A DNA stretch of 64,000 bases from an uncultured Alphaproteobacteria bacterium (GTDB lineage Bacteria; Pseudomonadota; Alphaproteobacteria; Rhizobiales; Aestuariivirgaceae), in contig CALMWF010000040.1 of the NCBI GenBank assembly GCA_937873445.1, positions 62,001 through 126,000 on the forward strand, read 5' to 3'. Shown piece by piece: positions 1-64,000 of this stretch; position 1 is the first letter of the stretch, and each line of letters starts with the position of its first letter. A program made the position numbers and the translations under genes. The notes beneath the pieces are model-generated. The model saw only the letters and a program-made list of their open reading frames with translations. It did not search any database and was not told the DNA's origin.

Positions 1-386
1 CCATGGGCACGGCGGGCCAGCAGGTGTTCCGTCTGGTGCGCCGCCTGCGCGAGGAGCTGAAGGTCAACACCACCTGCGGGGCCTCCAACATTTCCTTCGG
101 CATGCCGAACCGCCGGGCGCTGACCGGCTATTTCCTGGCCATGGCGGCCAGTCACGGCATGACCAGCGCCATCATGAACCCGCTGCATGACGAAGACATG
201 CACGCCATCTACGGCGCCAATGTGCTGAACGGCACCGATGCCCACTGCCGCTTCTGGACCAACCGCTTCCGCGACATGGCCCCGGCCCCCGCCGCGGCCG
301 CCCTGCCCGGCGGCGAGGCTGCGCCCACGGCCGAGGAACTGGAAGCCCGGCGCAAGGCGCGCGAGGAGCGTCGGCGGCGGCGCTGA
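1..386 (+). CDS. Methyltetrahydrofolate:corrinoid methyltransferase-type protein (3' part)
   Basis: Only the C-terminal part lies in the window; the frame is open to the left edge. Visible sequence includes ASNISFGMPNRR and a late segment around AIMNPLHDEDMHAIYGANVL, which match the end of the pterin-binding TIM barrel of the MeTr/AcsE and dihydropteroate synthase superfamily. By family knowledge such proteins move a methyl group between tetrahydrofolate and a corrinoid protein. The last 40 residues are an Ala/Pro then Glu/Arg-rich tail ending in five arginines, probably disordered. The corrinoid activator at 1462 and the corrinoid carrier at 8737 support the role. The exact methyl donor or acceptor cannot be read here, because the start and the partner methyltransferase are outside the window. 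Confidence 0.8.
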   Translation, partial: MGTAGQQVFRLVRRLREELKVNTTCGASNISFGMPNRRALTGYFLAMAASHGMTSAIMNPLHDEDMHAIYGANVLNGTDAHCRFWTNRFRDMAPAPAAAALPGGEAAPTAEELEARRKAREERRRRR

Positions 387-630
387 CGCTTGTCAGCCTT
401 CTGACCCCGCCCTATAGTTTTTATGCCGCACGAATGCGCCCTGCCACCCCATGGGTGGGCCGGTTCGCCTAGGACTGCGGTTGGGTTCGACTCCCATCTC
501 ATTCGGGTTGAAAAGGACGCGCGTTGCCGGCCTGGATTCAATTCCACCCGCAACTCAGGCATGCAGGTTAAAACCTCCCCTGCTCGCGGTGGCAGGCAGC
601 GTGCGTTCATTCACTGGCGGGGAGGCCGTG
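387..630 (+). other. Structured intergenic leader before the SPFH gene
   Basis: No convincing ORF. Four short stem-loops follow each other. The first has 6-bp arms 444-449/453-458. The second is a T-arm-like hairpin at 482-496, with GGG/CCC arms around a TTCGACT loop. The third has outer arms GTTGC 523-527/GCAAC 550-554 and inner arms TGGA 533-536/TCCA 543-546. The fourth has arms CCTGC 579-583/GCAGG 592-596. The SD of the next gene (GGGGAGG) is at 619-625. No T-tract follows any hairpin, so these do not look like ordinary terminators. It could be a cis-regulatory leader or a 3' structure of the upstream operon; I recognise no known riboswitch family. Confidence 0.35.
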
Positions 631-1386
631 ATGGTAGTGCTTGTGGGTTTTGCGGTTCTGGCGCTGGTTGTCGCTGTGGCGGCATGGCTGGTCAGGCGGG
701 TGAGCCGCGTCATCACCATCCATGACTATGAGGGGGCGCTTGAGTTCCGGGACGGCACGCTCATCGGGCTGCGCAATGCCGGACGCCATCGGCTGTGGGG
801 CTCGCGCACCCGGCTGGAACCCCATGACCTGCGGCCTGACATGATCAGTGTGGCGGGCCAGGAAATCACCACTGCCGACCATATTGCCATCCGGGTTTCG
901 CTGGTGGGCCAGTCACGGGTGGTTGATCTGGTGAAGGCCTTTCATGACAGGCGCGACAGCCAGCAGGATCTCTATGTGGCCCTGCAACTGGCCACGCGCG
1001 ATGCGGTGGTGCGGCGCACGGTGGACGAGGTGTTGCAGCAGCGCGATGCCATTGCCCAGGAGGTGATGGCATCGGTGCAGCCGCAGGCCCAGGGGCTGGG
1101 GCTGGACGTTCTCAGCCTTGCGGTGCGTGATGTCACCCTGCCCGCTGATCTGAAGCGTGCCATGGCCGGGGTCCTTCAGGCCCAGAAGGAAAGCCAGCGC
1201 GAGCTGGAAAAGGCGCGCGGCGAACAGGCGGTACTGCGCAGTCTGGCCAATGCCGGGCGCCTGTTTGAAGGCAATCCCGGCCTGTTGCAGGCGCGGCTCA
1301 TTCAGGCGCTGGAGCGGGGCGGCAACACGCTGGTCTTCGGTTCGGAGTTGATGCCGCCAAGCAAGCCGAAGACCGGTAAATCATGA
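631..1386 (+). CDS. SPFH/Band 7 (stomatin-like) membrane-anchored protein
   Basis: The product has 251 residues. The start at 631 is chosen because GGGGAGG lies just upstream and the preceding in-frame stretch is not protein-like. Residues about 4-22 form one N-terminal membrane anchor (VVLVGFAVLALVVAVAAWL). The SPFH/Band 7 domain follows to about residue 190, with the family-like run TADHIAIRVSLVGQSRVVD and a second half containing AVRDVTLPADLKRAM. A charged, Ala/Glu-rich helix (about 180-225) then probably forms the usual coiled coil. Stomatin-like proteins assemble into oligomeric membrane scaffolds. It lies between a methyl-corrinoid methyltransferase and the corrinoid activator in the same orientation, and homologues could be part of the same transcript. 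A specific function is not visible. Confidence 0.75.
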   Translation: MVVLVGFAVLALVVAVAAWLVRRVSRVITIHDYEGALEFRDGTLIGLRNAGRHRLWGSRTRLEPHDLRPDMISVAGQEITTADHIAIRVSLVGQSRVVDLVKAFHDRRDSQQDLYVALQLATRDAVVRRTVDEVLQQRDAIAQEVMASVQPQAQGLGLDVLSLAVRDVTLPADLKRAMAGVLQAQKESQRELEKARGEQAVLRSLANAGRLFEGNPGLLQARLIQALERGGNTLVFGSELMPPSKPKTGKS

Positions 1387-1461
1387 GCGCGGCTGAACAG
1401 CAGACCATAACCGGTCGCTTCCGTGCGACGCACCGACTCGATTCCGCGATAAAAACTGCGC

Positions 1462-3483
1462 ATGACTGAGCAAAAACCCCTCATCGTTTTCACCCCCTCC
1501 GGCAAGCGCGGACGCTTTGCCAGGGGCACCACGGTGCTGGCAGCGGCGCGGGCACTGGGTGTTGATGTCGATTCCGTTTGTGGCGGCCGGGCGATTTGCG
1601 GGCGCTGCCAGGTGATCCATGCGGTGGGGCAGTTTTCCAAGCACGGCATCACCTCGGAGGCCGCCAGCGCCACGCCGCGCAACGAGGTGGAAGACCGCTA
1701 TGACCGGCTGCGCGGGCTGGCGCCCGCACGGCGGCTGTCGTGCCAGATGAAGATCGAGGGCGATCTGGTCATTGACGTGCCCGCCGAAAGCCAGGTGCAT
1801 CGCCAGGTGGTGCGCAAGAGTGCGGAAGTGCGCGACATTGCCATGGATCCGGCCACGCGGGCCTGTTTCATCACGGTGGAAGAGCCGGACATGCACAAGC
1901 CTTCCTCCGATCTGGAGCGGGTGCTGGCGGCGCTGGAGGCGCAATGGGGCATTGCCGGAGCAACGGCTGACCTGCCGGTGCTGGCAGCCTTGCAGAAAAC
2001 CCTGCGCAAGGGCAACTGGCAGGTGACCTGCGCGGTGAACACACGCAGCGGCGGGGCCCCGCGCATCACCGCCCTGTGGCCCGGATTCCACGACCGGCTT
2101 CTCGGTCTGGCGATTGATGTGGGGTCCACCACCATTGCCGCCCATCTGACCAGCCTGAGCGACGGCGCGGTGCTGGCGTCGGCGGGCATGATGAATCCGC
2201 AGATCCGCTTTGGCGAAGATCTGATGAGCCGGGTTTCCTATGTGATGATGAACCCCGGCGGCGAGCGCGAGATGACAAGCGCCGTGCGTGAGGCGCTCAA
2301 CCGGCTGGCTGCCGAAGTGGCGAAGGAAGCCGATGTTCCGCTCACGGACATTGTGGAAGTGACGCTGGTGGGCAATCCGGTCATGCATCACCTGTTTCTG
2401 GGGCTGGACCCCACGGAACTGGGGGGCGCGCCCTTTGCGCTGGCCACGGGCCTGGCCAAGACGCTGCCGGCGCGTGAGCTGGACCTTGCCCTGGCGCCGG
2501 GGGCGCTGGCCTATGTGCTGCCGTGCATTGCGGGCCATGTGGGGGCGGACACGGCGGGCGTAGTGCTGTCGGAGGCGCCGCATGACAGTGACGATCTCAT
2601 GCTGGTGGTGGATGTGGGCACCAATGCCGAGATTGTGCTGGGCAACCGCAAGCGCCTGCTGGCCTGTTCGTCGCCCACCGGGCCTGCCTTTGAGGGGGCG
2701 CAGATTTCCTCCGGCCAGCGGGCCGCACCGGGCGCCATCGAACGGGTGCGCATCAATGCCGACACGCTGGAGCCGCGCTTCAAGGTGATCGGCTCCGACC
2801 TGTGGTCGGATGAGCCGGGCTTTGAAGAGGCGGTGGCAGCCACCGGGGTGACCGGCATTTGCGGGTCCGGCATCATCGAGGTGGTGGCGGAAATGTTCCT
2901 TGCCGGCATCATCAATCAGGACGGGCTGGTGGACGGGGCGATGGCGGCGCGCAACCCGCGCATCGAGGCCGATGGCCGCACCTTCCGCTATGTGCTGCGC
3001 GAGGGGGCGCCGCGCATCACCGTCACGCAGAATGACATTCGCGCCATTCAACTGGCCAAGGCGGCGCTCTATGCGGGTGTGCGCCTGCTGATGGACCGGC
3101 TTGGCGTTGACCAGGTGGAGCGCATCCGTCTGGCCGGGGCCTTCGGCAGTCATATTGATGTTAAATATGCCATGGTGCTGGGGCTGATCCCCGATTGCGC
3201 GCTGGCGCAGGTGCGCTCGGCGGGCAATGCGGCGGGCACAGGGGCGCGCATTGCGCTTTTGAATGCGGCGGCGCGTGACGAGATCGAGCGCGTGGTGCGG
3301 AAGATTGAAAAGATCGAAACGGCGGTGGAGCCCAAGTTTCAGCAGCACTTTGTCGAGGCCATGGCCCTTCCCCACAAGACCGCCGTGTTCAGTGAATTGG
3401 CCAAGGTGGTGACGCTGCCCGCGCCCAAGGCCATGACCCCCACCGACGAGGGCGGCGGTGAACGGCGGCGGCGGCGGCGATGA
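1462..3483 (+). CDS. Ferredoxin-ASKHA corrinoid reductive activator (RamA/DUF4445 family)
   Basis: 673 residues. An N-terminal plant-type [2Fe-2S] ferredoxin domain carries C40, C46, C49 (SVCGGRAICGRC) and C94 (RRLSC). A linker and an ASKHA ATPase-like domain follow from about residue 213 (LAIDVGSTTIAAHL), with a second phosphate-binding-like element VVDVGTNAEIV. The family reduces inactive Co(II) corrinoid on methyltransferase systems back to Co(I) with ATP hydrolysis. The C-terminus has an Arg-rich tail like that of the partial gene at 1-386. The stop overlaps the next start as ATGA (3480-3483), which implies translational coupling. The natural client is probably the corrinoid protein encoded at 8042-8737, although that gene is 4.5 kb away and on the other strand. 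Confidence 0.88.
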   Translation: MTEQKPLIVFTPSGKRGRFARGTTVLAAARALGVDVDSVCGGRAICGRCQVIHAVGQFSKHGITSEAASATPRNEVEDRYDRLRGLAPARRLSCQMKIEGDLVIDVPAESQVHRQVVRKSAEVRDIAMDPATRACFITVEEPDMHKPSSDLERVLAALEAQWGIAGATADLPVLAALQKTLRKGNWQVTCAVNTRSGGAPRITALWPGFHDRLLGLAIDVGSTTIAAHLTSLSDGAVLASAGMMNPQIRFGEDLMSRVSYVMMNPGGEREMTSAVREALNRLAAEVAKEADVPLTDIVEVTLVGNPVMHHLFLGLDPTELGGAPFALATGLAKTLPARELDLALAPGALAYVLPCIAGHVGADTAGVVLSEAPHDSDDLMLVVDVGTNAEIVLGNRKRLLACSSPTGPAFEGAQISSGQRAAPGAIERVRINADTLEPRFKVIGSDLWSDEPGFEEAVAATGVTGICGSGIIEVVAEMFLAGIINQDGLVDGAMAARNPRIEADGRTFRYVLREGAPRITVTQNDIRAIQLAKAALYAGVRLLMDRLGVDQVERIRLAGAFGSHIDVKYAMVLGLIPDCALAQVRSAGNAAGTGARIALLNAAARDEIERVVRKIEKIETAVEPKFQQHFVEAMALPHKTAVFSELAKVVTLPAPKAMTPTDEGGGERRRRRR

Positions 3484-3911
3484 GAACACTGTCTGCGGCC
3501 TTGGTGCTGGTTACGGCTCTGGCCACGCCGGCGCGGGCCGACATAAAGGGCTGCTATGAGCGCGTTTACAGTGCCGCGCATCTGCACAAGCATCGCGGCC
3601 AGAAGGTCACCATGATGCGGCTGCAGATCGGGCTGACCAAGGACATTGACTCCGCGCAGGCCGACAAACTGTGGGCTACTTTCCGCAACGGGCGCAGCCT
3701 TGCCACCTGGCCGCTGGAGTGCAGCGACAATCACCGCTGCTTTGTGGAGGGCGATGGCGGCTCCTTCCACATCGACGAGACGGCGGATGGCGTGAAGATC
3801 AGCAATGAGGGCTACATCCGCTTTGGCGATGATGAAGACTATATCGAAGTGCCCGATGACACCGAGCACCGGGTGTTTCTGCTGAAGCGCGTCGGCGCGG
3901 GTTGCAAATAG
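3480..3911 (+). CDS. Small secreted cysteine-containing protein, unknown
   Basis: 143 residues, starting inside the stop of the corrinoid activator (ATGA). Residues 1-21 are a clear Sec signal peptide (MRTLSAALVLVTALATPARA, cleavage before D). The mature part has one Cys near its start (KGCYERVY), a Cys pair in PLECSDNHRCFVEGDGGS and a penultimate Cys, so two disulfides in the periplasm are plausible. An acidic stretch (FGDDEDYIEVPDD) lies near the C-terminus. I do not recognise a named family. Coupling to a cytoplasmic corrinoid-activation gene is odd; it may only share the transcript. Confidence 0.7.
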   Translation: MRTLSAALVLVTALATPARADIKGCYERVYSAAHLHKHRGQKVTMMRLQIGLTKDIDSAQADKLWATFRNGRSLATWPLECSDNHRCFVEGDGGSFHIDETADGVKISNEGYIRFGDDEDYIEVPDDTEHRVFLLKRVGAGCK

Positions 3912-3923
3912 GCCCCGCACCCT

Positions 3924-3966
3924 CCCATGCTGCGCATGGGCACCAACCCTCTCCCCGCCGGCGGGG
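3924..3966. repeat. Paired palindromes between convergent genes
   Basis: A perfect 7-bp stem with a 3-nt loop (3924-3940) is followed by the perfect 14-bp palindrome CCCCGCCGGCGGGG (3953-3966). They fill the 64-bp gap between the convergent ends of the secreted-protein gene and psuG. CCCTCTCCCCGCC-type palindromes are commonly scattered through alphaproteobacterial intergenic regions, so this is either an intergenic repeat copy or a bidirectional termination or stability structure without a T-run. Confidence 0.5.
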
Positions 3967-3975
3967 ACAGGGCGA

Positions 3976-4884
3976 TTACTGAAGATTTTTCGCAATCTCA
4001 GCGGCGAGGCGGGCGTTGTTCAGCACCAGGGCGATGTTGGCGGCCAGCGAACGGCCGGATGTGATCTCAGCAAGACGCTTGAGCAGGAAGGGCGTCACCT
4101 CCTTGCCGTGAATGCCGCTTTTTTCCGCCTCGTCAATCGCCCGTTCGATGACGGGGGCGATTTCACCCGCCGGGATTTCGGCCTTCTTCGGAATGGGGTT
4201 GGCCACCACCACGCCGCCCTTCAGCCCCATGGCCCATTTCGCCTGCATGAGGGCCGCCACTTCCGCCGCCGTGTTGCAGCGGATGGGCACAGGGTGGCCC
4301 GAGGCCCGCGAATAAAAGGCCGGAAAGTCATCGGTGCCGAAGCCCACCACGGGAACCCCCAGACTTTCCAAAACCTCCAGCGTCAATCCGAGATCAAGAA
4401 TGGCCTTGGCACCCGCCGTCACCACGGCCACATTGCTTTCGGCGAATTCCTGCAGGTCGGCGGAAATGTCAAAGCTCTTGTCCGCGCCACGGTGGACGCC
4501 ACCGATGCCGCCGGTGGCGAAAACCTGAATGCCCGCCATGGCGGCAATGCGCATGGTGGAGGCCACGGTGGTGGCCCCCATGAATTTTCGCGCCACCACG
4601 AAGGGCAGGTCACGCACCGAGACCTTGACGATCTGCGGCCCCTCCTCGGCGAAGCGCTGCAGAACCTGATCGCTCAGGCCGACACACAGGCGGCCCGCCA
4701 CCACGGCGATGGTGGCAGGCGTGGCCCCGCCGTCGCGCACCGCCTGCTCCACCGCCTTTGCCATCTCCAGATTCTGCGGAAAGGGCATGCCATGGGCGAT
4801 GATGGTGGATTCCAGCGCCACCACGGGGCGCTTGCCCTTCAGCGCGGCGGCCACTTCGGGCGCGAGATCAAGATACTGGTTCAT
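3976..4884 (-). CDS. psuG: Pseudouridine-5'-phosphate glycosidase
   Basis: 302 residues, the usual family length. The N-terminal block VVALESTIIAHGMPFPQN and the later blocks GGIGGVHRGAD and VVVANPIP are hallmark PsuG regions. The enzyme splits pseudouridine 5'-phosphate reversibly into ribose 5-phosphate and uracil in the cytoplasm. In this family the Lys near VSVRDLPFVVARK and the Glu of ALESTI take part in the ring-opened ribose mechanism (family knowledge). The gene lies 7 nt downstream of psuK on the same strand, forming the two-step pseudouridine degradation operon. No transporter is attached. Confidence 0.95.
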   Translation of the reverse strand: MNQYLDLAPEVAAALKGKRPVVALESTIIAHGMPFPQNLEMAKAVEQAVRDGGATPATIAVVAGRLCVGLSDQVLQRFAEEGPQIVKVSVRDLPFVVARKFMGATTVASTMRIAAMAGIQVFATGGIGGVHRGADKSFDISADLQEFAESNVAVVTAGAKAILDLGLTLEVLESLGVPVVGFGTDDFPAFYSRASGHPVPIRCNTAAEVAALMQAKWAMGLKGGVVVANPIPKKAEIPAGEIAPVIERAIDEAEKSGIHGKEVTPFLLKRLAEITSGRSLAANIALVLNNARLAAEIAKNLQ

Positions 4885-4891
4885 GGCTCAC

Positions 4892-5800
4892 TCATGGGTT
4901 GATTTCCGCCAGCTCATGCAGCCGGGCGGGGTTCAATTCGGGAAGGGTGGAACGGGGCGAGGCGAGCACCAGACCGGCGGCAGACTGGCCAAGGCGGGCG
5001 GCGTCAACATTGCTCAGTCCACGGATCAAACCATAGACCAGACCGGCCACGGCGGCGTCGCCTGCGCCGGTGACATCCACAACACCTGAGGCCGCAAGCG
5101 GCGGCAGGCTGATGCGGCCGGCGGCACTGGACACGACGGCGCCATCGGCCCCGCAATGGACCACCAGTTCCGCCAGTCCGCGCCCGTGAAGCTGCGCACA
5201 GGCGCGGGCCAGATCATCATTATGCGCAAGGGCGGCAAGCTGGGCGCGGTTGGGCGTGGCCAGCCGGATGGGATGGGCGGCGAGGGCCGCGACAAGCCGC
5301 GCCGCCTTGGCCACCGACACCGGCTCCACCAGCAGTTTCCCGCCATGATGACGGGCCAGATAAATCAATGTTGCCGCCGGACAGTTGCAGTCGGCAACGA
5401 TGAGCTTCGCCTCGTCCAAAAGGGCCTGCGCGGGGGCCAGGCGATCCGGCGTCAGCGTGTCCATCAGGCGCATGTCATTGACGGCGGTGACCAGTTCGCC
5501 CCGGTCATCGAGCAGGGCCACATAGGAACCGCTGGGCAGGGCCGAGCGCAGGGCAAAGGTGAGGTCCACCTCGGCGGCGCGGGTTTCGGCGGCCAGCGCA
5601 TCGGCGGCGGCGTCATTGCCGAAGACGGTGATGAGCGATGTGATGACGCCAAGGCGGGCGAGATTATGGGCGATGTTGCGGCCCACGCCGCCGGCCGTGA
5701 AGGCCACGGTGCCGGGATTGGAGGTGGCGGAAAGCGCGCCGGGGGGAAGGCTTGCCTTCACATCAAGATTGGCCCCGCCCACCACCACAACATCAGTCAT
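4892..5800 (-). CDS. psuK: Pseudouridine kinase, PfkB family
   Basis: 302-residue PfkB-type sugar/nucleoside kinase. The N-terminus VVVGGANLDVKA and the GGVGRNIAHNLARLG block are those of PsuK. The C-terminal PfkB signature VDVTGAGDAAVAGLVYG contains the GAGD anion hole and catalytic Asp. It phosphorylates pseudouridine at the 5'-hydroxyl to give the substrate of PsuG. The start is supported by AGGAG about 8 nt upstream. It is first in the psuK-psuG operon and divergent from the Fe-S protein gene at 5909 across a 108-bp gap. Confidence 0.93.
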   Translation of the reverse strand: MTDVVVVGGANLDVKASLPPGALSATSNPGTVAFTAGGVGRNIAHNLARLGVITSLITVFGNDAAADALAAETRAAEVDLTFALRSALPSGSYVALLDDRGELVTAVNDMRLMDTLTPDRLAPAQALLDEAKLIVADCNCPAATLIYLARHHGGKLLVEPVSVAKAARLVAALAAHPIRLATPNRAQLAALAHNDDLARACAQLHGRGLAELVVHCGADGAVVSSAAGRISLPPLAASGVVDVTGAGDAAVAGLVYGLIRGLSNVDAARLGQSAAGLVLASPRSTLPELNPARLHELAEINP

Positions 5801-5908
5801 GGCTGTGCTCCTGGCGGTTTTGGCGCGAATGCGGCGCGGCGTGCATTGAAAAATCAGGTCTCACCCGGCACAGTCTGCCACGGGCCCGCGCGCCCGGAAA
5901 GGTGAGAC

Positions 5909-6568
5909 GTGTCGGAACACCCCATCATTGCGGCCCTGCGCCGCGAGAGCTTTGAACCGCTGGGCTGGTTTGCGCCCACGGCGGCGGACGGCGCCCCGGG
6001 GGGCTGCCGGTTCATGGTGCTCATCGGCAATGCGGGGCCTCTGCTGTTCCGGCGCTTTGGGCGCGAGCGGCAGGTGGGCGAGACGCTGGACCAGTGGACC
6101 GAGCGGGTGGTGACACCGCTGGCGGCAACGCTGGGGGCCAGGGCGGGCTTTCCCTTTGCCGCCCCGCCGCTGCCCTTTCTGTCCTGGGCGCGGGCGGCGG
6201 GGGCCGGGCATGTGTCACCCCTGGGTCTCAACATACACGCGCGCTTCGGCCTGTGGCATGCCTTCCGGGCGGTGCTGTTTTTTCCCGTGGCGCTGGACCT
6301 GCCGCCGCCGGGGGCGGGCGCGCACCCCTGTGAGGCGTGCCCAGGCAGGCCCTGTTTGTCCGCCTGTCCGGTGGCGGCGTTTTCGCCAGCGGGCTATGAC
6401 GTGGCGGCCTGTGTTGACCATATTGCCAGTGCGGCGGGGCAGCTTTGCATGACCGGCGGCTGTCTGGCGCGGCGCGCCTGTCCGGTGGGCCGGGCCTTTA
6501 CCTATGAGCCCGAGCAGATGCAGTTTCACATGCGCGCCTTTTTGAAGGCGCGTCAGGAGGCACCATGA
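5909..6568 (+). CDS. 4Fe-4S ferredoxin-type protein, unknown role
   Basis: 219 residues with a GTG start; GGAAAGGTGAG directly upstream decides the start. The N-terminal two-thirds lack a recognised enzyme motif. The C-terminal part (from about residue 140) holds two Cys clusters, HPCEACPGRPCLSACP and then LCMTGGCLARRACP, typical of paired [4Fe-4S] sites as in QueG/ferredoxin-like reductases. The layout is a truncated QueG-like arrangement, but the cobalamin-binding core of QueG is not evident. It overlaps the GFA-family gene by ATGA, so the two are co-translated. Confidence 0.7.
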   Translation: MSEHPIIAALRRESFEPLGWFAPTAADGAPGGCRFMVLIGNAGPLLFRRFGRERQVGETLDQWTERVVTPLAATLGARAGFPFAAPPLPFLSWARAAGAGHVSPLGLNIHARFGLWHAFRAVLFFPVALDLPPPGAGAHPCEACPGRPCLSACPVAAFSPAGYDVAACVDHIASAAGQLCMTGGCLARRACPVGRAFTYEPEQMQFHMRAFLKARQEAP

Positions 6569-6960
6569 AGAAGACCGGATCATGCCTGTGCGGGGCGGTA
6601 AAATATGAGGTGACGGGACCGCTGCGCCCGATCCTCGCCTGCCACTGCATTCAATGCCGCAAGCAAACCGGCCATTACCTGGCCGCCACGGCGGCGGCAC
6701 TTTCCGACTTTGCCTTCACTGAAATGCGCGGGCTGAAATGGTATCGGTCAAGCCCGGCGGCCGAACGCGGCTTCTGCAAGGCGTGCGGCTCGGTGCTGTT
6801 CTGGAAGGGCGATGGCGCTGACCAGATTTCCATCACTGCCGGAAGCCTTGATGGGGAAACGGGACTGGCGCTTGATGGCCACATCTTCTGTGCCTTCAAG
6901 GGCGACTATTACCAGATCAGCGGCGGCGGCTATCAATGGCCCGAGGGCACGGAAGGTTGA
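6565..6960 (+). CDS. GFA/CENP-V domain protein
   Basis: 131 residues. Zinc-ligand motifs of the GFA (formaldehyde-activating enzyme-like) fold are visible: GSCLCGAVKYEV near the N-terminus, CHCIQCRKQTG at about residues 27-37, and FCKACGSVLFW at about 71-81. Proteins of this family bind two zinc ions, and some react with glutathione adducts; the substrate here is unknown. It is coupled to the Fe-S protein upstream by ATGA overlap, and its stop directly abuts the stop of the convergent DUF1638-type gene (6960/6961). Confidence 0.85.
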   Translation: MKKTGSCLCGAVKYEVTGPLRPILACHCIQCRKQTGHYLAATAAALSDFAFTEMRGLKWYRSSPAAERGFCKACGSVLFWKGDGADQISITAGSLDGETGLALDGHIFCAFKGDYYQISGGGYQWPEGTEG

Positions 6961-7602
6961 TCAGCCGGCGCTGTGCGCGGCCAGGAAATCCGCCAGTTCG
7001 CCATAGCCCGTGAAACGGTAGTCATAGGCAAGAGCCAATTTCGCCGCTGCCGCCCGGGCCGATTTTTCGAGCGCGGCGTCTTTTGTCTGAGCAAGGTAAA
7101 TGAGGCGTGAATAATTGCCGAAGTAGTCGGGCAGCAATTCCGGATGACGGTCCAGCCCCAGCCCCTGCCACACCAGCCGGTCAAAATGCCGGACCAGATA
7201 ATCGGTGAGGTAGAAGACGGTTGCCTCATCATCCAGCCGCCCGGCAAAGTCAGAAAGGCCGGAAAAGAAGGCATAGCAATGGGGGCCGCCGATGCGCTCC
7301 ACCCCCTCCTCCGCCAGCATGACATCCAGCATGCCGCCGGTTCCGCAATCGCCATAGGCCACCGCGATGGTGCGATAATGTGGCCTTTCTTCACGGATGG
7401 CCTGGCGCAAGGCTGGCACAAGCTTGTCTGGCGTATTGTGCCATTTGGCCGGCAGGCAGCGCAGATCAAAGACGTGCCAGTGGTTCAGTTCGATGAGGGC
7501 AACGATCTCGCGGGCCAGAGCCCCACAGGCCAGGATCAGCACCTCCCCGCGCCCGGCGGAGAAGCGAAAACCCTGGGAGGGTTCGAGGTTGACCGTTGTC
7601 AC
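6961..7602 (-). CDS. DUF1638-type protein linked to corrinoid methyltransferases
   Basis: 213 residues, GTG start with AGGAG about 12 nt upstream. Conserved features include ILACGALAREI, the stretch DLRCLPAKWHNTPDKL, AYGDCGTGG and GPHCYAFFSG, matching the DUF1638 pattern with conserved Cys and His residues that could bind metal or cofactor. Genes of this family recur beside corrinoid carriers, ASKHA activators and MttB-like methyltransferases, which fits this locus. Its biochemical activity is not established as far as I know. It is convergent with and abuts the GFA gene. Confidence 0.8.
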   Translation of the reverse strand: MTTVNLEPSQGFRFSAGRGEVLILACGALAREIVALIELNHWHVFDLRCLPAKWHNTPDKLVPALRQAIREERPHYRTIAVAYGDCGTGGMLDVMLAEEGVERIGGPHCYAFFSGLSDFAGRLDDEATVFYLTDYLVRHFDRLVWQGLGLDRHPELLPDYFGNYSRLIYLAQTKDAALEKSARAAAAKLALAYDYRFTGYGELADFLAAHSAG

Positions 7603-7817
7603 GCCAGCGTGCTCCTCAGTTTACGGATCATTAAAATTGCCGCCAATTTCTTAAACAGCCGCTAGCCCTGTTTCAGGAACACCTGTTTGGAGCTTATCTG
7701 GCCATGGCGATTTTAGGTCTCATTAATGTTTGAATTCTAGTGTGGGTGATGTTCAAGGACGGCGGCACATCAAGGCGCGGTCAGATTGAACAGGTGCTGT
7801 AAATATTGGAGAGTTAC
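7603..7817 (+). promoter_or_regulatory. Promoter region of the pilin gene
   Basis: 215 bp without an ORF, locally A/T-richer than its surroundings (for example 7626-7660 and 7712-7740). It must carry the promoter for the pilin, and part of it the promoter of the divergent DUF1638 gene. The SD of the pilin is GGAGAG at 7808-7813. TTAA elements at 7630 and later are not in TTAA-N7-TTAA register, so no clean CtrA box is visible. Confidence 0.4.
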
Positions 7818-7970
7818 ATGAAGAAGTTCCTCGTTGATGAATCCGGTGCGACCGCTATCGAATATGGCCTGATCGCTGCCGCCACCGGCCTCGCCCTGGT
7901 CATGGTCATGCCGACCATCAAGAACCGTCTGAGCGACACGTTCAACAACATTGCCAACAACCTGGACTAA
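7818..7970 (+). CDS. Flp/Fap-type pilin
   Basis: 50-residue prepilin. The start MKKFLVDESG is followed by ATAIEYGLIAAATGLALV. This is the Flp pilin pattern: a short basic/acidic leader ending in Gly, then a hydrophobic helix with Glu at +5 and Tyr at +6 of the mature protein, which the TadV/CpaA peptidase would process. The mature subunit would be about 40 residues. GGAGAG precedes the ATG and a strong terminator follows. No tad/cpa secretion genes lie in the window, so this is an orphan or major-pilin copy sitting between corrinoid genes. Confidence 0.93.
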   Translation: MKKFLVDESGATAIEYGLIAAATGLALVMVMPTIKNRLSDTFNNIANNLD

Positions 7971-7986
7971 TCGTCCCGGTCGGTGC

Positions 7987-8018
7987 AACGCCCCCCTCGC
8001 AAGAGGGGGGCGTTTTCA
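7987..8018 (+). terminator. Rho-independent terminator of the pilin gene
   Basis: A perfect 12-bp stem (7987-7998 with 8003-8014) closed by a GCAA tetraloop, G/C core then TTTT. It is 16 nt after the pilin stop. It also lies 24 nt from the stop of the convergent corrinoid gene, and its A-rich flank could serve that gene too. Confidence 0.95.
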
Positions 8019-8041
8019 TTTGTGCAATGCCCTAAGGCACG

Positions 8042-8737
8042 TCAAGACAATTGGTTGTGCTTGCGCGCCATGAAGGCCTTGGCGGTTTCCACCGCCACTG
8101 CGGCATCGCGGCAATAGGCATCGGCGCCGATGGCCTTGGCGAACTCCTCGTTCAGCGGCGCACCCCCCACCAGAACCACCTGATCGTCGCGGCGGCCCTT
8201 TTCCTTCAGCGTGTCGATGACCACCTTCATATAGGGCATGGTGGTGGTGAGCAGAGCTGACATGCCGAGAATGTCGGGCTTGTGGGTGTCGAGCGCCTCA
8301 AGATATTTTTCGACCGGGTTGTTGATGCCGAGGTCGATGACTTCAAAGCCTGCGCCTTCCATCATCATGCCCACGAGATTCTTGCCGATGTCGTGAATGT
8401 CGCCCTTGACGGTGCCAATCACCATTTTGCCCAGGCGGGGTGCACCCGTGGCAATGAGGAGCGGGCGCAGAATGGTCATGCCCGCCTTCATGGAATTGGC
8501 GGCGAGCAGCACTTCGGGCACAAACAGAATGCCATCCCGGAAATCGACACCGACAATGCGCATGCCCTCGACCAGCGCCTCGGTCAGCACCTTGTAGGGC
8601 GGCCAGCCCCGTTTCAGGAGAATGTGGACGGCCTGCTCCACTTCCTCCTTCATGCCGTCGTACAGATCGTCATGGACCTGCTGGACCAGTTCCTCGTCGT
8701 TCAGGGAGTTGAGGTCCAGTTCGCCTTCATCGCTCAT
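8042..8737 (-). CDS. Corrinoid (B12-binding) methyl-carrier protein
   Basis: 231 residues, MtbC/MttC-like. A four-helix cap domain (about 15-95, with VPEVLLAANSMKAGM) precedes a Rossmann-type B12-binding domain. That domain starts at GKMVIGTVKGDIHDIGKN; H115 of DxHxxG is the lower axial cobalt ligand. Further B12-domain motifs GMSALLTTTM and VLVGGAPLNEEFA are present. It accepts a methyl group from an MttB/MtgB-type methyltransferase and passes it to THF or homocysteine (family knowledge). The start is supported by CCGGAGACC. The cognate methyl-donor methyltransferase is not in the window. Confidence 0.93.
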   Translation of the reverse strand: MSDEGELDLNSLNDEELVQQVHDDLYDGMKEEVEQAVHILLKRGWPPYKVLTEALVEGMRIVGVDFRDGILFVPEVLLAANSMKAGMTILRPLLIATGAPRLGKMVIGTVKGDIHDIGKNLVGMMMEGAGFEVIDLGINNPVEKYLEALDTHKPDILGMSALLTTTMPYMKVVIDTLKEKGRRDDQVVLVGGAPLNEEFAKAIGADAYCRDAAVAVETAKAFMARKHNQLS

Positions 8738-8786
8738 TGCCGGTCTCCGGTTGTTTCAGCCATGATAGACGGGTTTGGCGCAGGTG

Positions 8787-8799
8787 GCCAAGGCTTGGC
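8787..8799. promoter_or_regulatory. 13-bp palindrome in divergent promoter
   Basis: GCCAAGGCTTGGC is perfectly symmetric around its central base. It lies about 50 bp upstream of the corrinoid gene and 85 bp upstream of the aminotransferase gene at 8884. It is a candidate operator for an unidentified dimeric regulator; a chance palindrome is possible. Confidence 0.3.
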
Positions 8800-8883
8800 G
8801 ACGACAATTGTTCCCGGAAATACGACCGTTGAGTGCCGGCAAAAGCCTGATTATGGTAGCGCTCCCCCCTGACCGGAGTTGCC

Positions 8884-10122
8884 ATGAAACCGCTTGCTAT
8901 TGCCCATGTCCGCAGCCAGTTTCCGGCCCTGTCGCTGGCCGATGAGGGCCGCGCCCGCGTCTATCTCGACAATCCGGCGGGAACCCAGGTGCCGCAGCAG
9001 GTGGTGACGCGCATGACCGGGGCCCTCAGCGGCATCAACGCCAACCACGGCGGCCTGTTCCGCACCAGTGTTGCGGCGGATGCGCTGGATGCCGAAGTTC
9101 ATCAGGCGCTGGCCGATTTCTACAATGCCGCCTCGGCCGACGAGATTGCCGTGGGCCAGAACATGACGACGCTGACCTTTGCCTTTTCGCGCGGGCTGGG
9201 ACGGCGCTTTCAGCCGGGTGATGAAATCGTGCTGTCGCGCATGGACCATGATGCCAATGTGTCGCCCTGGCTGCTGATGGCCAAGGACCGCGGCCTCAGG
9301 GTGCGCTGGATGGATTTCGATCCCGAAACCTATGAGTTTCCCGACGATGCGCTGGAGCGCGTGCTGTCGGCGGAGACGCGGCTGGTGGCACTGGGCTATG
9401 CCTCCAACTGCACCGGCACGGTGAATGAGGTGAAGCGCTTTGCGGCGCAGGCCAGGCAGGCGGGTGCGCTGGTCTATGTGGATGCGGTGCAGTTTGCCCC
9501 CCACGGCGCCATCGACGTGCAGGATCTGGGCGCGGATGTGGTGGTGTCATCGTCCTACAAGTGGTTTGGCCCGCATATGGGCATGCTGTGGGGGCGGCGG
9601 GCGCTGCTCGAAGATACCTTTGCCTACAAGGTGCGGCCCGCCGGCAATGAGCCGGGCCACAAGTTTGAAACCGGCACCGGCTCGATTGAGGGCAAGGCCG
9701 GGGTGCTGGGGGCGATTGAATATCTGGAGCAGTTCGGCCGCGGCGCCACGCGGCGCGAAAGGCTGGTGAGCGCCTGGGGCGTGCTGGCCGATTATGAGCG
9801 CAGGCTGACCCAGCGTCTCATTGACGGGCTTGTGCCGGTGAAGGGCCTGACCGTGCGCGGCATCACCTCGGCCAATGCCGGTCACCGCCGCGTGCCCACC
9901 GTGTCCTTCACGGTGGAGGGCCGCCACCCGGATGATCTGGCCCGGCATTTCGCGGGCGACAACATCTTCGTCTGGTCGGGGCATAACTATGCCATAGAAC
10001 CCATTGCGCGCATGGGCCTGACCGAACGGGGCGGCGTGCTGCGGGTGGGTCTGGCGCATTACAACACCGAGGCCGAGGTCGATCAGTTCCTTGCCTCGCT
10101 GGCCCGCGCCCTCAAGAGCTGA
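8884..10122 (+). CDS. Class V aminotransferase, cysteine desulfurase-like but lacking catalytic Cys
   Basis: 412-residue PLP enzyme of the CsdA/SufS-like subgroup. The PLP lysine is K226 in SSYKWFGPHMG, and the PLP-interacting Asp is D200 in VYVDAVQFAPHG. In SufS-type desulfurases the segment near the C-terminus after SGHH holds the catalytic Cys. Here it reads WSGHNYAIEP (about residues 365-373) with no Cys, so sulfur transfer by the normal persulfide mechanism is unlikely. A lyase, epimerase or isopenicillin-epimerase-like activity is possible. It is convergent with the DNA ligase gene and overlaps its 3' end by 11 bp. Confidence 0.85.
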   Translation: MKPLAIAHVRSQFPALSLADEGRARVYLDNPAGTQVPQQVVTRMTGALSGINANHGGLFRTSVAADALDAEVHQALADFYNAASADEIAVGQNMTTLTFAFSRGLGRRFQPGDEIVLSRMDHDANVSPWLLMAKDRGLRVRWMDFDPETYEFPDDALERVLSAETRLVALGYASNCTGTVNEVKRFAAQARQAGALVYVDAVQFAPHGAIDVQDLGADVVVSSSYKWFGPHMGMLWGRRALLEDTFAYKVRPAGNEPGHKFETGTGSIEGKAGVLGAIEYLEQFGRGATRRERLVSAWGVLADYERRLTQRLIDGLVPVKGLTVRGITSANAGHRRVPTVSFTVEGRHPDDLARHFAGDNIFVWSGHNYAIEPIARMGLTERGGVLRVGLAHYNTEAEVDQFLASLARALKS

Positions 10123-11689
10123 TCATCCGGCGCAGGGTTTCCACCGTGTCGGCCTCGGCGGCGGGCTTGTCCCAGCGGATGCGGGCGATGCGCGGAAAGC
10201 GCATGGCGATGCCGCTCTTGTGGCGGGATGATGTCTGGATGCCGTCAAAGGCCACTTCCAGAACCAGTTTCGGCTCGACGCTGCGCACCGGGCCAAAGCG
10301 CTCGATGGTGTGGGCGCGGACGAATTTGTCGAGGCGCAGCAATTCCGCATCGGTGAAGCCGGAATAGGCCTTGCCCACGGGCACAAGGTGGCGGCCCTCG
10401 CCCTCGCCCTGCCAGCAGGCAAAGGTGAAATCGGAATAAAAGGACGAGCGCTTGCCGGAGCCGCGCTGGGCATAGACCAGCACGCAATCGGCGGTGAGTG
10501 CCGCCCGCTTCCACTTGAACCAGTGGCCCTTGGGGCGGCCCGCCAGATAGGGGCTGTCCTTGCGCTTCAGCATCAGCCCTTCAATGCCCTCGTCACGGGT
10601 TGCCTGCCAGGTGGCGCGCAACTCTTCCTTGCTGGCAAAGGTGAGCACGGGCGACAGATCGCAGTGGCGCGGGCGCACGCGGGCAAACCAGTCCTCCAGC
10701 CGGTCGCGGCGCGCCACAAGGGGCAGCGCGCGCAGATCCTCACCCTCGATATCCAGGGCATCATAGAGGCGCAGGTGGGCGGGATATTTCTGCATCATGG
10801 CGGTGCTTGGCGCCTTGCGGTTCAGGCGCTGCTGCAGGTCGGCGAAGGGGGCGACATGACCCTGTCGCAGCACCAGCAGTTCGCCATCCACGGTGGCGTG
10901 GTGGGGAAAGGCATGGGCAAGGTCGGGGAAGCTTGCGGTAATGTCCTCGGCCCCGCGCGAGAAGATGCGGGTGTCACCCCGGCCACCGGCCATCTGCACG
11001 CGGATGCCGTCCCATTTCCATTCATAGGAAAAATCATCGAGCACCAGGGTGTCGAAATCCGCTGCCTCCAGCGGCACCGACAGCATGATGGGCTTGAACA
11101 CCGGCGCTTCCGAGACGGGGAGATGGTCGCGCCGACCCTCAAGCCAGTCAAACAGCTCGGCATAGGGCGGTGTCTGGCCGTGCCATTTCTCCTCGATCTC
11201 CTCCACCTCGCGGCCAAAGGCTTCGGCCAGCGCCGTCTTGGCCAGCCGCGCCGACACGCCGACGCGGAGCGCACCACCCAGAAATTTCAGCAGCGCCCAG
11301 CGCCCCACCGCATCCAGCCGGTTGAGCCAGCCGGCCAGCGCCTCGGCATATTTTGCCTTGGGCAGCGTGGCGAGCGTCTGCACCACGTCGGACAGGAGCG
11401 GCGGATCGGGCGCGGCGGCGGTGGGCCAGATGAGCGCCAGGGTTTCTGCCGTGTCGCCGACATAGTCACGCGACAGGCGAAACAGTTCGGGGTCAAAGCG
11501 GCCCGCGGCCAGTTCAGTGATGACGCGCCGGACGGGGAAGGACACCGCAAGCCCGTCGGTGAGGGCGGCCAGACCGTAGCCGCGTTCCGGGTCCGGTGTG
11601 TTCTGGAAATAGTGGCGCATGAGGGTGAGCTTGCCGAGACGCGACGGCGTATAGGTGAGACGGTCGAGGAGCATGGCAAAGTTTTTCAT
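10112..11689 (-). CDS. ATP-dependent DNA ligase (nuclease-associated type)
   Basis: 525 residues; the start at 11689 forms an ATGA overlap with the upstream nuclease gene. An N-terminal DNA-binding ligase domain covers about 1-190. The adenylation domain follows, with the nucleotidyl Lys K225 in YEWKWDGIRV; later nucleotidyltransferase motifs include EGLMLKRKDSPY and HWFKWKRA. A C-terminal OB-fold carries the run RGSGKRSSFYSDFTFA. It seals nicks using ATP, unlike the housekeeping NAD-dependent LigA. Paired with the MBL-fold nuclease, it forms the core of a bacterial repair module in which an Lhr-type helicase and a phosphoesterase often also occur; neither is next to it here. Confidence 0.93.
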   Translation of the reverse strand: MKNFAMLLDRLTYTPSRLGKLTLMRHYFQNTPDPERGYGLAALTDGLAVSFPVRRVITELAAGRFDPELFRLSRDYVGDTAETLALIWPTAAAPDPPLLSDVVQTLATLPKAKYAEALAGWLNRLDAVGRWALLKFLGGALRVGVSARLAKTALAEAFGREVEEIEEKWHGQTPPYAELFDWLEGRRDHLPVSEAPVFKPIMLSVPLEAADFDTLVLDDFSYEWKWDGIRVQMAGGRGDTRIFSRGAEDITASFPDLAHAFPHHATVDGELLVLRQGHVAPFADLQQRLNRKAPSTAMMQKYPAHLRLYDALDIEGEDLRALPLVARRDRLEDWFARVRPRHCDLSPVLTFASKEELRATWQATRDEGIEGLMLKRKDSPYLAGRPKGHWFKWKRAALTADCVLVYAQRGSGKRSSFYSDFTFACWQGEGEGRHLVPVGKAYSGFTDAELLRLDKFVRAHTIERFGPVRSVEPKLVLEVAFDGIQTSSRHKSGIAMRFPRIARIRWDKPAAEADTVETLRRMISS

Positions 11690-12693
11690 TCGCCTTCGTC
11701 CTCCAGCCCCACCAGATTCAGCGCGCGGGCGGCAAGGCCCATGCTGGTGGCGGCATGGACCAGCGCCTCCTCGCGCCCGTGCGTCACCCAGATGTCGCTG
11801 GCCCCGGTGTCGGTGATGGTCTGAAGCAGTTCCGGCCAGTCGGCATGGTCGGAAATGATGAGCGGCAGTTCCACACCGCGCTGGCGCGCCCGGCCGCGCA
11901 CCCGCATCCAGCCCGAGGCAAAGCCAATGAGCGGATCGGCAAAGCGGCGCGACCAGCGGTCGCCCAGGGCCGAGGGCGGGCACAGCACAATCTCACCGGC
12001 CAGATTTTCTCTGCTGTCCGCCACCGACGGCACGGGGCCAAGGTCAATGCCGCGGCCGATGTAATAATCGGTGACAGAGCGCAGCGCACCGTGCAGCCAG
12101 ACGGGCCGGTCATAACCCGCCTGCCGCAACAGGGCGATGAGGCGCTGGCACTTGCCCAGACCATAGACGCCGATCTGGTGGGTGCGCTCCGGGAAGTCGG
12201 CGAGCGAGGCGAGAAGTTTTGCGATCTCCTGTTCCGGCGCGGGATGGGTGAAGACAGGCAGGCCGAAGGTGGCCTCGGTAACAAAGACGGTGCAGCGCGC
12301 CACCTCAAAGGAGTCGCAGGTGGGGTCAGCGGCGCGCTTGTAGTCGCCGGACACCACGGCGCGCTGGCCCTGATACTCCATGACCACCTGGGCGGAGCCG
12401 AGGAGATGACCCGCCGGAACCAGGGTCAGCGTGACGTCCCCCACCGTCAGCGGCTGGCGATAGGGCAAGGGCTGCGGGCTGCGGGGTGCACCTTCACCCA
12501 GGCGCAGGCGCATGATGGCGAGCGTGTCCGCGGTGGCAAGCGCGGCACCATGGCCGGAACGGGCATGATCGGAATGGGCATGGGTGATGACGGCGCGGGA
12601 GACGGGCTGGGCCGGGTCAATGAAGAAGTCACCGGGAACACAATAAAGTCCCTGTGGCAGCGGCTTCAGCCATGCGGCAACGGGTTTCGCCAT
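11686..12693 (-). CDS. Ligase-associated MBL-fold DNA exonuclease
   Basis: 335 residues, metallo-beta-lactamase/beta-CASP-like. The metal motif HAHSDHAR is at about residues 38-45, then VPAGHLLGSAQV and VSGDYKRAADPTCD supply further ligands. The C-terminal IISDHADW and WVTHGREEAL fit the beta-CASP part. The family is co-inherited with the ATP-dependent ligase and acts in DNA end processing. It is co-transcribed with the ligase through a 4-bp overlap. The SD is weak (TCGGCC). Confidence 0.92.
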   Translation of the reverse strand: MAKPVAAWLKPLPQGLYCVPGDFFIDPAQPVSRAVITHAHSDHARSGHGAALATADTLAIMRLRLGEGAPRSPQPLPYRQPLTVGDVTLTLVPAGHLLGSAQVVMEYQGQRAVVSGDYKRAADPTCDSFEVARCTVFVTEATFGLPVFTHPAPEQEIAKLLASLADFPERTHQIGVYGLGKCQRLIALLRQAGYDRPVWLHGALRSVTDYYIGRGIDLGPVPSVADSRENLAGEIVLCPPSALGDRWSRRFADPLIGFASGWMRVRGRARQRGVELPLIISDHADWPELLQTITDTGASDIWVTHGREEALVHAATSMGLAARALNLVGLEDEGE

Positions 12694-12704
12694 GGGCCGA
12701 AGAT

Positions 12705-12718
12705 GGGGGCAAGCCCCC
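12705..12718. terminator. Small GC hairpin between genes
   Basis: GGGGG and CCCCC arms around CAAG, in the 64-bp gap between the autotransporter stop and the nuclease start. There is no T-run, so it is at best a weak terminator for the minus-strand autotransporter transcript. Confidence 0.3.
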
Positions 12719-12757
12719 CTGCCCGCAAGGCGTTTCAGCGGCTGGCGTTGTGCCGCC

Positions 12758-14248
12758 CTACCAGCTCCAGCCCAGGGAAGCCGAAATGCTCAGCGATTCC
12801 CGGCCACCCTTTTTCAGGGGGGCGCGGTAATCAAGCTGGCTGCCGACACTGAGACCGGCAGCCGCCGGGGTGATGGCAATGCCGCTGGTGAGCAGCAAGG
12901 CCGATCCGCCATCGCCGCCAAAGCCCAGATTGTTGCCGTTGATGACGGCTGCGCCATCATCCAGGAATTCATGGACCAGGCTGGCCCCGGCATTGATGCG
13001 GGCATGGCTGCCGGTGTCGGCATTCACATGGTCATATTCCAGCGCCACACCGGCACGGCCTTCCAGACTGTCGGTGTTGCTGAAGGCGTAGGTGGTTCCG
13101 GCGGAGTCGGTGAAGGCGCCGATGTCGGTGTTCTGATAGACCAGCTGGGCCTGCGGAACGAGGCTCCACCGGCCGGACAGGCCAAAGCGGTAGCCGGCCT
13201 CCAGCGAGGCGGCCCAGGTGTCGGCATCGGTGGTGCCAACGGCCCCGGTGGCCGTGGCCACGTCCACATCATGGGCGGTGTAAAGACCGAGCACATCGGC
13301 ATAAAAGCCGCCGGCACCGAGCCAGCTCAGGCTGGCGCCCGCGCCATAGCCGGTGGCGTCCAGATTGCCCACCACGCCAACGGCGTCAGAGATGGTGCTG
13401 TCACTGCTCTGATAATGGCCGAACAGCGAGGCGACAAGCCGGCCGCGGGCCGAGTCGGCCAGAACCGTGCCCGCACCGCCCTGAAGGAAATACAGGTTCT
13501 CGTCATATTCTGCGGTGCCGGGCACAAACAGGTTGACCACGTCGCCCTTGCCCTTGGCGCCACCGACCGAGGTGCGCAGCCAGAAACCGCCCTTGCCGCC
13601 TGCGGCATAGGGGTTGGCGACATCGGCAGCGGGCGCCATGCCGCCCGACCACATGGCGTTCTTGCGGCTTTCCAGGCTGCCGACCAGGCTGCGCACGTCG
13701 CCCGAGACAACGTTGGAAAGTGTGGTGCCGGTATAGGCCTGGTTGATGGGATCAACGGTGAGGATGAGCGACCAGGCGTTGAGCGTCAGATAGTCGGCGC
13801 CCACTGCATCAGTAAAGGTCAGGGTCCAGGTGCCATCTGGCAGGGAACCATCAAAGGCCGCGAGACTGCCCTGCGGGCGATAGGTGCCGGGCACGGTGGA
13901 GCCGACCGGTGTGGCGGCCTCATCATCGAAGACATAGGTGCCGTTGGGATCGCTGGAGCCGCCGACGTGGCTAAACAGATAGACCGTCTGCCCGGCAGGC
14001 GAATGCACATAGGCATAGGTGTCGCCCCACCAGGTGTGATGGAAGGTGACGGACACATTGACATCGGTGACCATGCCCAGGCCGGGCGGCACAATGACCG
14101 AGGAGATGCGGGTGCAAAGGTCGCAGCCGGGATAATTTGGAGTGGCCGTGAAGGTGAAGGTTTGTGCCGCCGCCGCCGATGCGCCGAGAACAAGTGCCGC
14201 AGACATGGTCGCGCTGCGCAGCGCGCGCGGAAAGTAAGCCAGACTCAT
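12758..14248 (-). CDS. P-domain autotransporter (minimal passenger plus beta-barrel)
   Basis: 496 residues. Residues 1-28 form a signal peptide ending AAAAQ. Residues about 50-166 look like a proprotein-convertase P-domain: HHTWWGDTYAYVHSPAGQ, then YRPQGSLAAF and PDGTWTLTFTDAVG, a calcium-binding jelly-roll often fused to proteases. After a short linker, residues about 205-496 form an autotransporter-type barrel with repeated amphipathic strands (ASLSWLGAGGFYADV, ASLEAGYRFGLSG) and a terminal aromatic residue (SLGWSW). No protease domain accompanies the P-domain. The start has GGGGA about 8 nt upstream. It would be displayed at the outer membrane; adhesion or matrix function is inferred only. 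Confidence 0.85.
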   Translation of the reverse strand: MSLAYFPRALRSATMSAALVLGASAAAAQTFTFTATPNYPGCDLCTRISSVIVPPGLGMVTDVNVSVTFHHTWWGDTYAYVHSPAGQTVYLFSHVGGSSDPNGTYVFDDEAATPVGSTVPGTYRPQGSLAAFDGSLPDGTWTLTFTDAVGADYLTLNAWSLILTVDPINQAYTGTTLSNVVSGDVRSLVGSLESRKNAMWSGGMAPAADVANPYAAGGKGGFWLRTSVGGAKGKGDVVNLFVPGTAEYDENLYFLQGGAGTVLADSARGRLVASLFGHYQSSDSTISDAVGVVGNLDATGYGAGASLSWLGAGGFYADVLGLYTAHDVDVATATGAVGTTDADTWAASLEAGYRFGLSGRWSLVPQAQLVYQNTDIGAFTDSAGTTYAFSNTDSLEGRAGVALEYDHVNADTGSHARINAGASLVHEFLDDGAAVINGNNLGFGGDGGSALLLTSGIAITPAAAGLSVGSQLDYRAPLKKGGRESLSISASLGWSW

Positions 14249-14272
14249 CGCCGTCCCCTATGCGCCCCCGCG

Positions 14273-14287
14273 TTAACGGAACATTAA
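14273..14287 (-). promoter_or_regulatory. CtrA-type box upstream of the autotransporter gene
   Basis: TTAA (14273-14276), seven bases, TTAA (14284-14287): an exact TTAA-N7-TTAA consensus, 25 bp upstream of the start codon. CtrA is the alphaproteobacterial cell-cycle and surface-structure regulator. The rest of the 249-bp gap (14249-14497) shows no gene. Confidence 0.7.
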
Positions 14288-14497
14288 GGTCAGGGCCTTG
14301 CCAGCGTCAACGGATAATGTGGGGTTGTGACGTGTTGTGAGAGGAAAGTCGCAGAAAAATGCGTGAATTTCAGCCACACAACTTAGATTTACTGCCCAAT
14401 TGGCAGGGAACCTCGTCACCACTTGTTACGGTTATGCCCGTCTGCTGCCTGCCACCGTCCTGAGGGGGCAGCCTGCGACCGCGAAGGGGCCAGCGTT

Positions 14498-15508
14498 TCA
14501 GTGCCTGCGGCGGTCGCGCCGGGGGGCGTTGGCGGCGGCGTCAATGCCCTTGGCGAGATCGGAAACGGGGCCGAGTTTCTTTTCGATCAGTTCAATGCTC
14601 GGCGTCTCGCCCTTGTGGTGGGCGTCAAGCGCGCGCCGCATGGCGGCCAGATGTTCGGGGCTGGTGCCGCAGCAGCCGCCGATGATCTTCGCCCCGGCGT
14701 CAAGGGCGATGCGGGCATAATCGGCCATCAGTTCCGGCGTGCCGGAATAGTGGATGTGGCCATCCTTGTATTGCGGCACGCCGCAATTGCCCTTGGCAAC
14801 GATGGCGGCTTCGGGCCGGGCTGCATGAATGCCCATGACGGTGGCCACCAGTTCCGAGGCTCCCACCCCGCAATTGGCGCCAATGGCGGCGGGGGCAACG
14901 GGCAGAGCCTCGGTGAGGGCGCCAAAGGCCTTGGGCGTGATGCCCATCATGGTGCGGCCATTGGTATCAAAGCTCATGGTGGTGACCATGGGCAGGCCGG
15001 CGCGGGCAGCGCCCTCCACGGCGGCGCGCAGTTCCTCTTCCGACGACAGGGTTTCGATCCACAGCACATCAACGCCGCCTTCCTTCAGGGCGGCGGCCTG
15101 TTCGGCGAAGGCCTCCACGCCATCGGCATGGGAGAGGGTTCCCACCGGTTCAAAGATCTCGCCTGTGGGGCCCATGGAGCCCGCCACATAGACGGGGCGG
15201 CCTGCGGCGTCGGCCTCGGCGCGGGCGTTCTTCACTGCCGCCATGTTCAGCTCGTGCACCCGGCCCTGCGCATTATGCAGCTTCAGGCGGTGGCGGTTGC
15301 AGCCGAAGGTGTTGGTGAGGATGATGTCGGCCCCGGCCGCGATGAACTGGCGGTGCAGGCTGCGCACCCGGTCGGGGTGTTCGAGGTTCCACATTTCCGG
15401 CGCGTCGCCAGAGACCAGGCCCATCTGGAAATAATTGGTGCCGGTGGCGCCATCGGCCAAAAGCCAGGGGCGGGTGGCAAGGGCTTCGGTGAAGGACGGG
15501 CGGGTCAT
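14498..15508 (-). CDS. Betaine-homocysteine/homocysteine S-methyltransferase
   Basis: 336 residues, pfam homocysteine S-methyltransferase fold. LADGATGTNYFQMGL is at the start of the barrel. Zinc cysteines appear as GANCGVG and GGCCGTSPEH near the C-terminus. It transfers a methyl group to homocysteine to give methionine; in alphaproteobacteria this clade (Bmt) usually takes glycine betaine. GGAGG precedes the ATG. Regulation is probably by a SAM/SAH-sensing repressor, given the operator-like site 21 bp upstream. It ties in with the corrinoid/THF methyl genes of the left arm. Confidence 0.88.
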   Translation of the reverse strand: MTRPSFTEALATRPWLLADGATGTNYFQMGLVSGDAPEMWNLEHPDRVRSLHRQFIAAGADIILTNTFGCNRHRLKLHNAQGRVHELNMAAVKNARAEADAAGRPVYVAGSMGPTGEIFEPVGTLSHADGVEAFAEQAAALKEGGVDVLWIETLSSEEELRAAVEGAARAGLPMVTTMSFDTNGRTMMGITPKAFGALTEALPVAPAAIGANCGVGASELVATVMGIHAARPEAAIVAKGNCGVPQYKDGHIHYSGTPELMADYARIALDAGAKIIGGCCGTSPEHLAAMRRALDAHHKGETPSIELIEKKLGPVSDLAKGIDAAANAPRRDRRRH

Positions 15509-15528
15509 CGGGGCCTCCGGGAAAACGA

Positions 15529-15548
15529 CATAAACTTATCTTTATATG
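15529..15548 (-). promoter_or_regulatory. SamR/SahR-like operator upstream of the homocysteine methyltransferase
   Basis: On the minus strand it reads CATATAAAGATAAGTTTATG, with inverted ATAAA and TTTAT arms six bases apart. It closely resembles the CATATAAAGATA half of the motif I recall for the ArsR-family SAM/SAH-responsive regulator of alphaproteobacterial methionine-cycle genes. The regulator gene itself was not identified in the window. Confidence 0.6.
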
Positions 15549-15576
15549 CAAGGCGCTGTCTTTGCCAAGGGCGACG

Positions 15577-16350
15577 TTACACGGTTGGCCGCGACAGGAA
15601 CAGGGCGCGCTCCAGCCACACCGCCAGCAGCAGCACCGGCGCCAGCAGCACAGACGTCCACGGGGTGAGGAACCAGCCCGCCAGCAGGAAGCCCGCCAGC
15701 AGCAACAGAATCAGCACGAGATTGCGCTGTTTGGCCAGGGCTGCCGGGGCCTGCCGCCAGCGCCGCCAGGTCAACCCGGCCAATATCGCCAGCAGGGGTG
15801 CGGCCAGCACCACCTGAAACCACGGAAAGCGGCCATGGATGGTGGACACCGCCATGAGCAGGCCGAGGCCGGTCATCAGCCCGGCGCTGGTGAAGTGGGC
15901 AATGTCGAGGGCGCGGCGGCTTCCCGCAAAAATCAATCCGGTGAGCAGCACCAGCGCAGCACCGAGGACGAAGATGAGCAGACCGAGGGGCAGGATGAGA
16001 TGGGGGGAGCCGCCCTTGCCCGACCATTCCTGCACATAGAGAATGCCCGCCACCAGGGCTGACAGCACGGCAAAGCGCATGAAGCGGGTGGCCCTTCCCG
16101 GTGGCCAGCCCAGCAGCATGGCCTGATCGACGGTGCACACGTCCCCCACACAGGCCGGACAGGGCGTGAGGCTGAGGCCCACTGCCGTCAGCAGCAGGGC
16201 AATGGTTCCGCAGCTGTTGGCGAAGGCGGCGGTGGAGGCCACGCCATGGGCCGCACCCACCAGGCCGATGAAGGTCAGCATGCCCTGCCCCGCACCGCCC
16301 AGCACGGTGGCGGCAACGGCGGGTGCATTCAGCGAACGGGTGGTGAGCAT
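15577..16350 (-). CDS. Polytopic membrane protein with CPACVGDVC motif
   Basis: 257 residues; the start at 16350 has AGGA spaced 6 nt away, better than the in-frame TTG/ATG further up. About seven to eight membrane segments are visible, including VLGGAGQGMLTFIGLVGAA, GTIALLLTAVGLSL, HLILPLGLLIFVLGAALVLL and LVLILLLLAGFLLAGWF. Cys residues C47, C64, C67 and C72 (the last three in CPACVGDVC) suggest a redox or metal site. The pattern NAP-x-AGQG at the N-terminus faintly recalls DmsC-type quinol anchors, but the diagnostic DmsC blocks are absent, so I leave it unnamed. It is divergent from a persulfide-sensor-like ArsR regulator, so a sulfur/thiol role is inferred. Confidence 0.75.
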   Translation of the reverse strand: MLTTRSLNAPAVAATVLGGAGQGMLTFIGLVGAAHGVASTAAFANSCGTIALLLTAVGLSLTPCPACVGDVCTVDQAMLLGWPPGRATRFMRFAVLSALVAGILYVQEWSGKGGSPHLILPLGLLIFVLGAALVLLTGLIFAGSRRALDIAHFTSAGLMTGLGLLMAVSTIHGRFPWFQVVLAAPLLAILAGLTWRRWRQAPAALAKQRNLVLILLLLAGFLLAGWFLTPWTSVLLAPVLLLAVWLERALFLSRPTV

Positions 16351-16472
16351 AGCCATTCCTGCTAACAATCCAGTATTTCAATTTCTTGTTTTATCCGAGA
16401 CTTTATCCGGCACAAAGCGGGTTTCGGTGGGGATTACTTGAAATTTCCGCGCTCTACCGCTATGCAGCAGAC
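16351..16472. promoter_or_regulatory. Divergent promoter between membrane protein and ArsR regulator
   Basis: 122 bp, locally A/T-rich at 16366-16400 (AATTTCTTGTTTTATCC) and 16433-16450 (ATTACTTGAAATTTCC). ATTTCAATTTC near 16376 and TTGAAATTTC near 16438 are similar short elements that could be the operator half-sites of the adjacent repressor, but no strict palindrome is present. Confidence 0.4.
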
Positions 16473-16784
16473 ATGGATATCGCCGAACTTCAGGACAATG
16501 CAACGGCGGCCAGCGACCTTCTGAAGGTGATGGCCAATGAAAGCCGGCTGCTGATTCTCTGCAATCTCATCGGTGGCGAAAAGTCGGTGAACGAGCTGGA
16601 AAGTCTGGTGGGCCTGCGCCAGTCCGCCCTGTCGCAGCATCTGGCTGTGCTGCGCCGCGAGCGGCTGGTGAAAACCCGGCGCGAAGCCCAGTTCATCTAT
16701 TACTCACTCGACAGCCATGAGGCCAAGACCATCATGGCCGCCCTGCACCAGGTGTTCTGCCAGCACAAGCCGGCCTGCGGCTGA
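16473..16784 (+). CDS. ArsR-family repressor, BigR/SqrR-like persulfide sensor
   Basis: 103 residues from the ATG at 16473; upstream in-frame residues are not family-like. It is a winged-helix ArsR protein: VMANESRLLILCNLIGGEKS, then the recognition region RQSALSQHLAVLRRERLV and the wing KTRREAQFIYYSL. Two cysteines, C30 (RLLILC) and C96 (HQVFC), are 66 residues apart. That equals the spacing of the dithiol pair of BigR and SqrR, which form a tetrasulfide bridge with persulfides and leave DNA. C102 is extra. The probable target is the divergent CPACVGDVC membrane gene and itself. Confidence 0.88.
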   Translation: MDIAELQDNATAASDLLKVMANESRLLILCNLIGGEKSVNELESLVGLRQSALSQHLAVLRRERLVKTRREAQFIYYSLDSHEAKTIMAALHQVFCQHKPACG

Positions 16785-16797
16785 CGGCTTCCCTTAA

Positions 16798-16826
16798 GAC
16801 CAGTTTGGACCTATATGGGACCAGTT
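16798..16826 (+). promoter_or_regulatory. Direct-repeat operator of the MocR regulator
   Basis: GACCAGTT occurs twice, at 16798-16805 and 16819-16826, exactly 21 bp apart (two helical turns). TGGACC sits between them, 32 bp before the start of the MocR gene. MocR/GabR proteins typically bind direct repeats spaced in this way, so autoregulation is likely. Confidence 0.6.
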
Positions 16827-16857
16827 GCCCGGCCCGTCGCCGGGCATTGGAGTTTCC

Positions 16858-18336
16858 ATGCGCGACTGGCTGGTTCATATCAAACGCAGCGATCACTTCA
16901 GTCTGCAGACGCAGATTCGCGAGGCGCTGGTGGCGGCCATTCTCGACCGCCAGCTTGACCGCGAGGAACCCATTCCCTCAACCCGCAAGATGGCCAAATC
17001 GCTGGGTGTGTCGCGCAATACGGTGGTGCTGGCCTATCAGGGCCTTCTGGATGACGGCTATCTCGTGGCGCGGGAGCGGTCCGGCTATTATGTCTCCGAC
17101 AAGGCGCTGGAAGGGGTGCCCGCCCCGCGCAAGGCGAAGCCCGCCGCCGCCGCCCCGCAGCTGCCCGGTCTGGACTGGGCACGGCGGCTGAAAACCCATG
17201 TTGCCGCCAAGCCGGTGCCCGACAAGCCGTCGGACTGGCAGTCCTATCCCTATCCCTTTCTCTATGGCCAGGTGGACCACACGCTGTTTCCCCTGGCCGA
17301 GTGGCGCGACTGCGCCCGCCAGGCCCTGTCGAAGAAATGGATCGGCGCCTGGACCAATGACACCTGGGCGCTGGATGACCCGCTGCTGGTGGAACAGATC
17401 CGCCGCCGCATTCTGCCGCGCCGGGGCATCATGGCCAATGACAGCGAAATCCTCATCACGCTGGGGGCCCAGCAGGGGCTTCATCTGCTGGCCGAACTGC
17501 TGGTGGACGCTGGCACGCGGGTGGCCATCGAGGAGCCGGGCTATCCCGATGCACGCAACATCTTTGGTCAGAACACGGATCATCTGGTGCTGGTGAAGGT
17601 GGATGAAAAGGGCCTGCCGCCCGATCCGGCACTGGACAGCGCCGACATCATCTATGTGACGCCGAGCCACCAGTTTCCCACCACCGTCACCATGCCGCTG
17701 GAACGGCGGCTGGAGCTCTTGCGTCAGGCGAGCCGGGCCAATGCCGTCATCATCGAGGATGATTACGAGTTCGAGACCAATTATGTGAACGAGCCGTGCC
17801 CGGCGCTGAAGTCGCTCGATGACGAGGGCCGCGTCATCTATGTCGGCTCCTTTTCCAAGACGCTGTTTCCGGGCCTGCGGCTCGGTTTCATGGTGGGGCC
17901 GGAGGCGCTCATTGCCGAAGCCCGCGCCCTCAGGCGGCTGATGGTGCGCCACGCCCCCAACAACAACCAGCGCATGGCGGCCCTGTTCCTCTCCCTCGGC
18001 CACCACGACATGCTGATCCGCCGCCTGCACCGGGCCTATCGCGAGCGCTGGGAGATCATGGGCCGGGCGCTGGAAACGCACCTGCCCAATTCCTCGCGCA
18101 TTCCCTCCTTCGGCGGCACCAGCTTCTGGGTGAGGGGGCCGGCGGGACTGGACAGCGGCGCGCTGGCGCGGGCGGCGCGCGACAAGGGCATACTGATCGA
18201 GCCGGGACAGATCTATTTCGGCGGCACGGAACGGCCCAGCCATTATTTCCGCCTGGCCTTTTCCTCCATCAACGAAAGCAAGATCGAAGCCGGGATCCAG
18301 CTTCTGGCCGAAACCATCCGCGCCGGTGGCGCATGA
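16858..18336 (+). CDS. MocR-family (GntR-aminotransferase) transcription regulator
   Basis: 492 residues from the ATG at 16858, preceded by TTGGAG. The N-terminal GntR winged helix (about 15-80: PIPSTRKMAKSLGVSRNTVVLAYQ) is joined by a basic/Ala-Pro linker to a type I aminotransferase domain. The PLP lysine is K334 in YVGSFSKTLFPG. LITLGAQQGLHLLAELL and IIEDDYEFE match the fold. Such regulators sense amino compounds or pyridoxal phosphate. The next gene, a DMT-type exporter, starts in its stop codon, so the regulated compound is probably transported by it; the identity is not visible. Confidence 0.93.
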   Translation: MRDWLVHIKRSDHFSLQTQIREALVAAILDRQLDREEPIPSTRKMAKSLGVSRNTVVLAYQGLLDDGYLVARERSGYYVSDKALEGVPAPRKAKPAAAAPQLPGLDWARRLKTHVAAKPVPDKPSDWQSYPYPFLYGQVDHTLFPLAEWRDCARQALSKKWIGAWTNDTWALDDPLLVEQIRRRILPRRGIMANDSEILITLGAQQGLHLLAELLVDAGTRVAIEEPGYPDARNIFGQNTDHLVLVKVDEKGLPPDPALDSADIIYVTPSHQFPTTVTMPLERRLELLRQASRANAVIIEDDYEFETNYVNEPCPALKSLDDEGRVIYVGSFSKTLFPGLRLGFMVGPEALIAEARALRRLMVRHAPNNNQRMAALFLSLGHHDMLIRRLHRAYRERWEIMGRALETHLPNSSRIPSFGGTSFWVRGPAGLDSGALARAARDKGILIEPGQIYFGGTERPSHYFRLAFSSINESKIEAGIQLLAETIRAGGA

Positions 18337-19283
18337 GCCACGCCCATGACAATCGCGGCCGCGCCGTTCTGGCGGTGCTGGGGGGGGTTGGCGTTGCCTC
18401 CATCCAGGACGCGGTGATGAAGTCCTTCTCCGGCCTCTATCCGGCCTATGAGGCGGTGATCCTGCGCGGCCTTTCGGCCGCTCTGGTGCTGGCGCTGTGG
18501 CTGTGGATCAGCGGCCAGTGGCGCAGCCTGCGCACGCCTCACCTTGCTCTGGTGCTGGCGCGCTCGCTCATCATGTGCAGCGCCTATTTCTCCTACATCA
18601 TGGCGCTGGCGGTGCTGCCCATGGCCAATGCCGTGTCGATCTACTTCACCATGCCCTTCTTTGTGGCCGCGCTGGCCGGGTATTTTCTCGGTGAAACGGT
18701 GCGTGCCCACCGCTGGCTGGCCATCATCATCGGCTTTTCCGGCGTGCTGCTGATGCTGCGACCGCAACGGGGCGGCATCGAGCCTGCGGCCCTCATGGCC
18801 TTCTATTCCGCCTTCGGCTATGCGGTCAGCCAGATGATGGGACGCCACCTGTCGCGCCGGGTGCATCCCGCCATCATCGCCAACTGGCAGAACACGGTCT
18901 ATCTGGCGGTGGCGCTGGTCATGGCGGGGCTGGTCATGGCGCTGGGCAGCCCGGAGACCAGCAACAAGTCACTGGCCTTTCTGACCCGCGCCTGGGTCAC
19001 TCCCACGGCCTTTGATCTGGCGCTCATGCTGTTCATGGGGGTGCTGGCGGGGCTGGGCATCATGTTCTTCATCACCGCCTATCGCTCGGCGGAGGCCAGC
19101 TTTGTGGCGCCCTTTGAATATTCCGGCATGATCTGGGCGCTGCTGTTTGGCGTCGGCCTGTTTGGCGACTATCCCGACCGGCGCATGCTGATGGGCGCGG
19201 CGCTGATCATCGGGGCCGGGCTGTTCATGGTGTGGCGCGACCAGCGGCGGCCCCAGGCCGCCACCCCTCAGGCCACGGGATAA
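18333..19283 (+). CDS. DMT (EamA) family transporter
   Basis: 316 residues with about ten hydrophobic helices in two EamA-like halves. The first half holds VILRGLSAALVLALWLW and VLPMANAVSIYFTMPFFVA; the second holds LFMGVLAGLGIMFFITAYR and ASFVAPFEYSGMIWALLFG. EamA proteins mostly export amino acids or metabolites across the inner membrane. ATGA overlap with the MocR gene makes it the likely target of that regulator. Its 3' end overlaps the convergent Lrp gene by 16 bp. Confidence 0.9.
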   Translation: MSHAHDNRGRAVLAVLGGVGVASIQDAVMKSFSGLYPAYEAVILRGLSAALVLALWLWISGQWRSLRTPHLALVLARSLIMCSAYFSYIMALAVLPMANAVSIYFTMPFFVAALAGYFLGETVRAHRWLAIIIGFSGVLLMLRPQRGGIEPAALMAFYSAFGYAVSQMMGRHLSRRVHPAIIANWQNTVYLAVALVMAGLVMALGSPETSNKSLAFLTRAWVTPTAFDLALMLFMGVLAGLGIMFFITAYRSAEASFVAPFEYSGMIWALLFGVGLFGDYPDRRMLMGAALIIGAGLFMVWRDQRRPQAATPQATG

Positions 19284-19738
19284 CCGCTCCAGGCCTTGAC
19301 GGTGCGCAGGGCAAGGCCGGAGTGGATGCGCTGCAGACCGGGCAGACGCGCCAGCATGTGACGGTGAATGCGTTCATAGTCGGCCACATCCAGCGCCACC
19401 ACCCGCAGCAGATAGTCATACTGGCCGCTCATCAGGTGGCATTCGAGAATTTCCGGAATGCGCTGCACGGCACGTTCAAATTTCTCGAAGGCTTCCTCGG
19501 TCTGGGCGGTGAGCGACACTTCGACGAAGAATTCATTGGCAAGACCGAGGGCGGCACGGCTGAGATTGGCGGCATAGGAGAGGATCACTCCCTCCTCCTC
19601 CAGCTGTTTCACACGGCGGTGACAGGAGGAGGCGGAAAGACCCGCCTTCTGGGCCAGATCGGCCAGGGGCAGGCGCGCGTCACGCTGCAGTTCGCGCAGG
19701 ATGATTTTACCGGCTTTATCGATATTTCGGGATTTCAT
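19268..19738 (-). CDS. Lrp/AsnC-family regulator (AldR-like)
   Basis: 156 residues from the ATG at 19738. The N-terminal helix-turn-helix (ILRELQRDARLPLADLAQKAGLSASSCHRRVKQLEEEG) is followed by a RAM effector domain with HLMSGQYDYLLRVVA. It is divergent from alanine dehydrogenase, the usual arrangement of AldR/BkdR-type activators that respond to alanine or branched amino acids. The SD is weak (GTCGGA) and lies inside the repeat array described at 19727-19763, consistent with autoregulation. Confidence 0.92.
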   Translation of the reverse strand: MKSRNIDKAGKIILRELQRDARLPLADLAQKAGLSASSCHRRVKQLEEEGVILSYAANLSRAALGLANEFFVEVSLTAQTEEAFEKFERAVQRIPEILECHLMSGQYDYLLRVVALDVADYERIHRHMLARLPGLQRIHSGLALRTVKAWSGYPVA

Positions 19739-19763
19739 TCCGACATTTAATATCATATCGGGA
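19727..19763. promoter_or_regulatory. Phased repeats in the lrp-ald promoter
   Basis: TCGGGA at 19727-19732 and 19758-19763 are 31 bp apart (three turns), with the inverse element TTCCGA at 19738-19743 between them, in an A/T-rich context. Lrp-type octamers bind such phased sites. The array overlaps the regulator's own start and lies about 95 bp upstream of the ald start. Confidence 0.5.
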
Positions 19764-19856
19764 AATAATTTCAATTGCTGCGCTGCTTCGACCCGTGAAT
19801 GAAAACCCGTTGCGGCCAAGGCGCGATATTCTCCGCCCACCATAACGGAGGAAACC

Positions 19857-20969
19857 ATGCTCATCGGCGTGCCGAAGGAAATCAAGAATCACGAATATCG
19901 GGTTGGTCTGACACCGCTGTCGGTGCGCGAGATGGTGCGCAGCGGCCACGCGGTGTGGGTGGAGACGAAGGCCGGTGACGGCATTGGCGCGGCAGACGGA
20001 GACTATGTGAAGGCCGGGGCCAAGATCATCCCCACCGCTGCCGAGGTGTTTGCCAAGGCCGACATGATCGTCAAGGTGAAGGAGCCGCAGGCCAAGGAAC
20101 GCGCCATGCTGCGCGAGGGCCAGATTCTCTACACCTATCTGCATCTTGCCCCCGACCCGGAGCAGACCAGGGATCTGGTGAAGTCGGGCGCCATCTGCAT
20201 TGCCTATGAAACGGTGACCAATGCGCGCGGCGGCCTGCCGCTGCTGGCGCCCATGAGCCAGGTGGCCGGGCGCATGTCGGTGCAGTCTGGCGCGCATTGT
20301 CTGGAAAAGGCCCAGGGCGGGCGCGGCGTGCTGCTGGGCGGCGTGCCGGGCGTGGCCAAGGGCAAGGTCGTGGTGCTGGGCGGCGGCGTGGTGGGCACCA
20401 ATGCGGCTGCCATGGCGCTGGGCCTCGGGGCTGATGTCACCATCATCGAAAAGTCCACTGACCGCATGGAAGAACTGGTGGCGCGTTTCGGCACCGGCGT
20501 CAAAACCCTCTATTCCACCCAGGGCACCATCGAGGACGAATGCGCCGAGGCCGATCTGGTCATTGGCGGCGTGCTCATTCCCGGTGCGGCCGCTCCCAAG
20601 CTCATCACCAAGGCCATGCTGAAGGACTGGAAGCCCGGTTCCGTGCTGGTGGACGTGGCCATTGATCAGGGCGGCTGCGCCGAAACCTCGCGCGCCACCA
20701 CCCATGCCGAACCCACCTATGTGGTGGACAATGTCATTCACTATTGCGTGGCCAACATGCCGGGCGGGGTGGCGCGCACCTCCACCTTCGCGCTCAACAA
20801 TGCCACCCTGCCCTTTGGTCTGGCCATTGCCAACAAGGGCTGGAAGCAGGCGCTGAAGGATGACGCGCATCTGAAGAACGGCCTCAACGTCGCCTTCGGC
20901 AAGGTAACCTACAAGGCGGTGGCCGACGATCTCGACTACACTTATGTGGCGGCTGACACGCTGCTCTGA
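19857..20969 (+). CDS. ald: Alanine dehydrogenase
   Basis: 370 residues, the family length. The N-terminal [20 protein letters not shown] holds the substrate-binding Arg; a catalytic-type Lys and His are in KVKEPQ and YLHLAPD. The NAD-binding Rossmann motif is [22 protein letters not shown]. It interconverts L-alanine and pyruvate plus ammonia with NAD. GGAGG is 5 nt before the ATG. It is controlled most likely by the divergent Lrp protein, and a clear terminator follows. Confidence 0.97.
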
Positions 20970-20990
20970 GCGCCGCTCCATGATGATCAG

Positions 20991-21015
20991 GCCCGGCCTT
21001 TGCGCCGGGCTTTTT
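20991..21015 (+). terminator. Rho-independent terminator of ald
   Basis: GCCCGGC (20991-20997) and GCCGGGC (21004-21010) form a 7-bp stem with a 6-nt loop followed by TTTTT (21011-21015). Confidence 0.93.
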
Positions 21016-22097
21016 CATACGCGATGGCGGCCGAGCAACCGATAGACAAGATCACGCGCCGTGCTGCGGGTTTTGCGATAGGCCTTTTCCGCCGCCACCG
21101 TGGCGGCAAAGCGGGCCGCCGAAACACTGGCCGGGGCGACCATGACATCGGCCATGGCAATGCGGTCCCGCCAGAAATTGTCCACCATGGGATGGCCGGG
21201 AATGGCGCAGCTGTCGGCGATTTTCAGTCCCGGTTCGGCAAGACAGCCCGCCGTGCTGTCCAGCATCAACAGAATGCCGGGCGACAGGCGGGCCAGTGAT
21301 TCGTCATAGGCGATTTTCACCATCCACAGCCGGTCGCGCTCATGGATGGCCCAGGTGCTGGCGACGGTGCGGCCATCCCGGCGGATGCGCCAGAAGCGGA
21401 GATGACCGGCGGCGTGCAGGCTGCGGGTGGCTTCGACAAAGGCGGTGCGGGCGGCCGCATTGCGCGCCAGGGCGGTGCCGCGCCTGCCCTTCCAGCCGGC
21501 GTCCTCCAGCGCGAGAAAATCCTCGATCCAGGCCGTGCAGTCGGTGTCCGCCGTGAGGGTTTCGAAGCTGACGCTCTGTGCTCCCTCGCCCAGCTTTTCG
21601 CGGTTGCGTCGGAAGCGGCCCCGGCGCTTGCTGTCGAAGTTGGTCCTGAGCCAATCGTCAAAGCTGCCATGGGGGCGCAGGGCCCCGCGCTGCCACTGAT
21701 CAATGACGGCAAAATGGCCAGCCTGCTCGCGCACCAGTGCATAGAGCGGGTCATCGGCGGGCAAGTCGTGCAGCAGCAGCGGCTGGTTCAGGCCGGAAAG
21801 CAGGGCCGCCAAGGCCTCCGGCCGGTCGCGGTCCACAACCGGCGCCCCTGAGCCGCCGAGATCGGTGCGCAGGGTTTCCATGAGGGGAAGTGGCAGGCGG
21901 CGCTTCCTGACCGGCAGGGCGGCCAGCAGGCGCCCTTCCTCTGCCACGGCAGCCACGCTGCCGCCGAGATGGCGGGTGACAGCGCTGATCCAGCCGGGGC
22001 TGTTGAAACCGGTGGCCTCCAGGGCGCGGGCATTCAGGGCCTCATAGGCCGGAAGCCATGGCTCCAGCCCTGCCCGGTCCAGCCTGTGAAAGGTCAT
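21015..22097 (-). CDS. GNAT/FemAB-like acyltransferase (BcsL/CelD type)
   Basis: 360 residues from the ATG at 22097; the upstream in-frame extension is not conserved-looking and the SD (GGCAGCG) is weak. Two GNAT-like halves: the second, about residues 150-320, has KRRGRFRRNREKLGE, EDAGWKGRRGTALARN and VASTWAIHERDRLWMVKIAYDESLARLSPG, the pattern of the acetyltransferase-6 (CelD/FemAB) family. Such proteins acylate polysaccharide or cell-wall precursors. It stands alone here, and the substrate is unknown. Confidence 0.8.
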   Translation of the reverse strand: MTFHRLDRAGLEPWLPAYEALNARALEATGFNSPGWISAVTRHLGGSVAAVAEEGRLLAALPVRKRRLPLPLMETLRTDLGGSGAPVVDRDRPEALAALLSGLNQPLLLHDLPADDPLYALVREQAGHFAVIDQWQRGALRPHGSFDDWLRTNFDSKRRGRFRRNREKLGEGAQSVSFETLTADTDCTAWIEDFLALEDAGWKGRRGTALARNAAARTAFVEATRSLHAAGHLRFWRIRRDGRTVASTWAIHERDRLWMVKIAYDESLARLSPGILLMLDSTAGCLAEPGLKIADSCAIPGHPMVDNFWRDRIAMADVMVAPASVSAARFAATVAAEKAYRKTRSTARDLVYRLLGRHRV

Positions 22098-22187
22098 CGC
22101 TGCCACTGTCACCCCCTCGCGTGGGGATTGTAGCGGGAAAATGCCAATGGCGGGTGAACGACAGCCCGGCGCGGTAAACAGCAACAC

Positions 22188-22212
22188 AAAACCGGCCCAG
22201 AGGGCCGGTTTT
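22188..22212 (-). terminator. Terminator of rpmF
   Basis: A perfect 11-bp stem (22188-22198 with 22202-22212), loop of 3. On the minus strand the stem ends in TTTT, 20 nt past the rpmF stop. It is symmetric enough to act in both directions. Confidence 0.88.
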
Positions 22213-22231
22213 CAGGACTTCACGGGCGCAC

Positions 22232-22417
22232 TCAGGCGTCGGTCTTGACGGTCAGAACCTGACGGCCCTTGTACATGCCGGTCTTGAGATCGATGTGATG
22301 CGGACGGCGCAGTTCGCCCGACTTCTGGTCTTCCACCCAGGTCACGATCTGCATCTTCTGGCCGCCGCGGCGCATGCCGATGCGGCTCTTGGACATTTTC
22401 TTGCGTGGAACGGCCAT
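22232..22417 (-). CDS. rpmF: 50S ribosomal protein L32
   Basis: 61 residues. [19 protein letters not shown] is the universal L32 start, and [21 protein letters not shown] is its conserved core. It is the zinc-free form, without the CxxC pairs found in some L32 proteins. It belongs to the large ribosomal subunit. In this group it often sits next to plsX or near mtgA; mtgA is upstream here. Confidence 0.98.
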
Positions 22418-22445
22418 TTCGAACCTCTACTGGAATTTGGACACG

Positions 22446-22475
22446 AAAAAGCGCAAGGGCCCGGGGCCCCGGCGC
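22446..22475 (-). terminator. GC-rich terminator of mtgA
   Basis: On the minus strand GCGC...GCGC arms enclose GGGGCCC/GGGCCC elements, followed directly by TTTTT (22450 to 22446). It is located between the mtgA stop and the rpmF start, so it also separates rpmF's own promoter. Confidence 0.65.
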
Positions 22476-22490
22476 GTTCAGTTGGGCGGC

Positions 22491-23294
22491 TTATAGCCAA
22501 GGCTTGCGGTCAAGGCAAGTGAGATAGGGGGCCATGGCGCTCATCCGGTGCTGGATGACCGAAGCCAGCAGATTGACCCGGCGGGAGGGTTTTCCGGCCT
22601 TGCGCTTGAAGGGATTGGGCAAAACGGCGGCCAGAAGCGCGGCCTCGCGCCGGGTGAGGGTCTTGGCCGATTTGTGGAAATGGTAGCGGGCGGCGGCCTC
22701 GGCCCCATAGACCCCGGGGGCCCATTCCACAATGTTCAGATAGACCTCGATCATCCGGCGCTTGGTCCAGATGGTGTCCATCCAGAAGGCAATGGGCATT
22801 TCCAGCACCTTGCGGATGAAAAACCGGCCATCCCACAGAAACAGGTTCTTGGCGGTCTGCATGGAGATGGTGGAGGCCCCGCGCACCGGCGCCTCGTCGT
22901 CGTCAAAGGCATCCTCCACCACGCCCTGCAATTCCACCCAGTCCACCCCGTTATGGGCACAGAAGCGCTGGTCCTCGGAGGTGATGACGGCGCGCGGCAG
23001 CCAGGGCGACATTTCATCCAGGCTCACCCAGTCCTTGTGCAGACCGTGGCCGGTGATGAGGCGCAGCACCATGACATTGGAAATGGGCGGCGGCACCACG
23101 GCATAGACCAGCGTCATGACCAGGGGCCAGCCCGCCACCACGGCGGCAAGGATCAGCCCGCGCTTCTGCCACAGGCTGCGCCCGCGCCAGAAGATGCGCC
23201 AGCGGTCCTGCCAGGCCTGGGGCGGCAGGGTGACCGGCGCCGGGGCGGGAGCCGCCGGGGGCGCCTTCGCGGGGAATTGTGTTTCGTCTGTCAT
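22491..23294 (-). CDS. mtgA: Monofunctional biosynthetic peptidoglycan transglycosylase
   Basis: 267 residues from the ATG at 23294; a GTG nine codons upstream is possible. A Pro/Ala-rich cytoplasmic N-terminus is followed by one membrane anchor (LILAAVVAGWPLVMTLVYAV). The GT51 domain carries the catalytic Glu motif SEDQRFCAHNGVDW, then RGASTISMQTAKNLFLWDGR, RRMIEVYLNIVEWAPGVYGAE and AALLAAVLPNP. It polymerises lipid II glycan strands at the periplasmic face without a transpeptidase domain. It is divergent from ispA with 39 bp between starts. Confidence 0.95.
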   Translation of the reverse strand: MTDETQFPAKAPPAAPAPAPVTLPPQAWQDRWRIFWRGRSLWQKRGLILAAVVAGWPLVMTLVYAVVPPPISNVMVLRLITGHGLHKDWVSLDEMSPWLPRAVITSEDQRFCAHNGVDWVELQGVVEDAFDDDEAPVRGASTISMQTAKNLFLWDGRFFIRKVLEMPIAFWMDTIWTKRRMIEVYLNIVEWAPGVYGAEAAARYHFHKSAKTLTRREAALLAAVLPNPFKRKAGKPSRRVNLLASVIQHRMSAMAPYLTCLDRKPWL

Positions 23295-23333
23295 GCCGTT
23301 ACAGAAAAAAGGCTTTAACACGAAGGTCAGAAC

Positions 23334-24224
23334 TTGCCAGCCCGTCTTTCCATCTCATTCGACAACGCCCTTAAGGACACGGCCAAGGCGGTGGACGGTC
23401 TTATCGGCCAGTTGCTGCCCGCCAACCGCGACAACCGGCTGGTGACGGCCATGCGCTATGCCGCCCTGGCCCAGGGCAAAAGGCTGCGGCCCTTCTTTGT
23501 GGTGGCGGGTGCCGGGCTGTTTGGCGTGGCCGAGGCGCAGGCTTTGCGCGTCGGCGCGGCACTGGAGCTGCTGCACTGCTATTCGCTGGTGCATGACGAC
23601 CTGCCCGCCATGGACAATGACATGCTGCGGCGCGGGCGGCCCACGCTGCATGTGGCCTTTGACGAGGCCACCGCCATTCTGGCGGGCGACAGTTTGCAGA
23701 CGCTGGCCTTTGCCGTGCTGGCCGACCCCGCCACCCATGATGATGCCGGGGTGCGCTGTGCGCTGGTGGCGGAACTGGCGGCGGCTTCCGGCCACGCCGG
23801 CATGGCGGGCGGCCAGATGCGCGACATCGAGGCGGAGACGCGCAATTTCTCCTCGGTGGCGGAAATTGCCGCCATGCAGTCCATGAAGACCGGGGCACTG
23901 TTCCGCTTTGCATGCGAGGCGGGGGCCATCATGGCGGGGGCGGACCGCGCGCCGCTTCGTCAGTATGCGGATCATATCGGCCTCGCCTTCCAGATTGCCG
24001 ATGACATTCTGGACGTGGAGTCGGACGCTGCCACGCTGGGTAAGGCCACGCAGAAGGATCAGGAGCGCGGCAAGGCCACCTTTGTTGATCTCATGGGACT
24101 GGACGGCGCACGGACCGAGGCGCAGCGCCTGGCCGATGCCGCCATTGCGGCACTTGCCGTTTACGGCGACAGGGCCGAGCTGCTGCGCGCGGCCGCGCGC
24201 TTCATGATTTCGCGCCGGAAATGA
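23334..24224 (+). CDS. ispA: Farnesyl/geranyl diphosphate synthase
   Basis: 296 residues with a TTG start behind GAAGGTC; no nearer ATG fits. The first aspartate-rich motif is in LVHDDLPAMDND and the second in FQIADDILDVE, with KGKRLRP-like KRLRPFFVVAGAGLFG at the IPP-binding end. The enzyme condenses isopentenyl diphosphate with allylic diphosphates to farnesyl or geranylgeranyl diphosphate. In many relatives ispA lies between xseB and dxs; here dxs is 25 kb away. Its end overlaps the convergent YiiX-like gene by 23 bp. Confidence 0.93.
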   Translation: MPARLSISFDNALKDTAKAVDGLIGQLLPANRDNRLVTAMRYAALAQGKRLRPFFVVAGAGLFGVAEAQALRVGAALELLHCYSLVHDDLPAMDNDMLRRGRPTLHVAFDEATAILAGDSLQTLAFAVLADPATHDDAGVRCALVAELAAASGHAGMAGGQMRDIEAETRNFSSVAEIAAMQSMKTGALFRFACEAGAIMAGADRAPLRQYADHIGLAFQIADDILDVESDAATLGKATQKDQERGKATFVDLMGLDGARTEAQRLADAAIAALAVYGDRAELLRAAARFMISRRK

Positions 24225-25008
24225 CGCGCCGGGCAGAGGCGTAGTCCTTCACCTGATGAACCCAGCCGCGGCGCACGGCAAAGCGCCAGGTGACCTTGTC
24301 CGAGCGGGCAATGTCCTCCGGCGTGGTGGCCAGCAGGCCGTCGCGGTCCAGTTCGCTCAGGCCGTCCTTGAACACCACGCGGGAGGCTTCCTCGCCGCGC
24401 CGGGCGAGGGCTGCCACATAGCCATACTGAATGAAGCCAGAGCAGATGAACTGCGGCGGCACCCAGCGTACAGGGCGGCTGCGGGTCTGGCGGATGGCGG
24501 CGCGCATGGAGGTGCGGCCCCCCTCCTTCATGGAAAACCAGCCGAGCCGCGAGGCAAAGAGAAAGGACAGGCCAAGGCGGAAGGCGCGGCTGTAATCATA
24601 GCCCGACTTCACATAGTCGAGCATCAGGCCGCGCACCTGGCGGAAATAATCCTCATCCAGTCCCGGCTGCTCAACGCGGACAATGGCGATGTCGGCAATG
24701 GGGCGGCGGCCGGCAATCCAGCCTTTCAGGCTGGCAATGCCCACGCCCGAAGACACGCTTTCCACCAGAAAGGTGTTGGAAAAGCCCTCCTCCGGCTGGG
24801 GTACCAGAAAGACCAGCGCGGCGTGGGAGAAAAAACCGCCGGTTGCCCGGCGGATCAGGCGGCTGGAGAGCGTGTTGCCGCGTGACAGCACAATGTCACC
24901 ACGGTTCAGGTGCTTTTCGGCCTCGGCCAGAAAGCGCCCGACCGGCATGGGGAACTGTTTGTCCGTGAACGGATCCTTGTGCGATTGTTCGGCAACGGCG
25001 GCTGTCAT
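24202..25008 (-). CDS. YiiX-like permuted papain-fold (NlpC/P60-type) protein
   Basis: 268 residues. The order of catalytic residues is permuted: His first in [13 protein letters not shown] (about residue 62), and Cys late in [39 protein letters not shown] resembles the start of the YiiX/YebB domain. Such proteins are predicted cysteine amidases or acyl-hydrolases. No signal peptide is seen, so it is cytoplasmic. It overlaps the ispG stop by ATGA; the functional link with isoprenoid synthesis is unknown. Confidence 0.82.
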
Positions 25009-26228
25009 CCCCAGCGCTTCCGCACATAGTCCTCGACCACCTTCTTAAACTGGTCGCCGATATCCTCGCCGCGCAGCGTGCCCACCTTGCGGCCATCGAC
25101 ATAGATGGGGGCGGCGGGAAGCTCACCGGTGCCCGGCAGCGAAATGCCGATGTCGGCATGTTTCGATTCACCGGGGCCGTTGACGATGCAGCCCATGACG
25201 GCAAGTTGCAGGCGCTCGAAACCGGGGTAAAGGGCGCGCCATTCAGGCTGGCGGGCGCGCAGATAGGTCTGGATGTCGCGGGCCAGTTCCTGAAAGGTGG
25301 TGGAGGTGGTGCGGCCACAGCCCGGACAGGCAATGACCATGGGCGCAAAGGCGCGCAGCCCCATGGTCTGAAGAATCTCCTGGGCGACGATGACCTCCTG
25401 CCTGCGGTCGCCGCCCGGCTCCGGCGTCAGCGAAATGCGGATGGTGTCGCCGATGCCTTCCTGAAGCAGCACGGCGAGGGCGGCGGTGGAGGCGACAATG
25501 CCCTTGGAGCCCATCCCTGCCTCGGTGAGACCGAGGTGGAGCGCATGGTCGGAGCGTTCGGCCAGCAGGCGATAGACGGCAATGAGATCCTGCACCTCGG
25601 AACATTTGGCCGAGATGATGATGCGGTTGCGCGGCAGGCCCAGTTCCTCGGCGCGGGCTGCCGATAGAAGCCCCGAACGCACCACCGCCTCATGCATGAC
25701 AGCGCGGGTTTCAACGGGATCGGGGCGGGCATTGTTCTCATCCATCAGCCGGGTGAGCAGCGCCTGATCGAGGGAACCCCAGTTGACGCCGATGCGCACC
25801 GGCTTGGCGTGGGTCAGCGCCATGTCGATCATGGCCGAGAAATTGCGGTCCTTCCTGTCGCCGAAGCCGACATTGCCGGGGTTGATGCGGTATTTGGCCA
25901 GGGCGGCGGCGCAGGCGGGATGGTCGGCCAGCAGGGTGTGGCCGTTGTAGTGGAAGTCACCCACCAGCGGCACATCGCAGCCCTGCCGGTCCAGGCGCTC
26001 GCGGATATGGGGAATGGCGGCGGCGGCCTCATCCTTGTCCACCGTCAGGCGCACCAGTTCCGATCCGGCGCGGGCCAGTTCCATGACCTGATGCACGCTG
26101 CCGTCAATATCGGCGGTGTCGGTGTTGGTCATGGACTGAACCACCACCGGCTGGCCACCCCCTACCATGACCTTGCCCACGGGCACGACCACGGAAACAC
26201 GCCGGGGCTTTGCTGCTGAAAATTCCAT
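25005..26228 (-). CDS. ispG: 4-hydroxy-3-methylbut-2-enyl diphosphate synthase
   Basis: 407 residues. The N-terminal TIM-barrel half shows [22 protein letters not shown] and [17 protein letters not shown]. The C-terminal half carries the [4Fe-4S] ligands: two Cys in [10 protein letters not shown] and one in [13 protein letters not shown], followed by the usual Glu. It is the sixth step of the MEP pathway. GGAG lies upstream of the ATG. It is coupled to the YiiX-like gene and follows the znu operon by 18 bp, so read-through from zur-znuCB is possible. Confidence 0.97.
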
Positions 26229-26246
26229 TGTGCACGCTCCGGGGGC

Positions 26247-27044
26247 TTAACTGCGCTGGGGGGCGAACAAGGTCAAGACGAAGATCAGGCCCGCGGCGAT
26301 GACAATGGCGGGACCGGCGATGACATTCCACCAGGCCGAGGCAAAAAGCCCCGCCAGCACGGCCACGGCGGCAATGGCCACCGCCCACAGCGCCATGGCC
26401 TCGGGCGAGGCGGAAAGGCGGCGCGCCGCGGCAGCCGGCACGATCATCAGCGCGGTGATGAGCAGAAGCCCGACGATCTTCATGGATATGGCGGTCATGA
26501 TGGCGATGATGAGGACGAAGGCCAGTTCAACCCGGTCCACCCTGACGCCTTCGGCGCGGGCCAGATCCTCATGCACTGCCATGGCAATGAGATCACGCCA
26601 CAGGGTGACGAGCACCGCCAGAACCAGCGCCGCCCCGGCCCAGACGGTGAGGACATCGGCGCGCGACACGGTGAGCACATCGCCGAAGAGAATGTCGAGA
26701 TGGCCGGTGACGGCACCGGTGATGAGGCCGACGGTGAGAAGGCCCAGCGCCAGCGCAGTGTGCGAGAGGATGCCAAGCAGCGTATCCGAGGCCAGTTCCT
26801 TCTGGCGCTTCAGCGCCAACAGCAGAAGCGCCAGCACCACGGCGGCGGCCACCGCCCCCCACACAATGTTGATGCCGAGCAGGAGGCCGAGCCCGACGCC
26901 CAGAAGGCCGGAATGGGCTAGCGTCTCGCCGAAATAGGCCATGCGCCGCCAGACGATGAAACAGCCCACCGGCCCGGCCACCATAGCAATGCCCAGCCCC
27001 GCCAGAAGGGCGCGCTGAAAGAAACCTTCGAAAAGAATGTCCAT
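26247..27044 (-). CDS. znuB: Zinc ABC transporter permease
   Basis: 265-residue ABC-3 family permease with seven or eight membrane spans. The N-terminal FFQRALLAGLGIAMVAGPVGCFIVWRRMAYFGETLAHSGLLG is classic ZnuB. It is third gene of zur-znuC-znuB, with a 6-nt gap after znuC. No periplasmic binding protein ZnuA is encoded in this window, so it must be elsewhere. Confidence 0.95.
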   Translation of the reverse strand: MDILFEGFFQRALLAGLGIAMVAGPVGCFIVWRRMAYFGETLAHSGLLGVGLGLLLGINIVWGAVAAAVVLALLLLALKRQKELASDTLLGILSHTALALGLLTVGLITGAVTGHLDILFGDVLTVSRADVLTVWAGAALVLAVLVTLWRDLIAMAVHEDLARAEGVRVDRVELAFVLIIAIMTAISMKIVGLLLITALMIVPAAAARRLSASPEAMALWAVAIAAVAVLAGLFASAWWNVIAGPAIVIAAGLIFVLTLFAPQRS

Positions 27045-27050
27045 GGCGGC

Positions 27051-27818
27051 TCAGGCCTTGTGGTGCGGGTGGTTGCAGGTGCCGGGCGCACCATCGTGGC
27101 TGTGGTCATGGTGGTGCTGGTAGGCGCCGATCATGCGGGCGGCGGCGGGGCCGAAGAGCCTGGTGAATTCCGGATCGCGCTGAACCGCGCCGGGGCCGCC
27201 CTCGCAGCAGACATGGCCATTGAGGCAGACCACGTGATCGCTTTCGGCCATGACCATGTGCAGGTCATGGCTGACCATGAGAATACCGCAGCCCTGATCC
27301 TTGCGGATTCTGGAGATCAGTTCATAGAGGCGGACCTCGCCATAGAAGTCGACCGCCTGCACCGGCTCGTCCAGCACCAGCACCTGCGGGTCCCGCAGCA
27401 GCGCCCGGGCCAGCAGCACACGCTGCATCTCGCCGCCCGACAGGCGCACCACGCGCGCATCGATGAGATGTTCCGCCTCGGTGGCAGCCAGCGCCCGGCG
27501 CAACTGGCGCTCCTCGGCGTCCACCGTGAGGGTCATCAGCCGCCGCACTGACAGCGGCACATGGGCGGTGACGGGAAAGCTCTGCGGCACATAGCCAACG
27601 CGCAGGCCCGGCTGGCGGATGATTGCGCCCGAATCGGGCTGTTCCAGACCGAGCATGACCTTGACCAGGGTGGACTTGCCCGCGCCGTTGGGGCCGATGA
27701 GGGTGACGATCTCGCCGTGGCGGACATCGACATTGACATGATCGAGAATGATCCGGCTGCCATAGGCAAGCGAGACATCGCGGGCGGAGATGAGAGCGCC
27801 ATGGGCCTTCAGCATCAT
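27051..27818 (-). CDS. znuC: Zinc ABC transporter ATP-binding protein
   Basis: 255 residues. Walker A GPNGAGKST, signature LSGGEMQRVLLARALL, Walker B VLVLDEPVQAVD, H-loop SHDLHMV. The C-terminal tail is His-rich (YQHHHDHSHDG and NHPHHKA) and may bind zinc. The family powers high-affinity zinc uptake with ZnuB. Its start overlaps the zur stop (ATGATG), so the three proteins are made from one transcript under Zur control. Confidence 0.95.
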   Translation of the reverse strand: MMLKAHGALISARDVSLAYGSRIILDHVNVDVRHGEIVTLIGPNGAGKSTLVKVMLGLEQPDSGAIIRQPGLRVGYVPQSFPVTAHVPLSVRRLMTLTVDAEERQLRRALAATEAEHLIDARVVRLSGGEMQRVLLARALLRDPQVLVLDEPVQAVDFYGEVRLYELISRIRKDQGCGILMVSHDLHMVMAESDHVVCLNGHVCCEGGPGAVQRDPEFTRLFGPAAARMIGAYQHHHDHSHDGAPGTCNHPHHKA

Positions 27819-28294
27819 GCCCCCTCCGCACAGCGGGCGCAGCGCCCGGTCATTTCGATGACGGTGCGGCGCGGGGAAAATCCCTCGCCCCCGGCCAGCG
27901 TGGCCAGTTCCCGGCCCAGTCCGGCGGCGGCCGTTTCGGATACCGCACCACAGGCTTCGCAGATCATCAGCACGGCAGGATCCGGTCCGTGCGCACAGGA
28001 ACAGGCCACGAAGGCGTTGCGGCTTTCGACCTTGTGGACAAGATTGTGGGCGAGCAGAAAATCAAGAGCACGATAGATGGTGATGGGGGCGGGCCGCGCG
28101 CCGCCTTCGCGCCCGGCCATGCGTTCGATGATGTCATAGGCGCCAACCGCCTCATGACCCTCGGCCACACAGGCCAGAACGTCCCGGCGCTGCGGGGTGA
28201 GTTTGCTGCCGCGCTCGGCGCAGACCTGCTCGGCGCGGGCAATGAGGGACACCGTGCAGCGGTGGTGGTCATGGTGGGGATCGGGGAAGCTCAT
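27815..28294 (-). CDS. zur: Zinc uptake regulator, Fur family
   Basis: 159 residues. The His-rich start DPHHDHHRC precedes a winged helix with LTPQRRDVLACVAEG and ITIYRALDFLLAHNLVHKVESRNAFVAC. The structural zinc CxxC pairs are ICEACG and GRCARC. With zinc it represses the znu genes. Its start codon lies 7 bp from a perfect palindromic Zur-type box, so its own operon is autorepressed. The SD is poor. Confidence 0.95.
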   Translation of the reverse strand: MSFPDPHHDHHRCTVSLIARAEQVCAERGSKLTPQRRDVLACVAEGHEAVGAYDIIERMAGREGGARPAPITIYRALDFLLAHNLVHKVESRNAFVACSCAHGPDPAVLMICEACGAVSETAAAGLGRELATLAGGEGFSPRRTVIEMTGRCARCAEGA

Positions 28295-28300
28295 TCTGTT

Positions 28301-28312
28301 ATGTTATAACAT
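28301..28312. promoter_or_regulatory. Zur box
   Basis: ATGTTATAACAT, a perfect 12-bp palindrome inside the longer TGTTATGTTATAACATTTTG. It matches the A/T-rich Zur site expected before znu operons in alphaproteobacteria. It is only 7 bp from the zur start, so transcription probably begins in or beside it, leaving a very short leader. Confidence 0.85.
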
Positions 28313-28422
28313 TTTGACGCCTGGTCCAGTGGTGGGAAATCACATTATCGCCCGCGCACCGCCGCATTTCGGCAAAACTCCGGGGGTCAAGTTCTCACGG
28401 GACGGTGAAACTGGAGGACTCC

Positions 28423-29388
28423 ATGGGCAGGGCCAGGCGCTTTGCACATCTCACCGTTTTTCTGCTGGCGGCGGCACCGGCCGCGCTGGCCGAGACGGCG
28501 GACCGGCCGGTGACCCTCGGTCTGATGATCGGCGACAGCAGCGCCATGACGCTGGGCCAGATGCTGGTGCGCGATCTCAGCCACGAACAGGGTGTGCGCC
28601 TTGTGCCCATGATCGGCTCCGGCAGCGTGCTCAGCCTGCATGATCTGGCGGCCGTGCCGGGAGTGGATGCGGCACTCGTCTCCTCCGATGCCATGGCCTA
28701 TGCGCGCGCCCATGGGCTGGTGCGTGAACCCGGCCGCTATGCGGCACTGGCCCGGCTGAAGCCGCTTGAGCTCATTCTGGTGGCCCGCCGTGATCTGGCC
28801 GATCTGTCCTCGCTCAATGGCCAGCGCATTGCCACGGGGCCGGCCGGGTCTGCCGCCTATGCCAGCGGCGAACTGGTGTTTTCGGTCAACACTGTGCAGT
28901 TCCAGCGCGTGCCGCTGGCCGGGCAGGATGGCCTGCGCGCCCTGGCCGAGGGCCGGGCCGATGCGGCGCTGGTGCTGGGGCGCGACACGGACTTTACCGT
29001 TCTTCAGGATGCCAACCGGGCCGGGGGCGGCTTTCATGTGCTGGCCCTGCCCTTTGCCGAGGCGCTGGCCAATACCCATAGTCCGGTGCTCATTCCGGCC
29101 AGTGCGCTGCCGGGATTGCTGGCGCCGGGAAGCGACGTGGAAAGCGTGGCGGCAGCGCTGATCGTGGCGGTGCGCGAGCCGGCCAGGGGCACAGCCGCCT
29201 TCGACCGGCTGCGCCGGTTTGCACGCGCCCTTTATGCCAGCCCCGAGGCCACGGCCGCAGGCAACAACCCTGCCGCCCGCGTGCCCGGCTGGAAGGCCAG
29301 CGCCGCTGCGGCGGAGGCGCGCTCCGGCCGCTACGGAAAACTACCCAGGGTGACGGCAGCAACCCCAGAGCAAGGAGATCATCCATGA
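28423..29388 (+). CDS. TAXI-like periplasmic solute-binding protein
   Basis: 321 residues from the ATG at 28423 with GGAGGA upstream. The signal peptide (about 1-24: RRFAHLTVFLLAAAPAALAE) precedes a type 2 periplasmic-binding fold. VTLGLMIGDSSAMTLGQML and SLNGQRIATGPAGSAAYASGELV resemble the TAXI binding proteins of TRAP transporters. No TRAP permease lies nearby; the next gene, overlapping by ATGA, encodes a Sel1-like membrane protein. The ligand is unknown, and the protein may act as a sensor subunit rather than in uptake. Confidence 0.75.
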   Translation: MGRARRFAHLTVFLLAAAPAALAETADRPVTLGLMIGDSSAMTLGQMLVRDLSHEQGVRLVPMIGSGSVLSLHDLAAVPGVDAALVSSDAMAYARAHGLVREPGRYAALARLKPLELILVARRDLADLSSLNGQRIATGPAGSAAYASGELVFSVNTVQFQRVPLAGQDGLRALAEGRADAALVLGRDTDFTVLQDANRAGGGFHVLALPFAEALANTHSPVLIPASALPGLLAPGSDVESVAAALIVAVREPARGTAAFDRLRRFARALYASPEATAAGNNPAARVPGWKASAAAAEARSGRYGKLPRVTAATPEQGDHP

Positions 29389-30830
29389 CCCAGCCTGCCC
29401 CCGTGCACGCGCCGGAAACCGAGACTTCGGCCCCGGACGACGCCGAGATGGACCACCCGCAGGCCGAGGCGGTTTCGCCTGCCGACGCCATGGAGACGCC
29501 AAGCTGGTTTGCCCGCACCTATCACGAGCAGACGCCACAGGATCTGGCCCAGGCCTATGACAACCGGCGCCGCGCTTCGGAGCGGCTGGCGGAGCAGGAG
29601 AGCGTCATGCCGGTGCGGGCCGCGAGCGAACTGGAAATGACGGCCTTCCGCCGCCTGCTGGAGGAGCGGCTGAACGTGGAGGCGGCGCGCCGCCGCGCCA
29701 TGGCCATGGCGCCGGTGACCCCGCCACCGGCCGCCCGGCCCCGGCCGGTGCCGCCGCGCCGGGCCCCGCTGCCGCTGTCGGAGCTGGCACGCACTGTGCC
29801 GCCCCGCCCGCCGGGGGCGGCTGCCCCTGCCCCACGGCTGAAACCCGCCCCGGACCGCGGCGGGCTGGCGCTGGCGGCGCTGGCGGCCCTGCTGGTGGGC
29901 GGCATGGCAGGTTTCGGGGTGGCTCAGCGCGACCAACTGGCGGGGTGGCTGCATCAGGCGGCGGCGCGGGTGGCGGAAATGGCGCCCGTGACCGTGGCCC
30001 CGCCCGGCCCGCAGCCGGTGACCGTGGCGGCAACACCCGCCAGTGAAACGAAGAAGCCGGTGGAAGTGGTGTCGCTGTCGGTGAAGAATGTTGAGGGCAT
30101 GATCAATGACCCCATTCCGCTGGACGTGGTGGCGCGCGACTCTGACCTGGCCACGCCCATTGCGCTGAAGGTGATGGGGGTGCCGGAGAAGGCCTATCTG
30201 ACGGTGGGCAAGGAGCTGCGCCAGGGCGAATGGCTGCTGCAGGCTGCCGACATCGGCAAGGCCAGTCTGGTGGTGCCGACCACCGCCACACCGGAAATCG
30301 GCCTGTCGGTGGCGGCGGTGGAGGCCACCAGCGGCGAACTGGCCGCACCCATGCAGGAGATGACCGTGGCCGTGCATGGGCCTGATGCGCCTGCCGCGAC
30401 AGCGGCGGAAACTTCAGCCGCGACAGCGGCGGAGGTTTCAGCCGTGCCAGCGGCGGAAATGCCTGCCGTGCAGATCACCCCGGCCAGCGGCCCGCCGGAA
30501 CAGCCGGCGGATGGCAAACTGGCCATGACCACGGCGGCCCCGCCCTCCCCGGAAGCCGAGGGGCTTCTGCAAAAGGGCAGGATGCTGCTGGATGCGGGCG
30601 ACCTTGCCGCGGCGCGGCCCTTCCTGACCAAGGCCGAGGCCATGGGCTCGGGCGCGGCGGCATTGGCGCTGGGCCAGAGTTACGATCCGGCCACCTTCAT
30701 CCGGCTCAAGGTGCAGGGCCAGATGCCCGACGTGGCCGAGGCCCGCAACTGGTATGAAAAGGCCAGGGCCGCCGGCGTGACCGAGGCCGAGGCGGCCCTT
30801 GCCGCCCTGGCCAAGGCTGGCCAGCCCTGA
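29385..30830 (+). CDS. Membrane-anchored Ala/Pro-rich protein with Sel1/TPR-like C-terminus
   Basis: 481 residues. A long acidic, then Pro/Arg-rich cytoplasmic N-terminus (about 1-165) leads to one membrane helix, LALAALAALLVGGMAGFGVA. A periplasmic region includes near-repeats ATAAETSA/ATAAEVSA/VPAAEMPA at about 345-365. The last 100 residues read as Sel1/TPR-type helices (GRMLLDAGDLAAARPFLTKAEAMGSGAAALALGQSYDP). The architecture suggests a scaffold across the inner membrane. It is translationally coupled to the TAXI-like protein, which would lie in the same compartment as its C-terminus. I recognise no enzyme domain. Confidence 0.7.
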   Translation: MTQPAPVHAPETETSAPDDAEMDHPQAEAVSPADAMETPSWFARTYHEQTPQDLAQAYDNRRRASERLAEQESVMPVRAASELEMTAFRRLLEERLNVEAARRRAMAMAPVTPPPAARPRPVPPRRAPLPLSELARTVPPRPPGAAAPAPRLKPAPDRGGLALAALAALLVGGMAGFGVAQRDQLAGWLHQAAARVAEMAPVTVAPPGPQPVTVAATPASETKKPVEVVSLSVKNVEGMINDPIPLDVVARDSDLATPIALKVMGVPEKAYLTVGKELRQGEWLLQAADIGKASLVVPTTATPEIGLSVAAVEATSGELAAPMQEMTVAVHGPDAPAATAAETSAATAAEVSAVPAAEMPAVQITPASGPPEQPADGKLAMTTAAPPSPEAEGLLQKGRMLLDAGDLAAARPFLTKAEAMGSGAAALALGQSYDPATFIRLKVQGQMPDVAEARNWYEKARAAGVTEAEAALAALAKAGQP

Positions 30831-30901
30831 AACGCGGACTGGCCCTCGACAGGCTGGGCTGATCGGCGCATGAAGCGGGCACTGTAAAGGAGACCTGCCC
30901 G

Positions 30902-32542
30902 ATGCGTGCCGCTGATGCCCTTGTCCGTTCGCTTGCTGCCCATGGCGTGGCGCGGGTCTATTGCGTGCCGGGGGAAAGCTATCTCACCCTGCTTGATGCG
31001 CTGCATGGCAGCGGCATTGAGGTGATCGTCTGCCGCCATGAGGGCGGCGCCGGTTTCATGGCCGTGGCGGAAGCCAAGCTGACGGGCCGTCCTGCGGTGT
31101 GCGCGGTGAGCCGCGGTCCCGGCGCCACCAACGCCGCCATTGCCGTGCATGTGGCCGAGCAGGATGCCGTGCCGGTCATCTTCCTCGTGGGCCAGGTGTC
31201 GCGCGAGGAGCGCGGGCGCGGCGCCTTTCAGGAGGTGGACTACAGCCAGTTCTTCGGCGGCATGGCCAAGGGCGTGTGGGAGCCTGCGGATGGTGCCAAA
31301 CTGGTGGAAGTGATGGCGCGCGCTTTTCGCCTTGCCGCCGAGGGCCAGCCGGGTCCGGTGGTGATTTCACTGCTGGAGGACATGCTGGCCGATGAGGTGG
31401 CGGAAGACGAGCCGGTGGTGTTTCCGGTGGCCAGGCCGCACCACGCCGCTGAGGATCTGGCCCGCCTTCAGGCGATGATCGACCGGGCCGAGCGGCCGCT
31501 GATCATTGCCGGGGCGGCGCTGCGCGGACCCAGGGGGGCTGCCGCGCTCAACCGTTTTGCCGAGGGCCAGCGCATTCCCGTGGCGGTGACGTGGAAAAAC
31601 CAGGATGTGTTTGACAACACCTCACCCCTCTATGCCGGGCATCTCGGCTTTGGCAATCCGCCCGCCCACCGCAAGATTCTGGCCGAGGCTGACCTCATCA
31701 TTGCCGTGGGCACAAGGCTTGGCGACATCGGCAGCCTGAATTACACCCTGCCGCGGGCCGGCACACCGGACCAGCCGGTCATTCACGTCTATGGCGATGG
31801 CGGGGCCATCGGCAAGGTGTCGCGCACCGAGCTGGGTCTGGTGGCTGATCCGGTGGCGGTGCTGCAGGCGCTGGGGCAGGATGCCCGCGTGGTGTCGTCG
31901 GCGCGCGAGGCGTGGATCACCCGGCTGTCACAGTTCATCAGCGGGTTCCGCGCCTTCACACCGGTGGGTCCGGCGGATGGGGTGGACTTCGGCACGGTGG
32001 TGGTGGCGCTGGCCAAACATGCGCCCGCCAATGCCGTCATCACCACGGATGCGGGCAATATGTCGAGCTGGGTGCACCGGCACTGGGCCATGACGCCCGC
32101 CAACACGCTGCTGGGTGCCATTGCCGGGGCCATGGGCTTTGGCGTGCCGTCGGCCGTGGCGGCGGCCCTGGTGGAACCCGCGCGCACCGCCATCTGCTTT
32201 GTCGGCGATGGCGGGGTGCTGATGACCGGGCAGGAAATCGCCACAGCCATGCAGTATGGCGCGGCCCCCAAGATCGTGCTGTCGGACAATGGCATTTACG
32301 GCACCATCCGCACCCATCAGGAGCGCGAATTTCCGGGCCGGGTTTCCGGCACCATGCTGACCAATCCGGATTTCAGCCAATGGGGCGAAAGCTTCGGCGT
32401 GACGGTGTTCCGTCTGGAGATGGGCGGCGATGTGGAGGCCACCGTGCAGGCCTTCCTGGCTGAAAAAGGACCAGCCCTGCTTCATGTCCGCTCATCACGG
32501 CAGGCGCTGTCGGCCTTCGGACAGTTGAAGACGCTGGGGTGA
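30902..32542 (+). CDS. Thiamine-diphosphate-dependent enzyme, acetolactate synthase-like
   Basis: 546 residues with AAAGGAG before the ATG. The three-domain IlvB-type fold is clear: a catalytic Glu E47 in VCRHEGGAGFMA, the loop SRGPGATNAAIAVH, a central FAD/ADP-like domain, and the ThDP motif GDGGVLMTGQEIATAMQ ending in SDNGIYGT. No small regulatory subunit is adjacent. The family includes acetolactate synthase, oxalyl-CoA decarboxylase, sulfoacetaldehyde acetyltransferase and benzoylformate decarboxylase types; the sequence alone does not settle the substrate. It ends 10 bp from the convergent transpeptidase gene. Confidence 0.85.
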   Translation: MRAADALVRSLAAHGVARVYCVPGESYLTLLDALHGSGIEVIVCRHEGGAGFMAVAEAKLTGRPAVCAVSRGPGATNAAIAVHVAEQDAVPVIFLVGQVSREERGRGAFQEVDYSQFFGGMAKGVWEPADGAKLVEVMARAFRLAAEGQPGPVVISLLEDMLADEVAEDEPVVFPVARPHHAAEDLARLQAMIDRAERPLIIAGAALRGPRGAAALNRFAEGQRIPVAVTWKNQDVFDNTSPLYAGHLGFGNPPAHRKILAEADLIIAVGTRLGDIGSLNYTLPRAGTPDQPVIHVYGDGGAIGKVSRTELGLVADPVAVLQALGQDARVVSSAREAWITRLSQFISGFRAFTPVGPADGVDFGTVVVALAKHAPANAVITTDAGNMSSWVHRHWAMTPANTLLGAIAGAMGFGVPSAVAAALVEPARTAICFVGDGGVLMTGQEIATAMQYGAAPKIVLSDNGIYGTIRTHQEREFPGRVSGTMLTNPDFSQWGESFGVTVFRLEMGGDVEATVQAFLAEKGPALLHVRSSRQALSAFGQLKTLG

Positions 32543-32552
32543 GGCCCAGGCC

Positions 32553-34166
32553 TCAGCTTGGGCTGCGGCCGAACAGGGCAAGCGAGAGTTTGCGGTCGCG
32601 GCCATAGATGTCGGGGCGGAATTCCACCCCGCGCTCGCCCTTGAAGGCGGTGGCATAGACGAGATGAACCGGAATGGGTGTGGGCAATGTGACCCGCGTG
32701 GTCACGCCTGAAGCCAGCACCGCGTCAATGCGCTCCACGCTCCAGCCCGGCAGCCGGGCGATCAGGTCATAAGCGAAATCGATGGGCCGCGACAGACGAA
32801 TGCAGCCATGGCTGAAGGCGCGCGTGGTGAAGGCGAATTTGTCGCGCGCCGGTGTGTCATGCAGATAGATGTTGTGGGCGTTGGGGAACATGAACTTCAC
32901 CCGGCCCAGGGCATTGGTGGGGCCCGGCTTCTGGCGGAAGGTGAAGGGGAAATTGCCCGGCCCATAGGCAGCCCAGTTGATGCCCGCCCAATTGGCCAGC
33001 TTGCCGTTCACAAACACTTCGTATTCCGCTGCATAGGCAAACGGGTTGGCCTTGAGTTTCGGCAGCATTTCCTTGGTGGCAATGGTGTAGGGCACGGTCC
33101 AGGTGGGGTTGAGATCGACATATTCCATCTGGTCGGAAAATTCCGGCGTCTGGGTGGCCACCGCGCCCACCACCACATTCATGGTGTCGGCAATCTGGCC
33201 GTTCTGCACCCAGTCCAGCTCATAGCCCGCGATGTTCACCAGAACATGTTCATCGCCAAGATTGTCGGGCAGCCAGCGCCAGCGCTCCATGTTGAGAATG
33301 ATCTGGCGCTTGCGTTCCGCCGGGGGCACGTTGAGGGCCAGAATGGTCTGCTTGCCGATGAGGCCCTTGGCCTCCAGCCCGTGGCGGGCCTGAAAGGCGG
33401 TAACCCCCTTGACCAGCGCGGCATCATAGACCGGCGAGGCTGAGGGCGGCCCGACATAGTCACCGGTCATGGCCAGGAGGGCGCGGACCTGCGCCATGCG
33501 CGGATCGCTGCCGCCGGGCTTGACCGTGGCGCCCGCCGCAATGGACGGGTTGCTGCCGGACTGGTCGAGCCGCATATAGGCGCGCAGGATTTTCTTCAGC
33601 GCCTGATAATGCGGGTTCTTCGGTTCCACCGTGGTGAGATAGGCGGAAGGATCGGGCTGCTTTGCCATGCCGCCGAGCAGGCGCAGCACATCAATGGTCT
33701 TGCGGTTGCGGAACAGGTGGGGATCCACCTTCTGCGGGGCGATGCGGCCGATCTTCAGATCCGCCGCATAGGCCACCAGAAAGGCATCAAAATAGAGCTC
33801 GGCCTCGGCGGCGCGCCAGGCGTCGGCAAAGTCCATGGTATCGCGCAGTTCGGCCAGTTGATCGGCCGGGTAATCGGCGGGATTGAGGCCATCACTTTCG
33901 GCCTGCTTCAGGCGCGTGACGAGCTTGTCCATGCGGGCCGTGTCGGACCAGTAGAGGGCGCCCTTGTTGCCGAGGTAATAGGCCTTGAGCGCCGGCCGGA
34001 TGCGCTCGATGGGAAGGGCCAGACGGTCTGGCCCGTTCAGCATGTCGGCCAGGGCTGCGCGCACCTCAACCTCGCTGGCGGCCATGGCGGTGCGCGCTGC
34101 CAGGGGCAGCATCAGCACAAGCGCCAGCAGCAGGTGGACAAGACGGATACAGTGACGGCGCGGCAT
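32553..34166 (-). CDS. L,D-transpeptidase, YcbB/LdtD-type
   Basis: 537 residues. Signal peptide about 1-30 (HLLLALVLMLPLAARTAMAA). A scaffold region with YWSDTARMDKLVTRLKQAESDGLNPADYP is typical of YcbB-like enzymes; a peptidoglycan-binding domain (VTAFQARHGLEAKGLIGKQTILALN) follows. The YkuD catalytic domain has C455 in SHGCIRLSRP. It forms 3-3 crosslinks in periplasmic peptidoglycan or attaches proteins. The ribosome binding site CGGAG sits in the 3' arm of a strong hairpin just before the ATG. Confidence 0.94.
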   Translation of the reverse strand: MPRRHCIRLVHLLLALVLMLPLAARTAMAASEVEVRAALADMLNGPDRLALPIERIRPALKAYYLGNKGALYWSDTARMDKLVTRLKQAESDGLNPADYPADQLAELRDTMDFADAWRAAEAELYFDAFLVAYAADLKIGRIAPQKVDPHLFRNRKTIDVLRLLGGMAKQPDPSAYLTTVEPKNPHYQALKKILRAYMRLDQSGSNPSIAAGATVKPGGSDPRMAQVRALLAMTGDYVGPPSASPVYDAALVKGVTAFQARHGLEAKGLIGKQTILALNVPPAERKRQIILNMERWRWLPDNLGDEHVLVNIAGYELDWVQNGQIADTMNVVVGAVATQTPEFSDQMEYVDLNPTWTVPYTIATKEMLPKLKANPFAYAAEYEVFVNGKLANWAGINWAAYGPGNFPFTFRQKPGPTNALGRVKFMFPNAHNIYLHDTPARDKFAFTTRAFSHGCIRLSRPIDFAYDLIARLPGWSVERIDAVLASGVTTRVTLPTPIPVHLVYATAFKGERGVEFRPDIYGRDRKLSLALFGRSPS

Positions 34167-34171
34167 GGAAA

Positions 34172-34193
34172 CTCCGGCGGAAAACCGCCGGAG
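34172..34193 (-). promoter_or_regulatory. Hairpin covering the RBS of the L,D-transpeptidase gene
   Basis: Two perfect 9-nt arms (34172-34180 and 34185-34193) around a 4-nt loop. On the minus strand the 3' arm contains CGGAG, and TTTCC then ATG (34166) follow. It can end the upstream glutamine synthetase-like transcript only weakly (three Ts), but it would mask the SD of the transpeptidase gene. Confidence 0.6.
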
Positions 34194-34229
34194 AATAGCG
34201 TGATTCAGGGTATTTTCCAGCCCGCAAAC

Positions 34230-35579
34230 TCAGACATTGAGCAGCAGGAATTCACGTTCCCAGGAGGAGATGACGCGGCGGTAATGCTGCATCTCCTCGA
34301 ACTTCACATCCTGGAAGGCCTCGACAAACTTTTCACCCAGAATTTTCTTCAGCGATTTGGTGTAGTTCAGCTTGTCCAGGGCCTCATCAAGATTGATGGG
34401 CAGGGTGTGGGCGTAGCGGTAGGCCGAGCCGGTGACGGGATCGGAGGGCTTGATGCGCTCGACCATGCCAAGATAGCCGCAGGCCAGGGTTGCCGCCATG
34501 ACCAGATAGGGATTGGCATCGGCCCCCGGCACACGGTTTTCAATGCGCATATTGCTGGCATCGGAAGACGGCACGCGCAGCGAGACGGTGCGGTTGTCAA
34601 TGGCCCAGTGGACATTGGTGGGGGCGTCAGACTCCGGCACCAGGCGGCGGTAGGAATTGACGTTAGGCGCCATGAGCGGCAGGGCCGCCGCCATGTAGCG
34701 CTGCAGGCCGCCAATGTGATTCAGGAACAGCTTGGACGGCTTGCCGTCGCGGCCGGCAAAGATGTTCTTGCCGGTTTTCACATCCATCACCGACTGGTGG
34801 ATGTGCATGGCCGAACCGGGTTCATTCTCATGGGGCTTGGCCATGAAGGTGGCATACATGTCGTGCTTCAGCGCCGCCTGGCGCACGGTGCGCTTGAACA
34901 GAAACACCTGGTCGGCCAGTTCCAGCGGGTCGCCGTGATTGAAGTTGATCTCGAGCTGGGCCGGGCCGGATTCGTGCGACAGGGTGTCCACGTCCAGTTC
35001 CTGGGCTTCGCAATAGTCGTAGATGTCTTCCACCACCGGGTCGAAGTCATTGGCGGCGTCAATGCCATAGGCCTGGCCGCCCGGCTCCTTGCGGCCCGAC
35101 CGGCCCACCGCGGCTTCCAGCGGATAGTCGGGGTCGAGATTCTTCTTCACCAGATAGAATTCAAGTTCGGGCGCCACCACCGGGCGCCAGCCCTTTTCCT
35201 TGTAGAGGGCCAGCACGCGCTTCAGCACATGGCGGGGCGCAATCTCCACCGGCTCGTCGTTCAGATGATAGGCATCACAGATCACCTGGCCGGTGGGTTC
35301 CTGATACCAGGGGACGATGCGGGTGGTGTCGAAGTCGGGGTCCATGTAGACATCGATGGCGCTGTCCGACACCGCCTCGGTTTCCTGCACATAGCGGCCA
35401 TTGATGGTGAGGGTGAAGATTTCCTCGGGGATGCGCAGACCCCGGGTCTTCTGGCCCTTCAGGAATTTCTTGGGCGGCAGGATCTTGCCGCGCGCCGTGC
35501 CAGACATGTCGGCCACCAGACACTCGATCTCGGTGATCCGCTTGGACGTGATGAATTCCTCGAATTTGGTATTGGCCAT
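34230..35579 (-). CDS. puuA: Gamma-glutamylputrescine synthetase-like (glutamine synthetase family)
   Basis: 449 residues from the ATG at 35579 (AGGGTG upstream). The glutamine synthetase fold is shown by VAPELEFYLVKKN, QLEINFNHGDPL and PHENEPGSAMHIHQS. The substrate-binding region NRTVSLRVPSSDASNMRIENRVPGADANPYLVMAA is of the PuuA/GlnA-like branch. The enzyme joins glutamate to putrescine, the entry step of the Puu pathway. It is divergent from the puuB-type oxidase and next to potABCD-type transport and agmatinase genes, which supports polyamine rather than ammonia as the substrate. Confidence 0.88.
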   Translation of the reverse strand: MANTKFEEFITSKRITEIECLVADMSGTARGKILPPKKFLKGQKTRGLRIPEEIFTLTINGRYVQETEAVSDSAIDVYMDPDFDTTRIVPWYQEPTGQVICDAYHLNDEPVEIAPRHVLKRVLALYKEKGWRPVVAPELEFYLVKKNLDPDYPLEAAVGRSGRKEPGGQAYGIDAANDFDPVVEDIYDYCEAQELDVDTLSHESGPAQLEINFNHGDPLELADQVFLFKRTVRQAALKHDMYATFMAKPHENEPGSAMHIHQSVMDVKTGKNIFAGRDGKPSKLFLNHIGGLQRYMAAALPLMAPNVNSYRRLVPESDAPTNVHWAIDNRTVSLRVPSSDASNMRIENRVPGADANPYLVMAATLACGYLGMVERIKPSDPVTGSAYRYAHTLPINLDEALDKLNYTKSLKKILGEKFVEAFQDVKFEEMQHYRRVISSWEREFLLLNV

Positions 35580-35597
35580 GACACCCTGAAGCATTGT

Positions 35598-35612
35598 TGC
35601 CGATGCGGCATC
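35598..35612. promoter_or_regulatory. Overlapping palindromes in the puuA-puuB promoter
   Basis: TGCCG-ATG-CGGCA (35598-35610) and GATGC-G-GCATC (35602-35612) overlap in the 85-bp divergent gap. It is a candidate operator for a polyamine-responsive repressor; the regulator is not in the window. Confidence 0.35.
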
Positions 35613-35635
35613 ATAGCCCGCCGCCTTGACCTTGG

Positions 35636-35661
35636 GAAAGGGGGGCCGGTAGAGTCCGGCC
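35636..35661 (+). promoter_or_regulatory. Structured spacer between SD and start of puuB
   Basis: The SD-like GAAAGGGGGG (35636-35645) is 20 nt from the ATG at 35665. A hairpin of GGCCGG (35644-35649) and CCGGCC (35656-35661) lies between. Folding would shorten the effective spacing to a normal value. Confidence 0.45.
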
Positions 35662-35664
35662 ACC

Positions 35665-36942
35665 ATGGCAAATTCCCTGACCGCCCAATCCTATTATCAG
35701 GCCACCGCCAACCGCACCCTCACCACCTCTCCCCTGCGCGGAGATGTTGCCTGCGATGTGTGCATTGTGGGGGCCGGGTTCACCGGCCTGTCCGCCGCTC
35801 TGGAACTGGCCAAGGCGGGCTATTCCGTGGTGGTGCTGGAGGCGGGTGCGGTAGGCCATGGCGCCTCGGGCCGCAATGGCGGGCAGATCTGCACCGGTTT
35901 TTCCTCCGGCCAGCACCGGGTGGAGGCGCAACTGGGCCAGGCCGATGCCGTGAAGGCCTTCAGGCTGGCCGAGGAGTCGAAAACCCTCATTGAACAGCGC
36001 ATTGCCGACTACCGGATCGAGTGCGGGCTGCAGTGGGGCTATCTGCACGCCATTCCCAAGGCCACGCATATGCACGATCTCTTCCAGTGGAAGGAGGAGA
36101 TGGACGACCTCGGCTATGAGGGCTGTGAGGTTCTGGACGGGCCGGAACTGCGGGCGAAGCTGGGCACCAGCCTTTACCACGGGGCACTGCGCGAGCCGCG
36201 GGCGGGTCATTTCCACACCCTCAACTATCAGCTTGGTCTGGCGGCGGCAGCGCAGAGCCATGGTGCGGTCATTCACACCCAGTCGCCGGTCATTGAAGTG
36301 GACACCGGCAACCGGCCCTGGGCGCGCACGGCAGACGGCAAGGTTTCGGCCGCCTATATGATCATCGGCGGCAACGGCTATCTGGGCCGTCTGGTCAAAC
36401 CGCTCTATGGCCGGGTGATGCCGGTGACCAGCTACATCATCACCACCGAACCCCTGGGCGAGGAACGCTGCCGGTCGCTCATCCGCGACAATGAAGCGGT
36501 GGCCACAACCAATTTCATTGTGGACTATTTCCGCACCACGCCGGACACGCGCCTGCTGTTTGGCGGCAGGGCGGCCTATTCCACCCTGGAGCCGCCCAAC
36601 CTTGCCGCCTATATGCGACCGCGCATGGTGCAGGTGTTTCCGCAGCTGAAGGACGTGAAGATCGACCATGCCTGGGGCGGCTATATTGCCATCACCTATA
36701 ACCGCATTCCCGATTGCGGCCGGCTGTCGCCCAGCGTGTTCTATGCCCACGGCTATTCCGGGCAAGGCGTGGCGCTGGCCGGGCTCTATGGCAAGCTGAT
36801 GGCCGAGGCGGTCAGGGGCACGGCCGAGCGCTTTGACCTGCTGGCGCGGGTGAAGCACCTGCCCTTCCCCGGCGGGCCCATCCGCACCCCCATGCTGGTG
36901 GCGGCCATGCTGTTCTACCGGCTCAAGGACGCGCTGAGCTGA
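35665..36942 (+). CDS. puuB: Gamma-glutamylputrescine oxidase-like FAD enzyme
   Basis: 425-residue DAO-type flavoprotein. The dinucleotide motif is VCIVGAGFTGLSAALELAKAGYSVVVLEA at the N-terminus, then HGASGRNGGQICTGF typical of PuuB/OrdL oxidases. The C-terminus has NRIPDCGRLSPSVFYAHGYSGQGVALAGLYGKLMAE. It oxidises the gamma-glutamylated polyamine to the aldehyde with H2O2 release. It is divergent from puuA, with the HEAT-repeat gene 4 bp downstream. Confidence 0.9.
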   Translation: MANSLTAQSYYQATANRTLTTSPLRGDVACDVCIVGAGFTGLSAALELAKAGYSVVVLEAGAVGHGASGRNGGQICTGFSSGQHRVEAQLGQADAVKAFRLAEESKTLIEQRIADYRIECGLQWGYLHAIPKATHMHDLFQWKEEMDDLGYEGCEVLDGPELRAKLGTSLYHGALREPRAGHFHTLNYQLGLAAAAQSHGAVIHTQSPVIEVDTGNRPWARTADGKVSAAYMIIGGNGYLGRLVKPLYGRVMPVTSYIITTEPLGEERCRSLIRDNEAVATTNFIVDYFRTTPDTRLLFGGRAAYSTLEPPNLAAYMRPRMVQVFPQLKDVKIDHAWGGYIAITYNRIPDCGRLSPSVFYAHGYSGQGVALAGLYGKLMAEAVRGTAERFDLLARVKHLPFPGGPIRTPMLVAAMLFYRLKDALS

Positions 36943-36946
36943 GGCG

Positions 36947-37468
36947 GTGGGCGGGCTTCTTCCCTTGCTGTCAGGCGGCGACCGGCGCTCCATTGGCCGG
37001 GCCAATGAGGTGGCTGAAAGGGTCTGTGCGCAGCCGGAACTGGCGAAGGAACTGGCGGATGCGTTGACGCATGACAGCGATGTGGTGCGGATGCGGGCGG
37101 CGGACGCGCTGGAGAAGGTGGCCGCCAGCGATGCGGCTGCGGTCAGGCCCTTCCGGGGGCGGCTTGTCAGCCTTGCGACACGGACGGGGCAACAGGAGCT
37201 GCGCTGGCATCTGGCGCAAATTCTGCCGCGCCTTGGCCTGACGGCGGCAGAGCGGACGCGCCTGGTGCCGGTGCTGCGGGCATGGCTGGCTGACGACAGC
37301 CGCATTGTGCAGGCGAATGCCCTGGAGGCGCTGGTGGTGCTGGCGCTTGAGGATGCAGCGCTCCGGCCGGATGTGGAAAAACTGGTGCGCGCCAGGGCGA
37401 AGGACGGACCGCCTTCGCTGCAGGCAAGGGCGCGCCGGCTGGCGCGAAGGCTGGAAATGAAGGACTGA
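36947..37468 (+). CDS. Small HEAT-repeat protein
   Basis: 173 residues, GTG start 4 bp after puuB. It consists almost wholly of HEAT-like helix pairs, such as DALTHDSDVVRMRAADALEKVAAS and WLADDSRIVQANALEALVVLAL. This makes a small alpha-solenoid with no catalytic motif. The last 20 residues are Arg-rich. Such proteins bind partner proteins, or DNA in the AlkD branch; the conserved AlkD residues are not evident. Coupling to puuB suggests, without proof, a polyamine-related partner. Confidence 0.75.
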   Translation: MGGLLPLLSGGDRRSIGRANEVAERVCAQPELAKELADALTHDSDVVRMRAADALEKVAASDAAAVRPFRGRLVSLATRTGQQELRWHLAQILPRLGLTAAERTRLVPVLRAWLADDSRIVQANALEALVVLALEDAALRPDVEKLVRARAKDGPPSLQARARRLARRLEMKD

Positions 37469-37472
37469 GGCG

Positions 37473-38468
37473 TCAGTCCTTCATCGGCGTGGCGCGCGCA
37501 CCCTTCTCCCATGCCTTCAGGCACAGATATTCACCTATGAGGGCCGAAGCGGCGAGCGCGGTCACCTCGGCGTGGTCGAAGGGGGGCGACACTTCCACCA
37601 TGTCCATGGCGACGAAATTGATTTTCGTCAGCCTGCGGATGATCGAGGCGGCCTGATGATAGGTGAGGCCGCCGGGAATGGGCGTGCCGGTGCCGGGGGC
37701 GGCGGAGGGGTCAAGGCAGTCAATGTCGAAGGTGAGATAGGCCTTGGTCTGGCCCACCTTCTTGGTGATGATGTCGGCCAGTTGCTGGGCGGTTGAGTCA
37801 TGCACCTCATCGGCGAAGATGATGCGGAAGCCCATGCCGGTTTCACCGACAAAACTGGTGCGGATGCCGATCTGCACCGACTTGTGCGGATCAATGAGGC
37901 CCTCGCGCACCGCATAGCCGAACATGGTGCCGTGATCGATGCGGCCGCCGCCGTCCGGCTCGATGTCGCGGTGGGCATCAAAGTGAACCAGTGCCAGCGG
38001 GCCGTGCTTTTTCGCGTGGGCCTTGAGCAGCGGATAGGTGATGAAGTGATCGCCGCCCAGGGTGATCATTTCGGCGCCGGTGGCGATGATGTCGCTGGCG
38101 TGTTTTTCCAGCGTGTCGGGGAATGCCTCCTTGCGGCCCCAGTCAAAGAAGCAGTCGCCGTAATCCACCACGGCCAGCGTGTCGAAGGGATCGAAGCCCC
38201 AGGGGTAGATGGGGCCCCAGGCATTTTCAGCCGAGGCATGGCGAATGCCCGCCGGGCCGAGGCGCGTGCCGGGGCGGTGGGTCACTGCCTGATCGAAGGG
38301 CACGCCAGTGATGGCAATGTCCACACCGGCAAGGTCGCGGGTGTATTTGCGGCGCATGAAGGACAAAGCCCCGGCATAGGTTGCTTCCCAGCGGGTGCCC
38401 TTCAGATCGTCGCGCCGAAACGCCTCATCGCCCGGGCTGCGCCCGAGCTTGTCCATTTCCAGGGCCAT
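37473..38468 (-). CDS. speB: Agmatinase-type ureohydrolase
   Basis: 331 residues from the ATG at 38468. Arginase-fold manganese motifs are GGDHFITYPLL, VHFDAHRDIEPD and FDIDCLDPSAAPGTGTP. The insertion GGGRIDHGTMF is typical of agmatinase or guanidinobutyrase relatives. It hydrolyses agmatine or a similar guanidino compound to urea plus amine, feeding putrescine into the Puu genes. It is last of the potBCA-speB group, starting 5 nt past the ATPase gene stop. Confidence 0.88.
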   Translation of the reverse strand: MALEMDKLGRSPGDEAFRRDDLKGTRWEATYAGALSFMRRKYTRDLAGVDIAITGVPFDQAVTHRPGTRLGPAGIRHASAENAWGPIYPWGFDPFDTLAVVDYGDCFFDWGRKEAFPDTLEKHASDIIATGAEMITLGGDHFITYPLLKAHAKKHGPLALVHFDAHRDIEPDGGGRIDHGTMFGYAVREGLIDPHKSVQIGIRTSFVGETGMGFRIIFADEVHDSTAQQLADIITKKVGQTKAYLTFDIDCLDPSAAPGTGTPIPGGLTYHQAASIIRRLTKINFVAMDMVEVSPPFDHAEVTALAASALIGEYLCLKAWEKGARATPMKD

Positions 38469-38473
38469 GACTG

Positions 38474-39595
38474 TTACTCCGTCAGCAGCAGGGAATCCTT
38501 GGGTTCCCAGCTCATCCACACCTTGGCGCCGCGCTCCACGCCGGACCCGCCGTCGCGGCTTTCGTTCTGCACCGTGACGTAGAGATCCTGACCGTCCGGC
38601 AGGCTGGCCACCACGTCGCTGGTGTCGCCGTAATAGGCCACGTCGCGGATGGCCACCTTGACCTTGACCAGCTTGGCGTCCTTCGGTTCGGCCTTGGTGA
38701 TCTTCAGCTTTTCCGGGCGGACGGCGATGGCTGCCGTCTCGCCGACAATGTCCTTCGTGGCCATTTCCATCTTGCCGATGGAAGGCACGTCGAGGATGAC
38801 GGCATTGGCCTTCTTGCCGACCACGCGGCCTTCAATGAGATTGACCTTGCCGATGAAGTCGGCAACGAAGCGGCTTCTCGGATGCTCATAGAGCTCGGAC
38901 GGGGTGGCAATCTGCTGCACCGCGCCCTTGTCCATGACGGCGATGCGGGTGGCCATGGACAAAGCCTCATCCTGGTCGTGGGTGACAATGATGAAGGTGA
39001 TGCCCACGGTTTCCTGAAGGCGGGTCAGTTCCATGCGCATGTCGTCGCGCAACTTGGCGTCAAGCGCCGACAGCGGTTCGTCGAGCAGCAGAACCTTGGG
39101 CCGCTTCACCAGGGCGCGGGCGAGCGCCACACGCTGGCGCTGGCCACCCGACATCTGATCCGGCTTGCGCTGGGCCAGGTGAGACAGCTTCACCATTTCC
39201 AGCGCTTCGCCGACGCGGCGTTTGGTTTCGTCCTCGGCCACGCCGGTGACGCGCAGGCCATAGGCAACATTGTCGGCCACCGTCATGTGCGGAAATACGG
39301 CGTAGGACTGAAACACCATGTTGGTGGGCCGCTTGTTGGGCGGGGTCAGCGACATGTCCTGACCGTCAATGAGGATCTGGCCGGAAGTGGGCGTTTCCAG
39401 ACCGGAGATCATGCGCAGCAATGTGGTCTTGCCGCAGCCCGAGGGGCCAAGCAGCGCGAAGAATTCGTTCTGGGCGATGTCGAAGGAAATGTCGTCCACG
39501 GCGGTGACGCCGCCGGCAAAGCGCTTCGAAACATTGCGGATCGAAACAATGGTGCCAGCAGGTGGCGGAGCATCGGAAAGGCTGTTATCGGTCAT
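38474..39595 (-). CDS. potA: Polyamine ABC transporter ATP-binding protein (PotA/PotG type)
   Basis: 373 residues, ATG at 39595 with GAGGAAG. Walker A GPSGCGKTT, Q-loop, signature SGGQRQRVALARAL, Walker B LLLDEPLSALD, H-loop IVTHDQDEA. A C-terminal TOBE regulatory domain (about 285-370) includes TAAIAVRPEKLKIT. It energises the spermidine/putrescine importer whose permeases and binding protein are encoded just upstream. Confidence 0.93.
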   Translation of the reverse strand: MTDNSLSDAPPPAGTIVSIRNVSKRFAGGVTAVDDISFDIAQNEFFALLGPSGCGKTTLLRMISGLETPTSGQILIDGQDMSLTPPNKRPTNMVFQSYAVFPHMTVADNVAYGLRVTGVAEDETKRRVGEALEMVKLSHLAQRKPDQMSGGQRQRVALARALVKRPKVLLLDEPLSALDAKLRDDMRMELTRLQETVGITFIIVTHDQDEALSMATRIAVMDKGAVQQIATPSELYEHPRSRFVADFIGKVNLIEGRVVGKKANAVILDVPSIGKMEMATKDIVGETAAIAVRPEKLKITKAEPKDAKLVKVKVAIRDVAYYGDTSDVVASLPDGQDLYVTVQNESRDGGSGVERGAKVWMSWEPKDSLLLTE

Positions 39596-39603
39596 GGTCT
39601 TCC

Positions 39604-40449
39604 TCAATGGCCGCTCTGTTCAGGAGCCTGGAACTTCATGGCAATGACGGTTGCCACAACGGTGATGAGAATGAGAATGGTGGAGGCGGCGTTGACCTCG
39701 AACTTCACACCGGTTTTCACCATGGAGTAGATCTTCACCGGGAAGGTCACGGTTTCCGGCCCCGAGGTGAAGAAGGTGATGACGAAGTCGTCCAGCGACA
39801 GGGTGAAGGCGAGAAGGGCACCCGCAATGAGGCCGGGCATCATGTAGGGAATGAGGATCCGGGTGAAGGTCTGCCATTCGCTGGCGCCCAGATCCTTCGA
39901 GGCTTCCTCAAGCTGGCGGTTGAAGCCGACCAGACGCGAACGCACCACCACGGCCACAAACGGAAAGCAGAAGGCAATGTGGGCGATGATGATGGTGCCG
40001 AGATTGAAGGGCCACGACAGATGGGTCATGCCGGTCATCATGCCGGTGCGGGCATAGAACAGCAGCATGGCAACGCCCATGCAGATTTCAGGAATGACGA
40101 TGGGCAGGGCCATGGCGCCTTCATAGGCGGGTTTGCCGGGAAAGCGGAACCGCCACAGCAGAACGGCAATCATGGCGCCGATGATGGTGGCGAAGATGGT
40201 GGAGATGAAGGCAATGGTGAGCGAATTGAGAAGCGCGCTCATCAGGTCGCTGTTGTTCCAGGCCTTGGCATAATTCTCGAGGGTGAAGCCCTTCCACACG
40301 CCGCTGCGGTTCTGCACGTTGAAGGAATAGGCAATGAGCACGAAAATGGGCAGGTAAAGAACGAACAGGGTGACGGCGAAAACGGCCTGCAGCCAGCGGC
40401 GCTTGCCATAGTCGAGGGGGCCCTGCCCCGGCTTCAACAGCTCGGCCAT
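39604..40449 (-). CDS. potC: Polyamine ABC transporter permease (PotC/PotI type)
   Basis: 281 residues with six membrane helices. The EAA loop with VGFNRQLEEASKDLGASEWQTF couples to the ATPase, and LDDFVITFFTSGPETVTFP is the PotC hallmark. Its ATG overlaps the TAA of the preceding permease by one base (TAATG). Confidence 0.93.
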   Translation of the reverse strand: MAELLKPGQGPLDYGKRRWLQAVFAVTLFVLYLPIFVLIAYSFNVQNRSGVWKGFTLENYAKAWNNSDLMSALLNSLTIAFISTIFATIIGAMIAVLLWRFRFPGKPAYEGAMALPIVIPEICMGVAMLLFYARTGMMTGMTHLSWPFNLGTIIIAHIAFCFPFVAVVVRSRLVGFNRQLEEASKDLGASEWQTFTRILIPYMMPGLIAGALLAFTLSLDDFVITFFTSGPETVTFPVKIYSMVKTGVKFEVNAASTILILITVVATVIAMKFQAPEQSGH

Positions 40450-41321
40450 TACACATCCACTCCCTTGGAATTGCGTTGCAGCAGCGAGCGCAGGGCGAGC
40501 ACGCCGAAGGTGGCATACATGAGCAAGAGCGACAGGGCCGAGCCAAAGGGCCAGTCATTGGCCGGGCCGAACTGGTTCTGGATGACGTTGCCGATCATCC
40601 ATGAACTGGTGCCGCCGAGAAGCTCGGAGGTGAGGAAGGTGCCAAGGCACGGGATGAACACCAGCACCACGCCGGTGACGATGCCAGGCATGGTGAGCGG
40701 CAGGGTGATGTTCCGGAAGGTCTGGAACTGGGTGCCACCGAGATCAAGGCTGGCTTCAAGGAAGGATTTGTCCAGCCTTTCGATGGTGGCATAGAGCGGC
40801 AGCACCATGAAGGGCATGTAGACATAGACCAGGCCGAAGATGACGGCAAAAGAGGTGCCCAGAATTTCAAAGGGGCCCAAGCCGGCAAAGCCGAGCGCAC
40901 TGTTGATCACACCCTGGGTGCGCAGCACGGCAATCAGGGCATAGGTGCGGATCAGCAGGTTGATCCAGAACGGCAGCACAATGAGCATGAGCAGCAGCGG
41001 CCGCCATTTTTCAGGCGCAAAGCAGATGCCAAAGGCAATGGGATAGGCAATCAGCAAACAGGCCAGGGTGGCAAGGAAACTCCACCAGATGGTGCGCATG
41101 AAGATCGAAATGATGTCACTGTTCAGCGAGCGCAGATAATTGCTGATGCCGGTGAAATAGTCATAGTCGTTGATGGACATCTGGCCATCGATGATGGCCT
41201 TGTCGGAAAAGGACAGGACGAACAGGAAGGCGAGAGGCACGAGGAAGAACAGAACCAGCCAGAATGTGCCTGGTGTGGCCAGCGTCCAGAATACGCTGCG
41301 GTTGGTTTTCCAGTCTTCCAA
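40449..41321 (-). CDS. potB: Polyamine ABC transporter permease (PotB/PotH type)
   Basis: 290 residues with a TTG start; GGGAG lies about 11 nt upstream and no ATG fits better. Six spans; the EAA loop is RLDKSFLEASLDLGGTQFQTFRNI. PFWINLLIRTYALIAVL and PCLGTFLTSELLGG are classic PotB segments. It forms the inner-membrane channel with the PotC-like protein. Confidence 0.92.
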   Translation of the reverse strand: MEDWKTNRSVFWTLATPGTFWLVLFFLVPLAFLFVLSFSDKAIIDGQMSINDYDYFTGISNYLRSLNSDIISIFMRTIWWSFLATLACLLIAYPIAFGICFAPEKWRPLLLMLIVLPFWINLLIRTYALIAVLRTQGVINSALGFAGLGPFEILGTSFAVIFGLVYVYMPFMVLPLYATIERLDKSFLEASLDLGGTQFQTFRNITLPLTMPGIVTGVVLVFIPCLGTFLTSELLGGTSSWMIGNVIQNQFGPANDWPFGSALSLLLMYATFGVLALRSLLQRNSKGVDV

Positions 41322-41429
41322 GATGGATAAACTCCCTGCCCCGGTTTTTGCGCGAGACTAGCAAGGAGCCTGAAGCGCGGCAACAGGAAGCAGTAGACGC
41401 GCCAGCCTAATTCTTGAGCAGGAACAGCG

Positions 41430-41453
41430 AAAAGGGGGGCTTTCGGCCCCCCC
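41430..41453 (-). terminator. Terminator or attenuator after the potD gene
   Basis: On the minus strand G-rich and C-rich arms of 6 bp around CCGAAAG-type sequence are followed by TTTT (41433-41430). It lies 27 nt past the potD stop and before potB. It would limit read-through so that the binding protein is made in excess. Confidence 0.85.
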
Positions 41454-41479
41454 TTGAGCAATTGCTGCAGCGCGGCAGA

Positions 41480-42559
41480 TCAGGCCGCCTGAACCGCGGT
41501 CCAGATTCCGTCACGCACCTTGACGGCTTCCTCGCCCAGATAGGCTGAGTATTCGCACTTGGCCAGGGCGTCTGCCGGCGGGAAAATCGCCGCGTTGTTT
41601 CTATAGGCCTCATCCATCAGCGCTTTGGCCGCCGCATTGGGGGTGGCGTAATGAATGGTTTCGGTGATGCCCTTGCCCACCTCACCGTCGAAGATGAAGT
41701 TGATGAATGCATGGGCGTTTTCCGGGTGGGGCGCGCCGGTCGGGATGGCAATGGTGTCTTCCCAGACGTTGGAGCCTTCCTTCGGAATCACATAGGCGAG
41801 ATCATCATCTTCGGCCATGACCTGGGCAATGTCGCCGTTGTATTCCATGGTCAGGTCAACTTCGCCCTGGGCCAGCAGGTCCTGGCCGTTGTCATCGGCA
41901 TATTTCTTGACGATCTTCTTGCCCTTGATGAGCAAGTCCCTGGCCTTGTTCAACTCATCAATGTTGGTGGAGTTGTAGCTGAAGCCGAGATATTTGAGGG
42001 CCGCACCAATGGTGTGCTCCTGGTCGCCCAGCAGGGCCACGCGGCCGGCATATTTCTCATCATCGAGCAGGAACTTCCACGAATCCGGCACCCCCTCAAC
42101 CTTGGACTTGCGATAGCCGATGCCCACCGTGCCCCACTGGTAGGGCAGCGAGTATTTGCGGCCCGGATCGAAAGACGGGTTCAGGAAGGCGGGGTCGATG
42201 TTCTTCATGTTGGGGATCTTGGCGTGATCCAGCGCCATGATCATGTTGGCCTTGACCATGCGCTCCACCACGTTGGAGGTGGGGACGATCACGTCATAGC
42301 CGGGGTTGCCCGCCTTGAGCTTGGTGAACAGTTCATCGCCGTCGGCGAACAGATCGAGCTTGACCTCGATGCCGGTGGCCTTCTTGAAATCATCAAGGGT
42401 GGTTTCGCCGATATAGGTGTCGTAATTGTAGAAGGAGAGCTTCTTGTCTTCCTCGGCCAGGGCAAAGCGCGGCGACAGGACCAGGCCGGCGAAGGCTGCG
42501 CCAGTGCCCTTCAGGAATGACCGGCGGGAGTGGCGGGGAAACTGGCGGAAAGCACTCAT
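41480..42559 (-). CDS. potD: Polyamine-binding periplasmic protein (PotD/PotF type)
   Basis: 359 residues from the ATG at 42559 (GAGGAG upstream). The N-terminus RHSRRSFLKGTGAAFAGLVL is a twin-arginine-type signal. The mature part starts LSFYNYDTYIGETTLDDFKKATG and has the spermidine-binding-type block PYQWGTVGIGYRKSKV. It delivers putrescine or spermidine to the PotBC permease. It is first gene of the pot operon. Confidence 0.94.
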   Translation of the reverse strand: MSAFRQFPRHSRRSFLKGTGAAFAGLVLSPRFALAEEDKKLSFYNYDTYIGETTLDDFKKATGIEVKLDLFADGDELFTKLKAGNPGYDVIVPTSNVVERMVKANMIMALDHAKIPNMKNIDPAFLNPSFDPGRKYSLPYQWGTVGIGYRKSKVEGVPDSWKFLLDDEKYAGRVALLGDQEHTIGAALKYLGFSYNSTNIDELNKARDLLIKGKKIVKKYADDNGQDLLAQGEVDLTMEYNGDIAQVMAEDDDLAYVIPKEGSNVWEDTIAIPTGAPHPENAHAFINFIFDGEVGKGITETIHYATPNAAAKALMDEAYRNNAAIFPPADALAKCEYSAYLGEEAVKVRDGIWTAVQAA

Positions 42560-42651
42560 TGGGTATGTCTCCTCTAAAGCTCTGAAGCGCCGTCTCGGGC
42601 GTGCCAACATAGGGTGGTGATAATTGCGCCCGAATCAAGACGGGGCAAGGG

Positions 42652-42694
42652 AAAAACGGGCGCGACTTCGGCCGGGTGGCCTTGGGCCGCGCCC
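42652..42694 (-). terminator. Terminator of the aminotransferase gene
   Basis: CGCGCCC (42688-42694) pairs with GGGCGCG (42658-42664), with inner GGCC pairing. On the minus strand TTTTT (42656-42652) follows one base after. It is 7 nt past the stop. Confidence 0.88.
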
Positions 42695-42700
42695 GCAATA

Positions 42701-44089
42701 TCAGGCCATTTCGCCCTTCACATCAGCCAGCGTCTTGTCCAGCGCCCGGCGGGCCTTCATCACCAGTTCGTCAATTTCCTTCTCGGTGATGACGAAGGGC
42801 GGGGCCAGAACCATGGTGTCCCAGCAGGCGCGCATGACCAGATTTTCGGCAAAGCAGTGGTCGCGGCAGAGTGTGCCGACCCGGCCGCACTCGGCAAAGC
42901 GGGCGCGGGTCTTCTTGTTGGACGTGAGTTCAATGGCGCCGAGCAGGCCCGTGGTGCGGACCTCACCGACGATGGGGTGGTCGAGCAGGGTCGAGAGTTT
43001 CTGGTTGAAATAGGGGGCGATCTTCGCCACCCGCTCCACCAGCCCCTCGCGCTCGATAATTTCGATGTTGCGCAGCGCCACGGCGGCGGCAACGGGATGG
43101 CCCGCATAGGTCATGCCGTGATAGAACTCGCCACCCTTGTCGAAGAAATCCTTGATCAGGTGATCGGCAAAGGCCACGGCGCCAATGGTCTGGTAGCCGG
43201 AGGACAGGCCCTTGGCCATGGGCACAATGTCCGGCGTGAAGCCGAAGGTTTCAAAGCCGAACCACTTGCCGGTGCGGCCAAAGCCGCAGATGACCTCATC
43301 GGAGATGATGAGGATGCCGTATTTGCGGCAGATCTTCTCCACCGCCGGCCAGTAGGTGGAGGGCGGGATCAACACGCCCGCCGCGCCCTGGATGGGTTCG
43401 CCGATGAAGGCCGCGACATTGTCCGGCCCCAGTTCAAGGATCTTCTTTTCCACTTCGGCTGCCGCCTCGAGGCCGAATTCCTCCGGGGTCTTGTCGCCGC
43501 CGAAGTCATACCAATAGGGCTGCTGAACGTGATGGAAGCCGGGAAACTCGGTGCCCACCTGCTCGTGCATGCCCACCATGCCACCCAGATTGGCCGCCAC
43601 CATGGTGGAGCCGTGATAGCCGCGGCGGCGGGCAATGAAATGCTGGCGGTAGGGCTTGCCCATCAGCTTCCAGTAATGGCGGACAAAGCGCACGATGGTG
43701 TCATTGCTCTCCGAACCGGAATTGGTGAAGAACACCGTGTTGAAGCCCTTGGGCAGCACGCTTGAAATCTTGGCGGCCAGTTCCGTGGCGGGCACCGTCG
43801 TGGTCTTGAAGAAGGTGTTGTAATAGGGCAGGTCCAGCATCTGCTGATAGGCGACCTCAGCCAGTTCCTTGCGGCCATAGCCGACATTCACGCACCACAG
43901 ACCGGACATGCCGTCGAGGATCTTGTTGCCTTTGCCGTCCCAGATGTAGCAGCCCTCGGCATGGGTGATGACGCGGGGGCCACCGGCGCTGCGGAAGGCC
44001 TTGTGATCGGTGAAGGGGTGGAAGTGGTGCTTGATGTCGTGGGCGATGACGTCTTCGATATTGATGTTCTTCCTGGCGGTGGTGGTCAT
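42701..44089 (-). CDS. Class III aminotransferase, putrescine/polyamine:pyruvate type
   Basis: 462 residues from the ATG at 44089 (GGGAGT upstream). N-terminal HHFHPFTDHKAFRSAGGPRVITHAEGCYIWDGKGNKILDG is typical of the SpuC/omega-aminotransferase clade. FTNSGSESNDTIVRFVRHYW binds PLP phosphate, and the PLP Lys is in PMAKGLSSGYQTIG. It transfers the amino group of putrescine or related diamines to pyruvate. It lies between the opp operon and pot operon, both in the same direction. Confidence 0.9.
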   Translation of the reverse strand: MTTTARKNINIEDVIAHDIKHHFHPFTDHKAFRSAGGPRVITHAEGCYIWDGKGNKILDGMSGLWCVNVGYGRKELAEVAYQQMLDLPYYNTFFKTTTVPATELAAKISSVLPKGFNTVFFTNSGSESNDTIVRFVRHYWKLMGKPYRQHFIARRRGYHGSTMVAANLGGMVGMHEQVGTEFPGFHHVQQPYWYDFGGDKTPEEFGLEAAAEVEKKILELGPDNVAAFIGEPIQGAAGVLIPPSTYWPAVEKICRKYGILIISDEVICGFGRTGKWFGFETFGFTPDIVPMAKGLSSGYQTIGAVAFADHLIKDFFDKGGEFYHGMTYAGHPVAAAVALRNIEIIEREGLVERVAKIAPYFNQKLSTLLDHPIVGEVRTTGLLGAIELTSNKKTRARFAECGRVGTLCRDHCFAENLVMRACWDTMVLAPPFVITEKEIDELVMKARRALDKTLADVKGEMA

Positions 44090-44160
44090 GACAGACTCCC
44101 GAAACAAATGAGAAAAGGCCCCGCCGGGGGCGGAGCGCATCGGAGTGGCGGGGGCGAGAC

Positions 44161-44334
44161 TTACGGCTTGAAACCGATGCGGGCGCAGTGAAGCATGACC
44201 TCGTCATAGGCGGTCTTGGACCAGACGGGCAGGCAGGCACCGGTTCTCGTGGTGTGGAAGCACATGGGGCCGGAGACTGCCAGAAAGCCACAGGCCCGGC
44301 AATCCCCGCACTTTGCGTCTGCGAAGGGGATCAG
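44161..44334 (-). CDS. Possible cysteine-rich mini-protein downstream of oppDF
   Basis: An ORF of 57 residues after a non-standard CTG start that overlaps the oppDF stop as CTGA. No ATG or GTG is available except an internal Met. It contains six cysteines, in KCGDCRACGF, then GPMCFHTT, TGACLPVW and LHCARIGF, resembling a zinc- or iron-binding knuckle. Third codon positions are mostly G or C, as in real genes here, and it fills an otherwise empty 241-bp gap. It could be a genuine small metal-binding protein or a gene that has lost its start. I recognise no family. Confidence 0.4.
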   Translation of the reverse strand: MIPFADAKCGDCRACGFLAVSGPMCFHTTRTGACLPVWSKTAYDEVMLHCARIGFKP

Positions 44335-45923
44335 GCGGCGAAGGCGGCGGCCATGAGGCGCTTGGTGTAGTCTTCCCTGGGATTGCCCATGACCTCGTCC
44401 GGGGTGCCCTGCTCCACCAGCTTGCCGTCCTTCATCACCATGATGTGGTCGGACATGGCCCGCACCACCGCCAGATCGTGGCTGATGAACAGATAGGACA
44501 GGTTGTGTTCACGCTGGAGCTTGCGCAGCAGTTCGACGATCTGCTTCTGCACCTGGCGGTCAAGGGCCGAAGTGGGTTCATCCAGCACCACCACCTTGGG
44601 CTTCAGGATGATGGCCCGGGCAATGGCGATGCGCTGGCGCTGGCCACCGGAAAATTCATGCGGGTAGCGGTTGCGCAGGCGCGGGTCGAGGCCCACCTCC
44701 GTGAAGGCGGCAATGGCGCGCCGGTCACGCTCGGCGGCGGAGATGGCGGGCTCATGAACCAGCAGGCCTTCTGTGACGATCTGTCCGGCCGTGAGGCGCG
44801 GCGACAGCGAGCCGAAGGGGTCCTGCAGCACCACCTGCAATTCACTGCGCAGGGGGCGCATGTCCTTCACCGACTTGGCAGAGATGTCCTGACCGTCAAA
44901 ATGCACCGGACCCTGCGACGGCAGAAGACGCAGAAGCGCCCGGGCCAGGGTTGATTTGCCGGAGCCCGACTCACCCACGATGCCGATGGTCTGACCCTGG
45001 CGCAGGTGAACCGACACACCGTCCACCGCCTTCAGCACCAGCGGCGGGCCAGAAAGGAAACCACCACCGATGTTGAAGGTGACGCGGATGTTGTCGCCCA
45101 CCAGGATTTCCGGCGCGCCCGCGGCCACCGGCGCCTTGCGGCCTTCCGGCTCGGCGGACAGGAGTTCCTTGGTGTAGGGATGCTGCGGCCTTGCAAAAAT
45201 CTCCTTGGCCGGTCCCTGCTCCACAATCTCGCCATGGCGCATGACCACCACCCGGTCGGCGATGCGGCGGACAATGTTGAGGTCGTGAGTGATGAACACC
45301 AGACCCATGCCCAGTTCGCGCTGCAGGGCGGCCATCAGCTCAAGAATTTCCGCCTGAATGGTCACATCAAGGGCGGTGGTGGGTTCATCAGCGATGAGAA
45401 TGTCGGGGTTGTTGGCAAGCGCCATGGCAATCATGACGCGCTGACGCTGGCCGCCCGACAGCTCATGGGGATAGGAGTTGAGGCGGCGTTCCGGCTCGGG
45501 AATGGAAACCAGACGCAGCATGTCGAGTGCGCGCACCCTGGCTTCCGTCTTGTTGAGCTTGCGGTGGCGGATGATGGGTTCCATCAACTGGTTGCCGATG
45601 GTGTAGAGCGGGTCGAGTGAGGTCATCGGCTCCTGGAAGATCATGGTGATCTTGGAGCCGCGGATGGTGTTGAGCTCGCTCTTCGGCATGCCGATGAGGT
45701 TGACGCCGCGGTAATCGGCCCGGCCGGAGGCGTGGCCGTTGCGGGCGAGAAGACCCATCACCGCCATCATCAGCTGGCTTTTGCCGGAGCCGGATTCACC
45801 GACAATGGCCACGGTTTCACCGGCATGCACGTCGAGCGCCACGCCGCGCACCGCCTCCACCTCGCCGTCCAGCGTGGTGAAGGTGACGCGCACGTCATTG
45901 AGGGAGAGAATGGGCGGCTGCAT
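44331..45923 (-). CDS. Fused Opp/Dpp-type ATP-binding protein (two nucleotide domains)
   Basis: 530 residues from the ATG at 45923 (AAGGA upstream). Two complete ABC ATPase domains are present. The first has Walker A GESGSGKSQ and signature LSGGQRQRVMIAMALA; the second has Walker A GESGSGKST and signature FSGGQRQRIAIARAII. Each has an oligopeptide-specific C-terminal extension (for example RPQHPYTKELL). It replaces separate OppD and OppF subunits. It is last of oppABC-oppDF and starts one base after the oppC stop. Confidence 0.95.
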   Translation of the reverse strand: MQPPILSLNDVRVTFTTLDGEVEAVRGVALDVHAGETVAIVGESGSGKSQLMMAVMGLLARNGHASGRADYRGVNLIGMPKSELNTIRGSKITMIFQEPMTSLDPLYTIGNQLMEPIIRHRKLNKTEARVRALDMLRLVSIPEPERRLNSYPHELSGGQRQRVMIAMALANNPDILIADEPTTALDVTIQAEILELMAALQRELGMGLVFITHDLNIVRRIADRVVVMRHGEIVEQGPAKEIFARPQHPYTKELLSAEPEGRKAPVAAGAPEILVGDNIRVTFNIGGGFLSGPPLVLKAVDGVSVHLRQGQTIGIVGESGSGKSTLARALLRLLPSQGPVHFDGQDISAKSVKDMRPLRSELQVVLQDPFGSLSPRLTAGQIVTEGLLVHEPAISAAERDRRAIAAFTEVGLDPRLRNRYPHEFSGGQRQRIAIARAIILKPKVVVLDEPTSALDRQVQKQIVELLRKLQREHNLSYLFISHDLAVVRAMSDHIMVMKDGKLVEQGTPDEVMGNPREDYTKRLMAAAFAA

Positions 45924-45924
45924 G

Positions 45925-47046
45925 TCAGCGGTCCTTCGGATCGAGGGCATCGCGCAGGCCGTCACCGATGAAGTTGAGCGCGAACAGCGTGGAGGTGAGA
46001 AAGAGCGCGGGAATGATGATGAGCCAGTTGGCCGAGGGCATGTTCTTGGCGCCCTGCGAGATCATCACACCCCAACTGGACATGGGCTCCTGCACGCCCA
46101 GGCCCAGATAGGACAGGAAGCTTTCGAGAATGATGACCTGGGGCACCAGCAGGGTCATGTAGATGATGACCGGACCGAGAAGGTTGGGCACGATGTGGCG
46201 GATCAATATGCCCCAGCGGGTGACGCCCAGCGCCTCTGCCGCCTGGACGTATTCCTGGCGCTTGATGGACAAGGCCTGGCCACGCACGATGCGCGCCATG
46301 TCCAGCCACATGACCGCGCCCACGGCGAGGAACATGAGGATGAAGTTTCGCCCGAAAAACACCACCAGCATGATGACGAAGAAGATGAAGGGCAGCGCGT
46401 AGAGAATGTCGACGATGCGCATCATCACTTCATCGGTCTTGCCGCCGGCAAAGCCCGCCGTGGCGCCGTAAAGCACGCCGATGACCACCGCCACCAGGCC
46501 GGCCAGCAGGCCGATGGACAGCGACACGCGGCCCGCCATCAGCACCCGCGTCAGCACATCGCGGCCGGAATTGTCGGTGCCGAAATAGAAATATTTCTTT
46601 TCCACATCGGAGGTCATCGTGAGCGATAGGCCATCGGCGGATTTATCCGTCACCAGCGTGTTTTCGAGCACGTCCGAGCGGTCAAGATAGCGCGTGACGC
46701 GTTCGTCAATGGGCTTGCCGGAGGTGACGGAGGTGATGATCTTGTCGTCCTTCTCTTCCCACTTTGCGAGATCGAGCCGGGCGCGTTTCACCGCATCCTT
46801 GACCGCGAGATCGAGCTGGTTGGGCTTGGGATAGGCCGACAGCGATGGCGGCACACGGTTATAGTCCTGATAGATGGTGGTGTAGTCATGCGGTGTGAAA
46901 AACGGCCCCACAATGCAGGCGAACGCCATGATCATGAGGTAGATGCCGGAAATGACGGCGGCACGATTGGCCTTGAGCCGGGCCCAGGCGTCGGCCCAGA
47001 GCGAGCGCCCCTTGTCGGCGGGCAGAATGGCGGTTTGCTCAGTCAT
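45925..47046 (-). CDS. oppC: Peptide ABC transporter permease, OppC type
   Basis: 373 residues from the ATG at 47046, overlapping the oppB stop by 8 bp region. The first membrane helix (AAVISGIYLMIMAFACIVGPFF) is followed by an unusually long soluble segment, about residues 60-175. Then come the DPP-C hallmark FYFGTDNSGRDVLTRVLMAGRVSL and five further spans with the EAA-like VQAAEALGVTRWGILIRHIVPN. The enlarged periplasmic loop is like that of OppC of peptide and murein-peptide importers. Confidence 0.92.
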   Translation of the reverse strand: MTEQTAILPADKGRSLWADAWARLKANRAAVISGIYLMIMAFACIVGPFFTPHDYTTIYQDYNRVPPSLSAYPKPNQLDLAVKDAVKRARLDLAKWEEKDDKIITSVTSGKPIDERVTRYLDRSDVLENTLVTDKSADGLSLTMTSDVEKKYFYFGTDNSGRDVLTRVLMAGRVSLSIGLLAGLVAVVIGVLYGATAGFAGGKTDEVMMRIVDILYALPFIFFVIMLVVFFGRNFILMFLAVGAVMWLDMARIVRGQALSIKRQEYVQAAEALGVTRWGILIRHIVPNLLGPVIIYMTLLVPQVIILESFLSYLGLGVQEPMSSWGVMISQGAKNMPSANWLIIIPALFLTSTLFALNFIGDGLRDALDPKDR

Positions 47047-47962
47047 AGCGCACCCTGGGGTCAACCGCCGCATAGAGCAGATCGACAATGAAATTGAACA
47101 GGACGGTGAAAATCGCCACCACCACCACGGTGCCCATGACCAGTGTGTAGTCGCGGTTCAGCGCCGCTTCGACAAAGTACCGGCCAATGCCGGGAATCTG
47201 AAAAATCGTTTCAACGATGACCGAGCCGGTGAGCAGCGCGGCTGCTGCCGGACCGGCATAGGAAATGATCGGCAGCAGGGCCCCGCGCAGGGCGTGTTTC
47301 AGCACCACGGAGAATTCCGACAGGCCGAGGGCACGGGCGGTGCGGATGTGATGGGCGTGGAGCGCCTCGATCATGGAACCGCGCATGAGCCGCGACACGA
47401 TGGCGAGTTGCGGCAGCATGAGGGTGAGGATGGGGCCGACCTTGTTGACCCATGCGCCGTCACCCCAGCCGCCCACCGGAAACCATTTCAGGCTGAGGGC
47501 GAAGGCGAGCTGGAACAGAGGCGCAATGACAAAGGTGGGAATGGTGGAGCCGGCGGTGGCCAGGGCCACCACGGCATAATCGGTGCCCTGGTTCTGGTGC
47601 AGGGCCGCCCAGATGCCGAGTGCTATGCCGACGATGAGGGCAAGGCCAAGGGCCATGGAACCGATCTGGATTGACACTGGCAGACCGCTGGCGAACAGGT
47701 CGGCGACGGTGAAATCAGGCAGGTTGTAGCTTGGCCCGAAATCGCCCTTCAGCAGGTTCTGCAGGTAATAGAGATATTGCCGCCACAGCGGCTGGTCGAG
47801 ATGAAAGACGCGTTCAAGGTTTGCCTTGATGACGGGATTGAGGCCCTTTTCCTGGTTGAATGGGCCGCCGGGGGCAACCCGCATCAGGAAAAAGGAAATG
47901 GTGACGATGACGAACATCGTCGGAATAGCGGTCAGCAACCGCCTCAGAACATAACGCAGCAT
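47039..47962 (-). CDS. oppB: Peptide ABC transporter permease, OppB type
   Basis: 307 residues. MLRYVLRRLLTAIPTMFVIVTISFFLMRVAPGGPF is the classic OppB start. The EAA loop is YVRTARALG-like (HHIRTARALGLSEFSVVLKHALRGALLPII). Six spans. It is preceded by a strong stem-loop that separates it from oppA. Confidence 0.95.
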   Translation of the reverse strand: MLRYVLRRLLTAIPTMFVIVTISFFLMRVAPGGPFNQEKGLNPVIKANLERVFHLDQPLWRQYLYYLQNLLKGDFGPSYNLPDFTVADLFASGLPVSIQIGSMALGLALIVGIALGIWAALHQNQGTDYAVVALATAGSTIPTFVIAPLFQLAFALSLKWFPVGGWGDGAWVNKVGPILTLMLPQLAIVSRLMRGSMIEALHAHHIRTARALGLSEFSVVLKHALRGALLPIISYAGPAAAALLTGSVIVETIFQIPGIGRYFVEAALNRDYTLVMGTVVVVAIFTVLFNFIVDLLYAAVDPRVRYD

Positions 47963-47986
47963 GGAATGATCCGTCCCGGAATGAGG

Positions 47987-48016
47987 GGAACCGGCGCTGT
48001 TGCCAACGCCGGTTCC
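47987..48016 (-). other. Intercistronic stem-loop between oppA and oppB
   Basis: A perfect 10-bp stem (47987-47996 with 48007-48016) and 10-nt loop, without a following T-run. It probably protects the oppA message end and lets the binding protein exceed the permease. Confidence 0.75.
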
Positions 48017-48026
48017 GGGTGCGGTG

Positions 48027-49610
48027 TTATTCCTTGCTCAGGAAGCGGGTGGGATGAATGTCCATGACATTGTCCTCCCAGCCCTTGATCTTGTTCGAGA
48101 CGATGGTGTGGAAGCCGTAATAGAGCAGCGGCACCACGCACAGGTCGCGGGCCACGCCCATGGCTTCAGCGTCCGACAGCTTGGCCATGCGGGCTTCCGG
48201 CGTGGCCGATGCGGCGGCTTCGGCCAGCAGCTTGTCATAGTCCGGGTTGGAATAGACGGCATAGTTGTTGCCGGCCCCGGTCTTGCACAGGTCGAGGAAG
48301 TTGGACGGGTCCTTGTAATCGGCGATCCAGCCGGCGCGGGCGATGTCAAAGTCGCCGTGCTGTTCCAGCATGCCGTAGTGGGTCTTGGTGTCGGTGTTGA
48401 GCAGCGTCACCTCGATGCCCAGCGGCTTCAGCTGTTCCTGGATGGCCACCGCCGTGTTCTTGTGGTTTTCCGAGGTATTGTAGCGGATTTCCATCTTCAG
48501 CGGCTTGTCCGGGCCATAGCCCAGTTCAGCCAGCACCTTCTTGGCTTCGTCCTCGCGGTCGATCTGCGATTTCTGGGCATATTCGGTGAAGCGCGAGGTG
48601 TAGCCGGCAATGCCCGGCGGCACGAAGGAATAGCCGGGGATCATGGTGTTCTGCCACACCTTCTCGGCCAGATAGTCACGGTCGATGGCTTCCGAGATGG
48701 CGTGACGAAGCTTGACGTTGTCCCACGGCTTCTTGTCGGTCTTGAAGACATAGTAATAGGTGCCGAGGTAGGGCCCGATGCGCACCTGATCGCCAAACTT
48801 GGCCTTCAGGTCGGCGAGCTGTTCGGTCGGGATGTCGTCGTTGGAGTCAAGCTCGCCCGCCTCGAGGCGCTTCATGGCGGTGGAACGATCTTCGGTGGGG
48901 ATGTAGTTCACCGTGTCGATCTTCACATTGGCGGCGTCATAGAACTTGTCGTTCTTCACGGCCTTGATGTGGTCGTTGGGCACGAATTCCTTGAGCACAT
49001 AGGCGCCGTTGGAGACCATGTTGCCCGGCTTCACGAAATCGGCGCCGAACTTCTCGACATTGGCCTTGCTCACCGGATAGGTGGCCTGGTGGGTGAGCAT
49101 TTCGAGGAAATAGGGCGTGGGCGCGTTGAGGGTCACCTCGAAGGTCGAGGCATCGACCGCCTTCACCCCCAGTTCGTCCGGCTTCTTCTTGCCGGCGGTG
49201 ATGTCTTCGGCGTTGGCAACCGGCGCCAGCATGTAGGCGTATTCGGCGGCAGTGGCGGGATCGACAATGCGGCGCCACGAGAACACGAAGTCGTCAGCGG
49301 TGACCGGCGAGCCGTCGGACCAGGTGGCGCCGGCGCGCATCTTGAAGGTATAGACCTTGCCGTCAGGCGAGACGGTGTAGCTTTCGGCGGCACCGGGCTG
49401 AACATTGGCCTTGGCATCATGGACCATCAGACCCATGAACAGGTCGCGCAGAATGTTGGCCTCATAGACGGTGGAGGTCTTGTGCGGGTCGAGCGATTCC
49501 GGGTCGGCCGAGTTGCCGCGGTTGAACACCACTTCGGCGAAGGCGCCGGTAGCGGTCATCACCAGCATGGTGGAGCCGATGAGCAGGGTTTTGAGGTTGA
49601 GGTGACGCAT
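48027..49610 (-). CDS. oppA: Oligopeptide-binding protein, OppA type
   Basis: 527 residues with a signal peptide (about 1-25: TLLIGSTMLVMTATGAFAE) and GGAGAG before the ATG. Family 5 solute-binding features: RGNSADPESLDPHKTSTVYEANILRDLFMGL at the mature start, and FKMRAGATWSDGSPVTADDFVFSWRRIVDP. It captures peptides in the periplasm for OppBC. It is the first gene of the operon; the promoter lies in 49611-49813, which otherwise shows no gene. Confidence 0.95.
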   Translation of the reverse strand: MRHLNLKTLLIGSTMLVMTATGAFAEVVFNRGNSADPESLDPHKTSTVYEANILRDLFMGLMVHDAKANVQPGAAESYTVSPDGKVYTFKMRAGATWSDGSPVTADDFVFSWRRIVDPATAAEYAYMLAPVANAEDITAGKKKPDELGVKAVDASTFEVTLNAPTPYFLEMLTHQATYPVSKANVEKFGADFVKPGNMVSNGAYVLKEFVPNDHIKAVKNDKFYDAANVKIDTVNYIPTEDRSTAMKRLEAGELDSNDDIPTEQLADLKAKFGDQVRIGPYLGTYYYVFKTDKKPWDNVKLRHAISEAIDRDYLAEKVWQNTMIPGYSFVPPGIAGYTSRFTEYAQKSQIDREDEAKKVLAELGYGPDKPLKMEIRYNTSENHKNTAVAIQEQLKPLGIEVTLLNTDTKTHYGMLEQHGDFDIARAGWIADYKDPSNFLDLCKTGAGNNYAVYSNPDYDKLLAEAAASATPEARMAKLSDAEAMGVARDLCVVPLLYYGFHTIVSNKIKGWEDNVMDIHPTRFLSKE

Positions 49611-49813
49611 TCGTGCTCTCCTGTATCAGCCGGGCAGAGGTTATCACCCTTCGGGCGGGTCCGCTCCGGCAGTTGATGGCCGACCCTAGCACAGGAAACG
49701 GATTTGTCACGCCGTGAAAGACCGGCTTTTTATGGGCCTGGCCGGGCGCTGCGGAATGATTGCGATTTGAGCCGAGAATGCCTAAGAGAGAGGCAATCAG
49801 ATTTCGGGATGCC

Positions 49814-51751
49814 ATGCCCCCTCTAACCCCCCTGCTGGACCAGATCCAGACACCGGATGACCTGCGCCGCCTGCCCGCTGAAAAAATGGCGGAAGTGGCC
49901 AGGGAATTGCGCGACGAAACCATTGATGCGGCGGCGCAAACGGGTGGCCATTTCGGCTCCGGCCTGGGGGTGGTCGAACTGACGGTGGCGCTGCACTATG
50001 TCTTTGAAACGCCGCGCGACCGGATCATCTGGGATGTGAGCCATCAGGCCTATCCTCACAAAATTCTGACCGGCCGGCGGGCGGCCATCCGCTCCATTCG
50101 CCAGAAGGACGGTCTTTATGGGTTCACCAAGCGCAGTGAAAGCGCCTTCGACTCCTTCGGCGCGGCCCACTCCTCCACCTCCATTTCGGCGGGGCTGGGC
50201 ATGGCGGTGGCGCGCGACCTGCGCGGCGAAAACAACCATGTGATCTGCGTCATCGGCGACGGGTCGATGAGTGCCGGCATGGCCTATGAGGCGATGAACA
50301 ACGCCGGTGCGGTGGATACGCGACTCATCGTCATTCTCAACGACAACGGCATGTCGATCTCGCCCGCCGTGGGGGCGCTCACCAACTATCTGTCGTGGCT
50401 GGTGTCGTCGCGGCCCTTCCTGTCGCTCCGCGACATTGCCAAGCAACTGGCCAAGAAGTTTCCGCGCAGCCTGCGCACGGCGGCCGAGCGGGCCGATGAA
50501 TATGCCCGCGGCATGCTGACCGGCGGCACGCTGTTCGAGGAGCTGGGCTTCTACTATGTCGGCCCGGTGGATGGGCACGATACCAATACACTCATCAACA
50601 TTCTGCAGAACGTGCGCGACGCCAAGCAGCTTGGCCCCATTCTGGTGCATGTGGTGACGGAGAAGGGCAAGGGGCACCCCTTCGCCAAGGCCGACCCGGA
50701 AAACTATCACGCCATTTCCGGCTTCGACACCGCAACGCTGGAACTGAAGACCTCGACCGCCAACACCCCCACCTTCACCTCGGTTTTTGCCAAGGCGCTG
50801 ATTGCCGAGGCGAGCAAGGACGACAAGATCGTGGGCATTACGGCGGCCATGGCCACGGGCACGGGGCTGGACAAGTTTCAGGCCCAGTTTCCGGAGCGCA
50901 CCTTTGACGTGGGCATTGCCGAACAGCATGCCGTCACCTTTGCCGCCGGTCTGGCGGCGGAGGGGTTCAAGCCGTTCTGCGCCATTTATTCCACCTTCCT
51001 GCAGCGGGCCTATGACCAGGTGGTGCATGATGTGGCGCTGCAGGGCCTGCCGGTGCGCTTCGCCATCGACCGTGCCGGTCTGGTGGGGCAGGACGGGCCG
51101 ACCCATGCCGGCACCTTTGACATCACCTATCTCAGCTCGCTGCCGGGCATGGTGGTGATGGCGGCGGCCGACGAAGCTGAACTGATGCACATGGTGGCCA
51201 CTGCCGCCAGCATCAATGACCGGCCCTGCGCCTTCCGCTATCCGCGCGGCGAGGGCGCTGGCGTTGACCTGCCGGAGGCCGGACAGGTGCTGGAGATCGG
51301 CAAGGGCCGGGTGCTGCGCCAGGGCAAGGATGTGGCCTTCCTGTCGCTGGGCACACGGCTTTCCGAAACCTGCAAGGCGGCGGATGCGCTGGCGGGCAAG
51401 GGGCTCACAGTGACGGTGGCCGATGCCCGCTTTGCCAAGCCGCTGGATGAGGCGCTGGTGCGGCAACTGGTGCTGGGCCACCGGGCGCTGATCACCATCG
51501 AGGAAGGGGCGATTGGCGGCTTTGGCTCGCAGGTTCTGCATTTCCTGGCGGATAACGGCCTGCTCAGTGGTGCTTGTGCGGTGCGCACCATGTTCCTGCC
51601 GGACCGCTTTGTGGCCCATGGCAGCCAGAAGGAACAATATGCCGATGCCGGGCTGATGGCCGGCGACATGGTGGCCCAGGCGCTGAGCGCGCTTGGCCCC
51701 GACAAGGGCCGGTCAGCCGCGGCGCAGAAGCCGGGCCGCCAGCACGCCTAG
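49814..51751 (+). CDS. dxs: 1-deoxy-D-xylulose-5-phosphate synthase
   Basis: 645 residues from 49814, where the conserved [17 protein letters not shown] begins; an in-frame ATG at 49778 is possible and neither has a strong SD. Transketolase-like ThDP enzyme: [21 protein letters not shown], the [18 protein letters not shown] ThDP site, and the pyrimidine domain with [21 protein letters not shown]. It makes DXP from pyruvate and glyceraldehyde 3-phosphate, the first MEP step. The 3' end overlaps the convergent MMPL gene by 39 bp. Confidence 0.96.
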
Positions 51752-54307
51752 TTCCTGGGCCAGCGAGCTGCGCACCAGCACCTCGGCGGCGGCAAAGGCC
51801 AGAAGGGGCAGCACCAGCACCAGGGCCGTATCGTGCAGGGTTGACGATCCCACCACAAACAGCGGTGCGGCGCAGGCCAGCACCACCAGCAGAATGCCCG
51901 CGCCTTCGGCCTTGATGGCGCCGAAATGATTGCCCTGCCCCAAGGCCCGCGAGCGGATGAGGGGCAGCATGTTCAGGGTGAAGCCCATGACAATGGCGGT
52001 CATCAGGGCGGGCAGGTTCTGTGGCGTTATCACCACGCCGGACAGGGCCAGAAACGACCATGCCGCCATGACGCCCACGGCGAAACTGCCCATGCTGGCA
52101 GACCATGACACAATGCGGCGGCTGACGATGAGGATGATGGCGGCGGCGGCCATGAGACCGAGGCCCGCAGCAATGAAGAACAGGCGGCGCAGCGCCAGGG
52201 CGGCCTTGGCTGCCGCCAGCGCCCGGTCCACCGGCGCGAGGCCGAAGTCCTCAAGTTTTTCGGCCAGGGCGGCCGCCGACAGGCCGCGCACCGGCTCGAC
52301 GCTCAAGCGGTAGATGCCTTCGGGCGAAAGAAACAGGTCCCGAAGGCGGCTATCCAGGCTGGCAACAGCCGGTGGTTCCAGCCCGGCCAGCAGATTGGCC
52401 GTGGTGGCTGCCTGATCAAAGCGGGCAAACAGCAGGGTTTCCAGGCGCAGCAGGGCAACATCAGGATTGTGTGCCTGCTCGCCCAAGAGCAGCAGGCTGC
52501 GGCGAAAGTCCTGGGCGGCGGCGCTCAGTTCGGCGGGTGTGTGGGGCGCATTGGCAATGGCCTTGAGGCTGACGTCCAGCGCCGTGAACTGTTCCTCGGC
52601 GGTCATGTCCATCTCGGCCATGGTGGCGGGATTGGCGTGGGGAAAGACATCCCGCAGCGGGGCAAGCAGGGCCAGCTTGTCCGGCACATCGGCGGGCAGG
52701 AAGGCCCCCAGCCAGCGCACCGCCTTGACCCCCTGCACCTCACGCAGGCGGGCAATCTTGTTTTCAGCCGCATCCGGGCTGTCGGCCAGAATCTGCACCG
52801 CCACAGCATGGGCGCTGGCGGCAGGTTCACCGGACGAAAAAACCACCGGCGGCACCAGGGTAAGGCCGACAAAGGCCACAACCGCCGCCGCCACCGCCAG
52901 CGGACGGCGCCAGGCGCCATCCCAGTCCCAGGGCGGCACCCAGCGGCGCAGCGGCGGCACGACCGGGTCCATCGGGGGCAGAAACCTCTGCATGGTGTGG
53001 AGCAGCACTGGTCCCAGGGTGAACACGCTGGCCAGGGCGGCTGACAGGGCCGTGACCAGCACCACCGACAGGCGCTCCATGGCGGCAAGGCCGGTGGTAA
53101 ACCAGCCCGCCCAGAAGAGAATGAGCGCCAGGGTCAGCGCTGCCAGCCGCGGGCCGTCGCGCTGGGCGGCCAGCATCCAGCTCCCCGCGGCGGAACGGCT
53201 GCCGTCGTCATTTTCCACCATGGCAATGGCGAGATGGGTGGCAAGCGGCAGCATCACCGGACCGGCAATCACCGGCAGCAGCCACAGATCACGCGGTGCC
53301 GGGGGCCAGATGAGGGCGGCAAGCAACAGGGCCGGCGCCAGCGCCGCCAGCACCGGCAGACTGACCAGAGCCACCAGCCTGAGCTCGCCGAAGAGCACCA
53401 GGAATGTGGCGGCAACGAAGGCCAGCGCCATGCCAAGACCGGTGATCCACTGCAGGGGGGTGAGATCACCCAGGCGATCGGGCACCACCGGCAGGCCTTC
53501 CACCCTGGTGGTGACCACGCCACCCGGCGGGGCAGCCAGGACCAGTTCCCTGCGCACCCGCTGGGCGGCAGCGGCATTCTGGTCCGGCAGGGGCCAGGCA
53601 ATGACCAGTGCCTCGCTGGCGCCGGGCTGAAAGGACAGGCCTGCCACTTCCCGCCAGTCCAGTTCGGCCGGATTGCCGGCCACCTGCGAGCGGATGGAGG
53701 CGCCGGCCGCACGGAACAGCCGGTCCAGCCCCTGCGGCTGGCGGCCCTGTTCAACGGCGGCTGTCACCTCGCGTAGCAGAATGTTGAGGCCGCCGACGCT
53801 GGGCTTGGCGGCAATGGCGCGAAACAGCGGCGCGAGTGCCGTGGCCGTGGCCACCCGCTGGGCAATGTCATCAGCCGACAGATAGAGCAGCGCGTTGCGC
53901 TCGTAATAGGGCCCCTGCCCCGGCATCAGCACCACATGGAACAGGCTGGTCTCAGCCTCCAGGGCACGGGCGAGACGGGTCTGGGCGGTCTGGCGGCTGG
54001 CGGCATCGGCGCTGGTGAGATGAATGGTGATGAGGCCATCAAGATTGGGGAACTGGCGCTCCAGTTCAGCCAGGCGGTCGGCATGGACCGAGGGGATGGC
54101 GCGGGCATCCGGCAGGTCGTGACCCTGGGGAAACAGCAGCAGGGTGAGCGCCAGACTCAGCCCAACAATGGCACCCCAGATGGCCAGCACCTGAACCGGA
54201 AAGCGCAGCACGCCGCGCACCACACGGGCAAACAGATTGGGTTTCAGACGCGGCACCGGCGACGGCGCCTGCCGGAAGGGGCTGTGCCACTGCTGCCAGT
54301 CCTGCAT
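51713..54307 (-). CDS. MMPL/RND-type exporter, HpnN-like
   Basis: 864 residues with GGAG before the ATG. Twelve predicted helices in two halves, each with a large periplasmic loop. The first helix is [21 protein letters not shown]. The first helix cluster starts at [31 protein letters not shown] and the second at [20 protein letters not shown]. The size and pattern fit HpnN, the transporter moving hopanoids to the outer membrane. No other hpn gene is nearby, but dxs, the isoprenoid entry enzyme, is convergent and overlapping. A lipid cargo is inferred. Confidence 0.8.
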
Positions 54308-54424
54308 TCAACTCCGTCGCCAAAAGCGCACCGCCACCCACAGCAGAGCAACCTGTGTCATCATAGGCATGGAACAGTGCGCTGCCAATGTGTCCTGCTG
54401 CACTGGCAACAGCAACCGGACAGA

Positions 54425-55237
54425 TCAGGGCCCGGCCGCAGCAGCAGCCTCGTCCTGTTTTTTCAACTGCCGGTAGCGGTGGATGCTGAAGGGTATGAGA
54501 AGGATGTAGCCCAGCCAGATGATGAGCAGCGTGGTCCACGGGAAGGCAACCAGCAGCACGATGACCATGGCGGCAGCGGCCAGCATGGGCATGTAGTTCT
54601 CACGCGGCACGGCGGAGCCGCCCGCCTTGCCTGAAAAGGTGGGCACCCGGCTGACCATCAGGAAGGCGACCAGCATGAGATAGGGGGCAATGATCCAGCC
54701 GAAGCGGTGGGCGTCATCAAACAGGCCAAGGAAGCCCATGTAGAAGGGCACCATGGCAAGACCTGCCCCGGCGGGAGCGGGAATGCCGGTGAAGAAGCCT
54801 GCTGCCCAGGCGGGCTTTTTCGGATCATCGAGCATGACATTGAAGCGGGCGAGGCGCAGCGCACAGCCGATGGACAGCATGAGGGCGGCAACCCAGCCCA
54901 TGGTGCGCATGTGGTTGAGCGCCCAGAAATAGATGAGAATGGCCGGAGCGACACCGAAGTTCACGAAGTCGGCCAGAGAGTCCAGTTCGGCGCCGAAGCG
55001 CGAGGTGCCCTTGAGATAACGGGCAAGGCGACCGTCCACCGCGTCGAGAACAATGGCAAGGATGACGGCCGAAACGGCCAGCTGATAGCGCCCCTCCAGA
55101 CCGACCCGAATGGCGGTGACGCCGCTGCACAGGGCCAGAAGGGTGATGAGGTTGGGGGCGAGAAAGCGGAGCGGAATGCGCGACAGCCGGTCCATCGGCA
55201 GGTGTTCGGGCGGCGGGCTGAGGGGATCGTCCTGCAT
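54425..55237 (-). CDS. pssA: CDP-diacylglycerol-serine O-phosphatidyltransferase
   Basis: 270 residues, ATG with AGGATCC. The CDP-alcohol phosphotransferase signature is present as AVDGRLARYLKGTSRFGAELDSLADFVNFG, with the expected DG-x2-AR-x8-G-x3-D-x3-D spacing. Six to eight helices. It makes phosphatidylserine at the membrane. It follows psd by 8 bp in one operon; together they produce phosphatidylethanolamine. Confidence 0.95.
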   Translation of the reverse strand: MQDDPLSPPPEHLPMDRLSRIPLRFLAPNLITLLALCSGVTAIRVGLEGRYQLAVSAVILAIVLDAVDGRLARYLKGTSRFGAELDSLADFVNFGVAPAILIYFWALNHMRTMGWVAALMLSIGCALRLARFNVMLDDPKKPAWAAGFFTGIPAPAGAGLAMVPFYMGFLGLFDDAHRFGWIIAPYLMLVAFLMVSRVPTFSGKAGGSAVPRENYMPMLAAAAMVIVLLVAFPWTTLLIIWLGYILLIPFSIHRYRQLKKQDEAAAAAGP

Positions 55238-55245
55238 CGGGGATC

Positions 55246-55950
55246 CTATTGGCTGCGCCCGCAGCGCGGGGCAACACTGCGGCCCAGTTCCGCCAGCACA
55301 GTTTCTCCGGCGATGGCGCGCTGGCCCAGACAGGCGAGAACAGCAGTGCCCTCCGGCACATAGACATCAACCCGGCTGCCGAAGCGGATGAGTCCGAAGC
55401 GTTCCCCGGCGGCAAGCCCCTGTCCCTCGCCCACGAACTTGACGATGCGGCGGGCCACCAGACCGGCAATCTGCACCACCCCGATGCGGCTGTTGTCGGC
55501 GCGCTCAATGGTGAGCGCCTGACGCTCATTATCCTCGCTGGCCTTGTCCAGTTCGGCATTGATGAAGGCGCCGGGCACATAGGTGATGCGGGCGATGCGG
55601 CCGGCCACGGGGCTGCGGTTCACATGCACGTCAAAGACATTCATGAACACGGAAATGCGGGTGTGCGGCTGGCGCGGCAGGTCAAGCTCGGCCGGCGGCA
55701 CCACGCTTTCAATGGCGCTGACCCGGCCGTCGGCGGGAGAAATCACCAGCGCATCATCGATGGGCGTGACGCGCGGCGGGTCGCGGAAGAAATAGGCGCA
55801 CCACAGGGTAAGCACGATGCCAAACCAGGTGAGGACGCGCCAGTCCATGAGCCAGAAAACGAAGGCCACGGCGGCAAAGATGGCGATGAAGCGCCAACCC
55901 TCGGGGTGGATGGGCACAAAGGTTTTGCTGATGGTGTCCACAAGCGACAT
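55246..55950 (-). CDS. psd: Phosphatidylserine decarboxylase proenzyme
   Basis: 234 residues, short (class without the long N-terminus). N-terminal helices ([30 protein letters not shown]) precede [18 protein letters not shown]. The self-cleavage site is GS in [16 protein letters not shown]; the Ser becomes the pyruvoyl group. It decarboxylates phosphatidylserine to phosphatidylethanolamine. AAGGGG upstream. Confidence 0.96.
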
Positions 55951-55991
55951 GGTTCTGGTCTAGCCCCTTTGCCGGAAATTGCAACTTGGCA

Positions 55992-57854
55992 TTAGGACAC
56001 GGGCGAAGCCAGCGCCTGATCTTCGGCCAGACGGCGACGGGCCTCCTCGGCCTCCTGCTGGCGCGACCACATGCGGGCATAGAGCCCCCGTTTCTTCAGC
56101 AGTCTGGCATGGGTGCCGCGCTCGGCAATGCGGCCCTGATCGAGCACAATGATCTCATCAGCATCGACAATGGTGGAGAGCCGGTGGGCAATGACCAGGG
56201 TGGTGCGGTCACGCGAGACGCGGCGCAGCGACTCCTGAATTTCACGTTCGGTGAAACTGTCGAGGGCCGAGGTGGCCTCGTCGAGCACCAGAATGGGCGG
56301 CCCCTTCAGAATGGTGCGGGCAATGGAGACGCGCTGCTTTTCACCGCCGGACAGCTTGAGGCCGCGTTCGCCGACCAGCGAGTCATAGGTCTTCGGCAGG
56401 CTCATGACGAAGTCATGGATCTGGGCGAGCCTGGCCGCCGCCTCCACCTCGGCGTCGGTGGCATCAGGCCGGCCATAGCGGATGTTGTAACGCACCGTGT
56501 CGTTGAACAGCACCGTGTCCTGCGGCACCATGCCGATGGCGGCACGCAGGCTCTTCTGGGTGACATGGGCAATGTCCTGGCCGTCAATGGTGATGCGGCC
56601 GCCGGTCACGTCATAGAAGCGGTAGAGCAGACGCGAGATGGTGGACTTGCCCGCCCCCGATGGGCCGACGATGGCAACCGTATGACCGGCGGGCACGGTG
56701 AAGGAAATGCCCTTGAGAATGGGGCGTTCGGGATCATAGGCGAAGGACACATCCTCGAAGGTGAGCTGGGCCTTGTCGACCGCAAGGGGCGTTGCGTCGG
56801 GTGCGTCGCTGATTTCGGCATTGACCGCCAGCAAATGAAGCATGCCTTCCACGTCAATGAGGCCCTGCTTGATTTCACGGTAGGAGGAACCGACGAAATT
56901 CAGGGGCACATAGAGCTGGATCAGCAGCGCATTGATCATTACGAAATCGCCGATGGTGGAGCGGCCCTGGTAGATAGCCCAGGCCGACAGCGCCATGACG
57001 ATGGTGAGGCCGATGGTGTAGATCACCGTCTGGCCGGAGTTGAGGAAGGCGAGCGACACCCAGGTTTTGCGCGCTGCCTCCTCATAGCGGCGCATGGAGG
57101 CGTCGAAGCGGCCGGTCTCGTGGTCCTCGTTGCCGAAATATTTCACCGTCTCGAAGTTGAGCAGCGAGTCGATGGCCTTGGTGCTGGCGTCGGTGTCGGC
57201 CTCGTTCATGGCCCGGCGGATGCCGATGCGCCATTCGGTGGCGGCATAGGTGAACCACAGATAAAGGGCTGCCGTGACCAGAATGATGGCCGCATAAATC
57301 CAGCCGAAGGACCAGATGAGGACACCCGCCACCATGGCGATTTCCAGCACGGTGGGAAAGGTGTTGAACAGCGAAAAGCGCAGCACCGTGTCAACGCCGT
57401 TGGTGCCGCGCGAGATGATGCGCGACAGGCCGCCAGTGCGCCGTTCCAGATGGAATTTCAGCGACAGGGCGTGGAGGTGGCGGAAGGTTCTGATGGCCAG
57501 TTCGCGCACCGCGCGCTGGCCGACCTTGGCGAAGACGGCGTCACGGAACTGGGCCATCACCACCATCATGATGCGGCCCATGCCATAGGCCAGCACCAGG
57601 AAGAACGGCACGGTGAAGGCGATGGCCGCCGGATTGCCGGAGGCGGTGAGCGCATCGGTGGCGTATTTGAAGGCGTAGGGGGTGGCGATGGTGACCACCT
57701 TGGACAGGACCAGCGCCACCAGCGCCACCACCACGCGCGCCTTCAGGTCGGGCCTGCCCTCGGGCCACAGATAGGGCAGCAGGCCCTTCAGGGTCTGCCA
57801 TTGATCGCCGTCACCGGAAAAGGCCGGATCGGCCATGGTGGTGTGTCTGCGCAT
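55992..57854 (-). CDS. Atm1-type heavy-metal/glutathione-conjugate ABC exporter
   Basis: 620 residues; starts at MRRHTT or six codons later, both with weak SDs. The transmembrane domain carries the Atm1 signature LERRTGGLSRIISRGTNGVD and the glutathione-binding-region-like NFETVKYFGNEDHE. The ATPase has Walker A GPSGAGKST, signature LSGGEKQR and Walker B ILVLDEATSALD. It is a homodimeric half-transporter that exports glutathione polysulfide or metal-glutathione species. It lies downstream of the LysM gene on the same strand with a 22-bp gap. Confidence 0.92.
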   Translation of the reverse strand: MRRHTTMADPAFSGDGDQWQTLKGLLPYLWPEGRPDLKARVVVALVALVLSKVVTIATPYAFKYATDALTASGNPAAIAFTVPFFLVLAYGMGRIMMVVMAQFRDAVFAKVGQRAVRELAIRTFRHLHALSLKFHLERRTGGLSRIISRGTNGVDTVLRFSLFNTFPTVLEIAMVAGVLIWSFGWIYAAIILVTAALYLWFTYAATEWRIGIRRAMNEADTDASTKAIDSLLNFETVKYFGNEDHETGRFDASMRRYEEAARKTWVSLAFLNSGQTVIYTIGLTIVMALSAWAIYQGRSTIGDFVMINALLIQLYVPLNFVGSSYREIKQGLIDVEGMLHLLAVNAEISDAPDATPLAVDKAQLTFEDVSFAYDPERPILKGISFTVPAGHTVAIVGPSGAGKSTISRLLYRFYDVTGGRITIDGQDIAHVTQKSLRAAIGMVPQDTVLFNDTVRYNIRYGRPDATDAEVEAAARLAQIHDFVMSLPKTYDSLVGERGLKLSGGEKQRVSIARTILKGPPILVLDEATSALDSFTEREIQESLRRVSRDRTTLVIAHRLSTIVDADEIIVLDQGRIAERGTHARLLKKRGLYARMWSRQQEAEEARRRLAEDQALASPVS

Positions 57855-57876
57855 GTGCTGTTAATCCGTTGACTGA

Positions 57877-59010
57877 TTATTCCGCCCTGGGCGTGAGGAA
57901 GATCTGGCCGGGATAGATCAGGCGCGGATTACGGATCTGATCCTTGTTGGCCTCGTAGATCACCGTGTATTTGATGCCCTTGCCATAAATCTTGCGCGAC
58001 AGGCGCCAGAGGTTGTTGCCGGGCTGGATGACGATGCGGTCGGCGGCCGCGGCTTCCGCTCTGGCAGGTGGCGTGGCAGCAGCCAGCCTGGCGGGGTCTT
58101 CGCGCAGGAAGGGCAGTTCGACCCGGCTGATGACCGAGCCGTCGCTGGCCAATTCATCAGTGCGCAGGCTGTGGGTGCCGGGGCTGACAACACTGCCGCC
58201 CGGCACGGTCCACGCGCCATCCGGGCCGACGGCGGTTTCGCCGGCGGGCGCATTGTCAACATAGAGACGCACCGTGTTGCCCGGTGTGCCGTGGCCGGAA
58301 AAGACGATGTTGCCCTGCTGGTCATAGTCCACAGCATTGAGGGTGACCGTCTTGCCATCACCCGCCGGGGCGGCCGGGGCAGCCGGGGTGGGCGGCGCGG
58401 CGGCTGGGGCGGGCGTTGCAGCCGGCCCGGAAGCGGCCGCCACCACGGTGGTGTTGGGCTTGGCGGGATCGATCACTGCCACCATGGCCGCACCCTCGGC
58501 ATTGGGCTTCACCGCCACGGCCACGGTCTGCTGCGAGGGTGTGACCTTGCCGTCCTGGGCCACTTCAAGGGTCAGCGTTCCGGCGCCGGGCTTGAGCGGC
58601 TGGCCGGGGATAATGACAAAGGCGCCGGTGGCGTCGGCGGTGGCGGTGCCCACGCTGTCACCATTGAGTTTCAGCGTCACGGCGGCACCGGGCAGGGCGC
58701 GGCCCGCCACGACAGTGTCGCCATTGGGCTCCACCCGCACGGTGTCGAAGGTGGGAATGGCGGGGTCTGGCAGGGCGGCGGGGTTTTCCGGCGTGACGGC
58801 GGCGGGCGCGGTGGCGGAGTCCGGGGTGCCGGGTGCCGTCTCGGCTGGTGTATCCGCTGCGGGCTGGCCGAGGGAAGCAAGCCCCCCCGGAAGCTGCGGC
58901 CCGGCGACGTAGTAAAGGCCGCCCAGAGTGGCCGCCGCCAGAGCCGTCAGGCCGGTGAATACCCACAGCGGATTGTGGGGCTTGCGCTGGTTCTGTTGTG
59001 TGTCCGTCAT
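57877..59010 (-). CDS. LysM-domain protein with single N-terminal anchor
   Basis: 377 residues from the ATG at 59010; an ATG four codons upstream is equally possible. A short cytoplasmic start leads to one membrane helix (LWVFTGLTALAAATLGGLYYV). A long Ala/Pro/Thr-rich periplasmic stretch follows with Ig-like repeats such as GRALPGAAVTLKLNGDSVGTATADATGAFVI and GHGTPGNTVRLYVDNAPAGETAVGPDGAWTV. A C-terminal LysM motif (GNNLWRLSRKIYGKGIKYTVIYEANKDQIRN) would bind peptidoglycan. This is the architecture of alphaproteobacterial LysM/Ig proteins of the cell envelope. Confidence 0.9.
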   Translation of the reverse strand: MTDTQQNQRKPHNPLWVFTGLTALAAATLGGLYYVAGPQLPGGLASLGQPAADTPAETAPGTPDSATAPAAVTPENPAALPDPAIPTFDTVRVEPNGDTVVAGRALPGAAVTLKLNGDSVGTATADATGAFVIIPGQPLKPGAGTLTLEVAQDGKVTPSQQTVAVAVKPNAEGAAMVAVIDPAKPNTTVVAAASGPAATPAPAAAPPTPAAPAAPAGDGKTVTLNAVDYDQQGNIVFSGHGTPGNTVRLYVDNAPAGETAVGPDGAWTVPGGSVVSPGTHSLRTDELASDGSVISRVELPFLREDPARLAAATPPARAEAAAADRIVIQPGNNLWRLSRKIYGKGIKYTVIYEANKDQIRNPRLIYPGQIFLTPRAE

Positions 59011-59146
59011 GATGCTATGCATGTCTCGCCCGCGCATTGGTCTTGCGGGGGCGGCCTGTCCCTGTGTTAGACTCCCGACCCTGGGCCCTACATAGGGCCT
59101 TGGCGGCTGTTTCGCAAAGCGTCCGCACCCTTCCGGAGGAGATTTC

Positions 59147-59749
59147 ATGACCCGCCCGCCCCACACGCTCTGCGTTTATTGCGGTTCCGGCACGGGAAAG
59201 AACCCCGCCTTCATGGCGGCGGCGCGCACCCTGGGGCTGGCCTTGGCCGAGGCCGGGATCGGCCTGGTCTATGGCGGCGGCAGCATTGGCCTGATGGGTG
59301 AAGTGGCCCGGACCGTTCTGGCGCAAGGCGGCCATGTTACGGGAATCATTCCGGATTTTCTGGTGAAGGCGGAACGCATGCTGGACGGCGTGTCGGAACT
59401 GATCGTCACCCGCACCATGCATGAGCGCAAAATGACCATGTTCGAGCGCGCCACCGGCTTTGTCGCCCTGCCCGGCGGCCTCGGCACGCTGGAGGAACTC
59501 ACGGAAATTTCAACCTGGGCGCAGCTCGACCGGCACCAGAAGCCCATCATCCTGTGCAATGTGGAGGGCTATTGGGACCCCTATCTCACCCTGTTGCAGC
59601 ACATGCGTGAGGAAACCTTCATCCGCGCCAACGGCGAGTTCACCATGGATGTGGTGAAGACCGCGGAGGATGTGATTCCGGCCTATGAATTCCGGCAGCA
59701 GCGGCTGAAGGCGCAGCCGCCGGGCCAGGCGCTGCACCGCCATTTGTGA
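59147..59749 (+). CDS. LOG-family nucleotide phosphoribohydrolase
   Basis: 200 residues, GGAGG before the ATG. The Rossmann-like start VYCGSGTGKNPAFMAAARTLG and the PGGLGTLEELTEI signature with RTMHERKM are those of cytokinin riboside 5'-monophosphate phosphoribohydrolases (LOG, formerly called lysine decarboxylase-like). It cleaves the N-glycosidic bond of nucleoside monophosphates such as AMP. It is divergent from the LysM gene, and its stop directly abuts the convergent cimA stop. Confidence 0.92.
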   Translation: MTRPPHTLCVYCGSGTGKNPAFMAAARTLGLALAEAGIGLVYGGGSIGLMGEVARTVLAQGGHVTGIIPDFLVKAERMLDGVSELIVTRTMHERKMTMFERATGFVALPGGLGTLEELTEISTWAQLDRHQKPIILCNVEGYWDPYLTLLQHMREETFIRANGEFTMDVVKTAEDVIPAYEFRQQRLKAQPPGQALHRHL

Positions 59750-61339
59750 TCAGGCGTTTTCCGGGGTGACGCCCGCCTTCACCAGCTTGAAGATGATGGC
59801 GTCCAGCAGCGCCTGAAATGACGCCTCCACAATGTTGGCGGACACGCCCACAGTGAACCAGCGGTTGGCCTCGCGGTCGCGGCTTTCGATGAGCACGCGG
59901 GTGGTGGCGTCGGTGCCGCCGTTCAGGATGCGCACCTTGAAATCCACCAGTTCCATGCCCTCGATGTGGCGCTGATACTGGCCAAGGTCCTTGCGCAGCG
60001 CCACGTCCAGCGCATTGACCGGGCCGTTGCCCTCACCGGCGTTGAGATAGATGTGGTCACCCACCTTGACCTTGACCACCGCTTCGGTGTGCATCCTGCC
60101 GTCCTGCTGCTCGACAATGGCGCGGAAGGACAGCACGTCGAAATAATGGGGCACGGTGCCCAGGGTGCGGCGGGCCAGCAGCTCAAAGGACGCATCGGCG
60201 CCGTCATAGGCATAGCCTTGCATCTCGCGGTCCTTCACCTCGCGCAGCAGCGCGTCGAGGCGCGGATCGGTTTTCTTCACGGCCAGGCCGATGCGGTCCA
60301 GCTCGGCGATGAGATTGGATTTGCCCGCCTGATCGGAAACCAGAATGCGCCGCCGGTTGCCCACCGTTTCCGGCTTCACATGTTCATAGGTTTCCGGCTC
60401 CTTGGCGAGGGCGGAAGCATGAATACCCGCCTTGGTGGCGAAGGCCGAGGTGCCGACATAGGGCGACTGGGCGTTGGGGGCGCGGTTCAGCAGTTCATCA
60501 AAGGCGCGCGACACGGCGGTGAGGCGCTCAAGCCGCTTGGCCGTGACCCCGGTTTCAAAGCGGCTGGCATAGTGCTTCTTAAGGCACAGCGTGCCGATGA
60601 GGGTGACCAGATTGGCATTGCCGCAGCGCTCGCCGATGCCGTTCAGCGTGCCCTGGATCTGGCGCACCCCGGCATCCACGGCAGCCAGCGAATTGGCCAC
60701 CGCATGGGCGGTGTCATTATGGGCGTGAATGCCCAGATGATCGCCCGGCACCAGCCGGGTCACCGCCTTGACAATGGCGGAGACTTCATCGGGCAGCGTG
60801 CCGCCATTGGTGTCGCACAGCACCACCCAGCGCGCGCCCGCCTCATAGGCCGCTTGCGCCACGGCCAGCGCATAGTCGGGGTTGGCCTTGTAGCCGTCAA
60901 AGAAATGTTCGGCGTCGATCAGCACTTCCTTGCCTGCGGCAAGACCGGCCTTAACCGACTCGCGCACCGAGTCGAGATTTTCTTCATTGGTGCAGCCCAG
61001 CGCCACGCGCACATGATAGTCCCAGCTTTTGGCAACAAAGCACACGGCCCCGGACCTGGCCTGCAACAGAGCCTGCAGGCCGGGATCATTGGAGGCGGAG
61101 CGGCCGGCGCGCTTGGTCATGCCGAAGGCGGTGAAGATGGCCTTGGACGGGCGCTCGGCAGCAAACAGCGCCGTGTCGGTGGGGTTGCCGCCGGGATAGC
61201 CGCCTTCGATGTAATCCACGCCGAGGGAGTCGAGCAGCGCCATGACCGCGAGCTTGTCATCAACCGAGAAGTCAATGCCCGGCGTCTGCTGGCCATCGCG
61301 CAGCGTGGTGTCGAAGAGATAGAGGCGTTCACGGGTCAT
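59750..61339 (-). CDS. cimA: Citramalate synthase
   Basis: 529 residues, CGGAAG upstream. HMGL-like catalytic barrel: YLFDTTLRDGQQTPGIDFSVDDK, EGGYPGGNPTD and GIHAHNDTAHAVANSLAAVDAG with the metal His pair. The C-terminal LeuA-type allosteric domain (about 395-525) includes TTRVLIESRDREANRWFTVGVS. The length and PGGNPTD block fit CimA rather than LeuA. It condenses acetyl-CoA and pyruvate to citramalate, a threonine-independent isoleucine route. It is third in the cysS, small TM protein, cimA run. Confidence 0.94.
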   Translation of the reverse strand: MTRERLYLFDTTLRDGQQTPGIDFSVDDKLAVMALLDSLGVDYIEGGYPGGNPTDTALFAAERPSKAIFTAFGMTKRAGRSASNDPGLQALLQARSGAVCFVAKSWDYHVRVALGCTNEENLDSVRESVKAGLAAGKEVLIDAEHFFDGYKANPDYALAVAQAAYEAGARWVVLCDTNGGTLPDEVSAIVKAVTRLVPGDHLGIHAHNDTAHAVANSLAAVDAGVRQIQGTLNGIGERCGNANLVTLIGTLCLKKHYASRFETGVTAKRLERLTAVSRAFDELLNRAPNAQSPYVGTSAFATKAGIHASALAKEPETYEHVKPETVGNRRRILVSDQAGKSNLIAELDRIGLAVKKTDPRLDALLREVKDREMQGYAYDGADASFELLARRTLGTVPHYFDVLSFRAIVEQQDGRMHTEAVVKVKVGDHIYLNAGEGNGPVNALDVALRKDLGQYQRHIEGMELVDFKVRILNGGTDATTRVLIESRDREANRWFTVGVSANIVEASFQALLDAIIFKLVKAGVTPENA

Positions 61340-61377
61340 GGCGGCTTCCGCAGGGTTGAGAAAAAGAGTCCGATAAA

Positions 61378-61527
61378 TTACACAAGCCCTTGATAATGCA
61401 GGGCGAAGTAGATGACGAGGGCAAGCACCACAAGCTTGATGAGGATGTAGTAGATCCAGCGTTTCGGAAATGGCAGGCCGCTCTGCGGCGGTTTCGGCGG
61501 GGTCACTTGCGGTGTGGGTTCGGTCAT
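61378..61527 (-). CDS. Small single-span membrane protein between cysS and cimA
   Basis: 49 residues. The cytosolic Pro-rich start is [20 protein letters not shown], then one helix [21 protein letters not shown] perfect SD (GGAGGTGA) precedes the ATG, and the ATG overlaps the cysS stop as ATGA, so translation is strongly coupled. It has no recognised family; coupling to cysS could reflect a membrane partner of cysteinyl-tRNA synthetase or just operon packing. Confidence 0.8.
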
Positions 61528-62882
61528 GGCTTCACCTCCCATGATGTGGTGCCGTCCTTGTTGTCCTTGATGGCGATGCCGAGGCCCGCGAGTTCGTCGC
61601 GGAGGCGGTCGCTTTCGGCCCAGTTCCTGGCCTTGCGGGCCTCGAGCCGGGCATTGATCAGGGTGCGGATTTTATCCTCGTCGAGCGCGGGCGCGGCCCG
61701 GCGCAGCACCGCCGGATCACCCGACAGGCCGAGCAGCGTAAGGGCGTCGCGCAGTGCGGCCGGGTCATCGAGACTGAAGAGTTTGGAAATGGCGAGCGGC
61801 GTGTTGAGGTCATCGGCCAGCGGCTCAAGAACAGCTTCCGGCACCGTCGCCCCCCCTGCCCCCTGGGCGCGCTGATAGAGCCGCTCCAGCGTGACAAGTC
61901 CCTCCTCCAGCGCGGCGGAGGTCCAGTCGATGGGCTGGCGGTAATGAGTCTTCAGCATGGCAAAGCGCAGCACGTCACCGGGCCAGGGCCTGCCGCCGAA
62001 GTCAGTCGTTTCCAGAAGCTGGGCGATGGTGAAGAAGTTGCCCAGGCTCTTGGACATCTTCTGGCCCTCGACCTGCAGGAAGCCGTTATGCATCCAGACA
62101 TTGGCCATGACGGAGGTGCCATGGGCGCAGCGCGACTGGGCGATTTCATTTTCATGGTGGGGGAAAATCAGGTCCAGCCCGCCGCCGTGAATGTCAAACA
62201 CCTCGCCCAGATAGCGGCCCGACATGGCCGAGCATTCAATGTGCCAGCCCGGCCTGCCCCGGCCCCAGGGGCTGTCCCAGCCCGGCTCATGGACCGCGGA
62301 CTGTTTCCACAGCACGAAGTCGGCGGGATTCCTCTTGTGGTCCTTCACGTCGATGCGGGCACCGGCCTGCTGCTCCTCCAGGCTGCGGCGCGAAAGCTGG
62401 CCATAATCCGCCATGGAATCGACCGCGAACAGCACCTCGCCCGCCGCCTCATAGGCGTGGCCGCGCTGCAGCAGGGCGGCAATGATGGCCTGCATTTCGG
62501 TAATATTGTCGGTGGCGCGCGGCTGCACCGTGGGTTCAAGGCAGCCCAGCGCCGTCACGTCCTTCTGATATTGGGCGGCGGTTTTTTCCGTCACATGGCG
62601 GATGGCGTCATTGAGCGGCAGGTGGGGATAGTCGCGCAGCGCCCTGGCGTTGATCTTGTCGTCCACGTCGGTGATGTTGCGCACATAGGTGACATGGTCC
62701 GGCCCATAGATGTGGCGCAGCAGCCGGAACAGCACGTCAAAGACAATGGCGGGCCGGGCATTGCCGATGTGGGCAAAGTCATAGACCGTGGGGCCGCAGA
62801 CATAGAGGCGCACCCGCGACGGATCGATGGGTGTGAATGCCTGTTTCTGGCGGGTGAGCGTGTTGTAAAGCACAAGCGGCAT
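61524..62882 (-). CDS. cysS: Cysteinyl-tRNA synthetase
   Basis: 452 residues, class Ia. The zinc Cys and HIGH-type motif are in [56 protein letters not shown] supplies the other zinc ligands, and the KMSKS loop is [12 protein letters not shown]. It charges tRNA-Cys. The SD is weak. The 187 bp upstream (62883-63069) hold no gene or recognised leader structure. Confidence 0.97.
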
Positions 62883-63069
62883 GGGTCTATCCGGGTTTGC
62901 CGGCCCGGCTGCGCTTATGTTTTGAAGAAGACAAGCGGCGCCCTGCCAGCGGTTGAGCTAGCTGATAATAATCCAGCAAATGCAGAAGGGGCGCAGCGAC
63001 ATGGGAGGCAAAATGGCGGAAAGGGCGGGCGCCGTCAAGGTGGGCTGCGCCGCCATGGTTCACGGGGGG

Positions 63070-63756
63070 TCAGGTTTTCGGTTTCTGGCCGAACAGGTTG
63101 GCGCGCTCTTCGTCCGTCAACGGAGCAGAATAGCTGGCCTTGGCATTGGCATAGACCTTCTGCACCGCCGGGCGGGCGGCCATGCGGTCAAACCAGCGTT
63201 TCAGCGCCGGAAAATCGCCAATGACCTGCTTGTGCTGCTCATGCGGCACAATCCAGGGATAGGACGCCATGTCGGCAATGGAATAGTCGCCGGCAATATA
63301 GTCCCGGTCTGCCAGCTGCCTGTTCAGCACGCCATAGAGACGGGTGGTCTCCCTGGTGTAGCGGTCCATGGCATAGGGCACCTTTTCCGGCGCATAGTGG
63401 TTGAAGTGGCCGTTCTGGCCAGCCATGGGGCCAAGGCCGCCCACCTGCCAAAACAGCCATTCCAGCACCTGCATGCGGGCGCGGCTGTCGCGCGGCAGGA
63501 ACTTGCCGGTCTTTTCGGCGAGGTAGAGAAGAATGGCGCCGGACTCAAACACCGACAGCGGCCCCTTGCCGTCGGCCGGGTCGGTGTCGATGATGGCGGG
63601 AATGCGGTTGTTGGGCGAAATGGCCAGAAAGTCGGGGGCGAACTGCTCGCCCTTGCCGATGTTGACGGGGTGGAGACGATAGGCGAGGCCCGCCTCCTCC
63701 AGAAAGAGCGTGATCTTGTGGCCGTTGGGGGTGCCCCAGGAATATAGCTCGATCAT
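63070..63756 (-). CDS. Glutathione S-transferase, YghU/Ure2p-like
   Basis: 228 residues, TAGGAGC upstream. The thioredoxin-fold half begins MIELYSWGTPNGHKITLFLEEAG, with NNRIPAIIDTD as the cis-Pro site and ESGAILLYLAEKTG as the glutathione-binding turn. The helical half holds WLFWQVGGLGPMAGQNGHFNHYAPEKVPYAM, typical of the nu-class/YghU group with disulfide-bond reductase activity. It starts 8 bp after the DAHP synthase gene on the same strand. Confidence 0.93.
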   Translation of the reverse strand: MIELYSWGTPNGHKITLFLEEAGLAYRLHPVNIGKGEQFAPDFLAISPNNRIPAIIDTDPADGKGPLSVFESGAILLYLAEKTGKFLPRDSRARMQVLEWLFWQVGGLGPMAGQNGHFNHYAPEKVPYAMDRYTRETTRLYGVLNRQLADRDYIAGDYSIADMASYPWIVPHEQHKQVIGDFPALKRWFDRMAARPAVQKVYANAKASYSAPLTDEERANLFGQKPKT

Positions 63757-63764
63757 CGGCGCTC

Positions 63765-64000
63765 CTATTCTGCCGCCTCCATGGACTCGTCGCTGAGCGG
63801 CGGCCGGGTGGCCATGGATTTCTTGATCTCCTCGGCCAGCAGGAAGGCCAGTTCCAGCGCCTGGGCGGCGTTGAGGCGGGGATCACAGAAGGTGTGGTAG
63901 CGGTCGTTCAGATCCTTGTCGGACAGCGCCCGGATGCCGCCCGTGCACTCGGTCACATCCTTGCCGGTCATTTCCACATGGATGCCGCCGGCATAGGAGC
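63765..64000 (-). CDS. Class II DAHP synthase, C-terminal fragment
   Basis: Only the last 78 or so residues are in the window; the gene continues past the right edge. The visible part has [21 protein letters not shown] with the metal-binding Glu, then [21 protein letters not shown], the invariant end of the plant-like class II 3-deoxy-D-arabino-heptulosonate 7-phosphate synthase. It is the first step of the shikimate pathway. Confidence 0.93.

Follow-up and report, generated by a model that had tools for sequence, protein, structure and literature searches.

One of the closest described systems comes from Hyphomicrobium, for which the available portions of two papers report that shdrR and soxT1A, the gene of a sulfur importer, are transcribed in opposite directions, that SoxR represses until sulfane sulfur bridges its sensing cysteines (PMC10451225), and that SoxT1B has a proposed signalling role (PMC11582611). 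A comparable arrangement was found in a 64,000-nucleotide stretch of DNA (hereafter the window) from an uncultured alphaproteobacterium of the Aestuariivirgaceae. There, the genes for a membrane protein (P0001, 15577..16350, minus strand, ATG start, 257 aa) and an ArsR-type repressor (P0002, 16473..16784, plus strand, 103 aa) diverge from a 122 bp intergenic region (16351..16472), at the places and in the orientation given by the original prediction. Like the shdrR-soxT1A pair of Hyphomicrobium denitrificans, this locus sets a persulfide-type repressor opposite a membrane protein gene, and in both cases the membrane protein has three conserved cysteines and the genome carries sHdr genes. Unlike SoxT1A, which is a YeeE-family importer encoded inside the sox-shdr region, P0001 has no YeeE/SoxT match (PF04143, Pfam comparison) and lies on another contig than the shdr genes.

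The best structure matches of P0002 were HlyU (4k2e, E 9.6e-26) and an ArsR protein (6o8l/13ct, E 3.6e-23; the record states only the ArsR family, and we take the protein to be SqrR), followed by BigR (3pqj, E 3.4e-18) and YgaV (3cuo, E 9.1e-18). Its cysteines C30 and C96 are separated by 66 residues (C102 is a third cysteine), and since the pair aligns with cysteines of HlyU (4k2e) and of 6o8l, this spacing, which had been singled out beforehand as that of BigR and SqrR, is not due to chance. The pair is kept in a 95% orthologue from a related species (G032) and in a 70% homologue (G024) that lies two genes from an SQR-like gene, in a genome without P0001. Judged by these matches and the cysteine pair, P0002 belongs to the SqrR/BigR persulfide-sensor subfamily, as had been proposed, without being BigR itself (its best NCBIfam score, 95 bits for BigR, stays below the cut-off of 155). 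With SqrR, BigR, SoxR, sHdrR, YgaV and HlyU it has in common the winged-helix ArsR architecture and the 66-residue cysteine spacing, and its genome likewise has sulfur-oxidation genes, with exact SqrR boxes at the soe and lipS promoters. It departs from the subfamily, besides the low BigR score, in lacking an exact box in the adjacent intergenic region and in having a SoeC derivative (rather than SQR, PDO or YeeE) as its neighbour. P0002 is the only regulator of its type detected in the genome, the other ArsR match being weak (E 2.3e-7) and located by an ACR3 arsenite transporter gene.

The membrane protein had been considered unassignable, which holds at the level of family cut-offs (nothing above cut-off in Pfam and NCBIfam, and no DmsC PF04976 match for either P0001 or its orthologue, against 73 bits for the genome's own SoeC) and fails overall. 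That SoeC, a DmsC-family anchor, is the only other match of P0001 within its own genome, and the matches recovered from the genus, where fetched and mapped, are SoeC or SoeC derivatives. Compared by hhalign with a profile of 19 SoeCs (SoeC calls of less than 300 aa, attributable to contig ends or to the starts chosen by the gene caller, having been excluded), P0001 matched at 99.4% (E 4.2e-21, 36% identity over 226 columns, residues 13-253), and a SoeC HMM gave it 70.2 bits, with 10.9 as the best of 1000 shuffles and 7.8 as the best of 1000 block shuffles. On account of this profile match and an HMM score far above the shuffles, it is well supported at the sequence level that P0001 is a SoeC, strongly altered but recognisable along almost all of its sequence (SoeC is the NrfD/DmsC-like quinone anchor of the sulfite dehydrogenase SoeABC); we hold with high confidence the identity of both proteins, P0001 as a SoeC derivative and P0002 as a SqrR-type regulator. 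The P0001 branch was too long for placement in trees. The structure prediction that had been suggested together with the HMM search yielded an AlphaFold2 model (two-sequence input, pLDDT 51) with eight long helices plus a short one of four residues. The model is too weak for fold matching, and no PDB fold was matched at E <= 0.001.

Set against SoeC, P0001 is homologous over residues 13-253 and retains the membrane core, while some 40 residues are missing between helices 6 and 7, the loop between helices 4 and 5 is shorter and the C-terminal tail is gone. His65, Ser82 and Glu87 are among the SoeC quinone-site residues named in the available part of a review of NrfD-like subunits (PMC8076601); His, Ser and Glu at the corresponding spacing occur in all 29 full-length SoeCs and in neither of the two P0001 sequences. 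What P0001 has in addition is the motif CPACVGDVC (residues 64-72, codons at window positions 16135-16161). All four cysteines listed in the original prediction (C47, C64, C67, C72) are present, and C64, C67 and C72 are kept in the sole orthologue (G032, 70% identical to P0001), whereas C47 is not.

With eight helices, all the lost loops and the tail would fall on the N-terminal side of the membrane. Because this side carries seven Lys/Arg residues and the other two (helix ends taken from the pLDDT 51 model), it is predicted to be cytoplasmic, and the lost loops are predicted to belong to the side that SoeB would touch. CPACVGxxC lies on the same predicted cytoplasmic side, immediately ahead of where SoeC has its quinone loop. 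Given that the quinone residues and the SoeB-facing loops are lost and CPACVGxxC is gained, P0001 is unlikely to serve as an anchor of SoeAB, and no SoeA or SoeB genes stand beside it. By descent it belongs to a known sulfur family, yet it does not pass the tests for a working SoeC. The location of the CXXC, and the descent from a quinone-reactive subunit, fit a quinone-linked thiol/persulfide oxidoreductase, in which the NrfD-like fold would bind quinone and CPAC would pass electrons from thiols to it, as in DsbB or VKOR; as P0001 lacks SoeC's quinone-site His, Ser and Glu and has no match to the DsbB and VKOR families in Pfam and NCBIfam, we regard such an activity as improbable.

The history of the locus was approached by mapping the window genes on 19 loci fetched from genus relatives. 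Two landmarks frame the slot: the gene of a homocysteine S-methyltransferase (BHMT here; PF02574, 14498..15508, minus strand) and that of a MocR-type regulator (GntR domain plus aminotransferase domain, 16858..18336, plus strand). The order BHMT, soeC, soeB, soeA and then MocR, divergent from soeA, was found in 12 of the 19 loci (with 59 to about 2860 bp between the BHMT and soeC matches), whereas in the window and in the corresponding locus of the related species (L032, G032) BHMT is followed by P0001 (at a distance of 68 bp in the window) and then by the divergent P0002 and MocR. Of the seven remaining loci, four keep both landmarks but no soeABC between them (L156, L157, L158 and L167, the last with a trimmed SoeC derivative in the slot), one stops short of MocR (L159) and two carry soeABC elsewhere (L165, L166). 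Eleven further loci (L168 to L178), several of them cut by contig ends, were mapped as well: BHMT occurs with soeC in L169 to L172 and soeCBA with MocR in L178; soeABC lies elsewhere in L173 to L175; and L168, L176 and L177 hold only a derivative, only a P0002-like gene and only BHMT, respectively. From the gene order of the relatives, P0001 occupies the old soeC slot and P0002 stands where soeA and soeB were.

Although soeA and soeB are gone from the slot in the window, a complete soeABC is located elsewhere in the genome, surrounded by the sHdr locus and pst/pho genes (by pst/pho genes in G032). In the SoeA tree (midpoint root, no outgroup) the copies of both species fall among the genus copies. 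The relocated operon encodes a molybdopterin oxidoreductase (A), a 4Fe-4S protein (B) and a DmsC-family subunit (C); no NCBIfam model matched the A subunit above cut-off, and the name SoeABC is our reading from gene arrangement and general knowledge, another DmsC-anchored molybdoenzyme being conceivable. In the relatives' loci L149-L155 and L160-L164, soeCBA is divergent from MocR, mostly followed by EamA and then by alanine-dehydrogenase-like genes where the stretch reaches that far; this cluster is possibly a taurine/sulfonate module.

An operon of P0001 with BHMT was considered and set aside, as in both species a conserved block of its own and a near-palindrome lie upstream of BHMT. This near-palindrome (CATAAACTTATCTTTATATG, window positions 15529-15548, between P0001 and BHMT) is largely kept in L032 and looks like an operator of the methionine-cycle gene, with a resemblance to SahR-type sites.

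P0001 was found in two related species only (the window's own, G000, and G032). No further orthologue was detected in 69 genomes of the family, nor any beyond these two species in 397 genomes of the order (E <= 1e-10), 385 of the class (1e-9) or 398 of the phylum (1e-8); these sets overlap, and the order, class and phylum searches scored at most six candidate places per genome. A scan of genome contigs, which finds close relatives only, gave a single match, the G032 contig. The expectation that homologues would have a BigR-like neighbour is borne out to the extent that the regulator also adjoins the sole orthologue found. For P0001, the two species give an omega of 0.315 (dS 0.73, bootstrap 0.23-0.44), as compared with 0.139 for SoeC, 0.132 for BHMT and 0.048 for P0002 (an EamA row with wrong coordinates was excluded from this comparison). 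P0001 is therefore under purifying selection, with a constraint relaxed relative to SoeC (omega about twice as high). Among five segments of the protein, the Cys loop has the lowest omega, 0.18 (a point estimate without range, from 33 codons, with 25 of the 33 residues identical).

These values bear on the strongest rival explanation, in which P0001 is a slowly decaying soeC remnant without a sulfur role, its cysteines being accidental and its adjacency to the regulator a coincidence. In favour of this, P0001 lies in the soeC slot with soeAB gone, its omega is about twice that of SoeC and no operator box lies beside it. Trimmed SoeC derivatives also exist in two other genomes: one of about 238 aa in G003 (L168 8325-9056, plus strand), from which the HLG motif and the loop between helices 6 and 7 are gone, and one of about 184 aa in G023 (L167 2195-2839, minus strand), from which the first two helices are gone. 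The Cys motif is absent from both, and therefore trimming can occur without it. Against decay, the reading frame is open over its full length in both species at a dS of 0.73, omega is 0.315 with a bootstrap upper bound of 0.44, and the Cys loop is the lowest-omega segment (again a point estimate from 33 codons); overall we consider it rather doubtful. The two derivatives suggest that the survival of SoeC without its partners happened more than once. The one in G023, in the BHMT-MocR slot, adjoins a gene that by eye resembles a metallo-beta-lactamase-fold protein. More generally, the same-slot comparison across relatives shows how a respiratory membrane subunit can outlive its enzyme, with the loops of one face going (as in P0001 against SoeC) and the membrane core staying under selection. 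Among the matches listed from the open-licence literature, none describes an isolated SoeC of this type.

The sulfur gene content of the genome gives the pair its context. One locus of G000, read as an sHdr-LbpA locus, holds genes for HdrB-like (CCG), 4Fe-4S, flavoprotein, GcvH-like, DsrE and TusA proteins. It also encodes a lipoyl synthase of the LipS1 type (scoring 186 bits against a cut-off of 230) and two transporters of the SulP type (one of the two tested), and includes a lipoate ligase-like gene. The locus was also seen (L115, L076; G000:C41:52000-88000) to contain rhodanese-like genes, a FadL-like protein gene and the soeABC-like operon, and it adjoins what looks like a hydrogenase operon. 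In a search for sHdrB2 (the HdrB-like protein, E <= 1e-80), two of 37 genus genomes were positive, G000 and G032, that is, the carriers of P0001; this co-occurrence in two species may represent one evolutionary event. By the same kind of census, PF04143 (YeeE/SoxT) occurs in 16 of the 37 genomes (E <= 1e-8), the SQR-like protein of G024 (the SQR type common in the genus, and the one searched for) in 15 (E <= 1e-60) and SoxY in one (E <= 1e-5), G000 and G032 being in none of these groups.

A thiol or sulfane-sulfur role of P0001 is tentatively favoured here because its cysteines lie on the predicted cytoplasmic face, a sensor stands beside it and it is restricted to species with sHdr, and we would call such a function possible, well short of probable. 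The weak point is that the three cysteines are conserved between only two sequences, at 70% identity. In a lineage without detected YeeE/SoxT, SoxY or the genus-common SQR type, the P0001-P0002 pair is a concrete candidate. The more specific proposal that P0001 is a stand-alone membrane relay or importer of sulfane sulfur, which would replace YeeE/SoxT and use CPACVGxxC for the hand-over to sHdr and the sensor, seems unlikely.

Alternatively, P0001 could be a membrane partner of P0002, binding it or loading it with sulfur at the membrane and so signalling extracellular sulfur, in the manner of the signalling role proposed for SoxT1B in the available text of PMC11582611. The divergent pair is kept in both species, neither of which has a PF04143 match (E <= 1e-8) where 16 of 37 genus genomes have one; such an absence is frequent among the genus genomes (21 of 37), and G024 has a P0002 homologue (70%) but no P0001. 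We think little of its chances.

Regulatory sites were examined in the intergenic region and at the sulfur genes. Within 16351..16472 the blocks GATTACTTGAA(A/T)TTT and TACCGCTATGCAGCAGAC are conserved with the relative. TTGAAA-N17-TATGCA (16438-16466), which ends 6 nt before the ATG, is read as the putative P0002 promoter; a consensus scan did not return it. The deduced SqrR site is ATTC-N8-GAAT in the accessible part of PMC9774250. No exact copy is present in 16351-16472, where the best site has two of eight positions mismatched (three in the relative); with 112 two-mismatch sites in the window, it is at about chance level. One exact copy, within a gene, occurs in the 64-kb window, where 0.58 would be expected. 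Two occur in about 36 kb of sHdr/soe sequence from G000, before soeA and before lipS, and G032 has exact boxes at the same two places, with a changed spacer at lipS and one spacer base changed at soeA. These boxes were first spotted while reading alignments, the motif itself being from the literature. No exact motif was found upstream of soeA in 15 stretches taken from relatives, near-sites with one or two mismatches occur at the two DsrE-like promoters, and the 18-mers common to 16351-16472 and the sHdr/soe promoters were no better than in shuffles.

As exact boxes stand at soeA and lipS in both species and none in 16351-16472, P0002 is a good candidate trans regulator of soe and lipS, and we lean towards the view that it controls soe and lip in trans. 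Control of P0001 itself by P0002 is a possibility suggested by their divergent arrangement. The original idea of a new persulfide-induced sulfur membrane protein holds as regards the sulfur context (sHdr, soeABC); the protein is a remodelled SoeC instead, and its promoter region has no exact box.

We reason that soeA and soeB would have been lost at the old soeCBA-BHMT locus, with soeC left there and a complete soeABC elsewhere. P0002 would be a sulfane-sulfur-responsive repressor, most likely of soeABC and lipS in trans, that lets go of DNA when sulfur bridges C30 and C96. P0001, expressed with or under P0002, would most likely have taken on work with thiols or sulfane sulfur as a small membrane protein acting on the cytoplasmic side; it might, for instance, accept imported sulfur and hand it on to TusA/DsrE or P0002. 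Taken whole (a recruited SoeC derivative beside a persulfide sensor, and trans-repression of sulfur oxidation), this best explanation is one on which we would judge the balance to be even.

In G000, the lpl-lipS region contains a palindrome (GTCCTTATGGAC, L115 9652-9663) in addition to the SqrR box; this palindrome lies inside a block conserved with G032, in which one palindrome base differs.
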